This document shows, piece by piece, positions 1-64,000 of a stretch of 64,000 bases of DNA (position 1 is its first letter; every line of letters begins with the position of its first letter). The stretch is from contig JAFTSN010000016.1 of assembly GCA_017467275.1 (NCBI GenBank), positions 1-64,000 of the forward strand. Direction: 5' to 3'. A program made the position numbers and the translations under genes. Below the pieces are notes generated by a model, which worked only from the letters and a program-made list of their open reading frames with translations, was not told the DNA's origin and searched no databases. This DNA comes from Clostridia bacterium (lineage in GTDB: Bacteria > Bacillota > Clostridia > Christensenellales > Borkfalkiaceae).

Positions 1-246
1 AGCCCTTATCGTAAACGCAGAAAGAAACCTTATCGCTGCTATCAATCGCATCGAGCTTATGCCCGACCTTCCGCTGTGAAAATAGAGTTTATTATTTCTC
101 TCGTCAAAATAAAAATTGATAGGCAAAGCGTATGGATAACCGTCATCACCGTTGACGGCAAGCACGCCACGCACCTCTTGTTTTAATATTTCCTTACACT
201 CTTCCAACGAGAGTTTTTGCTTCTTTCTCGTTAAATCTCTGAACAT
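1..246 (-). pseudogene. Nim-like pyridoxamine 5'-phosphate oxidase family protein, 3' partial and frameshifted
   Basis: The start is an ATG at 246 preceded by GAGGAAAGG. The frame reads MFRDLTRKKQKLSLEECKEI, then a GVLAVNGDDGYPYALPINF core, typical of the small FMN-binding split-barrel proteins of the NimA (nitroimidazole reductase)/PNPOx family. After the FHSG motif the frame is lost near 68-70. Reading one base over restores the expected continuation VGHKLDAIDSSDKVSFCVYD to the window edge. One A appears to be missing from an A run (GGAAGGTC where GGAAAGGTC would keep the frame). This is either a true inactivating indel or a homopolymer error. The 3' end lies outside the window. Family assignment is by motif recognition only. 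Confidence 0.75.
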
Positions 247-277
247 ACCTTTCCTCGAACAACTTTTATTCATAGCC

Positions 278-306
278 ATTATATCATATTCGTATGAATA
301 ATTCAA
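278..306 (-). promoter_or_regulatory. Sigma-A promoter of the Nim-like gene
   Basis: On the minus strand a TTGAAT -35 box (301-306) and a TATAAT -10 box (278-283) are separated by 17 bp, about 30 bases upstream of the ATG at 246. Confidence 0.7.
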
Positions 307-346
307 TCGTTTTGCTTTTCTTTGTTTACTGCCGTGCAAAATTTGA

Positions 347-368
347 GGGCTGACCGTACGGTCAGCCC
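347..368. terminator. Perfect 22-nt palindrome, probable terminator of the ferritin gene
   Basis: GGGCTGACCGT is followed directly by its reverse complement. As RNA it folds into a 9-bp stem with a GUAC loop. It lies 47 bases past the ferritin stop codon on the minus strand. The following bases (TCAAATTTTG) are only moderately T-rich, so it is a weaker terminator than the others here; an operator is the alternative. Confidence 0.5.
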
Positions 369-415
369 TTGCTTCATTGTAAATACCCTTAATTAAACTT
401 TGCTTCCCTATTTGA

Positions 416-925
416 TCAAAGCACCAACGAGGGCGCGGAATACACTCTTGCTGCCAACTCCTGATTGAGCATATAAAGGCTCTTGGGATCGGAGCCAAAC
501 AGTTCCATTTTAGTGATCAAGTCATTTGCGTTCGTCTCCTCTTCGCCCTGTTCTTTCACAAACCAATCAAGGAACTGCATCGTGCGGAAATCTCTCGCCT
601 CATACGCCGCCGCATATATATCGTTGATTAGCGAAGTGACGTATTCCTCATGCTCCAGCCCCGCTTTGAGCACGTCCATATGACAAGAAAACACCTTATC
701 GGGCTTTGCAATTGCCTCAAGCGTCACCTTTTGGTTTTCGTTTTGGAGATACTGATAAAACAGCATCGCGTGATCGCGCTCCTCTTGCGCCTGAATTTTA
801 TACCAATTCGCAAAACCGTCTAAGCCCACATCCTCAAAATAATTGGAAAAAGCCAAATACAGATACGCCGAATAAAATTCCTTATTGATTTGTTGATTTA
901 ATAATTCATGAACTTTAGCATTCAT
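416..925 (-). CDS. ftnA: Ferritin (bacterial non-haem type)
   Basis: This is a 169-residue iron-storage ferritin that oxidises Fe(II) at a di-iron centre and stores the mineral in a 24-mer shell in the cytoplasm. The ferroxidase ligands expected in the family are visible: Glu16, Glu49 and His52 (in QEERDHA), Glu93, and the Gln126/Glu129 pair in the EQGEEE segment. Length is normal. The ATG at 925 (MNAKVHEL) is chosen because GGAGG sits 8 bases upstream; a longer frame would need a TTG inside that ribosome site. It follows the lipoprotein gene by about 40 bases with no obvious promoter of its own. With reverse rubrerythrin nearby it fits iron and oxidative-stress handling in an anaerobe. Confidence 0.93.
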   Translation of the reverse strand: MNAKVHELLNQQINKEFYSAYLYLAFSNYFEDVGLDGFANWYKIQAQEERDHAMLFYQYLQNENQKVTLEAIAKPDKVFSCHMDVLKAGLEHEEYVTSLINDIYAAAYEARDFRTMQFLDWFVKEQGEEETNANDLITKMELFGSDPKSLYMLNQELAARVYSAPSLVL

Positions 926-963
926 TATAAATTCCTCCAAAAAATTTTTTTAATTTTATGAGA

Positions 964-2874
964 TCAATAGAAGTCCGACCAAAGTCTGGGCGGAATCTTA
1001 ATTGCCGAAAAGGCAACCGTTCTTTCCTGATAATCGATTGTGAACGTCACATCCGTTCCTTTGACCGACGCCGTATCGCGCGACTCGCTTAAATCAATAC
1101 ACTCAAAAACCTTTAACGTAAGCTCCGTCTGATTCTTTGCCGTCGCCTGACCGCGCATAGCATAATTAACCATGTCCTTGCCGATCTGCAAAACCGTCTG
1201 CTTCAGCTCGTAATTCCAAACGCCGTTCTTCTTAAACATACGGAACGTACCGCTGCCGCCGTTGATTGCTTTCGACGTGTTTTTAACGACCGTAATCTGC
1301 ATTTCAAGAACGTCTGCTTCTGTCTTTTCGGGAATCGCAAGCCCCGTGAAATCCGCGGTCTGCTCCTCATAATCCAACGCAACCGTAAGCGGCGAAGCAA
1401 ACATCGTCTGCATTTCAAGCGCCGTAAGCGAAACGCCGTTATCCTTACATTCCGTAACGTTCAAAACCAACGCCACGGGTTTGATTTCCGTGCTCGTCAT
1501 GCTAGCCTTATAGGTCACCTTTCTACCGTCCGCCGTCACTTCAATCTCCACTGAATACGTGCGAGTTTCGCCTTCCTCTTTCACCGTAAACTCGACCATG
1601 CCCGTCACGTTTGCGGCAAATTTTCCCTCAAACGTCGCCTGCAAGAAGTCCTTGACTTCCACCGTCGGCGCAGGTAACCCCGTGAAATCTGCCGTCTCGT
1701 TTTCATAATCAAACGCAACCGTTATGGGCTCGGAGAATAAAGTTGCAAGTTCGTTCAAATCCGCTTCGATTCCCCCGTCGATATATTTTTCCACCGTCAT
1801 TGAAAGGCTTGCGGGTCTCACGTCTGTCGCTGCGGCAACAAGCGAATACACCCTCTCTATTCCGTCGGTCGTCGTGCGCACCTGTGCGGTGTACTCGATC
1901 TCCTCACTTTCCTCCACCTCTCTCTTGGAGAACACAACGCTACCGCTGACACCCGTCGCAAAGGTGGGCGTAAACGTTTCGTTCCAAAGTTCGTAAACCA
2001 CCATCGCGTCATTCGGCAGAGCAATTGCCGCCGCATCAGCACGAATGTTTTCAAGTTTTATATCGCCCTCTCCCGTCAACGAATAAGCACCTTCGCCCTC
2101 TCCGAACGACCAAACGCCGCTGACGCCTGCATTCATATATACAAGACCTGTATCAGGCGTATAACGGGAAGAAACGTCAAACTCCGTGGTTCCTTTTATA
2201 ACGTCTTTACTCGTCACTTCCACCGCGGTTTCCGTCTTTACGCCGTCCGTATCCAACACGGATTTAACCGTCGCAATCAGTGTCTCCTGATTCTTTCCGT
2301 CGGCAAAAGAAGCATAATCCGCGCTCATAACGCCGACCACCGAGGAGATAATGACCGTCTCCTCCGACTCCGCGCCAAACATAACGGAAAGCACTCGCCC
2401 GATAACGGCGCCCGAATCCGCTTTATCTACGCCCTCCGATTGAGCGGCTTTAATAAAATACGTCTGACTCGCCGCATCGTAAAGATAAACCGTGTTATCG
2501 ATAAAATACGCCGAATGAACCGTCTTTTCCGTCTCTCCAAACTCCGTTGTCTCGGCGCCAATTTTAACGTCGTAGCCGTTCTCATCCTTATAAAGCGAGA
2601 TCGAAGCGTTAACCGCTTTACTCTCCGCGCTCTCGCCTTCACCTTTTGTGAAAGTCATGCCAAAAGAAAGACTCGCACCGTTCGCTTTAGAAAGCTGATC
2701 CTGGACTTTTTCCGCAACCTTCTGCGTCTCCACAACCGTCGTTTCGCCGCCATCCCCGCCGTCGGGAATTTTGTCGTCCCAAGGGTTTTTCTCCTTATTG
2801 CCGCAGCCTGTGCCCGTCAAGAGAAATGCGAGCCCGAGGGTTACCCCCACCGCTCTTTTCAAAAAGCTTCTCAT
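964..2874 (-). CDS. Exported lipoprotein with repeated C-terminal domains, function unknown
   Basis: This 636-residue protein begins with a lipoprotein signal (MRSFLKRAVGVTLGLAFLLT, then GTGC with Cys24) and an acidic, Gly-rich linker, so it should be anchored on the outer face of the membrane. The N-terminal half (about residues 45-290) resembles the beta-rich lipid- or substrate-cradling fold of LppX/LolA-like lipoproteins, but I cannot assign it. The rest holds three diverged repeats of about 100 residues, each ending in a [TS]xxxDYexxTADFTGL-like motif (VAFDYENETADFTGL, VALDYEEQTADFTGL, FTIDYQERTVAFSAI). The ATG at 2874 is chosen because GGAGG precedes it. It has its own promoter. Function is unknown. 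Confidence 0.8.
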   Translation of the reverse strand: MRSFLKRAVGVTLGLAFLLTGTGCGNKEKNPWDDKIPDGGDGGETTVVETQKVAEKVQDQLSKANGASLSFGMTFTKGEGESAESKAVNASISLYKDENGYDVKIGAETTEFGETEKTVHSAYFIDNTVYLYDAASQTYFIKAAQSEGVDKADSGAVIGRVLSVMFGAESEETVIISSVVGVMSADYASFADGKNQETLIATVKSVLDTDGVKTETAVEVTSKDVIKGTTEFDVSSRYTPDTGLVYMNAGVSGVWSFGEGEGAYSLTGEGDIKLENIRADAAAIALPNDAMVVYELWNETFTPTFATGVSGSVVFSKREVEESEEIEYTAQVRTTTDGIERVYSLVAAATDVRPASLSMTVEKYIDGGIEADLNELATLFSEPITVAFDYENETADFTGLPAPTVEVKDFLQATFEGKFAANVTGMVEFTVKEEGETRTYSVEIEVTADGRKVTYKASMTSTEIKPVALVLNVTECKDNGVSLTALEMQTMFASPLTVALDYEEQTADFTGLAIPEKTEADVLEMQITVVKNTSKAINGGSGTFRMFKKNGVWNYELKQTVLQIGKDMVNYAMRGQATAKNQTELTLKVFECIDLSESRDTASVKGTDVTFTIDYQERTVAFSAIKIPPRLWSDFY

Positions 2875-2934
2875 TTTTCCTCCTTTTTTGCCGTTTCGTT
2901 CGTTTGAAAACAAGGCATACTCTTCAATAATACT

Positions 2935-2963
2935 ATCTTATCATAAAACCGTGCGTTTGTCAA
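2935..2963 (-). promoter_or_regulatory. Sigma-A promoter of the repeat lipoprotein (and perhaps ferritin)
   Basis: On the minus strand TTGACA (2958-2963) and TAAGAT (2935-2940) are spaced by 17 bp, 60 bases upstream of the ATG at 2874. Confidence 0.7.
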
Positions 2964-2981
2964 TATCCAATTTACACAAAT

Positions 2982-4400
2982 TCACTTGCTTTTTATATAC
3001 GCATCAATCGCTTTTGCGGCGATTTTCCCCGCCCCCATGGCTTTAATGACGGTTGCCGAGCCCGTTGCCGCGTCCCCGCCGCAATATACGCCCTCAAGCG
3101 AGGTCCTGCCGTTTTCGTCCACGGCGATCTCCCCGCGACGACGCGTTGCAAGCCCCTCCGTTGTAGACGTCAAAAGCGGATTTGGCGAGGTTCCGAGCGC
3201 CATGATTACGCAGTCGACAGGCAGAATAAACTCGCTCCCCACGATTGGAACGGGTGAACGCCTACCGCTCGCGTCGGGTTCGCCAAGCTCCATGCGCACA
3301 CATTCAAGCCCGTCCACCCAACCAAACGCTGGCTTTTTCGGATCAGTCTCTGCCGTTGCAAGAATACGGGTGGGATTTGTGAGCAGGTCGAAAATAATCC
3401 CCTCCTCCTTTGCATGCTCAATCTCCTCGCGACGGGCAGGCAATTCCGCTTCCCCGCGTCGATATACGATATGCACCTCCGCACCTAGCCGTTTCGCCGT
3501 CCGCGCCGCGTCCATCGCAACGTTCCCGCCGCCGACGACGGCAACCTGCTTTGCCCGCTGAATGGGGGTTGCGCTATCCGATAAATACGCTTTCATGAGG
3601 TTGGAACGGGTCAAAAATTCGTTCGCGGAATACACGCCCTTTAATCCCTCACCCTCAATGCCCATAAATTTAGGCAAACCTGCCCCCGAGCCGATAAAGA
3701 CCGCTTCGTATCCATAGTCCGTTTGGAGTTCCTCAATCGTGATCGTACGCCCAATGATGACGTTCGTTTCGATCTTCACGCCCATTGCCTTGAGATTTTC
3801 GATCTCCTTTTCAACGATTGCTTTCGGCAGACGGAATTCGGGAATGCCGTAGACGAGCACCCCGCCCGCAACGTGCAACGCCTCGTAAACCGTCACCTCA
3901 TACCCCAGCCGCCTTAAATCTCCTGCGCAAGTCAGCCCCGCAGGTCCCGAGCCGATCACGGCAACCTTATGCCCGTTCGAGGGAATGACTTCAGGCGCAC
4001 AAGCCGCGTTTTCATTATGATAGTCGGCAACAAACCGCTCCAGCCGACCGATCCCCACCGCTTCACATCCCGCTTTTATGCCGCGCGTACACTTTCCCTC
4101 GCATTGCGTCTCCTGTGGGCAAACTCTGCCGCAGACCGCGGGAAGCGCGCTGTCTTTTGCAATAATTTGATAAGCCTCTTCAAACTCCCCCGCCGCAACC
4201 TTCACGATAAATTCGGGAATGGCTATATTAACGGGACAACCCGCAACGCAAGGACGAGTCTTGCAGTTTAAGCACCTTTTTGCCTCGTCGATCGCCTGTT
4301 CTTTCGTGTAACCGAGCGCAACCTCGCTAAAATTGCCGTTTCGGACGGCGGGATCCTGCGTGGGCATCGGATTCTTTTTGGGGCTCATATTAAACGCCAT
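2982..4400 (-). CDS. nfnB: NfnB-type large subunit, NADPH/FAD oxidoreductase (GltA-like)
   Basis: This 472-residue flavoprotein resembles the small subunit of glutamate synthase. Two four-Cys sets for [4Fe-4S] clusters are visible near the N-terminus (CLNCKTRPCVAGC at 43-55 and CGRVCPQETQCEGKC at 90-104). An FAD Rossmann motif (VIGSGPAGL, about 148-156) and an NADPH motif (VVGGGNVAMDAA, about 287-298) follow. Beside an FNR-like subunit it should be the large subunit of NADH-dependent reduced ferredoxin:NADP+ oxidoreductase, which bifurcates electrons between NADPH, ferredoxin and NAD+. The ATG at 4400 has AGGAGG upstream and starts one base after the nfnA stop, so translation is probably coupled. 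A SudA-type sulfide dehydrogenase or orphan GltA is the alternative; no GltB large subunit is seen. Confidence 0.88.
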   Translation of the reverse strand: MAFNMSPKKNPMPTQDPAVRNGNFSEVALGYTKEQAIDEAKRCLNCKTRPCVAGCPVNIAIPEFIVKVAAGEFEEAYQIIAKDSALPAVCGRVCPQETQCEGKCTRGIKAGCEAVGIGRLERFVADYHNENAACAPEVIPSNGHKVAVIGSGPAGLTCAGDLRRLGYEVTVYEALHVAGGVLVYGIPEFRLPKAIVEKEIENLKAMGVKIETNVIIGRTITIEELQTDYGYEAVFIGSGAGLPKFMGIEGEGLKGVYSANEFLTRSNLMKAYLSDSATPIQRAKQVAVVGGGNVAMDAARTAKRLGAEVHIVYRRGEAELPARREEIEHAKEEGIIFDLLTNPTRILATAETDPKKPAFGWVDGLECVRMELGEPDASGRRSPVPIVGSEFILPVDCVIMALGTSPNPLLTSTTEGLATRRRGEIAVDENGRTSLEGVYCGGDAATGSATVIKAMGAGKIAAKAIDAYIKSK

Positions 4401-4401
4401 A

Positions 4402-5244
4402 TTATTCCGCCTCCTTTTTGAAAAGGTTGCAAGCCGCCTCGTGGGCGCGCCTTTCAAACGCGGCATACGCTCCCGCGCGGCTCATCGCCTCGTCGAAATC
4501 GATCTTATGCCCGTCGAATTCGGGACCGTCCACACAGGCGAATTTCATCTCGCCGCCGACAGTCAAACGACACCCGCCGCACATTCCCGTGCCGTCGATC
4601 ATAATGGGATTCATGCTTGCGACCGTCTTAATATTATAGGGACGCGTCGTCTCGCAGACGTATTTCATCATAATCAGCGGCCCGATCGTAATCACTTCGT
4701 CAAATTGTTCGCCCTCCTTTAAAAGCCGTTCGAGCGGCACGCAGACATTGCCCTTTTCTCCGCGGGAGCCGTCGTCCGTCATCAGATAAAAGGCGTCGGA
4801 AACCGATTTAAACTCCTCCTCCAAAATGACGAGCTCCTTATTTCTAAAGCCGATCACGGAGGTAACGCTTGCCCCCGCCTCTTTCAGCGCACGGGCAACA
4901 GGCAAAGCAATGGCACACCCCACGCCGCCGCCGACCACGCATACCCTTTTCAAGCCCGAAAGCTCCGTCGGACGCCCAAGGGGACCGACAAAGTCGGCAA
5001 TAGACTCCCCCTCTTTTTTGTTATTCAGTTTTTCCGTCGTGGCGCCAACGATCTGAAAAATGACCGTCACAAGCCCCTCTTGCCGATCGTAACCCGCAAC
5101 CGTGAGCGGAATGCGCTCTCCCCCCTCATCCACTCGCAAAATAATAAACTGCCCCGCGCGTGCCTTTTTGGCAACAAGCGGCGCCAATATCTCCATTTGT
5201 GTAACCGTTTGATTGAGCTGCTTTTTTCGGACGATACGATACAT
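4402..5244 (-). CDS. nfnA: NfnA-type small subunit, ferredoxin-NADP+ reductase-like
   Basis: This 280-residue protein has the ferredoxin-NADP reductase/dihydroorotate dehydrogenase electron-transfer fold: an N-terminal flavin-binding barrel, a nucleotide-binding VVGGGVGCAIALPVARAL segment, and a C-terminal [2Fe-2S] site (GTGMCGGC, then FACVDGPEFDGH). In NfnAB this subunit binds NAD(H) and FAD and passes electrons to or from the NfnB clusters. The ATG at 5244 is chosen because GAGGG lies 7-8 bases upstream; the upstream ATG at 5259 lacks a good ribosome site. It is first in a two-gene operon. A PyrK-like or SudB role is possible, but pairing with the GltA-like partner favours NfnA. Confidence 0.88.
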   Translation of the reverse strand: MYRIVRKKQLNQTVTQMEILAPLVAKKARAGQFIILRVDEGGERIPLTVAGYDRQEGLVTVIFQIVGATTEKLNNKKEGESIADFVGPLGRPTELSGLKRVCVVGGGVGCAIALPVARALKEAGASVTSVIGFRNKELVILEEEFKSVSDAFYLMTDDGSRGEKGNVCVPLERLLKEGEQFDEVITIGPLIMMKYVCETTRPYNIKTVASMNPIMIDGTGMCGGCRLTVGGEMKFACVDGPEFDGHKIDFDEAMSRAGAYAAFERRAHEAACNLFKKEAE

Positions 5245-5284
5245 TTTTATTTCCCTCATAATTAATCCGATTAATACAATATAT

Positions 5285-5312
5285 ATTATAGCATATTTTT
5301 TTGTTTTTTCAA
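5285..5312 (-). promoter_or_regulatory. Sigma-A promoter of nfnAB
   Basis: On the minus strand TTGAAA (5307-5312) and TATAAT (5285-5290) are spaced by 16 bp in a very AT-rich stretch upstream of nfnA. The region between 5245 and 5490 holds only this promoter and the divergent rubrerythrin promoter. Confidence 0.65.
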
Positions 5313-5391
5313 AATATTAAAGCCTTATTAAACTAAAAATTTTTATTTGAATATTTTCCAAAAAAATTTTTAAAAAATATATAAAATATGC

Positions 5392-5420
5392 TTGACAAGC
5401 GATTATTAATAGGATATAAT
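5392..5420 (+). promoter_or_regulatory. Consensus sigma-A promoter of reverse rubrerythrin
   Basis: TTGACA (5392-5397) and TATAAT (5415-5420) match consensus exactly with a 17-bp spacer. The -10 overlaps a small dyad, GATAT-A-ATATC (5413-5423), which could be an operator for a stress regulator. It does not match the classical PerR box well. The leader also has a weak AGAAC/GTTCT hairpin before the GAGAGG ribosome site. Confidence 0.85.
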
Positions 5421-5490
5421 ATCATTAAGAACAACGAAAGACGTTCTAAATCACAAGAAAACAAAAAAATAAAAAAGAGAGGAAAAAATT

Positions 5491-6033
5491 ATGAAAAAAT
5501 TTGTATGTCCCGTTTGCGGTTATGTTCACGAAGGCGATAGCGCACCCGAGCAGTGCCCGATTTGCAAAGTCTCTGGCGATAAGTTCAAGGTTATGACGGA
5601 AAAGACCTGGGCGGCAGAGCACGTTGTCGGCGTTGCGACAGACGCTCCCGAGGATGTTAAAGAAGGTCTCAGAATGAACTTTAACGGCGAATGCAGTGAG
5701 GTTGGTATGTACCTTGCAATGGCACGCGTTGCAATTCGCGAGGGTTATCCCGAAATCGGCGAGTTCTATAAGCAGGCAGCTTGGGAAGAAGCAGAGCACG
5801 CTTGTAAGTTTGCGGAATTGTTGGGCGAAGTGGTCACCGATTCCACGAAGAAGAATCTCGAGCTTCGCGTAGACGCAGAATACGGCGCAACGCAAGGCAA
5901 GGTCGATCTTGCAAAGCGCGCGAAAGAGCTTGGCCTTGACGCGATTCACGACACCGTTCACGAAATGGCTCGCGACGAAGCCCGTCACGGCAAAGGCTTT
6001 GAGGGTCTCCTTAAGAGATACTTCGGCAAATAA
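5491..6033 (+). CDS. rbr: Reverse rubrerythrin
   Basis: This 180-residue non-haem iron protein reduces hydrogen peroxide (and, in clostridia, oxygen) to water with electrons from NAD(P)H via rubredoxin-type carriers. The domain order is the reverse of classical rubrerythrin: an N-terminal rubredoxin Fe(Cys)4 domain (CPVCGY at 6-11, CPICK at 24-28), then a four-helix ferritin-like domain with di-iron ligands ([15 protein letters not shown] and the late ARDEARHG segment). It is monocistronic, with a perfect promoter and a strong terminator, as expected for a highly expressed stress protein. The ATG has AGAGAGGA upstream. Confidence 0.93.
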
Positions 6034-6087
6034 TTAAACTACCCCCGCAGAAAAGCGGCGTAGAGATAAAAAACCTATCTTATAGCA

Positions 6088-6127
6088 AAAAAAGAAGGCT
6101 TGCCCTATCGCAAGTCTTCTTTTTTTA
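6088..6127. terminator. Rho-independent terminator after reverse rubrerythrin, probably bidirectional
   Basis: AAGAAGGCTTGC and GCAAGTCTTCTT form a 12-bp stem (one G-T pair) around CCTATC, followed by seven T residues on plus. An A run on the left gives a T run for the converging minus-strand direction. Confidence 0.9.
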
Positions 6128-6141
6128 CTTAAACAATACAA

Positions 6142-6856
6142 TTATCTTGCGCCGTCGCGCTTCAAAACGCTAAATACTGCCTTGAACATAATTTTTATAT
6201 CCAGCCAAACGGAGCAATGATCGACGTAATAAAGCTCCAACGCCTGTCTTTCGCCGCTTGTATACGTGCTGTTATTTCTGCCGTTGACCGCCCACCAACC
6301 AACCATTCCAGGCTTGACGGATAAGAGCTTGTCCCCGTCTGCCCCATACTTATCCTTAACCTCCTCTTCCATCAGCGGGCGGGGCCCCACTACGGACATT
6401 TTCCCGACGAAGATATCCCAAATCTGCGGAAGCTCGTCGAGCGAGGTCTTTCTCAAGAAGTTCCCCACCTTGGTAATTCTCGGATCGTTGTCAATCTTGA
6501 ATTCCTCTTTATATTGCTTGAGCTGCTCCTCCGTCAGCATTTTTTCGAGCTGATCGGCATTCTTTTTCATACTGCGGAATTTGGTAACGGAAATTTTCCT
6601 CCAATTCTTCCCCACCCGCTTATGCTTATAAAATACCTTCCCTCCGTCGCTGAGCTTGACTGCAATCGCCAAAATCAGATACAGCCACGAAAAGATAATC
6701 AAAACGAGCCCTGAAGCTAATATATCGAAAAAAGCGTTTAACCAGTAAATAGCAACCGTAGCGGAAGCCCTTTCGAGGCACGAAAACTGCAGGGACCTCC
6801 TCCCCCTTTATCTGCGTCTCTTCGATCGGTAGTTCTTCTCTGTTTTCCGTTTCCAT
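6142..6856 (-). pseudogene. Polyprenyl-phosphate sugar-1-phosphate transferase, frameshifted in an A6/T6 run
   Basis: The start at 6856 (METENREELPIEETQ, AAGGA upstream) reads to YLLVKRFF, then breaks. Shifting by one base in the T6 run (6728-6733 on plus) restores FDILASGLVLIIFSWLYL, the family's membrane re-entrant helix. The rest continues normally: KRVGKNWRKISVTKFRSM, then the catalytic region SLDELPQIWDIFVGKMSVVG with PRPLMEEE and PGMVGWWAVNGR. WcaJ/PglC/EpsL-type enzymes transfer a hexose-1-phosphate to undecaprenyl phosphate to start a surface glycan. The glycan operon at 32.8-42.4 kb has no initiating transferase, so this gene could supply it. One extra T separates the two frames; it may be a real mutation, a phase-variable switch or a sequencing error. 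Confidence 0.85.
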
Positions 6857-6893
6857 AGTAATTCCTTAATCCTTTTTTTATTGATTTATCCGT

Positions 6894-8021
6894 TTACCCT
6901 CGATCTCGAGGTTCTTCCATAAACGGCATCAAAACCGAGTTTTGCACGTAGAGATATTCATCTTTTATGCGAATGATATCCCCTTCTCGCTCAAGATACT
7001 TATCGCTCTTTTCAAGCGCTTTAGGGAAATCGTCCTCAAGGCGGGAGGCGAAATTTTTCTCGTATTCCGAGAGAGAAACGCCGTACTTCGTTCTTAAAGC
7101 CAGCATAATAAACTCAAATTTGGCGTCCGCCTCGCTCACTTCCTCGCTCGTCACAGCGGGATAGTAGCCCGAAATGATACATTTCATGTACTCGTCGAGA
7201 TCAAAAGTGTTCGTGAATCGCTTACCCTTTATAAACGAGCTCGCCGCCACGCCAACGCCGATATATTCCCCTCGCCGCCAGTATGTGAGATTATGACGGC
7301 TTTCATAGCCCTTTTTTGCAAAATTAGAGATCTCATAGCGCTCGTAGCCCTTGTCGGCAAGAAGCTTTCTGCCGTATTCGTAAAGCTCGGCAACCTCGTC
7401 GGAATCGGGCAATTCGCCGTTTAAGTAATCGGTGTAGATGGGGGTGCCGTCCTCGACCGTCAACGCGTACATGGATATGTGCTTCGACCCGCACGCGCTT
7501 GCAACCTCGATGGTTTTTGCAACGTCTTCCTTGGTCTGATTCTTCAAACCCAGCATGACGTCTGTACTGAAATTTTCGCCCTTTAAAAGCTTGGTCGCAT
7601 ACACGTAATCACGCACGTTATGAATTCTACCGATATCCTCAAGCTGGGCGTCAATCGCCGTCTGTAAACCGATGGAAAAACGGTTGATCCCCGCCTCCTT
7701 ATAAGTCTTGACCTTGCCCTCGCCGATCGTGCCGGGGTTGAGCTCAAGCGTGATTTCCGCATCCTTTGTGAGCTTAAAGCACTTTCTGATTTGATTCATC
7801 GCACCTAAAATGAGCTTGGGCGGGATATAGGACGGCGTTCCGCCGCCAAAATAGACCGAATCGAATTCATAGTCCTTAAGCTCCTCTCCGCGCATTTTCA
7901 ATTCCTTATAAAGACACGCCATATACGCTTCGGCATATTCAATCTTATCGGGAAAGGACACAAAGTCGCAATAGGAGCATTTGTGTCTGCAGAAGGGAAC
8001 GTGTATATAAATACCTGCCAT
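6894..8021 (-). CDS. hemW: HemW-like radical SAM haem chaperone
   Basis: This 375-residue radical SAM protein has the CxxxCxxC cluster motif at Cys11-Cys15-Cys18 followed by Asp-Phe, and a GGGTPS motif near 60. As in HemW, it lacks the extra Cys after CxxC that HemN coproporphyrinogen dehydrogenase carries. HemW binds haem and is thought to deliver it to respiratory enzymes; many clostridial copies are mislabelled as coproporphyrinogen III oxidase. GAGGTG precedes the ATG. It follows the MGMT-domain gene by 23 bases, and the lepA-hemW grouping is common in Bacillota. Confidence 0.9.
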   Translation of the reverse strand: MAGIYIHVPFCRHKCSYCDFVSFPDKIEYAEAYMACLYKELKMRGEELKDYEFDSVYFGGGTPSYIPPKLILGAMNQIRKCFKLTKDAEITLELNPGTIGEGKVKTYKEAGINRFSIGLQTAIDAQLEDIGRIHNVRDYVYATKLLKGENFSTDVMLGLKNQTKEDVAKTIEVASACGSKHISMYALTVEDGTPIYTDYLNGELPDSDEVAELYEYGRKLLADKGYERYEISNFAKKGYESRHNLTYWRRGEYIGVGVAASSFIKGKRFTNTFDLDEYMKCIISGYYPAVTSEEVSEADAKFEFIMLALRTKYGVSLSEYEKNFASRLEDDFPKALEKSDKYLEREGDIIRIKDEYLYVQNSVLMPFMEEPRDRG

Positions 8022-8044
8022 ACGACACCTCTTTCACTAATCCT

Positions 8045-8371
8045 TTATTCGGGCAATTCGCCCGACCATATGTATCTTTGTAAATCAACGGAAAAATTTT
8101 CGTCCACCTCAACGCCCTCGGCTTGGAGGAGCGCCGCTTGCACCTCCTTGCCACCGAACGCAAACGCAGGCGCAAGAGCGCCGAAACGGTTGACCACCCT
8201 GTGGCAGGGTATGACCATGGGTTCGGGATTGACGTGGAGCGCATAGCCCACCTGCCTTGCCGCACGGGGCGAGCCAACGAGCAGTGCCACCTGCCCGTAG
8301 GTGGTCACCTTACCTTTCGGAACGCGCTTTACGACCTCGTATACCCGCTCGAAAAAATTCAATGAACGCAT
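8045..8371 (-). CDS. Methylated-DNA--protein-cysteine methyltransferase domain protein
   Basis: This 108-residue protein consists only of the C-terminal, DNA-binding and catalytic domain of O6-alkylguanine-DNA alkyltransferase. The winged-helix segment (TTYGQVALLVGSPRAARQVG) and the acceptor motif VIPCHRVV with Cys56 are present, so unlike alkyltransferase-like proteins (PWHR) it should be able to accept an alkyl group. The usual N-terminal domain is absent. The ATG at 8371 (MRSLNFFERVY) follows AGGGGGG; a longer frame to 8401 adds ten unlikely residues. It lies between lepA and hemW. Activity on O6-methylguanine is inferred from the retained Cys. Confidence 0.85.
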   Translation of the reverse strand: MRSLNFFERVYEVVKRVPKGKVTTYGQVALLVGSPRAARQVGYALHVNPEPMVIPCHRVVNRFGALAPAFAFGGKEVQAALLQAEGVEVDENFSVDLQRYIWSGELPE

Positions 8372-8520
8372 ACCTGCCCCCCTGCTTTTAATTACTTTCA
8401 ACGATTTCGAGCTCCCTCCATGCGAGGACTTTCCCGCTTGATCGATGTGACTGTAAGGGCGAATCGAATAAAAACAAAAATCTTTGATTTATGGTGCGGT
8501 GCAACGCACGCGCGCCTTTA

Positions 8521-10329
8521 TTAGTCCTTATTCGTCTTAAGTATCTCCATAAACACTTCCGACGGCACCTCGACGTTGCCAACCTGTCTCATGCGCTTTT
8601 TGCCCTCTTTTTGCTTTTCAAGGAGCTTTCTCTTACGGGTAATATCGCCGCCGTAGCACTTGGCAAGGACGTCTTTTCTGACCGCCTTAACCGTCTCGCG
8701 AGCAATGATTTTGCCGCCGATCGCCGCCTGCACGGGAATCTCAAACAGCTGACGGGGAATGGCTTCCTTGAGATTTTCGCAGAGCATTCTGCCCCGTTCG
8801 TAAGCCCGCCCCTCAAACACGATAATCGAGAGCGCGTCGCAAATTTCGCCGTTCAAGAGGATATCCAGCTTGACAAGCTTGGATCGCTCGTAACCCGCGA
8901 GCTCATAGTCGAAGCTCGCATACCCCTTCGTACGGGATTTGAGTCCGTCGAAAAAGTCGTAGACAATCTCGTTTAAGGGCAACGTATACTCAAGCTTAAC
9001 TCTGCGCTCGTCGAGATAGGTCATATTTTTAAATACGCCCCGCTTTTCCTTGCAAAGATCCATCACGGAACCCATATAATCGGGCGGCGTGTAGATTTCC
9101 GCTTTCACAATCGGCTCCTCCATATACTCAATATCCGAAACGTCGGGCAAATGGGAAGGATTGTCTACGTAGAGCTCCGTCCCGTCCGTTTTATGGACGA
9201 GATAGCTCACGGAAGGCGCCGTCGTGATAATGTCCAGATTAAACTCCCGCTCAATGCGCTCCTGTATAATCTCCATGTGCAGAAGCCCCAAAAAGCCGCA
9301 ACGGAAGCCAAAGCCGAGCGCAACGGAATTGTCAGGCTCGAAAATGAGCGACGCGTCGTTTAACTGAAGCTTCATGATCGCGTCCTTTAAGTCGTTAAAT
9401 TTACTCCCGTCGAGCGGATAGATTCCGCAAAACACAACGGGCTGCACCTGTTTATACCCTGGCAACGGCTCCTTGGCGGGGTTTTTAACGAGCGTGACGG
9501 TGTCTCCCACAGCGACGTCCTGAATGGACTTAATGGAAGCCGCGATATAGCCGACCTCGCCCGCCTTGAGCTCGGCCTTCGGCAAAAGGTTCGGCGCAAA
9601 CACACCCACCTCCGTGACGTCGTAGGTCGCGTCGGACAAAAAGGTCTTAATCTTATCGCCCACCTGCACTCTGCCGTCGCGAATCCTGACAAACAGGATA
9701 ACGCCCTTATAATTATCATAGTAGCTGTCGAAAATAAGCGCCTTTAAGGGCTCTTCTGTTTCTCCGTCGGGCGCGGGGAAATATTGCGCGATCGCCTCTA
9801 AAAGATCGTCGATATTCAACCCCTCTTTTGCAGATACGCAAGGCGCATAGCTCGCGTCCAGCCCAATGACGTCCTCGATCTCCTGCTTGACCTCGTCCAC
9901 CCGCGCGCTGGGCAAATCAATCTTGTTGATCACAGGCAGTATCTCAAGATTGTTCTCAAGGGCAAGATAGACGTTTGCAAGCGTCTGCGCTTCCACTCCC
10001 TGCGTCGCGTCCACAACGAGAATTGCCCCCTCGCAAGCGGCAAGCGAACGGCTGACCTCATATGTGAAGTCGACGTGCCCCGGCGTATCGATGAGATTGA
10101 ATTCATATTCGTTCCCGTCTTTCGCCGTATAATACATTCTAACAGGCGTGAGCTTGATCGTGATGCCGCGCTCCCGCTCAATATCCATACTGTCGAGAAG
10201 CTGCTCCTCCATATCGCGCTTGGAGACCTGTCCCGTGCGTTCCATGAGACGGTCGGCAAGCGTGCTTTTGCCGTGATCAATATGGGCTATAATGCAAAAA
10301 TTTCTTAAATAACGGTTGGGTTTTGCCAT
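8521..10329 (-). CDS. lepA: Elongation factor 4 (LepA) GTPase
   Basis: This 602-residue translational GTPase acts on ribosomes under stress and in subunit biogenesis. The G1 motif AHIDHGKST lies near residue 15, with the effector segment [10 protein letters not shown]3 DTPGH and G4 NKIDLP following. Domains II, III and V and the LepA-specific C-terminal domain, ending in a [16 protein letters not shown] segment, complete it. Length is exactly as expected. The stop of the upstream LysR gene is only 9 bases before the start, so they are probably cotranscribed. The 150 bases between lepA and the MGMT gene contain nothing I recognise. Confidence 0.97.
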
Positions 10330-10338
10330 AAATTTTCC

Positions 10339-11232
10339 TTATAAATCAAGATCGAAAAGTTCTAAAAATACGCGAAGAGAATAGGGAATCTGCACGTTTT
10401 TGGGCAGCGCGATACCGACGGAACGCGCAGGCAAAAGCGGATCGGTCTTAATCTCGTAGAGCGACTTATCCGCAAGACGGTGACGGGCATATTCGCGCGG
10501 AATCACCCCCACGCCCATGCCGCGAATGACCAAACGCTTCATAAGATCCCAGCTGCTGATCTCAATCGCAGGCGTAAGCGTAATCCCCACGTTATCCAAA
10601 AAATTATCCATGAGCTGCCGCGCGACAGTGTTCTTTTGCAATAAAACGATGGGATAATCTCTTAAACGGGTCAACGGAATCGTTCCCTCCGTCAGCTCGC
10701 GGTTTTTCTCGCCCGTGATAAATACGTCCGTAAGGCGCATGCAGTTGCCGTAAATATGAATTTCGGGATCGCTGTCCATGGGCAAATTGACAAACGCAAC
10801 GTCGCATTTGTTCGTCTTGAGCCCCTCGGCAGTTCGAGCGTTGATATCCGAAATCAGCTCAATTTTAACAGCGGGATATTTCGCGTGGTATTCGACAATC
10901 TTATCGGCAAGAAAATACTCGAAAATGGTCTCGGACGCCGCCACGCGAATGGTGCCCGAAGCAGACGCGTTGATTTGCTCAATCTGGTTTTCCACGTCGC
11001 CAAGCAAGCGAAGCGCCTGCTCCACCTTGGAATAAATGAGCTTGCCGCCGCGCGGCGAAAGTTCCATACCCCGATGGGTACGGTTAAACAGCGAAACGCC
11101 GAGCTGATTTTCCAGCTGCTTAATCGACTGAGAAACGGCGGGCTGCGAAATATACAGCTCCTCCGCCGCCTTTGTCAAGCTTCCGCATTTCGCGACCGTG
11201 TAGAACACTCTGTATAGCTCCAGATTGACCAT
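10339..11232 (-). CDS. LysR-family transcriptional regulator
   Basis: This 297-residue regulator has an N-terminal winged helix-turn-helix (SLTKAAEELYISQPAVSQSI, about 18-37) and a two-lobed periplasmic-binding-protein-like effector domain from about residue 90. Sequence features resemble the CysB/CbbR-like subgroup in Bacillota, but the ligand cannot be read from the sequence. It lies between mnmE and lepA on the same strand, so the usual divergent target gene is absent. Its target may be elsewhere or it may regulate its own operon. The 100 bases upstream show no convincing promoter. Confidence 0.9.
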   Translation of the reverse strand: MVNLELYRVFYTVAKCGSLTKAAEELYISQPAVSQSIKQLENQLGVSLFNRTHRGMELSPRGGKLIYSKVEQALRLLGDVENQIEQINASASGTIRVAASETIFEYFLADKIVEYHAKYPAVKIELISDINARTAEGLKTNKCDVAFVNLPMDSDPEIHIYGNCMRLTDVFITGEKNRELTEGTIPLTRLRDYPIVLLQKNTVARQLMDNFLDNVGITLTPAIEISSWDLMKRLVIRGMGVGVIPREYARHRLADKSLYEIKTDPLLPARSVGIALPKNVQIPYSLRVFLELFDLDL

Positions 11233-11332
11233 TTTTCCACCTCACGCGCCCCCTTAAGACGCCTCTTCTTCCTTTTCTTTCATCGCGACCATGGTATGCC
11301 CTTCCAATTTTCAACGCATACCTATCCGCCGC

Positions 11333-12664
11333 TTATTTCCCCACACAGAATTTAGAGAATATCTCGTCTACAATCGTTTCTGACGCCGTTTCGCCCGTGA
11401 TCTCCCCAAGCGTTTCCCACGCCTCTTTAACGTCAATTCCAACTAGATCAAGGGGCATTATCCCGCAAGCATCAACCGCTCTTTTCAAGCTTTCAATTGC
11501 CCTCATTAGCGCGGCAAAATGTCTCTCCTCAATCAAAAAAGCCGCGTCCTCGCCCCGATCGCCGATCCCCTTTTCATATAAGAGCTCCTTAAGCCTTTGC
11601 ACGCCCTCGCCCGTCAGCGCGGAGGTGTGCACGTCCGCGTCCGTCGGCGTATCGTCGGCAAGATCGATCTTATTAAACACCTTAATCAGCGGCTTGTCCT
11701 TAACGTATGCAAGCGCCCTTGCGTCCTCCTCGCTCAAAGCAGTATAGTCCGCGACAAACACCGCAACGTCCGCCGCACGGATAATCGCCTCCGCTTTTCC
11801 GATTCCGATGCTCTCAATCCGATCTTCGCTCTCTCTCAACCCCGCCGTATCGTAGAGGTTGAACTTCACGCCGTGAATTTCGATCGCGCCTTCGACAGCG
11901 TCCCGCGTCGTCCCCGCAACGTCGGAAACGATCGCCTTTTCGTAGCCCAAAAGCCTGTTTAAAAGCGAACTTTTGCCCGTGTTCGGCTTTCCGCAGATCG
12001 CAACCGTGACGCCCGATTTGATCTTTCTACCCGAAGCGTAGCCCGAAGCGAGCGCAGAAAGCTCCTCGACAATTACCCCGAGCTTATCCTTGATTTCGTC
12101 AGTGGTGTCCTCCTCGATCCCCTCCTCGGGATAATCGACGGCGGCACCGATTCCCGCCAATATCTCCTTGAGCTCGTTTTGTGCCGAGCGGATTTTTTGG
12201 GTCAGTTTTTCACTGTATAAGAGATACCCCGCGCGCACCTCTGCTTCCGACTCGCCGTTGATCATATCCGCGATCCCTTCAGCGGAAGCCAAGGAAAGCT
12301 TACCGTTTAAAAATGCACGCTTGGTAAATTCGCCGCGCCCCGCGCTTCTCGCGCCGTGCTTAAAGGTTGTTTTGAGAATGCCCCGCGCAACGCTCTCCCC
12401 ACCGTGGCATTGAAATTCCACAACGTCCTCGCCCGTATACGAAGCGGGAGCTTTGAAATAGACGCAGAGTCCGTAATCGGTAAACGCTCCGCCGTCAATT
12501 CGACCGGGATAAAGGCGGTAAGGCTCAAAGTCCGCAACCTTGATCTTACCCACGGGCGAAAACATTTTTTCCGCGACGGAAAGCGGGTTTTTGCCGCTGA
12601 TTCTTATGATGGCGACCCCTCCCTTGCCAGGCGGCGTCGCTATGGCGGAAACGTTTTCGTCCAT
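11333..12664 (-). CDS. mnmE: tRNA uridine-5-carboxymethylaminomethyl modification GTPase MnmE
   Basis: This 443-residue GTPase, with MnmG, modifies the wobble uridine of several tRNAs. It has the N-terminal tetrahydrofolate-binding domain (SAIATPPGKGGVAIIRISG), a central helical domain, an inserted Ras-like G domain (GKPNTGKSSLLN, AGTTRDAVEG, DTAGLRE, NKID), and the invariant C-terminal FCVGK with the catalytic Cys. The ATG at 12664 matches the family's N-terminus; the longer frame to 12766 would run through the promoter. mnmG is not in this window. Confidence 0.96.
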   Translation of the reverse strand: MDENVSAIATPPGKGGVAIIRISGKNPLSVAEKMFSPVGKIKVADFEPYRLYPGRIDGGAFTDYGLCVYFKAPASYTGEDVVEFQCHGGESVARGILKTTFKHGARSAGRGEFTKRAFLNGKLSLASAEGIADMINGESEAEVRAGYLLYSEKLTQKIRSAQNELKEILAGIGAAVDYPEEGIEEDTTDEIKDKLGVIVEELSALASGYASGRKIKSGVTVAICGKPNTGKSSLLNRLLGYEKAIVSDVAGTTRDAVEGAIEIHGVKFNLYDTAGLRESEDRIESIGIGKAEAIIRAADVAVFVADYTALSEEDARALAYVKDKPLIKVFNKIDLADDTPTDADVHTSALTGEGVQRLKELLYEKGIGDRGEDAAFLIEERHFAALMRAIESLKRAVDACGIMPLDLVGIDVKEAWETLGEITGETASETIVDEIFSKFCVGK

Positions 12665-12713
12665 CACCTTTTTTACGCGCTCCTTTTTATAATTTACATT
12701 TATATCAATTACT

Positions 12714-12742
12714 ATTATAGCACAGTATTTTGTGGTTGTAAA
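12714..12742 (-). promoter_or_regulatory. Sigma-A promoter of mnmE
   Basis: On the minus strand TTTACA (12737-12742) and TATAAT (12714-12719) are separated by 17 bp, 50 bases upstream of the mnmE ATG. It lies directly after the terminator of the upstream operon. Confidence 0.8.
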
Positions 12743-12762
12743 CCCTTTCAAACCTATTTTTT

Positions 12763-12804
12763 GCAAAAAAAAGCGGAAATTATAACTTTCGCTTATTTCC
12801 GCTT
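12763..12804 (-). terminator. Terminator of the ecf-truA-CPBP operon
   Basis: On the minus strand AAGCGGAAAT (12804-12795) and ATTTCCGCTT (12780-12771) form a perfect 10-bp stem with a 14-nt loop, followed by a run of eight T residues. It begins 35 bases after the stop of the Gly-rich membrane protein. Confidence 0.88.
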
Positions 12805-12838
12805 AAAAATCTCTAAATTGTGTTTTTTGGACTTTGCC

Positions 12839-13879
12839 TCAATCGAAAAGATCGTCCGAGCCGTCCTCTTTTCCACCCGCCGCCCGATTGCTTGAACTGC
12901 CTGCGGAAGAATCCGTCCGATTATTATTTGGCGAAGCGGAAGCCCCGCCCGCAAAATCCGAAAAAGGCTCGGCGCCCGAAGTGGAACCGCCAAACTCTGA
13001 AAAAGGCTCGCCCGCACCGTTTGCAGGTCTCCCCGCAGACGCCCCGCCAAACTCCGAGAAAGGCTCCTCGGGCTTGGGTCTTTCGCCGTAAGGAGCGCCG
13101 CCCTGCGTACCATAGCCGCCCTGTCCGTTGCCGTAAGGAGCACCGCCATAGCCGCCGTAAGGTCTATAACCGCCGTAACCGCCCATATTTCCATAGCGAC
13201 GCGCATAAGCCTCGCGTTTTTTACGCATATATTCGTTATAATCGATTGCCTGATTATTACGAAGCACAAAGATAACGATATAGCGGGAAATAGGCACGAA
13301 AATCGCCACCCAAGAAAGGAGCATATAGCCTTTCGCGTAATACTTCCGATAGAGCCCCATCAGCAGAATGAACAGCATAACGCTGTAAATCAACCCCGTG
13401 ATAGAGTAGATATATTCGGAAATCATATAGTACTTTGAAAGCCCGTTTGCAAAGCCGCTCAAGTCCATAAACTCTATCACATAATCGCTGACAATCGCCG
13501 AATCGCCGTGACGAACAAAGAGAAATACCTCTGCCGCTATGGATGAAAAGCAGACTAAAACATCCACGATCTGCGCAATCATTGCATAGAGTCCCACGCG
13601 CCGCATTTTATGTCCGAACACCTCGCAGGTCCCCGCCAGTTTACCGATATACCAAATATTGGCAAACGGAACAAATGCTAGCCACTTCTTGCTCATATTG
13701 CGTTTTTTCGCCATAATGAACAATCCCGCCGCCTGCAAAAAGAAGAGCGCGGCGATCAAGCCGAACGCAACGGAAAAAGCAACAATGAACGGACGGTACG
13801 AGCCCAACAGCGCTTCCAATCCCTTGTTCCGCTGCATATAAAAGACTAATACGGTCTGATAAATATTATAAATTTCCAT
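12839..13879 (-). CDS. Multi-pass membrane protein with Gly/Tyr-rich and PFSEFGG-repeat tail
   Basis: This 346-residue protein has about four to five predicted membrane segments in its first 220 residues, including the segment KKWLAFVPFANIWYIGKLAG seen in unnamed Bacillota membrane proteins. It then has a basic stretch (MRKKREAYARRYG) and a low-complexity cytoplasmic or external tail. The tail starts with Gly/Tyr repeats (GGYGGYRPYGGYGGAPYG) and has three copies of a EPFS[ED]F[GA]G motif separated by Ala/Gly/Ser linkers, ending in acidic DGSDDLFD. GGGAGG lies 7 bases upstream of the ATG at 13879. It is the last gene of the ecf operon. Function is unknown; the tail may mediate protein interactions. 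Confidence 0.8.
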   Translation of the reverse strand: MEIYNIYQTVLVFYMQRNKGLEALLGSYRPFIVAFSVAFGLIAALFFLQAAGLFIMAKKRNMSKKWLAFVPFANIWYIGKLAGTCEVFGHKMRRVGLYAMIAQIVDVLVCFSSIAAEVFLFVRHGDSAIVSDYVIEFMDLSGFANGLSKYYMISEYIYSITGLIYSVMLFILLMGLYRKYYAKGYMLLSWVAIFVPISRYIVIFVLRNNQAIDYNEYMRKKREAYARRYGNMGGYGGYRPYGGYGGAPYGNGQGGYGTQGGAPYGERPKPEEPFSEFGGASAGRPANGAGEPFSEFGGSTSGAEPFSDFAGGASASPNNNRTDSSAGSSSNRAAGGKEDGSDDLFD

Positions 13880-13921
13880 ACGGAAACCTCCCGCGCGGCA
13901 TCCCGCGCCCAAAACTCATGA

Positions 13922-15046
13922 TTATATCCCCAAAAAGACGAGCAATATTCCAACAATCGACCAAACGAGCCCCACGCCAAAAGCGATTGCGACGGGTAAA
14001 AATTTTGCGCCGCGGTTGAGCCGTTGACTGTTTGCCCCGCCGAGCGAAAACCGTTTTTCCTCCCCGTCAGTGGTCGCAAGCCGACCCGTCGAAAACCACG
14101 GCGTTTCCTCCGTCCGCGGCCCGAAAACAGGATCGGGCACCACAAACATCGCGCAGACCTCCGCGTGCGATTGCTCGGGCTTTTTCAGAGAACGCGCGGC
14201 GTGCTTGATAAAATAGATAAGCGCTGAAATCAAACAAACGGCGCCGATGAGCACGAACATGATCTCCGTGATTGAAAGATAAACGGCGGTATTCCCCGCG
14301 CGTTCAGCCGCGCCCGAATAGATCAACGAGGATGCGGTCACAAAGAAATTATTCGTGAAATGCACAACGCAGCATACGGCAAGATTTCTCGTCTCTAAAT
14401 AGAGATATCCCATTGCCGCGCCCAACAAAAACTGATAAATGAGCTGATCAACGTTCCCATGCGCCAACGCAAACAAAACAGCCGAAAGAATCACCGCCGC
14501 CGCTTTTCCAAACTGTAAAAAGCCGCGCAAAATCACGCCTCGAAACAAAAGCTCCTCAAAGATCGCAGGCAAAACCGTACTTAATAAAAACGCGTAAAGA
14601 ATGAGCCAACCGCTCGACCCAATCAACTCGGGATCCAGAGAGGACGAAGATAAGCCTAAGCCACGTTGGAGCTGTTCAAAGGACGTGGAAAAGCTGTCTG
14701 CAAGCGGAGAAAAAAGAGTCGCCATACCCACCGTACCGACAGCGGCAATCAGCATTTCCACTCCGTGCCCCTTGCGAAGCAAAAAACCGCCGCCCGAAAG
14801 GACGTTGCTTCGCGCGATCAAGCACATAACGATCGTGATCGCGGCAAGTCCGAGTGCAATCACAACCGATTGCAGGCACATATACGGCACGATATCCGTG
14901 ACCGTCCGCCCCGAACGGTACACGGCTTCAAATAGCCGCGTAAACGCGTGGGAAACGCCCTCCATCATCGCTAAAAACAGAAGAAACGCAACCGCCGCGT
15001 GCATCGCGTTAAAAGTATTCGGATTATAACGCTTCATCTTTTTCAC
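13922..15046 (-). CDS. CPBP-family intramembrane metalloprotease
   Basis: This 374-residue polytopic membrane protein of the CPBP/Abi (Rce1-like) family carries the catalytic motifs EELLFRG (Glu164-Glu165, Arg169), FALAHGN (His196) and VHFTNN (His229). Members cleave prenylated proteins, bacteriocin precursors or C-terminal sorting signals; the substrate here is unknown. A soluble C-terminal extension of about 60 residues and a final membrane segment follow the catalytic core. A GTG start at 15046 is supported by AGGAGAGG; an ATG three codons later is also possible. It lies between truA and a membrane protein, which gives no direct functional clue. Confidence 0.87.
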   Translation of the reverse strand: MKKMKRYNPNTFNAMHAAVAFLLFLAMMEGVSHAFTRLFEAVYRSGRTVTDIVPYMCLQSVVIALGLAAITIVMCLIARSNVLSGGGFLLRKGHGVEMLIAAVGTVGMATLFSPLADSFSTSFEQLQRGLGLSSSSLDPELIGSSGWLILYAFLLSTVLPAIFEELLFRGVILRGFLQFGKAAAVILSAVLFALAHGNVDQLIYQFLLGAAMGYLYLETRNLAVCCVVHFTNNFFVTASSLIYSGAAERAGNTAVYLSITEIMFVLIGAVCLISALIYFIKHAARSLKKPEQSHAEVCAMFVVPDPVFGPRTEETPWFSTGRLATTDGEEKRFSLGGANSQRLNRGAKFLPVAIAFGVGLVWSIVGILLVFLGI

Positions 15047-15064
15047 GTTTGCCTCTCCTGTGCT

Positions 15065-15832
15065 TTAATGCCTCTTTTTTACGTCGCCGTAATCAACCTC
15101 TATCAGCGTGAGCCCCTTTGCGGGCATGGTTTTCCCAACGAGATTTCTCTCCCCCGACTCAAAAGCGAGCGACAAGCTTTCCGCCGTGCGTTTGCCGAGC
15201 GCAAGCTCCATGAGCTCTCCCGCCATCGTGCGCACCATATTATATAAAAACCCGTTGCCCGTGACGAACATATCGATATTGCGCGAGCCGTAAGTAACGC
15301 TCTCCTCTATCCTTACCTCATACACCGTTCTAACCGTTGTTTTCACCGACGAGCCCGAAGCGCAGAACGCCTTAAAATCGTGTTCGCCCTCCAAGCGCTT
15401 TGCTGCTCTTTCGAGCACCGTCCTTTCAGGCGCGCATTCAAGACGCACCGCATAACGCTCTTTCAGCGGCATCTCCCTCGGAGAGACGTAGAAAGAATAG
15501 CGATAGGTCTTTCGCTTCGCGCTCCTATTTGCGTCAAAGCCCTCACGCGGCAAAAAGCCCTCCAAAAGCTTAATATCTGGCGGCAAAAAACGGTTGATGC
15601 AATCGGGCAGCTTTTCAGGCGGAACCGTGAGCCCCGCCGCGTCGAAATGACAAACCTGCCCCGCCGCGTGCACGCCTGCGTCCGTCCGTCCGCTCGCCGT
15701 GATCTTAACCCGCACACCCAACGCCTCTTGAACGGCGTTTTCAAGAATCTCCTGCACGCTTACCGCGTTCTTTTGCCGCTGCCAGCCCGCGTAAGCCGTT
15801 CCGTCGTAAGCAAGGATAAAAGCGTATCTCAT
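15065..15832 (-). CDS. truA: tRNA pseudouridine(38-40) synthase TruA
   Basis: This 255-residue enzyme isomerises uridines 38-40 in the tRNA anticodon arm. The N-terminus (YDGTAYAGWQRQ) and the catalytic motif SGRTDAGVHA with nucleophile Asp51 are intact. The ATG at 15832 follows GAGGTGG and lies a few bases downstream of the ecfT stop, so the genes are coupled. The ecfA-ecfT-truA order is the classic Bacillota arrangement, although there it is usually followed by ribosomal protein genes rplM and rpsI, which are replaced here by a CPBP protease gene. Confidence 0.96.
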   Translation of the reverse strand: MRYAFILAYDGTAYAGWQRQKNAVSVQEILENAVQEALGVRVKITASGRTDAGVHAAGQVCHFDAAGLTVPPEKLPDCINRFLPPDIKLLEGFLPREGFDANRSAKRKTYRYSFYVSPREMPLKERYAVRLECAPERTVLERAAKRLEGEHDFKAFCASGSSVKTTVRTVYEVRIEESVTYGSRNIDMFVTGNGFLYNMVRTMAGELMELALGKRTAESLSLAFESGERNLVGKTMPAKGLTLIEVDYGDVKKRH

Positions 15833-15839
15833 AGCCACC

Positions 15840-16652
15840 TCAAACAACGTGCGCAAAATAAGCGCGGAATAATAACACGGCGGTTAAAAGCGCAACGCCG
15901 AACAAGCACGCAAACGCGTCCCGCCAACCGAAGCGCAATTTTTTATACTTCGTCCTTACCTTACTGCCCGAATAGCAACGTGCGTCCATCGCGTCGCCGA
16001 GCTCGTCTGCCCGTCGGAACGCACTGATCAAAAGCGGAATCAAAACAGGAACGACCGCCTTCACGCGCTTAATGATTCCCCCCGTCTCGAAATCCGCACC
16101 GCGCGCCCTTTGCGCGTTCATAATCCTCGCCGTTTCATCCGACAAAATGGGGATAAAACGGAGCGCAATAGACATAATAAGCGCCAGCTCATGCACGGGA
16201 AAACGAACGAGCTTTAAAGGATACAACAAACTTTCAATCCCGTCCGTTAAGGAAACGGGCGTGGTCGTGAGCGTCAAAAGAGAGGAGCCCATCACAAGCA
16301 GGATTAGCCGCGCCGCCAAAAATACGGTGTAGTAAATCCCCTCCTTGGAAATCTCGATAATGCCCCACTTTACGAGCGGCTCGCCCCCCGAATAGAAAAA
16401 CAGATTGAGGATCGCCGTGAACAGCAAAAGAAAGACAACGCCTCTCACCGATCTAAAAATACTCCCGATCGGCACCGACGAACACAGCGTGATAATGAGA
16501 AAGGCAAATGCGCAAGCGCCGAGCCCAAAAAAGTTCTTCGCCGAGAACACCGCCACGATATAGAGAATCAAAAACAGGATCTTCGTGCGCGGGTCGCATT
16601 TATGCACGGGAGAATCCACGGGGTAATATTGTCCGAAGGTCACGTCACGCAT
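15840..16652 (-). CDS. ecfT: ECF transporter transmembrane component EcfT
   Basis: This 270-residue integral membrane protein couples the ATPases to exchangeable vitamin-binding S-components. It begins with the typical MRDVTFGQYYPVDSPVHKCD segment (YxxxxSxxHxxDPRTK) and has about five membrane helices. It contains both cytoplasmic coupling motifs, RARGADFE and AMDARCYSG, that dock on the ATPase subunits. GGGGAGG precedes the ATG at 16652, which overlaps the end of the fused ecfA gene by 8 bases. No S-component gene is in the window, as usual for group II ECF systems. Confidence 0.95.
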   Translation of the reverse strand: MRDVTFGQYYPVDSPVHKCDPRTKILFLILYIVAVFSAKNFFGLGACAFAFLIITLCSSVPIGSIFRSVRGVVFLLLFTAILNLFFYSGGEPLVKWGIIEISKEGIYYTVFLAARLILLVMGSSLLTLTTTPVSLTDGIESLLYPLKLVRFPVHELALIMSIALRFIPILSDETARIMNAQRARGADFETGGIIKRVKAVVPVLIPLLISAFRRADELGDAMDARCYSGSKVRTKYKKLRFGWRDAFACLFGVALLTAVLLFRAYFAHVV

Positions 16653-18573
16653 GGCTCGCCTCCCCGCCCGCAGGCAATTCCCCAAAGAGCGCAAGCACGC
16701 TCCGCACAAAATCCCCCGACGTGAAATCGGACTGCGCTTTAACCCCGCGTTTTTCGAGTTCTTCCGTTACCTTTGCCGTAAACGGAATATCGAGCCCGAG
16801 AGAAATTAACTGCTCGGGCGCCGAGAAAAGCGCCTTGGGCGAACACGCCCGAACGACCTTTCCCGCCGAAAATACCGCGGCGCGCGTACAATTCTCCGCA
16901 ATCTCATCCATATCATGCGACACAATTATGACGGTTTTACACCAGTCTTTGTGAATTTTGTGTAAAAGTTTCATAATCTCCTCTTTTCCGAGGGGATCCA
17001 AGCCCGCCGCAGGCTCGTCCAAAACGAGAATTTCGGGTTTTGTGACGATCACACCCGCAATCGCAACCCGCCGTCTCTGCCCGCCCGAAAGCTCGAACGG
17101 CGAACGGTTTTTCACCTCCGCATAGTCGAGTCCGACCGTGGACAACGCTTCCTTGACGGCTTCTGCCGTCTGTTCGTCCGTCAGGGGCTCCTTCGCAAAA
17201 TTCTTGAGCCCGAATGCCACGTCGTCAAACACCGTCTCGGCAAAGAGCTGATATTCGGGGTATTGGAACACCATTCCCACCTTACTTCTCAACGCCTTAA
17301 AATCAGTGGTTTTATCCGTGAGGTCGAAGCCTCCCACCGTAAGCCTCGTTGCAGGCAATGGTGCCTCGCCTTTTTTAGGCTTTTTCGCCTTATACTTTTT
17401 CTGCGCCGTGGGGAGCTTAATGAGCGCGTTCAAATGCTGAACAAAGGTGGATTTTCCGCTTCCCGTATGCCCGATAATCCCGAAAAACTCCCCCGCCCCC
17501 ACGTTGAGATCAACGCCGCTTAACGCATGGGTAGAAAACGGGGAATTGGGATTATAAACGTAGGAAAGATTCTCGCAGAGGATTTCCCCCAAATCGCCCG
17601 TTACGGTGTCGTTTTGCTCCGTTTCATTTTCGGATAAACGCACACCTGCCCCCACCTCTTGCGGTTTTTCAGCCGCGTGAGAAAGCGCGCTAGCAATCTC
17701 TGTTGCCAACGTTTCCGCACCAAAGCAATCGGCGATTTCTAGACCGCCCGCGCGAAGCTGCTCACAGATGCGCAAAGGTCTCGGCGGCAAAAGACGGAAG
17801 CTCCTCAAATCCTCGCTCCGTCCCAAAATCTCCTCGGGTCTGCCCTCCATAACCACCTCGCCTTTGTTCATGACGATCGCACGGTCGGCAAGAAGTGCTT
17901 CCTCGGGGAAATGCGTGATTAAAAGGACGGTGATCCCCTCCTCCTCATTCAGCCTTTTCACGACCTCCACAACCTCCCGCCGCCCTCTCGGGTCGAGCAT
18001 GGCGGTGGACTCGTCCAAAATCATAATTTCGGGCTTGAGCGCTAAAACGCCCGCAATCGCAATGCGTTGCTTTTGCCCGCCCGAAAGGCGCGCGGGCGTC
18101 GCATACCTAAATTTAGACATGCCAACGGCATTGAGCGCAAATTCGATGCGTTCTCCGATCTCCTTACGGGGAACCCCCACGTTTTCGGGTCCGAACGCGA
18201 TATCGTCCTCAACGATCGAAGCGACCGTCTGGTTATCGGGATTCTGAAAGACGAGACCGACCCGACGCCTGATCTCGAATATATTCTTATCGTCCGTCAC
18301 CTCCCGTCCCAAAACGGTAATTTTTCCCGACGTGGGAAACAACAATCCGTTGATGAGGCGGGCAAGGGTGGACTTACCGCTGCCGTTATGCCCGAGGAGC
18401 GCCACGAACTCTCCCTTTTTGACGGACAAGCTCACGCCGCGGAGCGCAAAGCCCTCCCCGTCGAAAAACCCGTCGCTCTCCGTCTCCTCGGTTGCGCTTA
18501 CGCCGTCCCCCTTTCCCTCGTAGGAAAAGCGGACGTTCTCGAATTTAACGGCTTCCTCGTATATTTCTGTCAA
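16645..18573 (-). CDS. ecfA: Fused EcfA1-EcfA2 energy-coupling ATPase
   Basis: This 642-residue protein joins two ABC ATPases normally made as separate EcfA1 and EcfA2 subunits. Domain 1 (about 1-260) has Walker A GHNGSGKST, Q-loop QNPDNQ, signature LSGGQKQR and Walker B IMILDESTAMLDP. A poorly conserved linker of about 80 residues follows. Domain 2 (about 340-610) has GHTGSGKST, QYPEYQLF, LSGGQRRRV, Walker B ILVLDEPAAGLDP and SHD. An unusual acidic insertion (about 20-40) precedes the first Walker A. The start is a TTG at 18573 with AAGGT 7 bases upstream; no suitable ATG is close. The fusion would deliver the heterodimer in one chain. Confidence 0.93.
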   Translation of the reverse strand: MTEIYEEAVKFENVRFSYEGKGDGVSATEETESDGFFDGEGFALRGVSLSVKKGEFVALLGHNGSGKSTLARLINGLLFPTSGKITVLGREVTDDKNIFEIRRRVGLVFQNPDNQTVASIVEDDIAFGPENVGVPRKEIGERIEFALNAVGMSKFRYATPARLSGGQKQRIAIAGVLALKPEIMILDESTAMLDPRGRREVVEVVKRLNEEEGITVLLITHFPEEALLADRAIVMNKGEVVMEGRPEEILGRSEDLRSFRLLPPRPLRICEQLRAGGLEIADCFGAETLATEIASALSHAAEKPQEVGAGVRLSENETEQNDTVTGDLGEILCENLSYVYNPNSPFSTHALSGVDLNVGAGEFFGIIGHTGSGKSTFVQHLNALIKLPTAQKKYKAKKPKKGEAPLPATRLTVGGFDLTDKTTDFKALRSKVGMVFQYPEYQLFAETVFDDVAFGLKNFAKEPLTDEQTAEAVKEALSTVGLDYAEVKNRSPFELSGGQRRRVAIAGVIVTKPEILVLDEPAAGLDPLGKEEIMKLLHKIHKDWCKTVIIVSHDMDEIAENCTRAAVFSAGKVVRACSPKALFSAPEQLISLGLDIPFTAKVTEELEKRGVKAQSDFTSGDFVRSVLALFGELPAGGEASHA

Positions 18574-18621
18574 AATCTTTACCTTCTTTGCCTTTTTAAA
18601 TATCGTTATTTTCCACAGTAT

Positions 18622-18650
18622 ATTATAGCAGATTTTTTAAGTCATTACAA
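18622..18650 (-). promoter_or_regulatory. Sigma-A promoter of the ecf operon
   Basis: On the minus strand TTGTAA (18645-18650) and TATAAT (18622-18627) are spaced by 17 bp, 48 bases upstream of the TTG start. The 377-base gap between ecfA and nifJ holds this and the divergent nifJ promoter; I see no riboswitch in it. Confidence 0.7.
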
Positions 18651-18806
18651 TGAAAATGAGGTGAAATTCTCATCAAAGAGGAAAATTTTTCTCATTTTTT
18701 TATAATTTTCGCCCCCGAACACGCGCAAGTGTGCTCCCGTATTTCGCTTTAGAGAAAAAAGTAGCGATATTTCGCAATATTTTCTCGATATTCCCCCGTT
18801 TTCGTA

Positions 18807-18835
18807 TTGACTTAAACATAAAAAAGGGGTATAAT
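18807..18835 (+). promoter_or_regulatory. Sigma-A promoter of nifJ
   Basis: TTGACT (18807-18812) and TATAAT (18830-18835) are spaced by 17 bp. A leader of about 110 bases without recognisable structure leads to GGAGG and the ATG at 18951. Confidence 0.85.
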
Positions 18836-18950
18836 TAATACGTATGTGAAAATATATCCAAGGCAAGGTATGAACAATCAAAAAGCATCCCGCCCGAACG
18901 TATTTGCACGAACGAATCACAAAGAAAAATTTATTAAACGGAGGTTTAAG

Positions 18951-21900
18951 ATGAAAAAAATGACCATTGACGGTAACACCGCCGCATCGCACGTCGCGTA
19001 TGCGTTCTCTGAAGTTGCCGCCATCTACCCGATCACGCCGTCCTCTCCCATGGCAGAATCTGCCGACGAGTGGGCGACCGCGAAACGCACGAACATGTGG
19101 GGACAGAAGCTGAAGATCGCCGAGCTCCAGTCGGAAGGCGGTGCGGCAGGCGCCGTTCACGGCTCCTTGGCAGCAGGCGCTCTGACCACCACCTACACCG
19201 CTTCGCAGGGCTTGCTGCTCATGATCCCGAACATGTATAAAATCTCGGGCGAGCTGATGCCCATGGTAATGCACGTGTCCGCGCGTGCTCTTGCGGCGCA
19301 CTCCCTGAACATTTTCGGCGACCATTCCGACGTTATGGCATGCCGCCAGACGGGCTTTGCAATGATCGCGTCCTCGTCCGTTCAGGAAGTCATGGACCTC
19401 TCCCTTGTGGCGCATCTTGCGACGCTCAAATCCAAGGTTCCCTTCGTGCAGTTCTTCGACGGATTCCGTACCTCTCACGAGTACTCCAAGATCGACGGCT
19501 TCGACGAAAAGGATAACTACGCGGAGATCAAGGCGATCTTCGATAAGCTCGGCATGCAGAAGTATGTGGACGACTTCAAGTCCCGCGCGCTCAACCCCGA
19601 GCATCCCATTCAGAAAGGTACCGCTCAAAACAGCGACACCTATTTCCAGAACCGCGAAACGGCGAACGCGCATTATAATGCAGTTCCCGGCATCGTTTCG
19701 GAAATGATGGCGGTCGTGTCCGAGCATACGGGCAGAAGCTACCACCTTTTCGACTACGTCGGCGCACCCGATGCGGAAGAAGTAATCGTGCTTATGGGCT
19801 CGGGCGCAGAGACGGTCGAAGAGACCATCAACAAGCTCAACTCGCAGGGCAAGAAATACGGTCTTTTGAAAGTCCGTCTTTACCGTCCCTTCGACGCGAC
19901 GGCGTTCGTTGACGCAATCCCCGCAACCTGCAAGAAACTTGCCGTTCTCGACAGAACGAAAGAGCCCGGCTCGCTTGGCGAACCCCTCTATCTCGACGTC
20001 TGCGCGGCGCTCATCGAAAAGAACAGAACGGACGTCAAGGTCTACGGCGGCAGATACGGTCTCGGTTCCAAGGAATTCACCCCCACGATGGTGCTTTCTA
20101 TCTATAAGAACCTTGAAGCAAAAGAGCCGAAGAACCACTTCACCGTGGGTATTTACGAAGACGTCACGAACACCTCTTTGGACTTCTCCGAAAAGTACGA
20201 CGCAGCTCCCGCAGGTTCCACGTCCTGTAAATTCTACGGTCTTGGCTCCGACGGTACGGTCGGTTCCAACAAGAACACCGTTAAGATTATCGGCGACCAC
20301 ACGGATAAATACGTGCAGGCATATTTCTTCTACGATTCCAAGAAATCGGGCGGTATCACCGTTTCGCACCTCCGTTTCGGCGACAAACCCATTCAGTCGG
20401 AATATCTCATCGACGCGGCGGACTTCATTGCCTGCCACAACCCTTCCTACGTGACCCGCTACGACATGGTTAGCGACCTTAAGGAAGGCGGCGCATTCCT
20501 TTTGAACAGCGAGTGGACGACGGTCGAACAGCTCGAAAAAGAGCTTCCCGCAAAGATGAAAAACGCGCTTGCGCAGAAGAAAGCGAAACTCTACGTTATC
20601 AACGCAATCAAGATCGCAGGCGAGCTCGGTCTTCGCGGCAAGACCTCCACGATCCTGCAATCGGCATTCTTCTATATCAATAAGCAGATCATGCCCTATG
20701 AAAGCGCTGATCCCAACGACAAGAACACGGCTGTCGCGCTCATGAAATACATGGCGTACAAGTCCTTCTCGCGTAAAGGCGACGCGATTGTTCAGATGAA
20801 CTACAACGCGATCGACTCCGCGAAGACCAACCTTGTGGAAATCGAGATCCCCGCTTCTTGGGCTACGACCACCGAGGGCGCTAGCATGGTCAAGCTTGCC
20901 GACAACGATTACTTCCGTAACGTCGTGGCTCCCATCCTTGCGCTTGAGGGAGACAAGCTCCCCTCCTCCGCATTCAACGCAGACGGCTCCGTTCCCACGG
21001 GTACGACCAAGTTTGAAAAACGCGGTGTTGCGGTGCTCGTTCCCGAATGGAACATCGATAAGTGTATTCAGTGTAACCAGTGTTCGTTCGTCTGCCCTCA
21101 CGCGACGATTCGTCCCTACCTCGTTGCAGACGGCACAACCGTTCCCGAAGGCTTTGCGACCAAACCCGCACTTCAGGCAAAGGGCTACACCTTCCGTATG
21201 CAGGTCTCCCCGCTCGACTGTATGGGCTGCGGCGTCTGCGCAGACGTCTGCCCCGTCAACCAGAAAGCGACCAACGACGCTGCGAAGAACGGCACGAAAG
21301 TGGACAAAGCGGCTTGCGCGCTGAACATGGTACCCCTTGAAAAGCTCGCGGCGAAAGAAGCGGCTAATTGGGAATTTGCTCAGGAGCTTCCCGACGTTCC
21401 CGCAGAGGTCGTCGAGAAGATGGCGGACGTCAAGAAGTCCCAGTTCTCGCAGCCTCTCTTCGAGTTCTCGGGCGCTTGCGCAGGTTGCGGCGAAACCCCT
21501 TACGTCAAGGTGCTTACCCAGCTCTTCGGCGATCGTATGATCATCGCGAACGCGACGGGTTGCTCCTCCATCTACGGCGGTTCCTCCCCCACCTGCCCTT
21601 ACACGACGAACAAGAAAGGCCACGGTCCCGCATGGGCAAACTCCCTCTTCGAGGACAATGCGGAATTCGGCTACGGCATGAACCTTGCCTACAAGGCAAG
21701 AAGAGAAGCGTTGGCGGCAAAGGTTGCCAAGCTTGCCGAGCTTTGGGCGGAATATCCCGAATGCGTTGCACCTCTTACTGCATGGCTCGAGAACGTCGAC
21801 GATGCGGAAGGCAGCAAAACGACGGCGGCGGTGCTTGTCGAAGAGCTTGAAAAGTGCAAAGCGGAATGCGAGGGCGAAGAACTCACGCTCGTGGAAGAAA

Positions 21901-22571
21901 TCCTTAAGGATAAGGATTGCCTTGTCAAGAAGTCCTTCTGGATTATCGGCGGCGACGGCTGGGCATACGATATCGGCTACGGCGGTCTCGATCACGTGCT
22001 CGCTTCGGGCGAAGACGTGAACATTCTCGTCCTTGACACGGAGGTTTACTCCAACACGGGCGGTCAGGCTTCCAAGTCCACCCCTATCGCGGCGGTTGCC
22101 AAGTTTGCGGCAGGCGGCAAGAGAGTGAAGAAGAAAGACCTCGGCATGATCGCGGCGACCTACGGTTACGTCTACGTTGCACAGTGCTCCATGGGCTCGG
22201 ATAAAGCGCAGTTCGTGAAAGCATTGAAGGAAGCGGAGGCTTACCACGGTCCTTCCATCATCATCTGCTACGCGCCTTGTATCAACCACGGTATCAACAT
22301 GGGTAAATCCCAGACCGAGGAGAAGAACGCGGTGGATTGCGGTTACTGGCATTTGTACCGTTACAACCCCGAGCTTGCGGAAAAGGGCGAGAATCCCTTC
22401 ACGCTGGATTCCAAGGATCCCACGGGCGATTATCAAGGCTTCCTGATGGGCGAGGTCAGATACGCGTCCCTGAAGAAGACGGAGCCCGAGCTCGCGGAAG
22501 AACTCTATCAGCAGACGGAGAAAGCTTCTCAGCAACGTCTTGCGGGCTACAAGAAAATGGCTGGGAAATAA
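18951..22571 (+). CDS. nifJ: Pyruvate:ferredoxin (flavodoxin) oxidoreductase
   Basis: This 1206-residue single-chain enzyme converts pyruvate and CoA to acetyl-CoA and CO2, reducing ferredoxin. The N-terminal domain has the AIYPITPSSPMAE motif. A ferredoxin domain holds two [4Fe-4S] motifs (CIQCNQCSFVCP near residue 704, CMGCGVCADVCP near 756). The proximal cluster Cys residues are in ACAGCGETPYV. Thiamine diphosphate is bound around 1000-1040 (GDGWAYDIGYGGLDH, YSNTGGQ). ATG at 18951 follows GGAGG; the longer frame to 18846 starts inside the leader. Codon bias is very strong (few rare codons, G/C-ending), which fits very high expression. Reduced ferredoxin could feed NfnAB. Confidence 0.97.
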   Translation: MKKMTIDGNTAASHVAYAFSEVAAIYPITPSSPMAESADEWATAKRTNMWGQKLKIAELQSEGGAAGAVHGSLAAGALTTTYTASQGLLLMIPNMYKISGELMPMVMHVSARALAAHSLNIFGDHSDVMACRQTGFAMIASSSVQEVMDLSLVAHLATLKSKVPFVQFFDGFRTSHEYSKIDGFDEKDNYAEIKAIFDKLGMQKYVDDFKSRALNPEHPIQKGTAQNSDTYFQNRETANAHYNAVPGIVSEMMAVVSEHTGRSYHLFDYVGAPDAEEVIVLMGSGAETVEETINKLNSQGKKYGLLKVRLYRPFDATAFVDAIPATCKKLAVLDRTKEPGSLGEPLYLDVCAALIEKNRTDVKVYGGRYGLGSKEFTPTMVLSIYKNLEAKEPKNHFTVGIYEDVTNTSLDFSEKYDAAPAGSTSCKFYGLGSDGTVGSNKNTVKIIGDHTDKYVQAYFFYDSKKSGGITVSHLRFGDKPIQSEYLIDAADFIACHNPSYVTRYDMVSDLKEGGAFLLNSEWTTVEQLEKELPAKMKNALAQKKAKLYVINAIKIAGELGLRGKTSTILQSAFFYINKQIMPYESADPNDKNTAVALMKYMAYKSFSRKGDAIVQMNYNAIDSAKTNLVEIEIPASWATTTEGASMVKLADNDYFRNVVAPILALEGDKLPSSAFNADGSVPTGTTKFEKRGVAVLVPEWNIDKCIQCNQCSFVCPHATIRPYLVADGTTVPEGFATKPALQAKGYTFRMQVSPLDCMGCGVCADVCPVNQKATNDAAKNGTKVDKAACALNMVPLEKLAAKEAANWEFAQELPDVPAEVVEKMADVKKSQFSQPLFEFSGACAGCGETPYVKVLTQLFGDRMIIANATGCSSIYGGSSPTCPYTTNKKGHGPAWANSLFEDNAEFGYGMNLAYKARREALAAKVAKLAELWAEYPECVAPLTAWLENVDDAEGSKTTAAVLVEELEKCKAECEGEELTLVEEILKDKDCLVKKSFWIIGGDGWAYDIGYGGLDHVLASGEDVNILVLDTEVYSNTGGQASKSTPIAAVAKFAAGGKRVKKKDLGMIAATYGYVYVAQCSMGSDKAQFVKALKEAEAYHGPSIIICYAPCINHGINMGKSQTEEKNAVDCGYWHLYRYNPELAEKGENPFTLDSKDPTGDYQGFLMGEVRYASLKKTEPELAEELYQQTEKASQQRLAGYKKMAGK

Positions 22572-22596
22572 TTCCTCGCTATAAAGCACAAAAACG

Positions 22597-22625
22597 ACCC
22601 GCCGAGGGAACTCGGCGGGTTTTTT
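22597..22625. terminator. Strong terminator after nifJ, bidirectional
   Basis: ACCCGCCGAG and CTCGGCGGGT form a perfect 10-bp stem with a GGAA tetraloop, followed by six T residues on plus. On minus the same stem is followed by GTCG and TTTTT from the A run at 22590-22594, so it may stop transcription both ways. Confidence 0.93.
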
Positions 22626-22633
22626 GTACCCGT

Positions 22634-22661
22634 ATTATACCATAGCTTTTTCCGTTGTCAA
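22634..22661 (-). promoter_or_regulatory. Consensus-like promoter reading antisense into the nifJ terminator
   Basis: On the minus strand TTGACA (22656-22661) and TATAAT (22634-22639) are spaced by 16 bp. Transcription would start near 22626, immediately before the nifJ terminator hairpin, and head into the nifJ 3' end. No minus-strand gene follows. It is either an antisense or tiny-RNA promoter or a relic of rearrangement. Confidence 0.5.
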
Positions 22662-22749
22662 GCCTCTACTGCCAACTTTTTTTCGTTTTTTGAAAAAATT
22701 TTTCGCAACGCTCGGCACCCCTTTCCCTCCTGCCAGCATAAGATGCAAT

Positions 22750-23244
22750 ATGAGCCTTATTATCACAGACTACAACCGAACCGCCGCCACGGCGTATGCA
22801 AAGCGTTGGGCGTTATCCAGAAACCCCGATTTTTATAACTTTGACAAGCTGGGCGGCGACTGCACGAATTTCGCCTCTCAATGCGTCTATGCGGGAAGCG
22901 GAGTCATGAATTTCACGCCCACGTTCGGCTGGTACTATCTATCCCTCAACGATCGCACCCCTTCCTGGACGGGCGTGGAATACCTCTATAACTTCCTCAC
23001 GCAAAACGACGGCGTCGGCCCCTTTGCCGAGGAGGTACCATTGGAGCAAGCAGAGCTCGGCGATCTCGTCCAGCTCGGCAGAGCAACGGGAGATTTTTAT
23101 CATACGCCTGTGATCACGGGCTTTTCGGGCAGAAACGTCCTCGTTTCCGCACACACCTACAACGTCTACAACCGTCCCTTGTCCTCTTACAATTATACAA
23201 GGCTACGCGTTCTACATATCCTCGGCGTGCGAAAGCAAAACTAA
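22750..23244 (+). CDS. Amidase domain protein (Amidase_6 type, putative)
   Basis: This protein of about 164 residues has the signature of the Amidase_6 papain-like domain: YNRTAATAYAKRWA, then GGDCTNFASQCVYAG with the presumed catalytic Cys38, and YHTPVITG with His118. Such domains occur in clostridial wall or spore-associated proteins and probably cleave peptide or amide bonds. No signal peptide is visible, because the frame upstream of this ATG runs through the nifJ terminator region. The start is uncertain: no good ribosome site precedes the ATG at 22750. It stands alone between two terminators on the plus strand. The exact substrate is unknown. Confidence 0.75.
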   Translation: MSLIITDYNRTAATAYAKRWALSRNPDFYNFDKLGGDCTNFASQCVYAGSGVMNFTPTFGWYYLSLNDRTPSWTGVEYLYNFLTQNDGVGPFAEEVPLEQAELGDLVQLGRATGDFYHTPVITGFSGRNVLVSAHTYNVYNRPLSSYNYTRLRVLHILGVRKQN

Positions 23245-23252
23245 AACAAAAA

Positions 23253-23286
23253 AGCCCTTGCGGAGACTCCGTGAGGTCTTTTTCTT
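23253..23286. terminator. Bidirectional terminator between the amidase and PHP phosphatase genes
   Basis: CCTTGCGG and CCGTGAGG form an 8-bp stem with two G-T pairs, flanked by an A run on the left and a T-rich run on the right. It can serve both converging genes. Confidence 0.8.
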
Positions 23287-23293
23287 TTTTCTT

Positions 23294-24061
23294 TTATATA
23301 AAACGAAGTTCAGGCTTTTCCAAGTAGTTCAAACGGTATTTTTCAATGAGCTCGTTTGCACGAACATAAGATTCGTTATCCCCCGCGTCCTTGGGCTCGT
23401 GGGCGTCGTAGCCGACGACGACGGGCGCTCCCGCCTCGCCCGCAAGCTCCCAAAATTTATCGTGCGGATAAAAACGGTTGGTCCGAATGCCTAGAAAATT
23501 GATTTCCAGCGGAGTATTCGTGCGCTTGGCAGCCGCGCAAAGACGGCGTATTTCCCGAACGTAAATCTCCTCCGCGCCCGTAAAATGCAAGAGATCGGGA
23601 TGCGCGACGTAGGTATATGCGCCCGTCTCCATTCCCTCGATCACGCGATCAACGTAGATCTTCAGATCGGCTTCACTGTCATTTTCCCAGCCCGACGGTT
23701 TACTGCTTCTCTCATCGATGAAAAAGTGCTGTCCCAAAATAAAATACTCCACGCCAAGCGACTTGGCAAAGGCAAGCATCTCGGAAAAATAAGCGGGATA
23801 ATATTCCATCTCATAGCCCACGTGAAGGCGTATTTTTCCCGCAAACTCTTTTTTGAGCGCATTGATAGAACGAACGTATTCCTCCGCCGAGTCGGTCAGC
23901 ATGCGGTATCCCGCCTCGAAGCCGTCGGGAAAGCGCAAGGGCGCGTGATCGGAAAAGCCCATCTCCTCCACGCCTGCAGCGATTGCCGCCTCGACGTATT
24001 CCCTGTCCTGCCCTAACGCATGCCTGCAACGGTAAGTATGCGTGTGATAATTATACTTCAT
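23294..24061 (-). CDS. PHP-domain phosphatase, histidinol-phosphatase (HisK) like
   Basis: This 255-residue PHP-superfamily metal-dependent phosphoesterase has the metal-binding HTHTYRCRH at the N-terminus, FSDHAP (about 40-45), GYEMEYYP, GQHFF, AHPDL and GYDAHEP motifs. HisK-type enzymes hydrolyse L-histidinol phosphate. Without his genes nearby the substrate is uncertain, and a general sugar- or polyol-phosphate phosphatase is possible. ATG at 24061 follows GAGG 8 bases upstream; the longer frame overlaps the previous gene implausibly. It is last in the relQ operon, 13 bases after the histidine phosphatase gene. Confidence 0.85.
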   Translation of the reverse strand: MKYNYHTHTYRCRHALGQDREYVEAAIAAGVEEMGFSDHAPLRFPDGFEAGYRMLTDSAEEYVRSINALKKEFAGKIRLHVGYEMEYYPAYFSEMLAFAKSLGVEYFILGQHFFIDERSSKPSGWENDSEADLKIYVDRVIEGMETGAYTYVAHPDLLHFTGAEEIYVREIRRLCAAAKRTNTPLEINFLGIRTNRFYPHDKFWELAGEAGAPVVVGYDAHEPKDAGDNESYVRANELIEKYRLNYLEKPELRFI

Positions 24062-24074
24062 GATTCCAACCTCT

Positions 24075-24800
24075 TTAATCGCGCCGCTCGTCCGAATCGT
24101 AAACCTCGCGGAAACGGGCAGAGAACGACGGCTCCTCACCGCCCATTGTCAAGTGCGTCCGCTCCCCGAACGCCGCGCAACGGAATATGGCAACTCCCTC
24201 TCGCCGCTCCTCCGTGTAGAGGGTGGTAACGGTTGTGGGAAGCGCCACGAAGCCGTGCGTGAGCGCAACGGGCGAAATGCCAAGAATATGCGAAAGTAGC
24301 ACGCATTCCACGCCGAAATGACAAAACAGTGCAATCGTGTCGCGGTTTGCCCGTTCCACCTTGTAGTGGCTCCCCTCACGCTTATAGCCGTGCTTTTCAA
24401 ACAGCCCGTCCAAACCCGCTTTCAGCTCGGCATATTTCTCGGGTACGTCGCTGTTTTTGATAAAGGGAACGTTTAACCAGCCGTCTGCACTTTGAAGCAT
24501 CGGATACTCCTCGCGGAACGTGGGCAAAAGATCCCAGATAAGATGTCCTTTTTCCCCCGTCGGCAAATCGACGGGATACCCGAACTCCTGAAGCCACGGG
24601 AAAATTTCTGCTTGCTTATTAAAGCGTGCGCTCACGAAATCGCAGGTCTCCTTCGCCCGCCCGAGCGGCGAAGAATAAAAGCTGTCGATCTTGTCCTTTT
24701 CAAGCATATCGGCAAGCAGCTTTGCTTCCCGCTTTCCCTTTTCCGTCAGGCAATCGTTCGCATAATTTGGATCGCCGTGGCGTATGATTAAAACTCTCAT
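24075..24800 (-). CDS. Histidine phosphatase (phosphoglycerate mutase-like) family protein
   Basis: This 241-residue member of the branch 1 histidine phosphatase superfamily has the phospho-acceptor motif IIRHGDP (His8), a conserved SSPLGRAKET segment (Arg of the phosphate pocket) and the second His in FCHFG. A central insertion covers about residues 70-125. Substrates in this superfamily vary from sugar phosphates to nucleotides and cannot be told here. It starts 3 bases after the stop of the ComEC-like gene, indicating translational coupling in the relQ operon. Confidence 0.88.
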   Translation of the reverse strand: MRVLIIRHGDPNYANDCLTEKGKREAKLLADMLEKDKIDSFYSSPLGRAKETCDFVSARFNKQAEIFPWLQEFGYPVDLPTGEKGHLIWDLLPTFREEYPMLQSADGWLNVPFIKNSDVPEKYAELKAGLDGLFEKHGYKREGSHYKVERANRDTIALFCHFGVECVLLSHILGISPVALTHGFVALPTTVTTLYTEERREGVAIFRCAAFGERTHLTMGGEEPSFSARFREVYDSDERRD

Positions 24801-24803
24801 TAT

Positions 24804-25853
24804 TTACTCCTTTTGTGTTGTTACGTTATATTTTCCGTCGGGTGAAACCGTGATCATAACCGAGCCGCTCACGTCGGTACGGCAAACACTCGCTCCGTAG
24901 CGTTCAAGATTTTTTAAGGTGTCCGCATGAGGGTGACCATAGGCGTTCCCCTTCCCGCAGGAAATAACGGCTGTTTTCACATTCAAATACCCGAAGAATG
25001 CCAAGCCCGTCGAATCCGCGCTACCGTGATGCGCAACCTTTAAAATTTCGGTAGACGAAAGCTCAAACGCGGGTGCGTTAGGATACTTCAATACGCCCAA
25101 AGCCGCTTGCGCGAGCAGTTTTTCTTCGACCGATTTGCCCGCGTCACCCGTAAAAAGCGCGCTTACCCCGAAATAGTCCAACCAAACGACCGCAGAACAG
25201 TCGTTCACGTCCGTTTCGTCATACTCTCCGTCGTTGACGGCATTATATTCGCAATCGGGATTATCCGACGTTTTCGGCGATAAAAACAAAAGGGTGTAGG
25301 GATATTCCGCCGATTGGGAAGAGATGACCTCGCCCGCATGCGAAACCCTTTTCTCTGCCCCGCTCTTCTCCACGCGCGCACAAAATTCCGCGTATTCCGC
25401 ATTGATGGACCGATCCTCGATCTTAGGCAGATAAACGACCTTTGCGCCCTTATGTTTCAAAAGCGCGTCCAACGAGCCCGCATGATCGGAATCGGGGTGC
25501 GTTAAAAGCACGAAATCGGGCTTGTCTATCCCGAGCGCATTTAGATAGCGCATGACGGCAAGCTCGGTTTTCTGCGACCCGTTGCCGCCGTCGATGATCA
25601 TACTCCTGCCGTCGGGAAGCTCCAAAAGGGTGCAATCGCCCTGCCCGACGTCGATAAAATGGATGCGGAGCTCGCCTTGATTCCGCTTTTCTATTTTTGG
25701 GTTGGAAAAATAATATTTCCACGTCTCCGCGGGATAAATACAAGCAAAAACGCACAGACCCGCCAAGAGAAACAGGACCGCCGCGAGAACAATCCCTGCA
25801 GTTCTTTTCAATCGTTTTTTCTTTTCGGCGTCGTGCGTTTCGTGAAATCTCAT
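24804..25853 (-). CDS. ComEC/Rec2-like metallo-beta-lactamase hydrolase, membrane-anchored
   Basis: This 349-residue protein has an N-terminal transmembrane segment (about 19-42) and then the metallo-beta-lactamase domain found at the C-terminus of the DNA-uptake channel ComEC. It shows FIDVGQGDCTLLELPDGRSM, the metal motif LTHPDSDHAGS, FTGDAG and KVAHHGSADS. The ComEC channel and OB-fold domains are missing, so it should act as an extracytoplasmic, membrane-tethered hydrolase, perhaps a nuclease or phosphodiesterase. It lies 30 bases after relQ in the same operon. Stand-alone forms are common in clostridia, but their role is not established to my knowledge. Confidence 0.87.
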   Translation of the reverse strand: MRFHETHDAEKKKRLKRTAGIVLAAVLFLLAGLCVFACIYPAETWKYYFSNPKIEKRNQGELRIHFIDVGQGDCTLLELPDGRSMIIDGGNGSQKTELAVMRYLNALGIDKPDFVLLTHPDSDHAGSLDALLKHKGAKVVYLPKIEDRSINAEYAEFCARVEKSGAEKRVSHAGEVISSQSAEYPYTLLFLSPKTSDNPDCEYNAVNDGEYDETDVNDCSAVVWLDYFGVSALFTGDAGKSVEEKLLAQAALGVLKYPNAPAFELSSTEILKVAHHGSADSTGLAFFGYLNVKTAVISCGKGNAYGHPHADTLKNLERYGASVCRTDVSGSVMITVSPDGKYNVTTQKE

Positions 25854-25883
25854 CTTTCGTTTACGTTGCGGATGATCCGCGGT

Positions 25884-26567
25884 TTATTTGAGCGTTTTGG
25901 GCGGCGCGCAAGCGCGTATTCCGTGGCAGATTTTTTGCATCCGCTCCTCAACCGCAAATAAATCGTCCGCACATGCTTTCAGCTCCTCGCGATAGGAATC
26001 CGCCACGCCCTTATCCACCTTATAGGAAACCTCGTGCTCAAGACTCGCCCACATATTCATGGAGATGGTGCGAAGCTGTATTTCAACGGGGATTCCCATT
26101 TGAAGCGAAGACAATGCAACGGGCACTTCCACAATCAAATGCAAGCTCCTGTAACCGTTGGATTTCGGCGTTTTTATGTAGTCCTTTTCGTTTAAAAGCC
26201 GCACGCCGTTCTGATTCAAAAACACGCGGGCAATCTTGTAGATGTCCTCGATATAACTGCAAATGACCCTCACGCCCGCAATATCCGTGAGCTTGACAAG
26301 GTTTTCGGGGGTCTGCGCAAACCCACGCCGCTTGAGCTTTTCATAGGCGCTTTCCACCGTCTTTAACCGGCTGGAAATATAATGAATGGGGTCGTGACCC
26401 TGCAACATACTGAACTCGTCGTCAAGAATCTCGAATTTCGCACAAGCCGTTTTGAGCGCACCCGAATAGAGCGGCTTTAAGCGTTTGTACTCCCGAATAA
26501 ATTCGTTTGTGGGTCCCTCGCCCGCATCAAAAATCACGTTTCCGTCAAAGTCCTTTTCCGCCGTCAT
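25884..26567 (-). CDS. relQ: Small alarmone synthetase, RelQ-like GTP pyrophosphokinase
   Basis: This 227-residue single-domain (p)ppGpp synthetase transfers pyrophosphate from ATP to GDP or GTP in the stringent response. The RelA_SpoT synthetase signature is present: DPIHYISSRLKTVESAYEKL, LTDIAGVRVICSYIEDIY, DYIKTPKSNGYRSLH and VEIQLRTISMNMWASLEHE. It has no hydrolase, TGS or ACT domain. It is the first gene of an operon with three downstream hydrolases and has its own sigma-A promoter. Confidence 0.93.
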   Translation of the reverse strand: MTAEKDFDGNVIFDAGEGPTNEFIREYKRLKPLYSGALKTACAKFEILDDEFSMLQGHDPIHYISSRLKTVESAYEKLKRRGFAQTPENLVKLTDIAGVRVICSYIEDIYKIARVFLNQNGVRLLNEKDYIKTPKSNGYRSLHLIVEVPVALSSLQMGIPVEIQLRTISMNMWASLEHEVSYKVDKGVADSYREELKACADDLFAVEERMQKICHGIRACAPPKTLK

Positions 26568-26603
26568 GCTTTCCCCCTTGGAACGCCTTTCCGTTCCCTT
26601 TAT

Positions 26604-26632
26604 ATTATATCATCTTTTGAACGGAAAATCAA
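26604..26632 (-). promoter_or_regulatory. Sigma-A promoter of the relQ operon
   Basis: On the minus strand TTGATT (26627-26632) and TATAAT (26604-26609) are separated by 17 bp, 37 bases upstream of relQ. Confidence 0.78.
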
Positions 26633-26640
26633 TAGGCGTT

Positions 26641-26662
26641 TGAAAATTTCTCAAAATTTTCA
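26641..26662 (-). terminator. AT-rich hairpin at the end of the M50 protease gene
   Basis: TGAAAATTT and AAATTTTCA form a perfect 9-bp stem with a 4-nt loop. The hairpin overlaps the stop codon of the M50 gene and has no clear T run, so termination function is uncertain. Confidence 0.3.
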
Positions 26663-27715
26663 CAACCTTGATAAGAGGATTTTTTCAAACTTCGCCTCGC
26701 CTTTTAAGCAATTTTTAAGCGCGTTTTCTGCCGCCAAACGCTCCTCTTCAAATTTTTCCACATCTCCGCGGGCTTTATATACCGCCGCCATAATTCTGTG
26801 CGTACTCGCCGTGCCGTTTTTAAGATACCCCTCGCAAAGCGGCAAGCTCTTTTCCATGCGTTCAACGTCTTCACCCACAGCATGCATATACGTGATCTCC
26901 GCAGCCGTCATCTCCACCTCGGCTGGCGAAAGATATTCGCTTGCAGCAAGACGGTTGATTTTATCCGCCGCCCCGTCGAAATTCCCCTTTTCGATTTCAA
27001 GACGATACCTCAAATCGTGCATAATCGCATACATGGGTGTATCCTCGGGCAATACGGGCAGATCGTAGTAGTATTTTTCGTCCACCTCGGAAAAGCTCTT
27101 TCCCTCCGAGAGTGAGCCGAATATCTCCATGGCATAGACAAACGCCTTTTCCTCTCCCTCGCATCTTTGAAGCCCCATTAAAACGAGCATATCCGTCTTG
27201 CCGTCCGCATAATCGAAGGGCGGGAGATTGAGGAAAAAGAGATAAGCGGCATAAGGCAAGCCGCCCCAAAACAAGAACGCCGCCTCAACCTTTAAAAGCG
27301 CCAAGACAATCGCAAGCGCCGCCGTCAACAGCATATAGATCCCGCCGATTACAAGCCCGCCCGCACTGTAGATCAGTGCACGGTGGCGCATATTACCACT
27401 TGTGCGGGGAATCATCTGCGTTTCGTCCGCTAAAAAAGGCGAAGCAAAAGAAACCTTGAGCTTTCCGTCCGTCTCCTGCAAACGGATAAAGGAAAATTTT
27501 GCATACTTAACGCGCATTCCCTGCGTTTTTCCGAATAAAATATGCCCCAGCTCGTGCACGGTGGGCGCAAGAATAAGGGCAAGCAAAAGTCCGACAACGG
27601 CAAACACCGTCGCCCAAAGAGACTTTCCCCGTGTGGAGAGTATCGAAAACATCTCTCCCGCAATCATCGCAACGACCAATAGCATAACGTAGATTATCCG
27701 AATCGCCCGTTTCAT
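26660..27715 (-). CDS. M50 site-2-protease-like membrane metalloprotease with helical C-terminus
   Basis: This 351-residue protein has several membrane helices in the first 190 residues, with the zinc motif HELGH (in APTVHELGHILFG) and the second S2P motif NLPPFDYADGKTD, which supplies the third ligand Asp. The remaining 160 residues are soluble and helical, with a TPR-like look. Site-2 proteases cleave membrane-bound regulators; SpoIVFB in sporulation is one example. The 4-base overlap with ppx and the yabP-yabQ-divIC operon suggests cotranscription with sporulation genes, but its substrate is unknown. Confidence 0.85.
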   Translation of the reverse strand: MKRAIRIIYVMLLVVAMIAGEMFSILSTRGKSLWATVFAVVGLLLALILAPTVHELGHILFGKTQGMRVKYAKFSFIRLQETDGKLKVSFASPFLADETQMIPRTSGNMRHRALIYSAGGLVIGGIYMLLTAALAIVLALLKVEAAFLFWGGLPYAAYLFFLNLPPFDYADGKTDMLVLMGLQRCEGEEKAFVYAMEIFGSLSEGKSFSEVDEKYYYDLPVLPEDTPMYAIMHDLRYRLEIEKGNFDGAADKINRLAASEYLSPAEVEMTAAEITYMHAVGEDVERMEKSLPLCEGYLKNGTASTHRIMAAVYKARGDVEKFEEERLAAENALKNCLKGEAKFEKILLSRL

Positions 27716-28578
27716 TTCATAAGCCCCCTCTTTTTGGCATAACCCTCCAAATTGTCGCTGTCGCTGACCGTGATTTTTTCAAAGCCCAGCGTTTTTGCAA
27801 GCGTACTCAAAAGTACGGCGCCCCCGCCGATGATATCCGCACGGTTTTGCGCCACACCCTTTGTGTTTGCGATTTCCTCAACGCTCATACCCGCCAACCG
27901 ATCGCTCATCTCCTCTAATTCGTTATGAGAAAGCACGGTCCCCGTGATCTTTGCGCTATCATAAACTTCCAGTCCTAGCTTGATTGCCGCAAGCGTGGTC
28001 GCCGTGCCACCGATCGCGTACACGGGCACCCCCGTCGGCACCGCGCCGTATTCTCTCGCCGCTTTTTCTGCCGCCGCCTTTAAACGGGCAAGCTCCCGCC
28101 CACACGTATCCTTTAAGCGTACCACGCCGATATTCACACTCTTTTTATAGACGGTCTGTCCGTCCTTTTGCACAACGATTTCCGTGCTGGCACCGCCCGC
28201 GTCGATCACACAGCCGTCCGCACCCCCCAGCGCGCCCAAAATGCCTAGCTCTGCTTCCTCCTCGCCCGAAACAACCTCTATCTTCAAGCCGCAGAGCTTG
28301 TCCACGCGGGAAAGAAATTCTTCCCTGTTTTCAGCAGAGCGCACCGCCGCCGTTGCAAAAGCATAAACGTTTCCCGCGCCCTCGCGCTTCGTCTCTTCAA
28401 CAAACGCTGCAACGGCTTCCGCCGTGCGGACAATCGCCGTTTCCTTTAAGCGGGGAGACTCTGCCAGCCCCTCGCCGAGGCGGGTGGTTTTCAACCGCTT
28501 ATATAAAACTTTTCCGTCCGCCACTCTCATCAGGCGAACGGAATTGGAACCGATGTCTATAATCGCAAAATCATTCAT
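27712..28578 (-). CDS. ppx: Ppx/GppA family phosphatase
   Basis: This 288-residue actin-fold phosphatase removes terminal phosphates from polyphosphate or pppGpp. The motifs AIIDIGSNSVRLMR (phosphate 1), VIDAGGASTEI (phosphate 2) and AIGGTATTLAAI are present, but the C-terminal HD domain of long Ppx proteins is absent. ATG at 28578 overlaps the end of the DivIC-like gene by 8 bases. A Ppx/GppA protein after divIC is common in clostridia. With relQ close by, a role in alarmone balance is possible but is inference. Confidence 0.9.
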   Translation of the reverse strand: MNDFAIIDIGSNSVRLMRVADGKVLYKRLKTTRLGEGLAESPRLKETAIVRTAEAVAAFVEETKREGAGNVYAFATAAVRSAENREEFLSRVDKLCGLKIEVVSGEEEAELGILGALGGADGCVIDAGGASTEIVVQKDGQTVYKKSVNIGVVRLKDTCGRELARLKAAAEKAAREYGAVPTGVPVYAIGGTATTLAAIKLGLEVYDSAKITGTVLSHNELEEMSDRLAGMSVEEIANTKGVAQNRADIIGGGAVLLSTLAKTLGFEKITVSDSDNLEGYAKKRGLMK

Positions 28579-28849
28579 GGTTTGTTGTCTCATTGGGCTT
28601 ATACGCGCCATATTCCCCGCGGGCGACGGTCTCCAAGCCGAGCTCAGACTCAAAGTAGGCGAGGTCGTTTTCCTTTTTCTCAATTACTTGCGTATATTCG
28701 GCGATCTGATCGTTTGCGCGGTCTATTCTCTTATCCAAAACCGCCATGCGAATAAGCTGCCCGACAATGACAGACAACAGGAACACCAAAAGAAGGGTTC
28801 CCGCCACCGCCGCAGCTATCACCGTTCGCCTCATTTTTTCTTCCGTCAT
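28571..28849 (-). CDS. divIC: Septum formation initiator (DivIC/FtsB-like)
   Basis: This 92-residue bitopic protein has a short basic N-terminus, one membrane helix (about 10-32) and a coiled coil (IDRANDQIAEYTQVIEKKE), then ESELGLETVARGEYG, the conserved DivIC/FtsB ending. It should join FtsL and FtsQ/DivIB at the division septum. The position after yabP-yabQ matches B. subtilis. Its start overlaps the yabQ stop by 4 bases. Confidence 0.92.
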   Translation of the reverse strand: MTEEKMRRTVIAAAVAGTLLLVFLLSVIVGQLIRMAVLDKRIDRANDQIAEYTQVIEKKENDLAYFESELGLETVARGEYGAYKPNETTNHE

Positions 28850-29202
28850 ACCGTGGAATCTCTCCCGTTTTCTTTCTTTTTTCGTCTTTTTCTGATTTTT
28901 ACAAGGCTATTATAGCACAGTTTTTCAAAAAAATCAACTATTCTGTGAACACTTTTCAAATATAATCCGATTCCCACTGCATTCCCCAAAAACATATAAA
29001 AGCGAAATGCGGGAAAGCCGAAGTGCACGGAAAATAAAACGTCGATGCCCGCGAGCGCAAGAAAAAACAGCGCGTCGCAAAAAAAGCTCGTCCAAAACCC
29101 AAAGCGGCGACGAACAGGTGAAAGCAAGTCGTAAAACACACCGCTGATAATCCCCGCCAATGCGCAAAGCAAGAAGACGGGAAGCTGCCCCACGGAATCC
29201 AT
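28846..29202 (-). CDS. yabQ: Spore cortex biosynthesis protein YabQ
   Basis: This 118-residue polytopic protein has about three to four membrane helices, the family's VFYDLLSPVRR segment and a basic tail. In B. subtilis YabQ is made in the mother cell, goes to the forespore membrane and is needed for cortex synthesis. It lies between yabP and divIC in the standard order with 4-base overlap downstream, which supports the call and shows that the lineage forms or once formed endospores. Confidence 0.9.
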   Translation of the reverse strand: MDSVGQLPVFLLCALAGIISGVFYDLLSPVRRRFGFWTSFFCDALFFLALAGIDVLFSVHFGFPAFRFYMFLGNAVGIGLYLKSVHRIVDFFEKLCYNSLVKIRKRRKKKENGRDSTV

Positions 29203-29214
29203 ACCGCCCCGCGC

Positions 29215-29466
29215 CTATTTAAATAGGCGGGATTTTAAGCCGCCGCCATAGCGCACGCCCTCGACGTTCCCCACGGCGGTAAACGTGCCGTTTGCTTTGG
29301 AAAAGCCCGTGATTTTAAGCCCCGTGCCCAAAACGATCATACGGGTGGTGCTGCCCGAAAGGGCGAGCTCGATCCTCGTTTCCGAAAACGCCTTGACGCT
29401 CTCTACGCCCGTCACGGAAATACTTTTCCTCTGTTCGATTGCCAATGAATGAGAAATTTCCTGCAT
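29215..29466 (-). CDS. yabP: Sporulation protein YabP
   Basis: This 83-residue protein has the YabP/YqfC-family pattern: an N-terminal HSLAIEQRKSISVTGVESV segment and a C-terminal LGTGLKITGFSKANGTFTAVG. YabP-family proteins act in the mother cell during spore coat or cortex assembly. The ATG at 29466 lies within one arm of an 8-bp inverted repeat. The loop carries the only ribosome-site-like bases (AAGG), very close to the start. It follows typA by about 50 bases. Confidence 0.9.
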   Translation of the reverse strand: MQEISHSLAIEQRKSISVTGVESVKAFSETRIELALSGSTTRMIVLGTGLKITGFSKANGTFTAVGNVEGVRYGGGLKSRLFK

Positions 29467-29483
29467 ACCTTATAATATGCAGG
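29460..29483 (-). repeat. Inverted repeat enclosing the yabP start codon
   Basis: On the minus strand CCTGCATA and TATGCAGG are perfect 8-base arms around the loop TTATAAGG. The ATG start codon is inside the second arm. The same bases include a CATATTAT resembling a mother-cell sigma factor -10 element, which is only suggestive. Confidence 0.6.
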
Positions 29484-29516
29484 AAATCGAAATTTTTATG
29501 ATTTTTTAAAAGAAAA

Positions 29517-31346
29517 TTATTTCCCGTTCTTTTCGCGGAAGCGCGCCTTTGCGCGAAGCTCGCTATCCAAGATGCGTTTACGGATACGCAAGGATTTGGG
29601 CGTGACCTCCAAAAGCTCGTCGTCCGCGATAAACTCAAGGCATTCCTCCAGACTCATGCGGCTGACGGGAATGAGGGTGAGCGCGTCGTCGGAGGACGAG
29701 GAGCGGGTGTTGGTCAAATGCTTGGTCTTGCAGACGTTGACGTTGATATCGTCGGACAGATTCGTGTAGCCGATAACCATGCCCTCGTACACGGGTGTGC
29801 CGGGCGTGATAAACAGCGTGCCTCTGCCCTGCGCATTGAACAGCCCGTAGGTGACCGCTTCGCCCGTCTCGAACGCGACGAGAGAGCCCGTGCTTCTTCT
29901 CTGCATTTCCCCTTTATAGGGCTCGTAGGCAAAGAACACTGAATTCATGATGCCCTGCCCCTTGGTGTCCGTCAAAAATTCACTCTTATAACCGAACAGC
30001 CCGCGAGAGGGTATGGTAAATTCAAGGCGCATACGGTTTCCCACCGCCGTCATGTGCATGAGGGTGCCCTTGCGGTTGCCCATGCCCGAAAAGACGGGGC
30101 CCGTCATATCCTCGGGCACGTCCACGACCAAACGCTCGATGGGCTCGTGACGCACGCCGTCAATCTCCTTATAGAGCACTTTGGGCGTGGAGACCTGAAA
30201 TTCGTAGCCCTCACGGCGCATAGTTTCGATCAATATGGACAGGTGCATTTCCCCTCTGCCGCAGACGCGGAAAGATTCCGTCGTGTCCGTGTCGCTGATG
30301 CGAATGGAGACGTCGCGAAGGAGTTCCTTATAAAGGCGATCGCGGAGCTGTCTGCTCGTGACAAATTTCCCCTCCTTACCCGCAAACGGACTGTCGTTGA
30401 CGGAGAAGGTCATTTCCACCGTCGGCTCCTCAATCTTCACAAACTGAACGGGTTCTACCCTTGTCGGCTCGCACACCGTGTCGCCAATATTCAGTCCGTC
30501 GATTCCCGAGAACACGACGATATCGCCCGCCTGTGCATTCGGAACGGAGACGCGCTCCAAGCCCTCGATTTGATAGAGGGTGGAAATTTTACAGTTGGTG
30601 CGGATCTTGCTCTCATTGAAATTGCAGACGGAAACAGGCTCGTTCGCGCGGATCCTGCCCCGCTCGATTCTGCCGATACCGATACGCCCCACAAACTCGT
30701 TATAGTCGATACAGGAAACAAGGAGCTGCGCAGGTCCGTCCACGTCCATATCCATGGGCGGCACGTGCTCGAGAATGGTGTCGAACAGCGCGTTTAAGTT
30801 GGGCTCCTGCGTGTCGGGATCAAGCGAGGACGTCCCCGAACGACCGCAACAGTAGACGATCGGGCTTTCCAGCTGCTCGTCCGTGGCGTCGAGGTCCATC
30901 ATGAGCTCAAGCATTTCGTCCACGACCTCGGAAATACGTGCATCGGGGCGATCGACCTTGTTGATGACGATAATCAACCGAAGCCCCAGCTCGAGCGCCT
31001 TTTGCATGACGAAACGGGTCTGCGGCAACGGTCCCTCCGCGGCATCGACGAGAATAAGCGCGCCGTTCACCATTTTGAGAACGCGCTCCACCTCGCCCGA
31101 GAAATCCGCGTGGCCGGGGGTGTCGACAATATTGATTTTCACGCCCTTATAATGCGCGGACGTGTTTTTCGCAAGAATTGTGATGCCGCGCTCACGCTCC
31201 AGATCGTTGGAGTCCATGACGCGGTCCTGCACCTGCTCGTTTTCACGGAACATACCGCCCTGCACGAGCATCTGATTGACGAGCGTTGTTTTGCCGTGAT
31301 CGACGTGGGCGATGATCGCCACGTTTCTTAAATCTTCTCTGATCAA
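29517..31346 (-). CDS. typA: Translational GTPase TypA/BipA
   Basis: This 609-residue ribosome-associated GTPase acts in stress- and cold-related ribosome assembly. It has G1 AHVDHGKTT near residue 14, G2 ERERGITI, G3 DTPGHADF, G4 NKVDRPDA, then domains II, III and V and the BipA-specific C-terminus. Length is normal. It has its own promoter and follows the folA terminator. No frameshift or unusual feature is seen. Confidence 0.97.
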   Translation of the reverse strand: MIREDLRNVAIIAHVDHGKTTLVNQMLVQGGMFRENEQVQDRVMDSNDLERERGITILAKNTSAHYKGVKINIVDTPGHADFSGEVERVLKMVNGALILVDAAEGPLPQTRFVMQKALELGLRLIIVINKVDRPDARISEVVDEMLELMMDLDATDEQLESPIVYCCGRSGTSSLDPDTQEPNLNALFDTILEHVPPMDMDVDGPAQLLVSCIDYNEFVGRIGIGRIERGRIRANEPVSVCNFNESKIRTNCKISTLYQIEGLERVSVPNAQAGDIVVFSGIDGLNIGDTVCEPTRVEPVQFVKIEEPTVEMTFSVNDSPFAGKEGKFVTSRQLRDRLYKELLRDVSIRISDTDTTESFRVCGRGEMHLSILIETMRREGYEFQVSTPKVLYKEIDGVRHEPIERLVVDVPEDMTGPVFSGMGNRKGTLMHMTAVGNRMRLEFTIPSRGLFGYKSEFLTDTKGQGIMNSVFFAYEPYKGEMQRRSTGSLVAFETGEAVTYGLFNAQGRGTLFITPGTPVYEGMVIGYTNLSDDINVNVCKTKHLTNTRSSSSDDALTLIPVSRMSLEECLEFIADDELLEVTPKSLRIRKRILDSELRAKARFREKNGK

Positions 31347-31381
31347 TTTTTTACTCCTATTGTAAACTTTTCAACCCTACT

Positions 31382-31410
31382 ATTTTAATACTTTTTACGC
31401 TAATTGACAA
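31382..31410 (-). promoter_or_regulatory. Sigma-A promoter of typA
   Basis: On the minus strand TTGTCA (31405-31410) and TAAAAT (31382-31387) are separated by 17 bp, 35 bases upstream of the typA ATG. Confidence 0.65.
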
Positions 31411-31450
31411 CAAAATCTGCGGGTTATTCAAAAAATTTTTTATAAATTAT

Positions 31451-31490
31451 AAAAATTTCGTTCGGAAAAAAATCCGAACGAGTTTTTTAT
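31451..31490. terminator. Terminator of thyA-folA
   Basis: TCGTTCGGA (31458-31466) and TCCGAACGA (31473-31481) form a perfect 9-bp stem around an A6 loop. An A run and a T run flank it, so it works on the minus strand (ATTTTTAT follows) and probably on both. Confidence 0.9.
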
Positions 31491-31984
31491 AGCTGGATAG
31501 GCTTGAGATTTTTATAGGTCGTGAAACGAATGGTGTAACCGTTGTCGTCCATGGGCTCGCCCTCGCTCACGCAGACGAAATTCTCATCCTCGTCGAGATT
31601 GGGGAAAAACACCTCCGCACCGCCGTCCGCATCGACCTTGGTCACGAATACCTCCTCGCAATAAGGAAGCATCTGACGGTAGACGGACGCACCGCCGATT
31701 ACGTAGACGTCCGTTTGCGCTTTTTTGATTTCTTCAAACGCCTCTTCAAGACTTCTCACGATCACGCAGTCGTCTCTTTCCATCGTCGGAGATAAAACGA
31801 TATTCACGCGGTTTTTTAAAGGCTTTCCGCCAGGGAAAGAAATTAGGGTGTTTTCGCCTAATAAAACCGTCTGCCCGCTCGTCGTCTCGCGAAAGAACTT
31901 CATGTCCTTAGGGAGAGAAAACATGAGGTCGTTTTTCTTGCCGATGCCCCATTTTTTATCCGTGTGTAAAATTACTCTGATCAT
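31487..31984 (-). CDS. folA: Dihydrofolate reductase
   Basis: This 165-residue enzyme reduces dihydrofolate to tetrahydrofolate with NADPH, regenerating the cofactor oxidised by ThyA. The motifs WGIGKKNDLMFSLPKDMKFF (with the catalytic Asp), TVLLGENTLISFPGGKPLKNRVNIV-type nucleotide loop and YVIGGASVYRQML are present. It overlaps thyA by 4 bases (ATGA), the usual coupled pair. The second loop is somewhat diverged from the MGRKTW consensus. Confidence 0.93.
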   Translation of the reverse strand: MIRVILHTDKKWGIGKKNDLMFSLPKDMKFFRETTSGQTVLLGENTLISFPGGKPLKNRVNIVLSPTMERDDCVIVRSLEEAFEEIKKAQTDVYVIGGASVYRQMLPYCEEVFVTKVDADGGAEVFFPNLDEDENFVCVSEGEPMDDNGYTIRFTTYKNLKPIQL

Positions 31985-32811
31985 ATTGCCACCGGTATCT
32001 TTTTATCTAATTTTTCGTATTCGTAGTTCTCAAGCGCGAAGCTGTCCACTGTGAAATCATAGAAGTTCTTCACGGACGGATCGACGATCAGCTTGGGCGC
32101 GGGGTGCTTGGGCTTTTGAATGATCTCCTCCACGAGAGGGATATGCCGATCGTAGATATGCGCGTCGGCAATCACGTGAACGAGCTCGCCCGCTTTCAGC
32201 CCCGAGACCTGCGCGAGCATGATCAGTAAGATCGAATATTGAAGCACGTTCCAATTATTCGCCGTCAGCATGTCGTTTGAACGTTGGTTCAAAATACCGT
32301 TTAACGTGTCGCCCGAGACGTTAAAGGTCATCGAATAGGCGCAAGGATACAAATTCATTTCATGAAGATCGGCGAAATTATAAATATTCGTCATAATTCT
32401 GCGGCTTGCGGGGTTATTTTTAAGATCGAACAGCACTCTGTCCACCTGATCGAATTCGCCCTCTTTATAAATGTGCTTTTGCGCAAGCTGATAGCCATAC
32501 GCCTTGCCGATTGAGCCGCTCTCGTCCGCCCAGCTGTCCCAAATATGGGAGTTGAGGTCCTTGATATTGTTGCTCTTTTTCTGCCAAATCCATAACAGCT
32601 CGTCGATACAGGACTTGAACGCCGTGCGGCGAATCGTGAGAATGGGCAACTCCTCTTGCAAATTATAGCGATTGACCACGCCGAATTTTTTCACGGTGTG
32701 GGCGGGCGTGCCGTCCTCCCAGCGCGGGCGCACGTCCAGCGCAGTGTCCCAATAGCCGTTTTCGATGATATCTTTCATATTAGAGATAAAAATTTCGTCC
32801 GCTCTGCTCAT
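31981..32811 (-). CDS. thyA: Thymidylate synthase ThyA
   Basis: This 276-residue enzyme methylates dUMP to dTMP using methylenetetrahydrofolate. The catalytic Cys is in YPCAYSMTFNV; the residue after Cys is Ala rather than the His of E. coli-type enzymes. That matches the B. subtilis ThyA branch (TPCVYE) and is not a defect. NQRSNDM (dUMP-binding Arg), WNVLQYSIL and the terminal KIPVAI are conserved. It has its own promoter inside the end of the flippase gene. Confidence 0.95.
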   Translation of the reverse strand: MSRADEIFISNMKDIIENGYWDTALDVRPRWEDGTPAHTVKKFGVVNRYNLQEELPILTIRRTAFKSCIDELLWIWQKKSNNIKDLNSHIWDSWADESGSIGKAYGYQLAQKHIYKEGEFDQVDRVLFDLKNNPASRRIMTNIYNFADLHEMNLYPCAYSMTFNVSGDTLNGILNQRSNDMLTANNWNVLQYSILLIMLAQVSGLKAGELVHVIADAHIYDRHIPLVEEIIQKPKHPAPKLIVDPSVKNFYDFTVDSFALENYEYEKLDKKIPVAI

Positions 32812-32838
32812 TTTCTTTCGTCCTTTTTCGTTTTTTTC

Positions 32839-32867
32839 ATTATATCATATTTCCGTCCGTTCGTCAA
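32839..32867 (-). promoter_or_regulatory. Sigma-A promoter of thyA-folA
   Basis: On the minus strand TTGACG (32862-32867) and TATAAT (32839-32844) are separated by 17 bp. The -35 lies inside the last codons of the flippase gene. Confidence 0.8.
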
Positions 32868-34275
32868 CGGAATCGTTCTTTTTCTTCTTAAACCGCTCTA
32901 AAATATTTCTGCCGTGAATCAGCAAATAGGGAATCAGTGCGATAAAATATACGAGCATACCGAGCCACAGCGAGAAATACCTCGCCGATAAAATAAACAC
33001 CACGGTCAAAGCAAGCTCCGCGACAAACAGCCACACGCCTTTTTTGCCGATCGTCCGATAAACGACGATTTCAGAAACCACTGATCGGAGCATAATCACG
33101 AACACCACGGAATAGATCAGAAGATCGAGACTATTGAGCGCATAGGCGCATATAAGCGCAAGCGCAAACCCAAGCGCAACCGTTGCAAGATTGATTGCGA
33201 GCATCTGTTTTTCCTTGCGGTACGCCTTAAAATAGGTGTTCGTGAGCAGTCCGACAATCGTGGAGAACACGATGATCGGCAATATACCGCCGAGATAGAC
33301 GATACTGCTTTCATAGTTGGGAAGCCATTTTTCGAGCAAAAACGCAAACGGGAAATAGGCAAGCAACGCCGCAAACAACAGCGGGGAAAGAACGCCGCGA
33401 ATCTTGCCGTATAAAGAGGGCAGCTCCTCCTCGTCCATGCGTTTTAAGGACGGGAACAGCACCGCGCTCAAAGCGGTCACAAAATTCAAAAACAGGGTTG
33501 CCGCACTGAAGCTCAACGAAACTTTGCCGAACGTCGGTGCGTCCCAATGCCATTCGATCACCATTCTCGCGCCGCCTATTAAAAAGGAAGCCGAAAAATT
33601 TGCCAGCATCAACAAAAAGCCGCAAGAAACGTTCGCTTTTGTTTCCTTGACCGTCTCCTTAAGCGAACAGCCTCTCTTGAAAAACAGCCCCTTATTAAAC
33701 GGCGTTCCGAAGATCGCCGCAACCACCTCGCCGAACAGCTCGGCAAGACAAAGCCATACAAATCCGTTTATTTTAAAGATAAGAAGCAAAATAACGGCTA
33801 CGCCGTAGACCAACCTTTGCAGAATATTAATTCCAACGTATAATCCGATCCGATTGGTAATTTGGAATATATAGGAGTTATACGCATGATAGTGCATGGT
33901 CACGACGCCGAGCGCAACGAGGAGAAACACCGTGCGGTAAACACCGTCCAAAAACAGACAGGAAATCCCGCTGATCATTAGCCCGACAATGCTCGTCCAA
34001 ACAAGTAAAACCTTAAACTGTCCGCTCATACGGCTTTGATCAAGCTCGTTATAATCGTATTGCGCATAGCGGAGAATGATACCGTCGAGAAGCCCGAATT
34101 GAAGGACGCCCGCGTAGCTAAAATACAAAAGGAAGGTTTGCCAATGGGCGTATTGATACTCGTCGACGAATTTAGGCACAATAAAGCCCAATAAAAAGCT
34201 CACGCAAAGAGAAATGATTTGCGCAACGACGGAAAGTATTAAATTTTTTGCAAGCTTTCCGTTCGTAACCGACAT
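32845..34275 (-). CDS. Polysaccharide flippase, Wzx/MATE-like
   Basis: This 476-residue protein has about 12 to 14 membrane helices across its length and the pattern of the polysaccharide transport (RfbX/Wzx) family. It should flip lipid-linked glycan units across the membrane. It is the last gene of the glycan operon; with the EpsG-type polymerase it implies a Wzy-dependent pathway. GGGAG lies upstream of the ATG. The specific substrate is inferred from the neighbouring heptose genes. Confidence 0.87.
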   Translation of the reverse strand: MSVTNGKLAKNLILSVVAQIISLCVSFLLGFIVPKFVDEYQYAHWQTFLLYFSYAGVLQFGLLDGIILRYAQYDYNELDQSRMSGQFKVLLVWTSIVGLMISGISCLFLDGVYRTVFLLVALGVVTMHYHAYNSYIFQITNRIGLYVGINILQRLVYGVAVILLLIFKINGFVWLCLAELFGEVVAAIFGTPFNKGLFFKRGCSLKETVKETKANVSCGFLLMLANFSASFLIGGARMVIEWHWDAPTFGKVSLSFSAATLFLNFVTALSAVLFPSLKRMDEEELPSLYGKIRGVLSPLLFAALLAYFPFAFLLEKWLPNYESSIVYLGGILPIIVFSTIVGLLTNTYFKAYRKEKQMLAINLATVALGFALALICAYALNSLDLLIYSVVFVIMLRSVVSEIVVYRTIGKKGVWLFVAELALTVVFILSARYFSLWLGMLVYFIALIPYLLIHGRNILERFKKKKNDSVDERTEI

Positions 34276-34290
34276 AATAATCGCTCCCTT

Positions 34291-35406
34291 TTATTCAAGC
34301 TCCAGCTTATCCAACAAGCCCTTTGCCACGTATTCCCAATCCAGCTTTTTGAGATACCCTCTCATAAGTGCGCTCTGACGGGCGTATTCCGCTTTGTCTT
34401 CCGCAATCGTCAGCATTGCTGCCGCCAAGGAATCCGCGTCCTTTGCCTCGCACAAAATACCGATCTTTCCATCGTCCAACTGTTCCACAAGCCCACCCGT
34501 TTTCGTCGCAACGACGGGTACGCCGTGCTCCATCGCAATGGGAATCACGCCTGACTGCGTGGCGTCGAGATAAGGCAGAACGGCGACCGCATTGGGCATG
34601 GAAAAATAAGAGGGAATCTCCTCGTCGGGAATATACTCGTTTACCAAAAGGAAATTCGGTAAATCGCGATAGTCCTCTGCATAGGGAGAGAAATCACCGT
34701 TTGCCGCGATTGTCAAGCTCACGTTCGGATTTTTCGCAGCGACCTTTTTATAAGCCTTTGCTAAAACGCTCAAGCCCTTATACTCGACGATAAATCCGAA
34801 AAAGAGGAAATTCGTCTTGGTTTCGTCCCGTCCGACAATACCGTGTACGGGTTTATCCGTGTTATACGAATCCATTCTGCCGTGGGGCATATAGTGAATG
34901 GTCTTTTTGTCCCGACCGAACTCCCGAACGAGAATCTCCTCAAAAGCCTTGGAGAGAATGATGAGCTCGGGAATGCGGTTATAGTATGCAATACATCTTT
35001 CCCCTCTCCTTTGCTTGACGCCCGAATGAGGGAGCGGATCGTGATTGACCGCCAAAATTCTTTTGGCTTTGACGCATTTTTGCACGTCGTCGTTCCAGCT
35101 ATGATACATCGTGTGAATCACGGCGTCGAATTGGATGCCTTTAAATTTCGTTTTCAGCTCACGCTTGGTCTTTAAAAGGAACTTTGCATACCGAGGAATC
35201 AGATTTTTCACCGAAGTGTGCGTAACAACGTAGAAAATATGTTCCCTGCCGAATTCTTCCTCCCATTTTTCCCTGCCGATCAGCTTATCGGAAAGGACGA
35301 AAAAGACCTCGCATCCGTTCGCTTTCAAGCCCTTTGCAAGTCCAAAAGTGAATGCGGGCCCGCCGCCGTTTGGAATAATCAGGTTAAGCAGTATCTTTTT
35401 TTGCAT
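34291..35406 (-). CDS. Glycosyltransferase family 4 protein
   Basis: This 371-residue GT-B enzyme begins QKKILLNLIIPNGGGPAFTFGLAKGL, the N-terminal acceptor domain. It has a C-terminal donor-binding domain with FFGFIVEYKGLSVLAKAYK and ATQSGVIPIAMEHGVPVVATK (EX7E-like region). ATG at 35406 has AGAGG upstream; the longer frame to 35529 overlaps the previous gene and lacks family similarity. It should add one sugar to the lipid-linked unit. Donor and linkage are unknown. Confidence 0.88.
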   Translation of the reverse strand: MQKKILLNLIIPNGGGPAFTFGLAKGLKANGCEVFFVLSDKLIGREKWEEEFGREHIFYVVTHTSVKNLIPRYAKFLLKTKRELKTKFKGIQFDAVIHTMYHSWNDDVQKCVKAKRILAVNHDPLPHSGVKQRRGERCIAYYNRIPELIILSKAFEEILVREFGRDKKTIHYMPHGRMDSYNTDKPVHGIVGRDETKTNFLFFGFIVEYKGLSVLAKAYKKVAAKNPNVSLTIAANGDFSPYAEDYRDLPNFLLVNEYIPDEEIPSYFSMPNAVAVLPYLDATQSGVIPIAMEHGVPVVATKTGGLVEQLDDGKIGILCEAKDADSLAAAMLTIAEDKAEYARQSALMRGYLKKLDWEYVAKGLLDKLELE

Positions 35407-35419
35407 AGAAAGACCTCTT

Positions 35420-36526
35420 TTATTTGACAAAGAATAAGTAAGGCGTGACGAGCGTCCACTCGGGGCGGAACGCAAGCACAATCGCGCAATAGGCGAACGC
35501 CAACGGCACAAGCACGAGCTTGAACGCATTTTCGTCCTCTCTCCTCTCGTTTACCGCAAGGAACTCGGGCAGGAGAATAAAGCCGAAGAAGTTATAGTAG
35601 GCGTAAATTCTTTCGAGAATAACGGCGCGCATGGATAATACGCTCAAAACCACCGTGGCAAGCTGCAGCCAAATCAATACGTCCCTTTTGAGCGCAACGG
35701 AAGTATCCTCTTGTAAAAGCCGCCTGTCCTTACCCCGCAGGCTGTAAAACATGACGACGAGAATGATAACGGATAAAAGCGCTTTAATGAGCCCCGCGAA
35801 ATAGTTGGAGCTATCGAACTCACTGCCGATATAGTCGGAGTAGCCGATGATTTTTGCCGCCAGATCAAAGAGTCGGTTAAAGAACACAAATCCGAACGCC
35901 CCCGCGGCAAGCGCGAGCGTGATCAGCCATTTTGTGGGCTGAATCCAGCACATGGGTATGAGGAGAAGCGCGAAAAATGCACTGTCGTGGAATAAGCATG
36001 CGACCATAACGGCAATCGCGTAAGCAATATACCTCTTTTTCGATAAAAAATGCTGAACGGCGAAAAGAATCACAGAAATGGCGAGCACCTGTCGCATAGC
36101 GTTCAGCCAAAAGGCGTAATATTGAAAACCGACGAACAGAATGAAGCTGAAAACAACGTCCTTGGAATTTTTATAGATAAAGCTGGATATTGCTGTAAGC
36201 GACCAAACGGAAGTGACGATAATAAGAAGCTGGTGATGAGGCGAAATATAGCCCAAAAGCTTACAGAGTACGTAGAACCCCGGCTCCAATCTGCCCCCGA
36301 AGCCGCTGACCGTGCGGTAGTAATCCCACCCCTTTGCCGCGATTTCCTCATAGTGCTTGCAAAACTGCAAAGTGTCGGCGCCCACGGTTACGTTTCGGAA
36401 TGCGGCAAAGTAAATCAGAACGGCGGCGGAAGCTATGCAAAACAGCTTCTTTTTCCATCCGTCCTCGTTCACCTTGAAATAATAGCCCGACAGCATCGCG
36501 AGCATAATTCCCAAATACAGCAGCAT
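35420..36526 (-). CDS. EpsG-family polysaccharide polymerase (Wzy-like)
   Basis: This 368-residue protein has about ten membrane helices and the EpsG-family pattern, including FRNVTVGADTLQF and the GGRLEPGFYVL segment with the conserved Glu-Pro-Gly-Phe. Such proteins polymerise flipped repeat units at the outer membrane face. It is flanked by two glycosyltransferase genes. Only one polymerase and one flippase are seen in the operon. Confidence 0.87.
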   Translation of the reverse strand: MLLYLGIMLAMLSGYYFKVNEDGWKKKLFCIASAAVLIYFAAFRNVTVGADTLQFCKHYEEIAAKGWDYYRTVSGFGGRLEPGFYVLCKLLGYISPHHQLLIIVTSVWSLTAISSFIYKNSKDVVFSFILFVGFQYYAFWLNAMRQVLAISVILFAVQHFLSKKRYIAYAIAVMVACLFHDSAFFALLLIPMCWIQPTKWLITLALAAGAFGFVFFNRLFDLAAKIIGYSDYIGSEFDSSNYFAGLIKALLSVIILVVMFYSLRGKDRRLLQEDTSVALKRDVLIWLQLATVVLSVLSMRAVILERIYAYYNFFGFILLPEFLAVNERREDENAFKLVLVPLAFAYCAIVLAFRPEWTLVTPYLFFVK

Positions 36527-36546
36527 ACCGCACCGTCCGTTTTTCT

Positions 36547-37656
36547 TTAAAGGTTCTCCGTTTTTTCTTTGAGCGCAGAATAGCGTTTTGCCAAAGAAAT
36601 GCTTTCCTTTTCAATATCAAAACCCGCCGCGCGGACTTGTTCGCTTTCGTCTCCGCGCTCGCGTCCCTTCGTTTGGATAAGCTCTTGCGCCCAACGTTCT
36701 TTCCCCGCTTTCAAAGAAAGATATTTGGTTTCGGGAAGAATGGTGAGCTCTTTCGTCACGCGGTCGGAAACGACGAGGGGCAAGCCCGCCGCCTGCGCCT
36801 CCACCCCCACAACGGGCAAGCCCTCGTAAAGAGAGGGCATTGCAAACACGTCCATTGCCTGATACAGCCGATAGGCGTCCGTCCTCACGCCCGTGAAGAT
36901 TACGCTTTTTTCAAGCCCCTTTTCCTCAACCCTACGCTTACATTCCTCAAGTTGTTCTCCACCGCCCACAAGAAGCAGTTTCGCATTCGGTTCTATCTTA
37001 ATAAGCTCGGAAAAAACGTCGATCAAAAAGAGCTGATTTTTCTGATTGCAGAATCTGCCGATATGCCCGACGACAAAAGCGCTTTCGTCTATGCCGAGCT
37101 CCTGTCTGACCTCTTTCCGCACGCCTTTATCAAAGGCAAATTTCGCCGTGTCGATTGCGTTGTTAATCACGACGTAGGGCTTTTTCTTATACAGATAATC
37201 CCCCGCCAAACGGGAACAGGCGAAGTTCTCCGTCGTGTATTTTTTTCCCAGCCACAAAAGAGGCTTATTGCGTATTTTATGCGTGAGCTTATCGGCGGCG
37301 GCTGCTTGGTGAGAATGCAAAATCCTGCATTGAATTCCCCGCTTTTTCGCCGCCTTAAAATAAAACCACGCCGCGTTTGCCTGATGGCAATGTATGATAT
37401 CGTAGTTCCCCTTTTCCAAAAGCTCGTCGATCTTTTTGAGGTTGCTTTTGAGCTTGGAAAGAGAAAAAATGGGAATACAATACACATTCCCACCGATTTC
37501 CTCTATCTTTTTCACAAAAAAATCGTCCTCGACCGCGCTTACGGCAAAATCGCAATAAATCTTCTCGCGATCCAATCTTAGACAATAATTCATGAGGTAA
37601 TTTTCCACGCCGCCGCAGACGTTCAACGTCGGCAAAACCTGTAAAATTCTTACCAT
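36547..37656 (-). CDS. Glycosyltransferase family 1/4 (EpsF-like)
   Basis: This 369-residue GT-B enzyme begins VRILQVLPTLNVCGGVENYL (acceptor-side loop with GGVE). It has VVGHIGRFCNQKNQLFLIDVF and FAMPSLYEGLPVVGVEAQAAGLPLV, the C-terminal nucleotide-sugar-binding EX7E region. It should transfer a hexose to the growing unit in the cytoplasm. It is followed 20 bases downstream by the polymerase gene. Substrate is unknown. Confidence 0.9.
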   Translation of the reverse strand: MVRILQVLPTLNVCGGVENYLMNYCLRLDREKIYCDFAVSAVEDDFFVKKIEEIGGNVYCIPIFSLSKLKSNLKKIDELLEKGNYDIIHCHQANAAWFYFKAAKKRGIQCRILHSHQAAAADKLTHKIRNKPLLWLGKKYTTENFACSRLAGDYLYKKKPYVVINNAIDTAKFAFDKGVRKEVRQELGIDESAFVVGHIGRFCNQKNQLFLIDVFSELIKIEPNAKLLLVGGGEQLEECKRRVEEKGLEKSVIFTGVRTDAYRLYQAMDVFAMPSLYEGLPVVGVEAQAAGLPLVVSDRVTKELTILPETKYLSLKAGKERWAQELIQTKGRERGDESEQVRAAGFDIEKESISLAKRYSALKEKTENL

Positions 37657-37670
37657 GCTTCTCCTTACGT

Positions 37671-38210
37671 TCAGCGACGTTTTGCGCCCTTAACGTATTT
37701 TTGTTGTGCGAATTTTTTCTCCGCCCATTCGTCTGTGGAACAGACGAGAGCGGCGGGATTCCCCGTCACGACGGAATTGGGGGGGATTTTCCCCCGCACG
37801 ACGCTCCCTGCGCCGATAATACAATTATCTCCGATCTCCGTGCCGGGCGTTATAAAGGAATTTTGCCCGATAAAGCAGTTTTTCCCGATCTTCACCTCTC
37901 GGATAAACATCGACTCATAGACGGGATCCTGCTTGCCGATCGTCACAAGTCCGCATTCGATGGAATAATCGTGAACGAGAATGGTTACTTTGCTCGTTAC
38001 AACCGTCCCCTCGCCGATGGAAATTTTACTCGGATCGGTCGAATCGAATTTGACGTCCCGCGCGACGAATTTTGGTTTGCCATCCAGTTTGACCCCAAGC
38101 TTTTTAAGATATTTTAAGCTCGCCTTTTCATACCATTTCGCACTGACGGCGTATTTAACCGCAAGCATTTTTTTCTGAACGGCCAAAGAAATTTTTCTAA
38201 TTAGATTCAT
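37671..38210 (-). CDS. Left-handed beta-helix acyltransferase (hexapeptide repeat)
   Basis: This 179-residue enzyme of the LacA/NodL-type acyltransferase family has hexapeptide repeats (IGEGTVVTSKVTILVHDY, IGKNCFIGQNSFITPGTEIG, IIGAGSVVRG) and the NPA motif near the end (VVTGNPAALV). It probably O-acetylates a glycan residue with acetyl-CoA. ATG at 38210 overlaps the stop of the upstream glycosyltransferase gene (ATGA). The acceptor is unknown. Confidence 0.87.
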   Translation of the reverse strand: MNLIRKISLAVQKKMLAVKYAVSAKWYEKASLKYLKKLGVKLDGKPKFVARDVKFDSTDPSKISIGEGTVVTSKVTILVHDYSIECGLVTIGKQDPVYESMFIREVKIGKNCFIGQNSFITPGTEIGDNCIIGAGSVVRGKIPPNSVVTGNPAALVCSTDEWAEKKFAQQKYVKGAKRR

Positions 38211-39481
38211 TCCCCTTTTATCTCCTCGAAGCCAAGCGCGGCAAAGCTGCCGTAAATTTCTTCCCAACGGTACTTTTCCTTTGCGAGCTTCTGCCCGTTT
38301 TCGGCTAGCTCGGCAAGCTTTTCTTTATTCCCGATTAGTCCGTTGACGATCATTGCCGTCTCCGCCGCGGAATTTTCAACAAGGAAATGTACGCCGTATT
38401 GGGCGTCGATCCCTTCCGCGCCCACGCTATTCGTCACAACGGGCACGCCCATTGCCATCGCCTCCAAAATCTTGGTTTTTACCCCCGTTCCATAAGCAAT
38501 GGGAGACAAGAACAGCTCACATTTTTTAATCACGGGACGGACGTCCTCGACCATTCCCAAAAATACGATGCGTTCGTTGTTTTTATACGACGCCATAATC
38601 TCGTCGGGGCAGACCCCCAGCACGTAGAGCTTATAGTCAAAATCAAGAGCGGGCAAAATATGCGCCGCGATAAAATGCAAGGAATCGACGTTGGGTGCAA
38701 AGCGCATGTTTCCCAAAAAGGCGATAGCACCTTTTTCCTTTTCGGGGGATTCGCCGCCCGAATAATAATCGTAATCAACGCCCAGACGGACAGTGACCGC
38801 CTTTTCCGCTCCCAAAAGGGCGTTAAATTCCGCCGTTTCCTTTTCCGAGACAAAAATGACGCCGTCGTAGAGCTTACCGTATTTGATCTCCGCGCGGCGC
38901 ACGCGTTTACTCTCCGTCTTCAAAACAAATTGCTTGGATTTGGAGCCCGACAAAATTTTCTTACTGCTGAAGGAAGCATAACCGCCGTAGGTTCCCAAAA
39001 TTTGCGCGTGGTTCTCGTCTGCCGCCGCCTGTCGCAAATAGCGTTTGGAGAGAAGATCGTCGAGATCCAAAATCTTCTTTGCAGGCAGCTTTTTGATCGC
39101 CTTGAAATAGGGCGCGAGGCGCACCATGTCCACGATTACCACCTCAGGCGCCACCTCTTTCGCGTATTTTTTGATCGCGCAGACGTTCCCGCCGCTATAG
39201 TAGAGGGAATTTTGAAGCGCCCAACCGCCGAAAAGGGATCTGAAAAAGAGATTGGTCAGCTTTTTTAAGCCGCCGATCGGTTTTGCAAGCCGCACTTCCT
39301 TGATAAAGTCGGGCTTATCGTCTATGAGCGCGTCCGTTTGACCCGCCTCCAAAAAGGAGTAGACGTATATGTCGTAGCCGTATTTTTCATGCAAGCCCTT
39401 GCAGTAATGATACAGCGACACTTTTCTTCCGCTGTCCGTCGGCCAAAAGAGCCGAGTGGCAACGAGCAGTAATTTCTTCAT
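38207..39481 (-). CDS. Glycosyltransferase family 4, sugar transferase
   Basis: This 424-residue GT-B enzyme begins KLLLVATRLFWPTDSGRKVS. It has GAIAFLGNMRFAPNVDSLHF and SPIAYGTGVKTKILEAMAMG followed by VPVVTNSVGAEGI, the donor-binding region seen in PEP-CTERM/exopolysaccharide glycosyltransferases. The donor is unknown; GDP-heptose is one candidate because the heptose genes lie directly upstream in the operon. A 4-base overlap links it to the acyltransferase gene. Confidence 0.87.
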   Translation of the reverse strand: MKKLLLVATRLFWPTDSGRKVSLYHYCKGLHEKYGYDIYVYSFLEAGQTDALIDDKPDFIKEVRLAKPIGGLKKLTNLFFRSLFGGWALQNSLYYSGGNVCAIKKYAKEVAPEVVIVDMVRLAPYFKAIKKLPAKKILDLDDLLSKRYLRQAAADENHAQILGTYGGYASFSSKKILSGSKSKQFVLKTESKRVRRAEIKYGKLYDGVIFVSEKETAEFNALLGAEKAVTVRLGVDYDYYSGGESPEKEKGAIAFLGNMRFAPNVDSLHFIAAHILPALDFDYKLYVLGVCPDEIMASYKNNERIVFLGMVEDVRPVIKKCELFLSPIAYGTGVKTKILEAMAMGVPVVTNSVGAEGIDAQYGVHFLVENSAAETAMIVNGLIGNKEKLAELAENGQKLAKEKYRWEEIYGSFAALGFEEIKGE

Positions 39482-39493
39482 GCGTACACTCTC

Positions 39494-40132
39494 TTAAGCG
39501 AAAAATTTTTCTTCCAGCATTAAACACAGACAATGATAAACGGGCAAATGCAGTTCTTGTACCATATACGTCTCCGTTTCGGGGGCCTTAATAATGACGT
39601 CTGCAACCTTGGCGAGCTCGCCGCCCTTTTCACCCGTCATTCCGATCACTTTAAGTCCCATCGCGCGCGCCACAACCGTTGCGTTCATGACGTTTTTGGA
39701 ATTGCCCGAGGTGGAGATCCCCCAAAAGACGTCGCCTGCCTTGCCATAGCCGTAGAGCTGTTGAGCATAGGCAAGAAGACCGCCGTTTTCCACGTCGTTA
39801 ATAAACGCGGAGGAGAGACCTTGGTGAGAATCAAGCGCAATCGCGGGAAGCCCACCCTGCAGCCTTTGCGCAAGCTCTTCCCCCCGCACAGGATCGAGTT
39901 CACGGAGCTTTTCCGCAAATTCCAAGGAACATTTTCTCGGAAGCTTGAATCCTTTCATAAGCTCTCCGACAATGTGTTCCGCATCCGCACAGCTTCCGCC
40001 GTTTCCCGCAAGCAACAGCTTATTGCCGTTTTTGAAGCACTCTTCTAAAATCTCGTAAGCTGCCCAAATCGAGTCCTTGCAGGGCTCTAATTGGGGATAG
40101 CGTTTTATCAACAGTTCAATATGCTTATTCAT
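39494..40132 (-). CDS. gmhA: Sedoheptulose 7-phosphate isomerase (GmhA)
   Basis: This 212-residue SIS-domain enzyme isomerises sedoheptulose 7-phosphate to D-glycero-D-manno-heptose 7-phosphate, the first step of the heptose pathway. It has GNGGSCADAEH (phosphate and zinc site), STSGNSKNV, and the QELHLPVYHCLC segment with catalytic His. It differs slightly from Gram-negative GmhA by an insertion around residues 64-90. AGGAG precedes the ATG. It lies between the GT and the hddC-gmhB fusion gene. Confidence 0.92.
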   Translation of the reverse strand: MNKHIELLIKRYPQLEPCKDSIWAAYEILEECFKNGNKLLLAGNGGSCADAEHIVGELMKGFKLPRKCSLEFAEKLRELDPVRGEELAQRLQGGLPAIALDSHQGLSSAFINDVENGGLLAYAQQLYGYGKAGDVFWGISTSGNSKNVMNATVVARAMGLKVIGMTGEKGGELAKVADVIIKAPETETYMVQELHLPVYHCLCLMLEEKFFA

Positions 40133-40144
40133 AGATATTACTCC

Positions 40145-41410
40145 TTATGGTTTACTCAAAATTTCATTCACACAGGCGAGAAGGCTTTCTCCCTCGACGT
40201 CTGCATCTGCGTTTTTACCGATAATCGCCGTTTTCACACCCGCATTTTTGCCGCACAAAACGTCGTTTTCGCCGTCGCCGATCATCCAAGACGAAGCAAG
40301 ATCGACGTTATAATCCTTTGCCGCCTTTAAAAGCATTCCCGCTTTGGGCTTACGGCATTCGCATTCGATTTTATATTCGGGCCGTTCGCCCTCGTAACCC
40401 TTATGCGGGTGGTGGGGACAGAAATACACGGCGTCGAGATACGCGCCCTTTTCGCCGAGCAGAGTCTCCATTTTGTTGTGAATTTCTGCGAGCGCCTCCT
40501 CGCTGACCTCGCCTCGCGCAATCACGGGTTGATTGGTCGTAACAATCGCAAGATAGCCGCTCTCGTTGATTTTCTTTATTGCTTCCGCCACCCCGTCTAA
40601 AAGAGCAAAATCGTCAATACTTGTTAAAAACCCGACGTAACGGTTAATGGTGCCGTCGCGATCTAAAAAGATTGCACGCTGTTTGTTCGAGAGATTTTTC
40701 GCCTGCACCTTGCCCGTCTCGATATCGTCAATGACGGAAAAGAAACGATCGGGGGTACCCATGTCCTTAACGTATTCGGGAGAATCGTAGATAAACAGTT
40801 CGCCCGAGGCGATAAGCGGTTTTAAAACGTCGCGGTCTAAATCGGTCTTTTTCAGCTCCGTGAACGAATCAAGAAGCTTTGCGGAAAGGAAATGCAAGCC
40901 CGCATTTACGCGGTTCCTGTACCACAGCCTTTCGTCCTCTTTATGTAACCAATCGGTTACCTTGCCGTTCTCGTCCGCTTTGATAATCCCGCTGTCATAC
41001 GGGTGGGAATTGGGATGCGTGAACAGCGTGGCAAGACCGCCCTTCGCCTTGTGCGTACGGTAAAATCTGTTGACGTCGATATCAAAAATGACGTCCCCGC
41101 AAAGGAGGAGAAAATCGCCTTCGATTTTATCCTTTAATAAATAAAGCGCGCCCGCCGTGCCAAGCGGCTCCTTTTCCTCGACGTACTCAATATGCACGCC
41201 GAATTTTTCACCGTCGCCGAAATAGTCTTTCACGACGTGACCCAGGTGTCCGATCACAAAAATAAACTCGGTCAAACCCTGCTTTTTCAAGGACTCCGTC
41301 TGATACTGCAATATGGGTTTGCCGAGAATGGGAATCATCGGCTTGGGAACTTCTGAATTGACGCTTGCAATTCTCGTTCCCTTGCCGCCCGCCATAATTA
41401 CGACTTTCAT
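40145..41410 (-). CDS. hddC-gmhB: Fused heptose 1-phosphate guanylyltransferase and heptose 1,7-bisphosphatase (HddC-GmhB)
   Basis: This 421-residue protein has two domains. Residues 1 to about 235 are a nucleotidyltransferase (MAGGKGTRIASVNSEVPKPM; GDVIFDID; VNAGLHF) like HddC, which makes GDP-D-glycero-alpha-D-manno-heptose. Residues 244-421 are a HAD-IIIA phosphatase like GmhB with nucleophile Asp250 and Asp252 (FLDRDGTIN), TTNQ, the zinc-site Cys and His residues (CPHHPH at 331-336, CECRKPKAG near 350) and GDGEND. Thus it should remove the C7 phosphate and then add GMP. Nucleotide choice (GDP rather than ADP) is inferred from HddA next door. It overlaps hddA by one base. Confidence 0.9.
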   Translation of the reverse strand: MKVVIMAGGKGTRIASVNSEVPKPMIPILGKPILQYQTESLKKQGLTEFIFVIGHLGHVVKDYFGDGEKFGVHIEYVEEKEPLGTAGALYLLKDKIEGDFLLLCGDVIFDIDVNRFYRTHKAKGGLATLFTHPNSHPYDSGIIKADENGKVTDWLHKEDERLWYRNRVNAGLHFLSAKLLDSFTELKKTDLDRDVLKPLIASGELFIYDSPEYVKDMGTPDRFFSVIDDIETGKVQAKNLSNKQRAIFLDRDGTINRYVGFLTSIDDFALLDGVAEAIKKINESGYLAIVTTNQPVIARGEVSEEALAEIHNKMETLLGEKGAYLDAVYFCPHHPHKGYEGERPEYKIECECRKPKAGMLLKAAKDYNVDLASSWMIGDGENDVLCGKNAGVKTAIIGKNADADVEGESLLACVNEILSKP

Positions 41411-42423
41411 TATTTTTCCAAAGACCCCGCTTTATCGAAGGTTTCAGGCGCGTAGTAGACCACGCGCGTGCCGCTGTTTTCAAATTCAAAGGGTACGTAG
41501 AGAAGATCTTTCATTGCTTCCATGAGCGCCGCCCGCTTTTCGGGCTGCACGTAGAAAAGCAAGAATCCGCCGCCGCCCGCGCCGAGAAGCTTCCCGCCGA
41601 GGGCACCCGCTTTCAGTCCCTTTTCATAGAGCTCGTCGATCGAGCCCGTGGAAATACGGGAACCCGTCTCTCTCTTCAGTCTCCACGTGTGGTCGAGAAG
41701 TCTGCCGAAATCGTCAAGATCACGGCTCTCCTCCGTCAGCACCTTTTCCGCTTCGCCAACAAGGGAGACCATCTCCTTAAGCTGTGCGGTTTTATCCTTG
41801 ATTGCCGCCGTCGTGGATTTTTGAATCTCGGCGGAAAATCTCGTGAAGCCCGTGAAAAAGAGTACGAGATTGCCGTTCAGGCGCTTCTTTCTTTCGGGAG
41901 AAATGATAATGGGCAGAACGTGATAGCCCTTGGAGGAAAAATCAATACGGTTGAGTCCTCCGAAAGAAGCCGCGATTTGATCCTGCCAGCCGCCCGCCTC
42001 GCCGCAGAGCTCTCTTTCAAGATAGATCGCTTCGTTCGCAAGACGCTTTTTATCGGCATACTTGCCTTTTAAACAATAGAACGCATTCAGCATACCCACC
42101 GCAAACGAGCTGCTCGTGCCAAGTCCCGTCCTTGCAGGAAGATCCGCTTCATACGAGAGACGAAGCTCGTGCATATCGAGCATCTTCATTGCATTGCGGA
42201 TGGCGGGGTGCTGTATCTCGTCGAGCGTGCTCACTCGCTCCGTCTTGGCATACGAAAGCTCCGTCGTATACTCGAAGAAGCGCGGCAGGTGCCGCACCGT
42301 CACATAGCAATACTTATCGAACGTTGTGGAAAGAACTGCGCCGCCGTGTTCGTTAAAGAACGCGGGCATATCCGTGCCGCCGCCGAAAAAGCTCATTCTA
42401 AACGGTGTTTTTGTGATTATCAT
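41410..42423 (-). CDS. hddA: D-glycero-D-manno-heptose 7-phosphate kinase (HddA), GHMP family
   Basis: This 337-residue GHMP kinase begins MIITKTPFRMSFFGGGTDMP, typical of HddA. It has ATP-loop LPARTGLGTSSSFAVG (about 95-110) and GKLLGAGGGGFLLFY near the C-terminus. It phosphorylates D-glycero-D-manno-heptose 7-phosphate at C1, giving the alpha-1,7-bisphosphate that HddC-GmhB then processes. It is the first gene of the glycan operon, downstream of a consensus promoter. With gmhA and the fusion gene the pathway to the activated heptose is complete in this operon. Confidence 0.92.
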   Translation of the reverse strand: MIITKTPFRMSFFGGGTDMPAFFNEHGGAVLSTTFDKYCYVTVRHLPRFFEYTTELSYAKTERVSTLDEIQHPAIRNAMKMLDMHELRLSYEADLPARTGLGTSSSFAVGMLNAFYCLKGKYADKKRLANEAIYLERELCGEAGGWQDQIAASFGGLNRIDFSSKGYHVLPIIISPERKKRLNGNLVLFFTGFTRFSAEIQKSTTAAIKDKTAQLKEMVSLVGEAEKVLTEESRDLDDFGRLLDHTWRLKRETGSRISTGSIDELYEKGLKAGALGGKLLGAGGGGFLLFYVQPEKRAALMEAMKDLLYVPFEFENSGTRVVYYAPETFDKAGSLEK

Positions 42424-42503
42424 TTGTTATCCCTCACCTGCTACCCGTATTTTAATTGTTATCGCGCCAAAATTTCCCTTTTGAGAAAAATCTTAACAAG
42501 GCT

Positions 42504-42532
42504 ATTATAACACTTAATTCTGCCTTTGTCAA
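42504..42532 (-). promoter_or_regulatory. Consensus promoter of the heptose/glycan operon
   Basis: On the minus strand TTGACA (42527-42532) and TATAAT (42504-42509) match consensus exactly with a 17-bp spacer, 80 bases upstream of hddA. The 288 bases between hddA and the SGNH gene hold this promoter and the terminator at 42.67-42.71 kb. Confidence 0.88.
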
Positions 42533-42673
42533 GGGTTTGCCCGCATTATTTCCTCCGATTCCCCTTTCTCCTCTTTTATTATCCGCTTTTCGGGCGCTTT
42601 TCATGCGTTTTTTTAGGCAAAAATAAGGCTTAATTTTCATTTCATTACGGACATGCCCCATCGCTTTTCCGCA

Positions 42674-42712
42674 AAAAAGAAAAGACGCTGGTTACGCGCC
42701 TTCTATCTTTTT
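42674..42712 (-). terminator. Terminator of the SGNH hydrolase gene
   Basis: On the minus strand AAGGCGC and GCGTCTT form a 7-bp stem (one G-T pair) around GTAACCA, followed by TTCTTTTTTG. It starts directly after the stop codon. Confidence 0.75.
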
Positions 42713-43773
42713 TATTTTTTGCGCGATTCGAGCGCTTCTTTTAAAAGGGGCTTTAAAGCCGTCGCGAATAGGTACATGCCGAGATCGTTCGGATGGCAAC
42801 GGTCGATCATACAAGCATCGCGCTCAATCCAATCGTGAGCGCCAAAGATACTTTCGCCGTCCAAAAACCAAACCTTTTCCCCCGCTTTTTTGGCATTTTC
42901 ATAGGTGCGCCGTATAATGTCGCGGCGCTTGATATCCGCTTCCGAGCCCCAAAAATCGGGTTTGGAAATAAAAATCACGGGTAAATTCTTATGCTTTGCG
43001 CGGATCGTCTTATAAAACGGCTCGTGCGTTTTTTCAAGATGCTCGGCGTTCGGGGCGTTGTGATCGTAGTCCATCACGAACACGCTCATATTCAGCCCCG
43101 CGATATACCTTGCCATCGTCTGCTCGCCCTTTCCGTTCCCCGAAAAACCCAGATTGATATAATTGCAATCAAACCATTCGGAAAGCAATGCGGTATACGA
43201 GGAGCCCGACCGCCCCGCACAACCGCCCTGCGTGATCGAACTGCCGTAGTAAACGACGGGCTCGGGCACGCTGTAGGGACGGGCGGGCAACAGCTCCGCG
43301 TCCGCCGAAACGCCGATTTTTAAATCCTCCACCGTGTTATACAAGGGGAAATTGAGCGTGATATGCCGTTTTTTACGCTCGCCCAGCCACGCAATCGACG
43401 CATATTCGTCTTGGGTCCCCCAATTGGGCAAAACGAAATGCTCCTTTTTCTCCCCAGCCTCTGCCAGAATATCAAACCCCGTACAGCCGATGTCCGCCAT
43501 GTGGGGCATTCTGTGCTCGGGCAATCTTGCCTTAATCGCAATCACGGGAGAATCGGTGATAAAGCGCACCCGACCGCCCGAAGTATGCTTATAGAGTTCC
43601 TTAACTCCCTCGTTGGTCGCCTCCGCAACCTCTTTGGGTAGACGCACGTAGCGCTCTCCGTCCCAAGAAACGCCGAAAAGTGCAAAGCACGGATTCTTGG
43701 AGTCCAGATAGACGACCTCCTGCCCAAATGCCTTTTCCGACGCAAAATTTTTATCGAGCTCTGTGATTTTCAT
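42712..43773 (-). CDS. SGNH/GDSL-type hydrolase (putative carbohydrate esterase)
   Basis: This 353-residue protein has an N-terminal beta-sandwich (about 1-165) and a C-terminal SGNH hydrolase domain. The nucleophile block is VVYYGSSITQGG (Ser179 by family pattern), block II is NLGFSGNG and block V is DRCHPND with the Asp-His pair. This domain order is found in esterases that deacetylate glycans. There is no signal peptide, so it acts inside the cell. ATG at 43773 has AAGGAG 7 bases upstream. It is monocistronic with its own promoter and terminator. Confidence 0.88.
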   Translation of the reverse strand: MKITELDKNFASEKAFGQEVVYLDSKNPCFALFGVSWDGERYVRLPKEVAEATNEGVKELYKHTSGGRVRFITDSPVIAIKARLPEHRMPHMADIGCTGFDILAEAGEKKEHFVLPNWGTQDEYASIAWLGERKKRHITLNFPLYNTVEDLKIGVSADAELLPARPYSVPEPVVYYGSSITQGGCAGRSGSSYTALLSEWFDCNYINLGFSGNGKGEQTMARYIAGLNMSVFVMDYDHNAPNAEHLEKTHEPFYKTIRAKHKNLPVIFISKPDFWGSEADIKRRDIIRRTYENAKKAGEKVWFLDGESIFGAHDWIERDACMIDRCHPNDLGMYLFATALKPLLKEALESRKK

Positions 43774-43810
43774 AAATCGCTCCTTTTCTTTCAGCAACCG
43801 ACTTTTCTTA

Positions 43811-43878
43811 ATTTTAACATATAAGCCAACCTAACGCAACCCAAAAAACACAACAAAAGGTTTGATTTTCAAAATCAA
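43811..43878 (-). promoter_or_regulatory. Promoter of the SGNH gene with an upstream perfect palindrome
   Basis: On the minus strand TTGCGT (43834-43839) and TAAAAT (43811-43816) are spaced by 17 bp. Just upstream, 43862-43878, TTGATTTT-C-AAAATCAA is a perfect 17-nt palindrome that could be an operator. Confidence 0.5.
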
Positions 43879-43914
43879 TGGCACCGTCAACGCAACCATG
43901 CCCTATCCGTACCG

Positions 43915-44382
43915 TTAAAAAAGCGTATCTAAAAGTCCTTCGCAACCCGCAAAAATATCGTCGAACGCCACGTCAAAACGGCCGCTATACCAAGGATCGG
44001 CAACGTCGCCGCCACGGGGAACGTAGCTCATGAGCTTGCGGCATTTCCCCTCGGGATCGCCGCCTAAAATACGCGCGGCGTTACGTAAATTTGCACTGTC
44101 CATACAGAGAAAAAGATCATATTTTTCATAGTCGCTTCTTTTGAGCTGTACGGCTCGATGTGACCCACAGGGAACTCCGCGGCGGACAAGCTCCGCTCTG
44201 GCAGGCGGATAGACGGGGTTACCGATATCCTCCCAAATCTCCTCCGTGCTCGTCGCACTTGAGGCGATTATAAGCCGCTCAAAAACGCCCCGCTTTCTCG
44301 CCATATCCTTTAAAATATATTCCGCCATCGGCGAACGACAGATATTGCCGTGACAGACAAACATGACTGAAAAATTCTTCAT
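43915..44382 (-). CDS. Low-molecular-weight protein-tyrosine phosphatase
   Basis: This 155-residue enzyme has the P-loop CHGNICRS (Cys10, Arg16) near the N-terminus and the general-acid DPWY motif near residue 123. Such phosphatases dephosphorylate tyrosine kinases that control capsule or exopolysaccharide production; no such kinase is in the window. ATG at 44382 lies one base after the stop of the PlsC-like gene, so the pair is coupled. Others of this type act on arginine phosphate (YwlE), which cannot be excluded. Confidence 0.92.
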   Translation of the reverse strand: MKNFSVMFVCHGNICRSPMAEYILKDMARKRGVFERLIIASSATSTEEIWEDIGNPVYPPARAELVRRGVPCGSHRAVQLKRSDYEKYDLFLCMDSANLRNAARILGGDPEGKCRKLMSYVPRGGDVADPWYSGRFDVAFDDIFAGCEGLLDTLF

Positions 44383-44383
44383 A

Positions 44384-45655
44384 TTATTTCTCAAAGGTGA
44401 AATCCTGCCATCTGCCGCCGTTCAAACGGTGGATTTCCTCCGTCGCCAAAAAGAATTTTTCCACCACGTTATGCTCGGGGTAAAATTCCACGAATTGCCC
44501 GTCGGCAAAGGTGTAAAAACGGCTTAAATCGGTACACATGCCATAGGTGGGTAAATTTTTGCTTTCGATAAAAAAGGAGAACGGCTCCCCGTTTTTCGTA
44601 CCCGAGAAAGAAAGACCTTTCCGATCGAGGGTCAACATGCCCGCTCCGACAATCACGGAGGTGGCTTGATTTTTCAAGGTTTCATATTCGGGCAGCATAC
44701 CGAGCTTTACACTTTCAGTGAGCTTAAAATTCTCGTCCTCGACCTCTTTTTTGATGACTTCACGCTGCATATTGAACCAAGCGGTCTGCGTTTCGGGAAT
44801 GAGAGAGTTTTCGTCGAAAGGAATGAGTTCATAGGTGTCGCTGAGCGTGGCGCCGTTGCCGCAAGCCGAACAGGAAATGGTGTTTCCTACCCCTTTCATG
44901 GTGTGCTGTTTGCCGCATTTAGGGCACCAGAACAGAAGATCCTCGAGATGTTCCGCGCCCTTATCCCCGATGTTATAACGGTGCTTTTCCTCTTTGTTCC
45001 AAGCGTAATCGTCGTGATAAATCGCGCGGTTGATCTTGTCTTCAATCTCCTCGGGCGAAAGGTGCTCAAGCTCCTCGGGCGTGAACAGACAATCGAACGT
45101 GACCTCAACCCTGCCCGTGCGTTCGTCCAAATTATATTTCGGGCTGGTGAGATAGCCCCCCTTGATCACGGAATAATAAACGGGCACCTTATAGTGCTTT
45201 AAAAATTTCCCCGTGCCGATCGCAACGGGCTGATTGGCACCCGAGATTGAGCTCATGCCCTCGGGGAAAATCGCAACTCTGCCGCCCGCCTTTAATACGC
45301 GCCCCACTTCCTTGACCGTGTAGTAATCGGGCACGAAATTCTTCTTGGGAATGACTTTTAAAAGCTTGAATACGCCCGCAAGATGAGAGCGGTGAAACTC
45401 GTTATAGCCCGCGACGTAGTTCATTCTCACGGGGAGCATGGGTATGCCCGTGAAGATATAGTCGAGCCTAGAAGCGTGATTGCTGATAAAAATATACGGG
45501 CCTTTCTCCTTACGGAAATCGGTTTTAAACGTGTAGTGCACGTTGTATTTTTTATACATAAAGGCTTTCCAAATCCCACCGAGAAGGTTATAGATAGCAT
45601 TGGGCTTTCCGATTTTTCGCGTGTGGATTTTCCGTTCCACCGTTTGCTTTGCCAT
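44384..45655 (-). CDS. PlsC-like 1-acylglycerol-3-phosphate acyltransferase with zinc-ribbon insertion
   Basis: This 423-residue protein has an N-terminal PlsC-type acyltransferase domain with the HX4D motif (NHASRLDYIF) and FPEGMSSISG. After about residue 235 a zinc ribbon follows (CPKCGKQHTMKGVGNTISCSACG, two CxxC pairs split by about 17 residues). A C-terminal domain of about 160 residues with no recognised fold completes it. PlsC enzymes make phosphatidic acid in membrane lipid synthesis. A zinc ribbon is unusual for canonical PlsC. AGGAG precedes the ATG. Confidence 0.87.
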   Translation of the reverse strand: MAKQTVERKIHTRKIGKPNAIYNLLGGIWKAFMYKKYNVHYTFKTDFRKEKGPYIFISNHASRLDYIFTGIPMLPVRMNYVAGYNEFHRSHLAGVFKLLKVIPKKNFVPDYYTVKEVGRVLKAGGRVAIFPEGMSSISGANQPVAIGTGKFLKHYKVPVYYSVIKGGYLTSPKYNLDERTGRVEVTFDCLFTPEELEHLSPEEIEDKINRAIYHDDYAWNKEEKHRYNIGDKGAEHLEDLLFWCPKCGKQHTMKGVGNTISCSACGNGATLSDTYELIPFDENSLIPETQTAWFNMQREVIKKEVEDENFKLTESVKLGMLPEYETLKNQATSVIVGAGMLTLDRKGLSFSGTKNGEPFSFFIESKNLPTYGMCTDLSRFYTFADGQFVEFYPEHNVVEKFFLATEEIHRLNGGRWQDFTFEK

Positions 45656-45689
45656 GTTTTTATTCTCCTGTTTGTTAATTTCACTTGAT

Positions 45690-45718
45690 ATTCTATCATA
45701 TTTTTCGCGTTTTGTAAA
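45690..45718 (-). promoter_or_regulatory. Sigma-A promoter of the PlsC-like and phosphatase genes
   Basis: On the minus strand TTTACA (45713-45718) and TAGAAT (45690-45695) are spaced by 17 bp, 35 bases upstream of the PlsC-like ATG. Confidence 0.68.
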
Positions 45719-45737
45719 GCGGAGAAAAGAGAATGCA

Positions 45738-45773
45738 AAAAAATCCCCTCTCCCCGAAAAACGGGAAAGAGGG
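45738..45773 (-). terminator. Terminator of the phosphohexomutase gene (end of the glycan-utilisation locus)
   Basis: On the minus strand CCCTCTTTCCCG and CGGGGAGAGGG form an 11-bp G/C-rich stem (small mismatch) around TTTTT, followed by GATTTTTTT. It begins 20 bases past the stop codon. Confidence 0.9.
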
Positions 45774-45792
45774 AAACTTCCGTTTCGTTCGC

Positions 45793-47415
45793 TTATTTAA
45801 GAGAAAGCGCTTTGCGAACAAAGGCAATCAATCGGTTTTTATCCTGCTTTGCTTGCGCTTCGTTTGCGTTGTGCACAAAATAATAGATTTTCAGCTTGGG
45901 TTCCGTGCCGCTCGGTCGAACGACGATCTTATAGTGTGACGAGAAAAACGCGATCACGTCGCTCTTGGGCAACCCCTCCACGCCCAACGAATAATCAACG
46001 ACCTTTTCCGTCTTTTCGTCGGCAAGAAAATCAAGCGGCTCCGCGCGAAGCGTCTGCATCCGCTCATCCATTTTCTTCTTCCCGTCCGCACCCATAAACG
46101 CATAGGATTCCAACGCCGTTTCATAATACCCGTACCGCTCGTACAAGACGTTTAAAACGAGAGACAGGCTCTTGCCCTGTTTTTTATAATAGGAAGCCAT
46201 TTGCAAAATGAGCATAACCGCTGAAACCGCGTCCTTATCTCGCGCGTGCGTGCCGACGAGATATCCGCAGCTCTCCTCAAGCCCAAGAAGAAAACGTTCC
46301 TTTTCACCGATTCGATCCATCGTTTCGCCGATATATTTAAAGCCTGTCAAAACGTCGTAGAGCTTCACGCCGTGTTCGCTTGCGATATCTGCCGCTAGCT
46401 CGGTCGTAACCACCGTCTTAACCACGTAAGAAGGCTTATCCGACGCTTGTATGCGCTCGAGGATATAGTTCTCAAGTAAAACGCCCGTTTCATTACCCGT
46501 TAAGATTCGATACGCTTCCCCCTCTTTGATCGCCACGCCGATGCGGTCGGCATCGGGATCGGTTGCAAGCACGAGCTCTGCGCCGCGCGTTTTCGCAAGC
46601 TGCAACGCTAGCGAAAGCGCCTCCTTGATCTCGGGATTCGGATAGGGACAGGTTGTGAAATTTCCGTCGGGCTCCCGCTGTTCAGGAACCACCTCATAGC
46701 TTTCCACTCCCATTTTTTCAAAGAGCTTTAAAACGGGGCGAAGTCCCGTACCGTTTAAGGGCGTGTAGACAATGGTTGGATACATACCCCCGTCCTCTTG
46801 AAAACCAAAAGGCTCTATTGCCGATAAAAATGCGTCCGTGATTTCCTCGCCAAGCGGGTTAATCCGCTCCGCTTTCGGCGCACATTGTCCGAAATAACCG
46901 TATTTTTTGATATGCTCTGTGATCTCATTTGCCGCGCCGTCCGTGATCTGACAGCCAGTTTCGTTATAAACCTTATAGCCGTTGTACTCCTTGGGGTTAT
47001 GACTTGCCGTGATCACGATCCCCGCACTCGCTTTCAGATATCGGACGGCAAAGGATAAAATCGGGGTGGGAACGGGAGAATTGAACAGGTAGACACACAA
47101 GCCGAAAGAGGAAAATATCTTTGCCGCATGCATGGCAAACTCCGCGGATTTGTTGCGCGTGTCATAGGCGATCGCAACGGAGGACGCCCCTTTTGATACG
47201 AGATAGTCCGCAAGTCCGTAAGTCGCTCTGCCCACCGTTAAAAAATTCATACGGTTGGTGCCTGCGCCGAGCACGCCGCGAAGCCCGCCCGTGCCGAATT
47301 CCAGCTCTCGATAAAAGCAGTCCGCTTTCTTCGAGTCGTTCATTTGCGAAAGCTCCTTTAAAAGCTCCGCGTCCTTTACTTTTTCCAGCCATTCTTTGTA
47401 AAGCTTTTCCACCAT
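45793..47415 (-). CDS. pgcA: Phosphohexomutase (phosphoglucomutase/phosphomannomutase)
   Basis: This 540-residue enzyme interconverts hexose 1- and 6-phosphates via a phosphoserine. Active-site TASHNPKEYNGYKVY (phospho-Ser), metal loop DPDADRIGV, sugar-binding EESCGYLVG and phosphate-binding VRPSGTEPKLKIY are all present. Length and motifs match the B. subtilis PgcA type. Being last after the esterase gene it may process hexose released by the upstream locus, or supply sugar nucleotides for the surface glycan; both are inference. Confidence 0.92.
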   Translation of the reverse strand: MVEKLYKEWLEKVKDAELLKELSQMNDSKKADCFYRELEFGTGGLRGVLGAGTNRMNFLTVGRATYGLADYLVSKGASSVAIAYDTRNKSAEFAMHAAKIFSSFGLCVYLFNSPVPTPILSFAVRYLKASAGIVITASHNPKEYNGYKVYNETGCQITDGAANEITEHIKKYGYFGQCAPKAERINPLGEEITDAFLSAIEPFGFQEDGGMYPTIVYTPLNGTGLRPVLKLFEKMGVESYEVVPEQREPDGNFTTCPYPNPEIKEALSLALQLAKTRGAELVLATDPDADRIGVAIKEGEAYRILTGNETGVLLENYILERIQASDKPSYVVKTVVTTELAADIASEHGVKLYDVLTGFKYIGETMDRIGEKERFLLGLEESCGYLVGTHARDKDAVSAVMLILQMASYYKKQGKSLSLVLNVLYERYGYYETALESYAFMGADGKKKMDERMQTLRAEPLDFLADEKTEKVVDYSLGVEGLPKSDVIAFFSSHYKIVVRPSGTEPKLKIYYFVHNANEAQAKQDKNRLIAFVRKALSLK

Positions 47416-47435
47416 ACCGACTCCTTTGAAAACAG

Positions 47436-47449
47436 TCGCCTTACGGCGA
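47436..47449 (-). terminator. Weak hairpin between esterase and phosphohexomutase genes
   Basis: On the minus strand TCGCC-GTAA-GGCGA is followed by CTGTTTTC. The stem is only 5 bp, so it is at most an attenuator between the two genes. Confidence 0.35.
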
Positions 47450-47452
47450 TCG

Positions 47453-49819
47453 TTATTCAGTCTTTCTTCTTATTATCAATCCTACGCCACAAATGAGAAT
47501 GACGCACGGCAAAATTCCCACAACGCTCTTGCAGCCTTTTTTCTTTTTATCCTCGTTACCTACAGGCGGCTCGGGATCGTCGGGCTGCTCGTTGACAGGA
47601 GGCGTCGGTTCCTCGTCTACGTTCTTATCCTCGAGCATATCGGCAATATTTCCGTATGCAAAAGAATCTATGAGAAGCTCGCCCGAAAGATAATCCTTAA
47701 AGTAAATACGAATATCTGCAATCAGCGCGCGGGAGCTAGAAATATCCGTACGCCCCGATTCATTATAAAGCGCATCGAGCGAAAAGGCAAAGGCTTGATA
47801 ACCGCCGCCCGCCGAAATCTCCGCGCTCGTGCCGCTTCCGTTTGACAAAGCCAATTTGCCCGTTCTCCCGTCGGATAAGGTTACCTCGACGCATTCAAGT
47901 GTGATCGCACGGCTCTGCGGATTTTTAACCTTAAACGAAAGGGTGTCGTAGCGGGAAAACTGCTCAAAAACACCGCTTTGATTGAGCACGGGCGAAAACC
48001 AAAAGGTTTCCCTGCCGCGAAGTGCATACGCTATTTTCACAGCGTTTCCGTAGTCGCCGTCCTCTGAAACGGACAGCTCCGCCGTCGTGCTCGCAAGATA
48101 CGCCTCTCTATTTTCCGCAAGTCCCATGCTCGTGCCGCTTCCGTCGGACGCAAAATATTCCAACGCGTCGCAATACTGCCAATCTTTGGGATGATAGTAG
48201 CTAGAAGTGATTTTATCCGTCCTAAACGGCGCAACAGGAAAACCCTCTTCGGAACAGAGATTCGCTGAAACGCTCATCGCGGAAAAAGCATAAGTCGCCG
48301 CTATAGGCGTTTTTACAAAACGGCTCTTAAGGGTCACTCTGCCATCTACTCCTATTGTCGCTTCGGCGGGATAAAAGACCCTGTTCTCGCCGCAGATCGC
48401 AAAGCCCACGGGATCGAGACCGTTCACCGTCCTTAACGAAGAAGCGTTATAAAAGGACAGTTTCGCTTCGCCGTTTGCAAAAGTTGCCTCTTTGAACACG
48501 GGGGAGGACGTTTCACCCTGTCCACCGTAGAGCATATTGAGCGCAAACGCCGCCATGCGATCTCCTACGGGCTGCTTTACAATGGGATGAATGGGCGAGC
48601 GATAGGAAAATTTTTCATTATACCAATCGAGCGGGATATCGTAGGTCGTGACCATCGCCGCGCGGTCCCTGTTGGCAAGGTAAGCTTCTGCCATGCCCTC
48701 CCACATATACGCAAGCGCCTCGGGCTCATAGCCATAGTTGTGCGGCGTAACTTGCGCAAAGATGAGCGGAAGCACGGCGTCCTCGCCGCCAAACCAACGA
48801 GACCAATCTCGCATTAAGAGGGAAAGCGCGCTCTTATAGTACTGACCCGCAATTTCGTTTCCGACGTTGTTTTCGCCCTGATACCATAAAATGCCTTTCA
48901 CTTTAAAATTGGTCAGTGGCGCAATTTTGGAGTTGAACATCGCCGAGACCTGATTATAATTGTTGCTCCCAGCCTTATTGTAATCTTGCTCCGCAAGCAG
49001 TCGGTTTTTGGATTGTAAATACGCCCGAACGTCGCTATCTGAATCGATAGACGGACGGGAAAGCCATGCTTCTATGCTCGTCGCGCCTTTAGAGGCATTT
49101 AAAAATCCGACGGGAACCTGCGCTCCGTTTTTATTAAGCTGCTCAAAGAGCGTTACGGCAAAATTATAGGTGACCGCGCTGGCTCCTTGAATCATAACCG
49201 CACTGTCGCCGCGCACCCAAACGCCGCCCGAATAATACGCCGCAGGATAATACGGGAGGATAGCCGAACCCGATATCTCGGGTGACATAAAGACCCGCAA
49301 GTACGGATTATCTGCATTTTCCAAAAGCTCCTCGGCATTGGAGCAATATTGCACGTTGAGCGCCATATTCGATTGACCGCAGCTGATAAACACCTCCCCA
49401 AAAAGAATATGCTCGGCATCCACAGTCTTGCTTCCGTCTGTCGCCGTGAGCTTGTATTCTTGATAAGAAGCTGCTTTCTCTGAAAAAACGCATTCGTAAT
49501 AGCCGTTTTCATCCGCCGTTGCCGTTTTCGTTTCCCCGCCCCCGCCGTTCTGCTTTTCGAGGGTTACCGAAACAGAGCTGCCCGCAGGCGAAAAGCCCCA
49601 AACCGTTACGGGCTCGCCCTGCTGAAACATCATATTATCGCTGATCGCCTCGGCAAAACACAGTTCCGACGAGGGCGCACCCTCCGTGTTTAAACGGTAT
49701 GCCGCGGCATTCTCCGCAGGCGTTGCCGCGCTCGCCGAAACGCCTTTCCATTCGATTAATCCCACCGCGCCCGTCGATACAAGCAAAAAAGCGGACAGCG
49801 CCAATACATATTTACGCAT
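47453..49819 (-). CDS. Sialate O-acetylesterase-like secreted carbohydrate esterase with C-terminal anchoring tail
   Basis: This 788-residue exported protein has a signal peptide (MRKYVLALSAFLLVSTGAVG onward). An N-terminal beta domain (about 50-135) precedes an SGNH-type SASA domain with FISCGQSNM (nucleophile Ser150) and WYQGENNVGN. From about residue 545 a carbohydrate-binding-like beta-sandwich is likely. The C-terminus has a linker rich in Pro and acidic residues, then KKKKGCKSVVG, about 18 hydrophobic residues and RRKTE. That is a three-part anchor-like tail with a Cys before the membrane segment. It should remove O-acetyl groups from glycans outside the cell. It starts one base after the LRR gene stop. 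Confidence 0.87.
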   Translation of the reverse strand: MRKYVLALSAFLLVSTGAVGLIEWKGVSASAATPAENAAAYRLNTEGAPSSELCFAEAISDNMMFQQGEPVTVWGFSPAGSSVSVTLEKQNGGGGETKTATADENGYYECVFSEKAASYQEYKLTATDGSKTVDAEHILFGEVFISCGQSNMALNVQYCSNAEELLENADNPYLRVFMSPEISGSAILPYYPAAYYSGGVWVRGDSAVMIQGASAVTYNFAVTLFEQLNKNGAQVPVGFLNASKGATSIEAWLSRPSIDSDSDVRAYLQSKNRLLAEQDYNKAGSNNYNQVSAMFNSKIAPLTNFKVKGILWYQGENNVGNEIAGQYYKSALSLLMRDWSRWFGGEDAVLPLIFAQVTPHNYGYEPEALAYMWEGMAEAYLANRDRAAMVTTYDIPLDWYNEKFSYRSPIHPIVKQPVGDRMAAFALNMLYGGQGETSSPVFKEATFANGEAKLSFYNASSLRTVNGLDPVGFAICGENRVFYPAEATIGVDGRVTLKSRFVKTPIAATYAFSAMSVSANLCSEEGFPVAPFRTDKITSSYYHPKDWQYCDALEYFASDGSGTSMGLAENREAYLASTTAELSVSEDGDYGNAVKIAYALRGRETFWFSPVLNQSGVFEQFSRYDTLSFKVKNPQSRAITLECVEVTLSDGRTGKLALSNGSGTSAEISAGGGYQAFAFSLDALYNESGRTDISSSRALIADIRIYFKDYLSGELLIDSFAYGNIADMLEDKNVDEEPTPPVNEQPDDPEPPVGNEDKKKKGCKSVVGILPCVILICGVGLIIRRKTE

Positions 49820-49820
49820 A

Positions 49821-51053
49821 TTATTTCCTCTTTTTCTTCGTCAAAACGATCCCTGCACCGATCGCCGTGACTACCGCAGGAAAAATGCTCAAAGCGCCGT
49901 TACAGCCTTTACAGTTCTTTTTTTCGCCGCCTGCATTTTCGCTGCCTGTGTTTTCACCCGCAACAACCGTCAAGGCAAGATATCGCACGTAGCCGTTCTT
50001 CTTCACGCCGACGATACATTCCCCCTCTCCGATTGCCTTCACTTCGCCGTTTTCACTGACCGTAGCGACGGCTGAATCGGAAACAATATATTTCGCGTCC
50101 GTAAGCTCGCCCTCTTTCACCGAAAGGCGATAAGTTTCCCCAATCTTCAGATTTTTTTGCGTCTCGCTTAAAGCAAAGACCCCCTCTTTTTTCGTCTCGT
50201 CCGCCGCAGGCGAAACAATGAGCTTTTCCGCGGTGATTTCGTTCATCAGCGTACCGATTTGCTCATCCGAGACAAAATTCCGAGAGACGTCGAGATAGGT
50301 AAGCGATTTCATGCCGAACACCGCCGTAAAATCGTCGATATAGTTGTTTTCGACGGTAAATTGCGTGAGACCCGTAAGATTTTTAAGCGGGGAAATATCC
50401 GCAATTTTATTATTCCCAATCGCAAGGGTCTTGAGCGAGGTCAGATCCTTTAAGGGCAGGACGTCGGAAATTTGGTTAAAGGCAAAGTATCCTTTTTCGA
50501 GCTTGGAAAGTCCGCGAACAAAAGAGATATCTTCCAAGCCGCAAAGGCTCAAATTCAGATAGTTGAGTTCTTTAAAATTCGCAACGACCGAATAATCGCT
50601 CACACCTGCATTAGAGAGCGAAGAAAACCGCTTAAGCGAGGTTAAAGACGAGAGCATGGAAATATCCGTCACGCCGTCCACACCCGAAACCGCGCCGTCG
50701 TTATAGGAAATATCCAGCGTCTCAAGCTTCGTCAACCCCGAAAGAGGGCTCAAATCGGTGATTTTATTATAATCAAGATCAAGAGACACAAGATTGACCG
50801 CATATTCAAGCCCCGTCAAATTTTTGATCATTTTCGCGGGATCGTTTTCGGGCGTCTCGAGCACTGTCAGCCGTTTCATATCGTTTTCCGTGATCACGTC
50901 CGTGGAGAGCTCTAACGTTTCGATAATCGCGTTTTTTAAGCTTTCGTCGGGAATGGATATCCCCTCCGCCTGCGCTGCTTTAAACGGATTTACCGCAAAA
51001 GCCACGCCAAATGCGCCGATCAAAGCCAACAATCTCACCATTTTTCTTTTCAT
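49821..51053 (-). CDS. Secreted leucine-rich-repeat protein with Ig-like domain and C-terminal anchoring tail
   Basis: This 410-residue protein has a signal peptide ending near AAQA (residue 29) and a cap region. About seven SDS22/internalin-like LRRs of about 22 residues follow (LVSLDLDYNKITDLSPLSGL; LKTLAIGNNKIADISPLKNL; LTYLDVSRNFVSDEQIG). A BIG2-like domain (about 300-375; SDSAVATVSENGEVKAIGEG) and then a tail comes next: a Gly/Glu linker, KKNCKGCNG, about 18 hydrophobic residues and KKKRK. Two Cys lie before the membrane segment. LRRs should bind protein or glycan ligands at the surface. Its start overlaps the FAD gene stop by 4 bases. Confidence 0.86.
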   Translation of the reverse strand: MKRKMVRLLALIGAFGVAFAVNPFKAAQAEGISIPDESLKNAIIETLELSTDVITENDMKRLTVLETPENDPAKMIKNLTGLEYAVNLVSLDLDYNKITDLSPLSGLTKLETLDISYNDGAVSGVDGVTDISMLSSLTSLKRFSSLSNAGVSDYSVVANFKELNYLNLSLCGLEDISFVRGLSKLEKGYFAFNQISDVLPLKDLTSLKTLAIGNNKIADISPLKNLTGLTQFTVENNYIDDFTAVFGMKSLTYLDVSRNFVSDEQIGTLMNEITAEKLIVSPAADETKKEGVFALSETQKNLKIGETYRLSVKEGELTDAKYIVSDSAVATVSENGEVKAIGEGECIVGVKKNGYVRYLALTVVAGENTGSENAGGEKKNCKGCNGALSIFPAVVTAIGAGIVLTKKKRK

Positions 51054-54000
51054 GCCGCCACCTCATTCATATATTCGTAAATTCTGTTCAACAGGACACG
51101 GAGCATTTCTCCGTCCACCGCCTTTTTCGCAAGCACCAATCCGTACCAATACTCGCGGAGAGTCGCATCCTCCGTGGGATCATCCGAGAACGTGAAATCG
51201 GTTGCGCTGACAGCCTCGTTAAGCGCAGAGCCCGTCACACCCGCTTTGCCCGATATTCCACGGAATGCACGGATAATCAGATTCCGCGTTTCGCCTTGGT
51301 TTAAAGTGCCGCCCGTTTTGGCGTTCGTCCTAAAGTATTCCTTACCATAGCTCCCCTCGACGATGTAGCCTTGCGAAACCAACCAATTAAGCACGGCGTC
51401 GGACAGCTCGGCAACGCCACCCGCCTGCAATTCGAGCTGAACAAGCTTATCCACTGCCTTTTCCACGAGATTGATAAGATTTTGCACCGTCACGTCCTTA
51501 GTGGGGTCGTTGACGATCGCAATCCATGCCGCATCGTTGGAAATGATACCGTTTTCCTTCAGTGCAGCAACCGCCTTTGCACCGTCCGTTGCCGTCTCGT
51601 CCATCGGCTTGGCAAGCGCAATCAACAGCTCCACAATCTTGCTTCCCGCCGCCGTGTTGGAATTGTTTCCGTGGCGAATGAAATAGGTTGCCGTTTCCGC
51701 CGTGATATGCGCCTTTTCGACAAGATAGGCATAGTCTGCCAATACGCCGCCAATAAATTTACAGCACCAATTCACAATACTCATGCAATCCTGTCCCGAA
51801 ACGGAGGCGGTTCCCGAAAGGAGTCCGTTCCAATTCTCTGCGTTCGCAATCGCGTTGATATCCTTAAGCACGGCGAGCGCTAACGAAAGCTCCGTCGCCG
51901 TCGGATCGATAACGGCGGCAAGGCCCAAAAAGGTCTTCTGCGCGAACGCAGGATCGGCATAGCCGAAGGTTGAAAATACTTTTTCAGCCGTCTCCTTTTC
52001 CGTTGCGGACAGAATATTTTTCCCTGTGAGAAGCGCAAGAGTCTCCGCGGAAAGCGTCTCGTTGTTTTCCTCTATATAGGCGTGAAGCTTGCGTATGATC
52101 GCGTTTGCCGCGCCGCCCTCGACCATGGAGCCGTTCAAAGCGTTCGCGTCGTCTGCGTCGATCGCGCCCGCTTCCACGAGCTTTTCAACGCTCGTTTCCC
52201 CGTTCACCGAAAGTCGGGTGGAGATTCTGCTCAACAGAACGTTTAATCGAGCAAACTCGACCGTCCTTCCGCTGACGGCGTTCTCCGACAGATAGTCGCA
52301 ATCAGTTTCTCCAAGAATTCCGTGTTCTACAAAATAACCCGTGATTTCCGAAGAAAGCGGCTCCACAACAGGCGTCGAACGAATCACGGAAGCGAGGGAG
52401 AGCAAAAACTCTCTCCAATCCGCGCCCGAAACGCTTTCGCCGTTCATCGCGCCCGAAACGCCCTCAACGCTCACACCGAGCGCTTGCAAAACGTCAAGCG
52501 CATCCGTTTCCGTCGCGTTCGTATTGAAATATCCCGCCGCGGCAACAATTACGCCCTTCACAAGCATGCCGTCCGCACTCTTGCCGTCCTCCGTAGTTTT
52601 TAAAAGCTCGGAATAATCCTCCTCGGCAAAGAGGGATTTTTTCAAGAGAAAATCGAGCGTCGCAACGCCTATCCTCTTACCGAAAATCTTAGCTTCGTTG
52701 TTTTTTAAATAGCTGTAAACATTCTTCAAAAGTCCGTTCAAAGAGCTTCCCGAAACGCTTTCGCTCTCTCCTCGGAATACGGGCTCCCAAACAGCGGAAT
52801 TCCCCGTAATCTTGGTGTTAATAAACACCTGCAACGCCTCGTCACTCGATAAAACGGACGCATCGATCGTACGGGCGATTGCAATAAGCAACGCCTGCGT
52901 TTTCGCCCCGTCTGTGGTCTTACCACTGATCGCGTTATCGTCGAAATACCCTCTCGTATCCCCGTCGATGATATCCTGTTCATAGAAGTATTTAACCCAA
53001 TCGGAAATATAGCCGAGCGGAGATTCGTTTTTAAAGAAATCGGCAACCTTATTGAAGATTGAAACGACGTTCTCCACGGGAAGGGAGGCAGGCAACGGGT
53101 CCGCAAAAACTTTTTCCCATGCAGACATGTTAGAAATGATGCCGTATTTATTGAGTACTTTGAGCGCGCCGTCTGTTCCCGTGCCCGAAACGATGCGGTT
53201 TGCCGCGGCAACGAGCGCTTTTTGTACCGCACCCACACGCTCTGCGTTATTAAATCCGTCACTGACCGCCGCGCGCAACGTCTGCGCATCCGAAATGTCG
53301 ATCAGCCCTAAAACATTGAGTTTCAAAACAACGAGATCGCCGCTCGATAAATCGTCTGCAACGATATCGCCGAGCTTTTGTCCGTTTAAAGACAGCGTTG
53401 CCGCGAGCGTGGCATAGTCGAGCTCCTGCACACAAAATTCAGGATCGCTCTCTATTTCCCGCGCGCAAAGCGCCGCAGCTGTTCCCGCTGATTCGCCCAC
53501 GATCATATAGGTCGTCTCCATACGGATAGAGCCGTAAGCCGCATGCGTGGAGGAGAGACAGACGGGCACGAACAGATTTTCACACTGCTCTTTTTTCGGG
53601 CGAATAGATTCGTAGGAAATGGGATAATCGCGACGTGTCGACCAGAAATTGCCGTCCGTCTGATATCCGTCACCGAGCGAGGAAGAAACCTTATAGTACG
53701 CCACGCGGTGAGAGTCAAACCAATAGAAGCCCTGCCCCACGGAATGAGGCGCGGTCGTCTTTTGAATGACGCCCGGAACGGCGTTTTGAATGACGTCGCT
53801 TTCTTTCATGACGTAGTCACTGACCATTCTGCGCCCTTCGCGAAGATAAATTTCAATGGGAAAATTGCCGTTTTCAAGAAATTCGTCCTTGGCAAGCCCG
53901 TACGTTCTCATCTCCTCACGCACGGAAAGAGGCACGCGTTCGTCGTAGGCATAAAACCAAAGAAGCCCTAAAACGTAATCTCGATGATCGTCCGCAATAT

Positions 54001-55075
54001 TTTTTCTGCTCAGGTAATCCCCGTTGGCGTATTCGTAGCTCATGCCGACGAAATCGGCGTGGTTTGTATCCGTTTTATTGTTCGGCATACGATTCTGCGT
54101 GAGCTCGTTCCCCACCTTCGGATTGCTCTGCAAAAGCCGTGCGCGCGTTTCATACCACTCGGGATGATAGTTCTCGGGTTTTGTGATGGGCAGGCGGTTG
54201 TTGGGATCAGTGCTGAGCGTAAAGCGGAAGCAATACGCCTGCACACGCCCGTCTCCCTCGCCCTTTGCACCCAACGAGGCATCTTCGATAAAGGGCAGAA
54301 GTCCGCTGTCGGGGTCGCCCTCCACAACGTAAGGGCTGACCGCCGTATATTCGTTGAGGTTGGGCAATATTCCGTTCATAGTCTCGCCGTAGGTCGCGTT
54401 CGCCTCCCGCCCGACGGTGTATTCCACGCCCGCCTCCGCCATAAGATCGCCCTCATACGAACAGTCGATAAAGACCTTGGCTTCATACGTCTTACCGCTT
54501 TCCGACTCAATGGAGGTAATTCTGCCGTCTTCCGTTTTCACGCCGCCGTCAAGCTCAAGAGGCTCGTTAAAAACGACGGGCACGCCCGCGTCGATTAACA
54601 TGTCTTTAAATACCTGCTGCGCCACCTTGGGCTCAAACACCCACTGCATCTTTAATGCGTCGTCCTTGCCGCCGAAGATCGCACCGTTACTCACGAGCCC
54701 AAAATAGTCCTCGCTCGTTTCGCTCGTCCAAGCCGCATCGTTTTTATAATACTCGTAGATTCTGTTATAAAATTCCCACGAGATGCCGCCGACGACGTTT
54801 TTATTCGCCATATCCGTCGCGCCGAGACCCGACGAGGTCAAGCCGCCGATATGCCCGTTTTGCGAAATGAGCAAAACGTCCGCCCCCTCGCGCTTTGCCG
54901 CAATCGCCGCGGTCACACCCGCGCTCGTCGCGCCGTATACGACGACGTCGTAGCTCCCCTCGCTTCCGATAACGAGCTCCTCCGCTTTAGGCTTTTTTGC
55001 CGACTTCGGCATAAAGCCCAAAGCGACGGGACAAAGCACGCCGAGCGCAAGAATAATTGCCGTTATTTTCTTCAT
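51050..55075 (-). CDS. Secreted FAD-dependent oxidoreductase with six large C-terminal helical repeats
   Basis: This 1341-residue protein has a signal peptide (MKKITAIILALGVLCPVALG) and an FAD-dependent oxidoreductase domain of the FAD_oxidored family (about 35-560). The Rossmann motif is VVYGATSAGVTAAIAA, followed by SQNGHIGGLTSSGLG and the C-terminal FAD contact MIVGESAGTAAALCA. From about 570 to the end lies an acidic helical region of six diverged repeats, each about 100-117 residues, with GIISNxxAW-type motifs near 648, 758, 875, 975, 1083 and 1182 and xYFxxNAxSG segments between. The repeat fold is not one I recognise. ATG at 55075 has AAGGAG upstream. Its substrate is unknown; the locus suggests a sugar. 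Confidence 0.85.
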   Translation of the reverse strand: MKKITAIILALGVLCPVALGFMPKSAKKPKAEELVIGSEGSYDVVVYGATSAGVTAAIAAKREGADVLLISQNGHIGGLTSSGLGATDMANKNVVGGISWEFYNRIYEYYKNDAAWTSETSEDYFGLVSNGAIFGGKDDALKMQWVFEPKVAQQVFKDMLIDAGVPVVFNEPLELDGGVKTEDGRITSIESESGKTYEAKVFIDCSYEGDLMAEAGVEYTVGREANATYGETMNGILPNLNEYTAVSPYVVEGDPDSGLLPFIEDASLGAKGEGDGRVQAYCFRFTLSTDPNNRLPITKPENYHPEWYETRARLLQSNPKVGNELTQNRMPNNKTDTNHADFVGMSYEYANGDYLSRKNIADDHRDYVLGLLWFYAYDERVPLSVREEMRTYGLAKDEFLENGNFPIEIYLREGRRMVSDYVMKESDVIQNAVPGVIQKTTAPHSVGQGFYWFDSHRVAYYKVSSSLGDGYQTDGNFWSTRRDYPISYESIRPKKEQCENLFVPVCLSSTHAAYGSIRMETTYMIVGESAGTAAALCAREIESDPEFCVQELDYATLAATLSLNGQKLGDIVADDLSSGDLVVLKLNVLGLIDISDAQTLRAAVSDGFNNAERVGAVQKALVAAANRIVSGTGTDGALKVLNKYGIISNMSAWEKVFADPLPASLPVENVVSIFNKVADFFKNESPLGYISDWVKYFYEQDIIDGDTRGYFDDNAISGKTTDGAKTQALLIAIARTIDASVLSSDEALQVFINTKITGNSAVWEPVFRGESESVSGSSLNGLLKNVYSYLKNNEAKIFGKRIGVATLDFLLKKSLFAEEDYSELLKTTEDGKSADGMLVKGVIVAAAGYFNTNATETDALDVLQALGVSVEGVSGAMNGESVSGADWREFLLSLASVIRSTPVVEPLSSEITGYFVEHGILGETDCDYLSENAVSGRTVEFARLNVLLSRISTRLSVNGETSVEKLVEAGAIDADDANALNGSMVEGGAANAIIRKLHAYIEENNETLSAETLALLTGKNILSATEKETAEKVFSTFGYADPAFAQKTFLGLAAVIDPTATELSLALAVLKDINAIANAENWNGLLSGTASVSGQDCMSIVNWCCKFIGGVLADYAYLVEKAHITAETATYFIRHGNNSNTAAGSKIVELLIALAKPMDETATDGAKAVAALKENGIISNDAAWIAIVNDPTKDVTVQNLINLVEKAVDKLVQLELQAGGVAELSDAVLNWLVSQGYIVEGSYGKEYFRTNAKTGGTLNQGETRNLIIRAFRGISGKAGVTGSALNEAVSATDFTFSDDPTEDATLREYWYGLVLAKKAVDGEMLRVLLNRIYEYMNEVAA

Positions 55076-55094
55076 TTTCCTTTTCTCCTTTTTA

Positions 55095-56372
55095 TTATTT
55101 CCATACAGAGGTCTTTTTTCCCTCCGCATCCTTTGAATTGCTCTTAAAAACCTCTTTCAAATAGCTGAACGAATAGGTCTCCACGCCGTCGGGGCGCAAA
55201 AGATAGAAGCCGTTCAACTCTCCCGCCGAAAAGTTATACGCACGAAGTGCGGTTGGCGAGAGCTTTTTGATTACGGACGCGTTTTCCCCGACGAGCTCGT
55301 TACAGCAGAGCTGCCAATACACCGCGTACTGCAACCGACAGGCATCCAGCGCAAGCAAATGCCCCTCCGCGACCGTTTTTTGCCACTCTCCCGAATAGCC
55401 GTCCGCCTTGTCGGGATACCCGAATTCCGTGATCGCGAGGCGGTTATCCCCAAAATATACAGGTTGAGGATACCGTTCCTTTTCGGGCAATTTACTCCTA
55501 TAATATCCCATTGCCGCTTGGAGCGCGACAGAGATTTCCTCTGCGTTTTTGAATTTGTCTTTATCCTTATATTCGTAGCTCGAATAAGCATAAAGATCGG
55601 CATACGTATACGGAACGACGTAGTCCACCGCTTTAGAATAGGTATACGAACCGTCGAGCTTATTGATCTCGAGCGCACCGAACACGAAAACGTTCTTTTC
55701 TTCGTCCATGCCGAATTCCGCGCGGGCGCGGTTTATGCCGTCCTGACGGACGTTGAAATATTCCGCATACCGACGGAGCACGATCACCTCGTCCATACCT
55801 TCCATGGAATAGCGAATATAGTTATCCGTTTCCCAATTCTGCAAAATAAAGGTCTTTCCGCTTCCGCGATAGGTCTCCAAAAGGTATTTTGTCGCCTCGT
55901 AAAACTCCCGCTCTACGCTCTCCTTTTCCTCTTCGCTCATACCGTCCGTATATTTGGCGCGGCTCTGCTCGGTGATGCTGATGAAAAACGTCTTGAAATC
56001 CATTTGAAACAGCTCGGCATACCTCGCGTTTTTCAAAACGTCGACGCAAGCGGAAAAGCTTTCCCCCGACCAATCGTCCAGCGGATACTGTGATTTCGGA
56101 TCGCCGCAGGCAATCTTGATCACCTTGCCCCCACTTTCCAAAATCTTTTCCGCTCCGTAAAGAAGCGAGGTTTTGTCTTCGGGCAATGAAGGCATATACA
56201 TTGCGCCCCAATTCGTGATCCCGACCCGCTCGGCATAAGGTGAGGAGGTGTTATCCACCAAAAGCGTTTTCTTCTCCTCGGGTGGCGGCTCACTCGCCGT
56301 TTCACAGGCGGAAAAGCCCGCCGAAAATATCAGCCCCACGGCAAGGGCGATCGCCGCCTTACTTCTTTTCAT
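55095..56372 (-). CDS. Glycosidase-like lipoprotein, paralogue of the 57.9-59.9 kb gene
   Basis: This 425-residue lipoprotein (signal ending FSAC, Cys23) has a predicted alpha/beta barrel. The signatures GKTFILQNWETDN (Glu181) and LAITEFG (Glu316), with YWQLCCNE after it, resemble the acid/base (end of strand 4) and nucleophile (end of strand 7) regions of clan GH-A glycosidases. The same blocks recur in the 639-residue protein upstream in the operon. VDYVVPYTYADLYAYS is another block they share. Its ATG lies within the last codons of the preceding gene and has no clear ribosome site, so coupling is likely. I cannot assign a family; it could be a catalytic glycosidase or a binding protein. 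Confidence 0.78.
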   Translation of the reverse strand: MKRSKAAIALAVGLIFSAGFSACETASEPPPEEKKTLLVDNTSSPYAERVGITNWGAMYMPSLPEDKTSLLYGAEKILESGGKVIKIACGDPKSQYPLDDWSGESFSACVDVLKNARYAELFQMDFKTFFISITEQSRAKYTDGMSEEEKESVEREFYEATKYLLETYRGSGKTFILQNWETDNYIRYSMEGMDEVIVLRRYAEYFNVRQDGINRARAEFGMDEEKNVFVFGALEINKLDGSYTYSKAVDYVVPYTYADLYAYSSYEYKDKDKFKNAEEISVALQAAMGYYRSKLPEKERYPQPVYFGDNRLAITEFGYPDKADGYSGEWQKTVAEGHLLALDACRLQYAVYWQLCCNELVGENASVIKKLSPTALRAYNFSAGELNGFYLLRPDGVETYSFSYLKEVFKSNSKDAEGKKTSVWK

Positions 56373-57924
56373 GGCGTTTACGGAGCACAATGAACGCGGT
56401 CACCCCGCCCGCGACAACGACCGCGCCGACAATCCCGAGCACAACGGGAAGCAAAACCGAATCGTTCTTCTCCACCGTTACGGCGATTACGCCGCTCACC
56501 TCGTCGAAGCCCTCGCCGACGGTTACTTTAACCTCGTATTCGCCCGCCTTTTTATAGTTGACGGCGGAATCGTCCACTGCGTAATATTCCGCGGGCACTT
56601 CAATTTCCTTCCATTCGGGCGCATTGACCGTGCCGATATTGGTTTTTGCCGTCACCTTGAGCTTTTCCGCGGAAAACTTCTTCTTTTCGGAAAGCTTCAA
56701 ATTCACTTCGGAAAGATCAAAGATAAGCTCGTCGGGGCGCATGACCTCCACGTAGTAGGAAGCGCTCTCGTAGCCCTCCTTTTTCGCATTAATTTGATAA
56801 ATTCCAACCTGATAGCGATTGAATTTACTGCTGTCGAGCGTGAATGCGTTCTCGTCGAAACTCTGCTCCTTTATTCCGTCGCCAAGCACGTCGTAGTAAG
56901 CGAGCCCGTCGGCGGAAAATTGCTCGCCGTAGGCAAAACGCACTTTCGCCGCCGTCTTATCCACGGCAATCCCCGTTTGGGTCAACGTCTCGAACCCGCC
57001 GTTATAGGGTTCGCTCATTGTGAATTTTACGCCCGTGAGATAGATTCCCTCATCGTAAGGGACAGGAAAATTCTCGTAAACGTCCGCTTCTGAATCAGCC
57101 GAGCTTGCGGGCTTTAAGGTTCTGCGGATATAATCCGTGCCGATTCGGATCTTCGCCGCCTCGGGCACGTTCGATATATGCACCGTCACACTATATTCCT
57201 TATCCCCGCCAAGGAAAGTTGCTGCCGAGATGCGATAGGAATTGGCGTCGAGCACCATCGGCACCCATTCGTTGCTTCCCTCCACGCAGTATTCCGCGTT
57301 GATCATGGGATACAAGAAGCCTTTTTTGAGAATGGTAAAGCCGTCCGTATCGATTGTTCCCTGCACTTCGTTGGGCACGGTGAACGGACGAAGCTGGTTC
57401 GGTATATCGAGCATGGAGGGCACAAAGCTGTATTTTTGCCCCGCAATATACCCCCACCAACGGTTCTCCGTGAAGATAAACGGCTTGCCGTCTGTGCTTA
57501 AATAAATGGGAAAGACATTCTGAAGATTGATATTCGACGTGTTATTCAGCGGCATATTATTCACTTCGTCCGTGACGCCGAGTGAGAGCCCCCAGCCATG
57601 ATTCGCCCCGAAATTAGACTGACGGACGATCGCCGTCACGTCTATCTCGTTCACACCCGAAAGCTCGTAGGTGATATATTCTCTCCCCTCGCTTTCGCTT
57701 TTGAGCCGAACGCCAAAGCCATATTTAGTGTAGGGCTTATGAACGTCGTTAAGCTCCACCCGCTCCATATTTTCCGAAATCGTGCGAACGAGCGGCGCCG
57801 CCCCGAAATCGTCGCGCAGGATATAGCTCGTTGCCGCCGACGTGACCTTTCTTTCTCCGCCAAACGGCAGAAAAACAGCCACAAAAGCCAAAGCCGATAA
57901 AAGCAAACTAACTAGCCTTTTCAT
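56359..57924 (-). CDS. Membrane-anchored extracellular beta-rich protein, function unknown
   Basis: This 521-residue protein has a signal peptide (MKRLVSLLLSALAFVAVFLP) and an extracellular part of about 440 residues. Its first half looks like a carbohydrate-binding-like beta-sandwich, followed by a region with Ig-like beta repeats (KFNRYQVGIYQINAKKEGY; YKKAGEYEVKVTVGEG). The C-terminus has one membrane helix (LLPVVLGIVGAVVVAGGVTA) and a basic tail (RKRHEKK). It lacks LPXTG and Cys. It sits between the two paralogous glycosidase-like lipoprotein genes and may bind their polysaccharide substrate. Confidence 0.75.
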   Translation of the reverse strand: MKRLVSLLLSALAFVAVFLPFGGERKVTSAATSYILRDDFGAAPLVRTISENMERVELNDVHKPYTKYGFGVRLKSESEGREYITYELSGVNEIDVTAIVRQSNFGANHGWGLSLGVTDEVNNMPLNNTSNINLQNVFPIYLSTDGKPFIFTENRWWGYIAGQKYSFVPSMLDIPNQLRPFTVPNEVQGTIDTDGFTILKKGFLYPMINAEYCVEGSNEWVPMVLDANSYRISAATFLGGDKEYSVTVHISNVPEAAKIRIGTDYIRRTLKPASSADSEADVYENFPVPYDEGIYLTGVKFTMSEPYNGGFETLTQTGIAVDKTAAKVRFAYGEQFSADGLAYYDVLGDGIKEQSFDENAFTLDSSKFNRYQVGIYQINAKKEGYESASYYVEVMRPDELIFDLSEVNLKLSEKKKFSAEKLKVTAKTNIGTVNAPEWKEIEVPAEYYAVDDSAVNYKKAGEYEVKVTVGEGFDEVSGVIAVTVEKNDSVLLPVVLGIVGAVVVAGGVTAFIVLRKRHEKK

Positions 57925-57939
57925 AATATTCCCCTCTCT

Positions 57940-59859
57940 TTATTTCAAAAATGCCACGCGGCAGATTAACGGATCCCAAGAGTTTGCCGCTTTCGTGTTC
58001 GTGAACACCACCCGAACGCTCGTGTACCCCACGGGAATGCGAGTCGTGATATAAAGATAGCCGTATTCCCCCGTTTTATCCATCACGTAGACGGAGGAGA
58101 GCTTCTCGTAATCCGTGCCGTTTTTAGTCGCCATCACTTTGATCATGGACTTTGGTACGGGGTCGTAAATAAAGCCCTGCATGACGAATTTCGCTTCCGC
58201 GTCCTCGGACGGGCGAACAATCTTATACTGAATGTATTCCTCGTTCGGATTGTTCGGTTTTTTCTGTACGACGTGATATCCCACGTCGTCGGTCAAGCCG
58301 TATTTTTCGAGATAGCGGGAAAGAAGCGGTCTGTCGGCCTCACGAACGTGATCGTAGTTCATGCCCTCCGAATACCCTTCCATTTTACGGTTGCGGGAAA
58401 TATCCGGTCCGTCGAGCCCCATATCGTCGAAATTATCAAAGAAGAGCATATCTGCCTCGACAAAGGGGATAGGCTCCTCCTGCGGCGCGGGCATACGCAT
58501 CACCGCTTTGGGTCTAACCGAAAGGAAGTTCTTGTTTTCAAAAAGCCCCTTTAAATACCAAAAAGTCTCCGTGATCGTGCCGTCGGGCTTTAAAAGCCAA
58601 TACCCTTTCATGTCCCGATTCTCAGGACGGGCGCTCTCGCCGCCCACACGCTCGTTGCACGTTAGCGACCAATAGCAGACGTAGCGGACGCCCTTATTGA
58701 TCGCAATTTTTGCCGTCTCCATCGAATAGACAAATTGGTTTTTCTCATCCGCACTACCCGAATAGTATTCCGCTCTGCCAAACTCGCCGAGCGCAATATC
58801 CGACATTGTTTTCTTTTCCCCCGCCTCGCGGTTTTCATTGATTTTGGAAAGATAATAGTCCAAATCCTCGGAAAGCTTGGAGTTTGCCGTCGACCAATCG
58901 GAGAAAGAGAATACGTCCGCAGTGGAATAGGGCACGACGCAATCAACAAGCTTTGCCTGCCCGCCGCCATTATAGGAGATATAATTGACCTCGAGAGCGC
59001 CAAGCACGTCGACATTGACAATGCTTCCCGCCTCTTTGAGCTCCTCACGGGCACGGACAATCCCCGCCTGCCGCGCGTTGTTGTAGGCGAGATAGTTTGC
59101 AATAATCGTCTCCTTATCCGCCTCTTTCGCCGCTTTCAGCGCAGGCGTAAGCTCGTTATCTCCCTCCCAATTTTGGAGTACAAACGTTTTACCCGATGCG
59201 TTATACGCGCGCAAAAGCTCTCTGGTCAACTCATAGAATTCGCCGCTTACCCTTTCCAACTCGCGCTCGGAAACAAGCGTTCCGCTGTTCCATACTAGCC
59301 GCTCGAATTCGTAAACAACCATAACGACCGTTGAAAAATCCATGCTCAAAACACGCTTGACCTCGGACGTTTTAATAAGCTCGGTCAAGCTCTCATAGTT
59401 TCCCCACTCCGCGTTAAAGGAATATTGGTCCGCTACGTCGCTACCCAAAAAAAGCTTAATCACCTTTGAGCCGATATCTTTACGGATAACGTTCGCGCCC
59501 TCCGTCAAATAGGATTGTGCCGTGAAATTATACTGCCCACCCGCATGAACGATGCCGATGACGTCCTCCGCCTTGCGAGTTTCGTCAAAGGAAAACGGGA
59601 CGTCGGAATGCACGTCGGAAAAGGCAGGATAATTATCGTAGCCGTCGATAAAGCCGTTGATACCGTTATAGGTTATATCGCCCGAGATATCGTCCACCGT
59701 CACGAGATCGACGTAGCGGTTTCCGTTTTCGTCAAACGCCGCGATCTCCTCTTGCTCGGGCGGTTCGGGCTTTTTCTTGGACTTCTCCCCGCAAGCGACA
59801 AAACAGGAAAGGCTCATAATGCAAGCCGAAAATATTGCGATAATTTTATTTTTCTTCAT
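57940..59859 (-). CDS. Glycosidase-like lipoprotein with C-terminal beta domain
   Basis: This 639-residue lipoprotein (signal MKKNKIIAIFSACIMSLSCF, then VACGEK with Cys23) has an N-terminal region of about 400 residues with an alpha/beta barrel pattern. GKTFVLQNWEGDN (Glu232), VDCVVPYSTADVF, IALGEFG (Glu359) and YWSLTCNERVG match the paralogue at 55.1-56.4 kb. The two Glu residues occupy positions expected for clan GH-A acid/base and nucleophile. The C-terminal part (about 450-639) is a separate beta-rich domain, perhaps for carbohydrate binding. It begins 14 bases inside the LacI gene. I do not know a described family for it. Confidence 0.8.
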   Translation of the reverse strand: MKKNKIIAIFSACIMSLSCFVACGEKSKKKPEPPEQEEIAAFDENGNRYVDLVTVDDISGDITYNGINGFIDGYDNYPAFSDVHSDVPFSFDETRKAEDVIGIVHAGGQYNFTAQSYLTEGANVIRKDIGSKVIKLFLGSDVADQYSFNAEWGNYESLTELIKTSEVKRVLSMDFSTVVMVVYEFERLVWNSGTLVSERELERVSGEFYELTRELLRAYNASGKTFVLQNWEGDNELTPALKAAKEADKETIIANYLAYNNARQAGIVRAREELKEAGSIVNVDVLGALEVNYISYNGGGQAKLVDCVVPYSTADVFSFSDWSTANSKLSEDLDYYLSKINENREAGEKKTMSDIALGEFGRAEYYSGSADEKNQFVYSMETAKIAINKGVRYVCYWSLTCNERVGGESARPENRDMKGYWLLKPDGTITETFWYLKGLFENKNFLSVRPKAVMRMPAPQEEPIPFVEADMLFFDNFDDMGLDGPDISRNRKMEGYSEGMNYDHVREADRPLLSRYLEKYGLTDDVGYHVVQKKPNNPNEEYIQYKIVRPSEDAEAKFVMQGFIYDPVPKSMIKVMATKNGTDYEKLSSVYVMDKTGEYGYLYITTRIPVGYTSVRVVFTNTKAANSWDPLICRVAFLK

Positions 59860-60901
59860 AATTTAAGTCCCTCACGGAATTTCTTTCTATAAGCGTTGTG
59901 TTCAGCTCCATATTAATAGAATTGCTGCGCTTATTCTCCATTCTGTCTATAAGCAGTCTGACCGCCTGCACGCCAATTTCCGATTTCGGAATATCAATCG
60001 AGGTGATATCGTGCTCCAATGAATAATTCACGTTGTCCACGCCCACCACGGACAGCCTTTCGGGGATATTCAACCCCATTTTCTGTGCGAGCGCAACCAC
60101 CCGTCTTAAAACGCTGTCGTTAAAACAGACGATCGCGGCATGACCTTTCAGCTGCTTGAGCTCCTTTTCCAAGACGCTCTCGTTAAGGAGTTCGTTCTCC
60201 TCGTTATAATAGACTTCGCTTACAGGGTGCGTTTTTTCACAGTCGATAATCGGGACGCACTCAACGCGTTTCCCCGTCCGCACCGCATGCTTTACGGCTT
60301 TCATCGCGCCATAATAGCGCTGCAAAAAGGAAAAGCTGTAATCGATGTTTCCCACGAGCAGAATATTATCGTGTCCTTTCTTTAAGAGATAATTAACCGC
60401 CTGCATGCCCGCATTGAAATTATTTGCCATAACGTGATCGGCAGAGACGGCGGGCGGGCTGATCATATCCACGAATACGAGCGGAATATTCAAGGAATCT
60501 ATCTTTTCAACGAGCGAGGTCGAGCATTGGTTGAGAATGATAACGCCCTGCACTTTGTTGTTCAAAAGATTCATTGCGACGTCCTCTCTGTCCTTGAATC
60601 CCGTCCAGCCAACGATATTGAAATTGACGTTTTCTTTGGCGCATTCGCTTTCAATTCCGATAATACACTGCCGCCAAAACTCCTCGTTCAGCACACCCAT
60701 ATTCTTGATGAGCAGTGAAATCGTCTTATCCTTTCGGGCGGGCGGCGTCTTGAACTCATAGCCCATTTCAATCGCCTTAAGGACGATTTTCGTTCGCATC
60801 TCCTCGCTTACGCCGTACTTATTACGAATCGCAAGAGAAACCAGCCCCTTTGAAACGCCGAGCGAATCGGCAATTTCTTGAAACGTTACTTTTTTTGCCA
60901 T
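59846..60901 (-). CDS. LacI-family transcriptional regulator
   Basis: This 351-residue repressor has the N-terminal LacI helix-turn-helix (VTFQEIADSLGVSKGLVSLA, residues 4-23, with hinge helix following) and a sugar-binding periplasmic-like core from about residue 60. It lies between the permease and glycosidase-like genes on the same strand, so it probably controls this locus in response to a glycan breakdown product. The ligand is unknown and no operator was located in the window; the operon promoter is outside it. Confidence 0.93.
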   Translation of the reverse strand: MAKKVTFQEIADSLGVSKGLVSLAIRNKYGVSEEMRTKIVLKAIEMGYEFKTPPARKDKTISLLIKNMGVLNEEFWRQCIIGIESECAKENVNFNIVGWTGFKDREDVAMNLLNNKVQGVIILNQCSTSLVEKIDSLNIPLVFVDMISPPAVSADHVMANNFNAGMQAVNYLLKKGHDNILLVGNIDYSFSFLQRYYGAMKAVKHAVRTGKRVECVPIIDCEKTHPVSEVYYNEENELLNESVLEKELKQLKGHAAIVCFNDSVLRRVVALAQKMGLNIPERLSVVGVDNVNYSLEHDITSIDIPKSEIGVQAVRLLIDRMENKRSNSINMELNTTLIERNSVRDLNYEEK

Positions 60902-60904
60902 CTT

Positions 60905-61750
60905 TTACCCCTTTAACGCCCCTGCCGCCATGCCTTCGATAATATAGCGTTGCAAGAACACGTAAAGGCAAATGACGGGCAGAGCAACGGTGAAAGTTGC
61001 CGCGGAGATCCCCGTCCAATCGGACGAAAATTGCCCCTTGAAAGCAAACAGTCCCGTCGAAATCGTCATGTATTTGTCCTCAATCAAATAGATATATGGC
61101 GTTAGGAAATCGTTCCAACCGCCAACGAGCTTTAAAATAAAGACCGTCGAAAGAATGGGCTTCATGAGCGGAATCACAAATCCGAACACGTAACGGAAAT
61201 ATCCGCAACCATCGATAAACGCCGCCTCGTCGAGATCGCGCGGAATGTCTTTCACAAATTGAATCGCCATGAAGATATAGACGGTCAATCCGCCGAAGCC
61301 CCAGAAAATTACGAGCACGAACGGACTGTTATATAACCCGAGGTTTTGCACGAGAAAGATATTCGCAATCAGGCTTCCCGGGAAAAAGGTGGAAAGCAGA
61401 ATAAAGGTGAACACCTTATCCGAGCCCTTGAAATGCCCCCTCGCTAAAGGAAACGCCACAAGCGCGATCACCACGCAGGAAATGAGCGCGGAGCCGACCG
61501 TGATTCCCACGGTGTAGGCAAGGCGACCGAACACGTCGAGCACCTCAAATGCTTCCTTATAGTTGGCAAACAGCTCCTTAAACGGCTTGAACGCAAACAG
61601 CCCCGACGGATCCTTTAAAAAGTCCGTGCTGGATTTTAAGGACACGTTCAAAACGAGCAAAAGCGGAAAGACCATAACAAGAGTCATAACCGCAAGCGCC
61701 GTCCAACAAAGAACGGTCACACCAATCGGTTCTCTTCTCAATTTCTTCAT
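60905..61750 (-). CDS. Carbohydrate ABC transporter permease (MalG/CUT1 type)
   Basis: This 281-residue inner-membrane protein has six predicted helices and the EAA loop with DLDEAAFIDGCGYFRYVFG, which docks on the ATPase. C-terminal FLQRYIIEGMAAGALKG is the usual ending of this family. It forms a heterodimer with the MalF-like protein, whose gene overlaps it by 4 bases. No ATPase gene is in the window; as in many Bacillota CUT1 systems, a shared MsmX-type ATPase elsewhere is likely. Confidence 0.95.
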   Translation of the reverse strand: MKKLRREPIGVTVLCWTALAVMTLVMVFPLLLVLNVSLKSSTDFLKDPSGLFAFKPFKELFANYKEAFEVLDVFGRLAYTVGITVGSALISCVVIALVAFPLARGHFKGSDKVFTFILLSTFFPGSLIANIFLVQNLGLYNSPFVLVIFWGFGGLTVYIFMAIQFVKDIPRDLDEAAFIDGCGYFRYVFGFVIPLMKPILSTVFILKLVGGWNDFLTPYIYLIEDKYMTISTGLFAFKGQFSSDWTGISAATFTVALPVICLYVFLQRYIIEGMAAGALKG

Positions 61751-62658
61751 TCCTCCGCCTCCTTTCGCCTAACCGTCGCATTAAATACGAGCATGACAAG
61801 CATGACGAACAGCGAGAAATAGATATTGAGTGCCGCCGCCTGCCCTTGATTGGAAGCGCTGTTGGTGGCAAGCTGGAAGATATAGAGCGCGAGCGTCGTT
61901 GTGTTCGCCGTGCCGTTGGTTAAAACGAATATGATATCGAACATGGCGAGCGTGCCACTGATGGATATCCAGAAATTGATTACAAGCGTGTTTTTAAGAA
62001 GAGGCAACGTGATATACCAAAACATTTTACCCCCCCTTGCGCCGTCGATCTCTGCCGCCTCGCGGATATCCTCGGAGATATTTTGAAGCCCCGCAATATA
62101 CACGACCATGGCATAGCCGAAATTCGACCAAATCGCCACGAGCACAACGAGGAACATGCTTAAGACTTCCTCCCCCAAAAGTGCGGAGGATTTCCCCAGT
62201 TTCGTAAGGATAACGGCGATCGGGCCCGAAACGGGATCAAATACAAGCTGCCAAGTAAACCCGACCACAGACACGCCGAGAATGGTCGGCATGAAAAAGA
62301 GCGCACGGAAGAAAGAGCGTCCCTTGAACTTCCGCGCCACAACGAGCGCCATTCCAAGGGAAAGCGCCTGCTGAACGATCACGACGGAGATAGAAAATAC
62401 CACCGTGTTCAAAAGAGAATCCCAAATTGAAACGGAGGCGTCGCCCACCTTGAACGCCCGTATGAAATTATCAAATCCCACAAACTCAAAGGGCTGCCCC
62501 ACTCCGTGATAGTCCGTGAAGCTAATCGCCAGATTGACGATCGAAGGCAGCATGGACAGCACGAATATGCTGACAAGCGCGGGCAACGTCGCCAAAATCG
62601 CCACGTAGGGATTGACGAGCGGCGAGGTCTTGAGTTTACTGTGTTTCTTCTTCTCCAC
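61747..62658 (-). CDS. Carbohydrate ABC transporter permease (MalF/CUT1 type)
   Basis: This 303-residue inner-membrane protein has six helices and the EAA loop with DIREAAEIDGARGGKMFWYI. A GTG start at 62658 (VEKKKHSKLK) is chosen because AAGGGGG precedes it by 6 bases, just after the binding-protein stop. The longer frame starts with TTG inside that gene. It pairs with the MalG-like permease and the solute-binding lipoprotein. The sugar imported is unknown. Confidence 0.94.
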   Translation of the reverse strand: MEKKKHSKLKTSPLVNPYVAILATLPALVSIFVLSMLPSIVNLAISFTDYHGVGQPFEFVGFDNFIRAFKVGDASVSIWDSLLNTVVFSISVVIVQQALSLGMALVVARKFKGRSFFRALFFMPTILGVSVVGFTWQLVFDPVSGPIAVILTKLGKSSALLGEEVLSMFLVVLVAIWSNFGYAMVVYIAGLQNISEDIREAAEIDGARGGKMFWYITLPLLKNTLVINFWISISGTLAMFDIIFVLTNGTANTTTLALYIFQLATNSASNQGQAAALNIYFSLFVMLVMLVFNATVRRKEAEE

Positions 62659-62669
62659 CTTTTGCCCCC

Positions 62670-64000
62670 TTATTTCGTGTGCGCGAGCCCCGTATATTTC
62701 TCCCAATCCTTTTTATTGAGTTCCACCCGTTGTTGCAGGCTATCCGCGACCGATTTCGCCGTCAAATCTCCTTTCATAAGGCTGGATATCTCCGAAGCGG
62801 ACGGGAGCGGGAAGTATCTCGGCATTCTCGAATCGTAAGCCTCGACAAAGGTATATTTCGCGCTATCGAAAATAGAATTTACCAGCTCATCGCTCTGCGT
62901 TACCGTTGTTTTCACGGACGGAGTTTTCGTGAAATTCACAAACTTTTGGTAAACCTCGTCGCGGAAGAATATCTCGAGGTATTTTTCGGCAACCGTCTTT
63001 TTGTTTGAGCCGTTAAAGACGGAAAGCGTTGTGCCCGTCTTGACGGCAAGGTTCTTTTTCCCCTCTCCGTTCACGGGATTTTCAACCGCAGGCAAGGCAA
63101 ACGCGCCAATCTCGAATGTAGCCTCCATCTGCGAATAACTCCACGTCCCGTCGATCATCATGGGATATTTCTTACCCGTGGTCGGATTGCCTATGGAAAA
63201 ATAGGTGCTTGCAAAGGAATAATCCAACCCCCAAATTTTATTGTCGACGTAATCCCCGATTTTTTTGACTTTGTCAAACGCTTCCTGCCATATCGCATTG
63301 TTAAAACGGATATTCTCATTCGTGTCGTAGTCCTTGATCGAATGGAAAAATTCGGGCTGACTGATTTCCACAACGTCCGCAACGACGGAATTTAAAACGG
63401 TCATCGTCGGCCATTCCGATTTCCCGCCGAAAATAATCGGCGCTTCAATAGGCGTCAGCGCCACGCCGTTTTGCACTACGGGATATTCCGCAGCCTCTTT
63501 AAATAAATCCAAGACGGCTAAAAACTCACTCCAAGTCTCGGGCGCCTCCACGCCATACTCCGCAAACAATCCCTTATCATAGTAAACGACGTTCGCCACC
63601 TGCTCTAAAGGCAGAGTTAAAAGCTCGGGTTCTCCGCCCGCAGAGGGATCATAAAAGCTCCCCCTCGTCAAATATTCAGCTTTGATTCCGTCCATGTAGT
63701 CCTGCTTCGTCAAGGGTTGCATATAGGCGTTGGTACCCTGCATCATATAGGTTACCTCGGAGGTGAACACGTCGAGATATTTACTCTGCACACGGGAGGA
63801 AAACACGGTGTTGTAGTTGTTGGTGTCCACCGCTTTATAATCCACCGACTTAATCGACGGATTTTCCTTTAAAAATATCTTGTTGACTTCCTCGAAAAAC
63901 TCGTTATATTCGGGTTTAAAGGACAATACGTATAAGACGTCCTTCGACGGACCGCCGCAGGAAGCGAACGAGCCGCAGACCGTCGCCCCGACCAACACAG
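62670..64000 (-). CDS. Extracellular solute-binding lipoprotein (CUT1 type), 5' partial
   Basis: The frame runs off the window edge, so the N-terminus is incomplete. The visible part includes a lipobox-like GSFASCGG and a long periplasmic-binding-protein domain that begins YVLSFKPEYNEFFEEVNKIF. VVYYDKGLFAEYGVEAPETW, YPMMIDGTWSYSQ and the hinge regions typical of sugar-binding ABC proteins follow. It should capture an oligosaccharide at the membrane and pass it to the two downstream permeases. The promoter of the whole locus is presumably upstream, outside the window. Confidence 0.92.
   Translation of the reverse strand, partial: VLVGATVCGSFASCGGPSKDVLYVLSFKPEYNEFFEEVNKIFLKENPSIKSVDYKAVDTNNYNTVFSSRVQSKYLDVFTSEVTYMMQGTNAYMQPLTKQDYMDGIKAEYLTRGSFYDPSAGGEPELLTLPLEQVANVVYYDKGLFAEYGVEAPETWSEFLAVLDLFKEAAEYPVVQNGVALTPIEAPIIFGGKSEWPTMTVLNSVVADVVEISQPEFFHSIKDYDTNENIRFNNAIWQEAFDKVKKIGDYVDNKIWGLDYSFASTYFSIGNPTTGKKYPMMIDGTWSYSQMEATFEIGAFALPAVENPVNGEGKKNLAVKTGTTLSVFNGSNKKTVAEKYLEIFFRDEVYQKFVNFTKTPSVKTTVTQSDELVNSIFDSAKYTFVEAYDSRMPRYFPLPSASEISSLMKGDLTAKSVADSLQQRVELNKKDWEKYTGLAHTK

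Follow-up and report, generated by a model that had tools for sequence, protein, structure and literature searches.

In glycoside hydrolases of clan GH-A, Asn is usual just before the acid/base Glu, with known exceptions. GH26 enzymes act on beta-mannans. His occupied the place of this Asn in the two GH26 (PF02156) sequences compared, and the family described here was similar to GH26 in having a residue other than Asn before its predicted acid/base. The published account of Bs164, a clan GH-A beta-mannosidase from family GH164, places Glu-160 on strand beta-4 and Glu-297 on beta-7 (PMC7105311). This Glu pair, about 137 residues apart, was spaced similarly to that in our family, and a beta-mannoside theme may also be common to both (PMC7105311); our family profile gave no match to Bs164 in the PDB at E<=10. 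The recent GH-A family GH173, with the beta-galactosidase CapGH173, is described as remote from GH5 and GH30 and encoded beside GH2 in PULs (PMC8810776). By this description, our family resembles GH173 in its remote GH5 relation and, at some loci, in its GH2 neighbours. Finally, a weak collinear profile similarity connected our family to GH5 (PF00150, clan GH-A; endoglucanase E, 4im4), from which it differed in three respects: a Trp preceded the first Glu where GH5 has Asn, the GH5 His was replaced by Ser, and the beta-4 Glu was four residues off.

We analyzed a stretch of 64,000 nucleotides from a Clostridia bacterium (the window) that encoded two lipoproteins of this family, P0001 and P0002. 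It was quite likely that they represented an undescribed family of clan GH-A-like retaining glycosidases, with both the fold and the chemistry being predicted. None of the publication titles listed by our literature search described the P0001/P0002 family, and searching for the motif and two accessions likewise returned nothing.

Two paralogous lipoproteins in a predicted sugar-uptake operon

The 425-aa length of P0001 was counted from an ATG, and a TTG six codons upstream would extend it to 431 aa. Residues 50-412 of P0001 aligned with P0002 at 37% identity (E=3e-39), bearing out the paralogy proposed in the first-pass annotation. The shared motifs that it had listed were also present in P0001/P0002: GKTFILQNWETDN/GKTFVLQNWEGDN, DYVVPYTYAD/DCVVPYSTAD, AITEFG/ALGEFG, and YWQLCCNE/YWSLTCNE. 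The two Glu residues were numbered correctly as well, namely E181 and E316 in P0001 (135 residues apart) and E232 and E359 in P0002 (127 apart). By eye, both proteins were judged to have a signal peptide and a lipobox-like Cys (FSAC and FVAC). Searches of Pfam, NCBIfam, and PHROGs gave no noteworthy match for either protein, and the best E-value in their single-sequence PDB searches was 0.68. The C-terminal domain of P0002 (best E=0.22 in a PDB profile search) was possibly a carbohydrate-binding beta-sandwich, a role that we guessed.

Among the neighbours, two ABC permeases, a LacI regulator, a SASA esterase, and a FAD oxidoreductase were confirmed (Table 1). The first 14 bases of the P0002 gene were shared with the LacI-type gene. 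The solute-binding protein at the window edge had no match of its own in the Pfam search, and phmmer aligned it with a Paenibacillus SBP_bac_1 protein of locus L046 (4e-37). The gene order was the same in the window and in loci L038 and L039: solute-binding protein, two permeases, LacI, P0002-type, 521-aa-type, P0001-type, and FAD oxidoreductase. Thus, the 521-aa-type gene was at the same place in L038 and L039, being split into two ORFs in the latter.

Table 1. Features of the window, with predicted active-site and other conserved codons
Feature	Coordinates (strand)	Evidence or remark
Solute-binding protein of ABC transporter, 442 aa	62670..63998 (-)	At window edge
ABC permease	61747..62706 (-)	Conserved in L038, L039, L040, L043 and others
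ABC permease	60905..61750 (-)	Conserved in L038, L039, L040, L043 and others
LacI-type regulator	59846..60901 (-)	PF13377 4.3e-22
P0002, 639-aa lipoprotein	57940..59859 (-)	Family domain at about residues 97-444, then C-terminal domain
C-terminal domain of P0002 (residues 474-639)	57943..58440 (-)	Aligned in L038, L039, L040, L043
521-aa protein encoded between P0002 and P0001, membrane anchor at C-terminus	56359..57924 (-)	Big_3 1.4e-4
P0001, 425-aa lipoprotein, second family member	55095..56372 (-)	ORF and paralogue alignment
Exported FAD oxidoreductase, 1359 aa	51050..55129 (-)	PF12831 2.9e-96
Leucine-rich-repeat protein, 410 aa	49821..51053 (-)	LRR_4 1.1e-21
SASA carbohydrate esterase, 788 aa	47453..49819 (-)	PF03629 3.2e-11
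N230-W231-E232 of P0002, predicted acid/base Glu, end of strand beta-4	59164..59172 (-)	Inferred role
E290 of P0002 (LEVN), third conserved Glu	58990..58992 (-)	
S320 of P0002, place of GH5 His in H-x-Y motif	58900..58902 (-)	
E359 of P0002 (GEFG), predicted nucleophile, end of strand beta-7	58783..58785 (-)	Inferred role
W397 of P0002, predicted beta-8 Trp	58669..58671 (-)	
N179-W180-E181 of P0001, predicted acid/base	55830..55838 (-)	
E316 of P0001, predicted nucleophile	55425..55427 (-)	
W353 of P0001, predicted beta-8 Trp	55314..55316 (-)	

A rare family of bacteria, archaea and phages

After removal of duplicates, the family contained 43 cellular rows from 33 loci, in addition to its phage members, and was present in bacteria, archaea, and phages. 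Ten of the 33 loci had two members each. While a single-sequence scan of the genome contigs with P0001 retrieved no relatives, a profile scan of these contigs returned 28 loci. According to the record titles, these came from Clostridia, Paenibacillus, Haloplasma, Bacteroidales, Flavobacteriaceae, Spirochaetes, Opitutia, Halobacterium, Thermoanaerobaculum, and candidate-phylum bacteria, many of them being metagenome bins. Moreover, three haloarchaeal plasmid records held a member annotated as a hypothetical protein.

The family was rare in the genomes searched. Matches were found in 7/398 genomes of its own GTDB family, one of which (genome G236; E=9.7e-4 over 73 positions) was judged a chance match and dropped. 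The sample from its own order had matches in 7/396 genomes and the class sample in 4/391, and the only match among the 398 genomes of the phylum sample was the own genome. These four genome sets overlapped, and the class and phylum scans used a different profile and cut-off.

We compared 41 family domains with Pfam and NCBIfam and obtained scattered weak matches that assigned no family. Namely, SelB-wing_1 was matched by two members and another 15 Pfam and 12 NCBIfam names by one member each, with the best E-value of 0.0035 (0.0016 for TBPIP_C with a whole 371-aa protein). We considered SelB-wing_1, TBPIP_C, and the other matches to be due to chance. Membership in any Pfam, NCBIfam, or PHROG family was rejected, as the library scans produced no credible match.

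The shorter members of L007 (371 aa), L042 (441 aa), L072, and L044 (414 aa) formed a clade with support values of 99 and 98 and co-occurred with another family member in the same locus. The 371-aa protein, the only shorter member examined in this respect, had no signal peptide as judged by eye. Because this judgement concerned a single protein, a division of labour between surface and cytoplasm is offered as a suggestion only.

A weak but specific similarity to GH5

Judged by profile comparison, the similarity of the family to GH5 was weak but specific. When the profile of 41 domains was searched against the PDB, the GH5 endoglucanase E (4im4) came first with E=0.0011 for the whole sequence, followed by another GH5 structure (6kdd, 0.19). 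The best stretch of 4im4 alone had an i-Evalue of 0.037, and within it the GEFG motif fell on the GH5 nucleophile motif. We collected 13 GH5 loci, 12 of which entered hhalign and 11 the GH5 motif and PDB profile. The hhalign comparison with the 12 GH5 sequences extended over 247 columns and gave P=2.1e-4; the program itself put the probability at only 46%, and the signal weakened to P=0.01 under one gap setting. Against the same GH5 target, the GH2 barrel, which genuinely belongs to the clan, scored 5.8e-5, a level close to that of our family. GH26 scored 0.021 and seven non-GH-A profiles between 0.0047 and 0.45, reversed GH5 gave 0.36, and none of 100 column shuffles did better than 0.17. The family itself was similar neither to the GH2 barrel (0.28) nor to GH26 (P=0.52; two GH26 sequences only) in hhalign.

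In all six hhalign settings, E359 was placed on the GH5 nucleophile, S320 on the invariant GH5 His, and E232 four residues before the GH5 acid/base. W397 was aligned with a GH5 Trp in four settings, and the alignments from the other two stopped short of it. The strand numbers that we use for the Glu and Trp positions of the family were taken from GH5 anatomy, which we presume to apply here.

The 11-sequence GH5 profile found 368 PDB sequences at E<=10 and 4im4 at 5.8e-36, as opposed to 0.0011 for the family profile, which places the family outside GH5. Accordingly, GH5 membership was rejected: PF00150 was not matched by the 41 family domains at E<=0.1 (16 Pfam families listed), and the Asn-Glu and His-x-Tyr motifs, invariant in 11 GH5 sequences, were replaced by Trp-Glu and Ser in the family. 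GH26 membership was rejected as well, since PF02156 was absent among the Pfam families matched by the 41 domains and there was no profile similarity to the two GH26 sequences.

The weakness of the PDB and hhalign signals would also fit a chance resemblance to GH5, the family being a different barrel or another fold without glycosidase activity. We considered this highly improbable because the GH5 signal was collinear over the 247 columns and exceeded 100 shuffles and seven non-GH-A controls. Additionally, the positions aligned with GH5 coincided with the set that the inactive clade described below has lost jointly, and the neighbouring genes encoded glycan enzymes.

Conserved positions and a clade that lost several of them

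Conservation was counted in 37 active-type domains, that is, the 43 rows minus three fragments (L059, L063, L064) and three rows of the inactive clade. In P0002 numbering, G102, F226, W231, R263, D315, E359, and W397 were found in 37/37 domains, and N230, E232, D234, E290, and S320 in 36/37. With W231 in every active-type domain, the earlier remark that a Trp replaces the usual GH-A Asn ahead of the first Glu was right. Since rows L038-L065 were retrieved by a pattern in which the residues around E232 were fixed and either E or D was accepted, the conservation of N230-D234 was partly built in for these rows; E359, W397, S320, R263, and E290 were outside the pattern. The member from L074 had Ser in place of E290. 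The two Glu residues were separated by 114-173 positions with a median of 129.5 (38 rows).

The inactive clade (support 100) consisted of three lipoproteins (L033, L035, L036) from one genus of the same order. Conservation reached at least 80% of the active-type rows in 37 columns, of which eight were changed in all three members of this clade. These were N230, W231, E232, S320, E359, and W397, together with two conservative replacements (K135 to Arg and F175 to Leu). N292, G361, and N402 were changed in part, and the other 26 columns, including E290, were kept. Such joint loss marked a functional unit that included both Glu of the first-pass annotation, E232 and E359, and did not include E290.

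This observation bears on the choice of the catalytic residues. It was conceivable that E290 rather than E232 belonged to the catalytic pair, or that the enzyme was a transglycosidase or substrate-assisted: E290 was present in 36/37 domains, E232 was not exactly aligned with the GH5 acid/base, and a Halobaculum member (L073) retained E359 with position 232 changed to Gln and position 230 to His. However, the inactive clade altered E232 and E359 and retained E290, and because of that we demoted E290 as a catalytic partner and regarded this alternative as unlikely.

The first-pass annotation had left a choice between a new family resembling retaining glycosidases and a catalytically altered binding pair. 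In the latter case, P0001 and P0002 would descend from a GH-A enzyme but bind glycans without catalysis, capturing sugars for the ABC transporter. They were indeed lipoproteins encoded beside such a transporter, and catalytically altered members existed elsewhere (L033, L035, L036). However, both window proteins kept N230, W231, E232, S320, E359, and W397 or their equivalents, the altered members belonged to another clade, and the operon already had a solute-binding protein. With six of six positions kept, we rejected the binding pair for the window proteins as very unlikely. The glycosidase-like reading was favoured on sequence grounds: no curated family of Pfam, NCBIfam, or PHROGs claimed the proteins, the second Glu fell on the GH5 nucleophile, the key positions were nearly invariant and were lost jointly in one clade, and glycan enzymes were encoded nearby.

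Gene neighbourhood and possible substrate

The same partner genes recurred beside the family. In 13 genomes, for which we took about 20 kb at each locus (the genome of L057 was outside the count), we found FAD_oxidored adjoining the family in 8/13 genomes versus 0.32 expected and SASA in 7/13 versus 0.56 expected. With near relatives removed, the counts were 6/11 (P=2e-8) and 5/11 (P=2e-5), respectively; adjacency was called by eye from the coordinates, and these probabilities rest on such calls. In genomes G108 and G115 the FAD_oxidored beside the family was the only copy found in the genome, and in G001, G138, G437, G1519, and G1520 it was not beside the family.

GH2 genes were found in L043, L046, L052, and L057. 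Two of these GH2 proteins, from L046 and from L007 (which is the L043 locus), were compared with the PDB, and each had a beta-mannosidase as its best match. Other neighbours were a D-lyxose/D-mannose isomerase (7nzo, 2e-64) and a PfkB kinase at L007, a GH38 enzyme at L046, and a GH94 enzyme at L047. Based on these neighbours, our guess for the substrate was an acetylated, mannose-containing glycan. The mannoside part of it rests on other loci, since the window operon had no GH2.

Family members in phages

Five viral contigs carried family members, four of them distinct because the proteins of L092 and L093 were identical. In L091, the genes for the terminase large subunit, portal, and major head protein were followed by the 353-aa member and a virion structural protein. 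The member of L099 was in two ORFs directly before a tail sheath gene (3.7e-70). In L092 there was one weak structural match (6.6e-6), and the neighbours in L094 had almost no PHROG matches. Thus, clear head or tail genes surrounded the member in 2/4 distinct phage contigs. The three different intact phage proteins formed one clade (support 99) and kept both Glu. Two queries against 50,697 deposited phage records found no family match. The natural reading of these contexts would be a virion-associated depolymerase.

Proposed mechanism and significance

For P0001 and P0002 acting as retaining glycosidases, we infer the fold, the roles of both Glu, and the stereochemistry as follows. At the outer face of the membrane, an acetylated, perhaps mannose-containing glycan would be bound by a (beta/alpha)8 barrel. 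E232/E181 (NWE, end of beta-4) would give a proton to the leaving group, and E359/E316 (EFG, end of beta-7) would attack C1 to form a glycosyl-enzyme. The first Glu would then activate water, which would free the product with its configuration retained. The SASA esterase would take off acetyl groups, P0001 and P0002 might differ in the linkage or position that they cut, and the products would be imported via the solute-binding protein and permeases under LacI control.

Taken as a whole, the following joint reading is tentative, and we put it at somewhat less than an even chance. An unrecognised GH-A-like glycosidase family would be common to bacteria, haloarchaea, and phages. In cells, it would belong to an acetylated-mannoside catabolic module with SASA, exported FAD oxidoreductases, and beta-mannosidases. 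Uncultured phages would have recruited it as a virion-associated polysaccharide depolymerase, and one Christensenellaceae genus would have a catalytically dead lipoprotein. In this reading, the Trp next to the predicted acid/base would point to a sugar at -1 whose C2 is unusual or substituted.

If true, such a glycosidase family, absent from Pfam, NCBIfam, and PHROGs, would give access to a so far unassigned part of glycan use in the gut and the environment. The clade without the active-site residues would serve as a natural built-in control, and the partner set recurring across phyla would narrow the search for the substrate. Known phage depolymerases are mostly beta-helices, and here versions of a GH-A-like family would be encoded near head and tail genes.

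Divergent family members and neighbouring genes

The lipoproteins from a single Christensenellaceae genus had lost all six predicted active-site positions (N230, W231, E232, S320, E359 and W397 in paralogue P0002), as would be expected of inactive relatives of this putative glycosidase family. In the Halobaculum plasmid member, Asn-Trp-Glu was replaced by His-Trp-Gln and the second Glu was retained, so that its sequence resembled that of a glycosidase without the acid/base.

Location of family members and neighbouring genes (L, other loci; bare coordinates, the window)
Feature	Coordinates
Altered lipoprotein, Christensenellaceae genus	L033:8378-9847
Same	L035:8532-10001
Same	L036:9557-11056
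Altered member, Halobaculum plasmid	L073:8884-10788
Member, uncultured phage contig	L091:10001-11062
Same	L092:10001-11044
Same	L094:9989-11029
Same, two ORFs	L099:7995-8645 + 8752-8997
Membrane-anchored protein, 521 aa, between P0001 and P0002	56359-57924
FAD oxidoreductase, 1359 aa, very long	51050-55129
URO-D-like gene	L052:10901-11851
URO-D-like gene	L052:14430-15446

Among the phage members, that of L091 was surrounded by head genes, while that of L099 was split between two ORFs and adjoined a tail sheath gene.

The protein between the window paralogues kept its position in L038 and L039 although its sole match was Big_3. At the sugar locus L052, a GH2 gene was located between two URO-D-like genes, an unexpected company. 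The FAD oxidoreductase had a signal peptide, as judged by eye. Since PF12831 proteins repeatedly neighboured family members, an exported flavoenzyme may participate in glycan breakdown.
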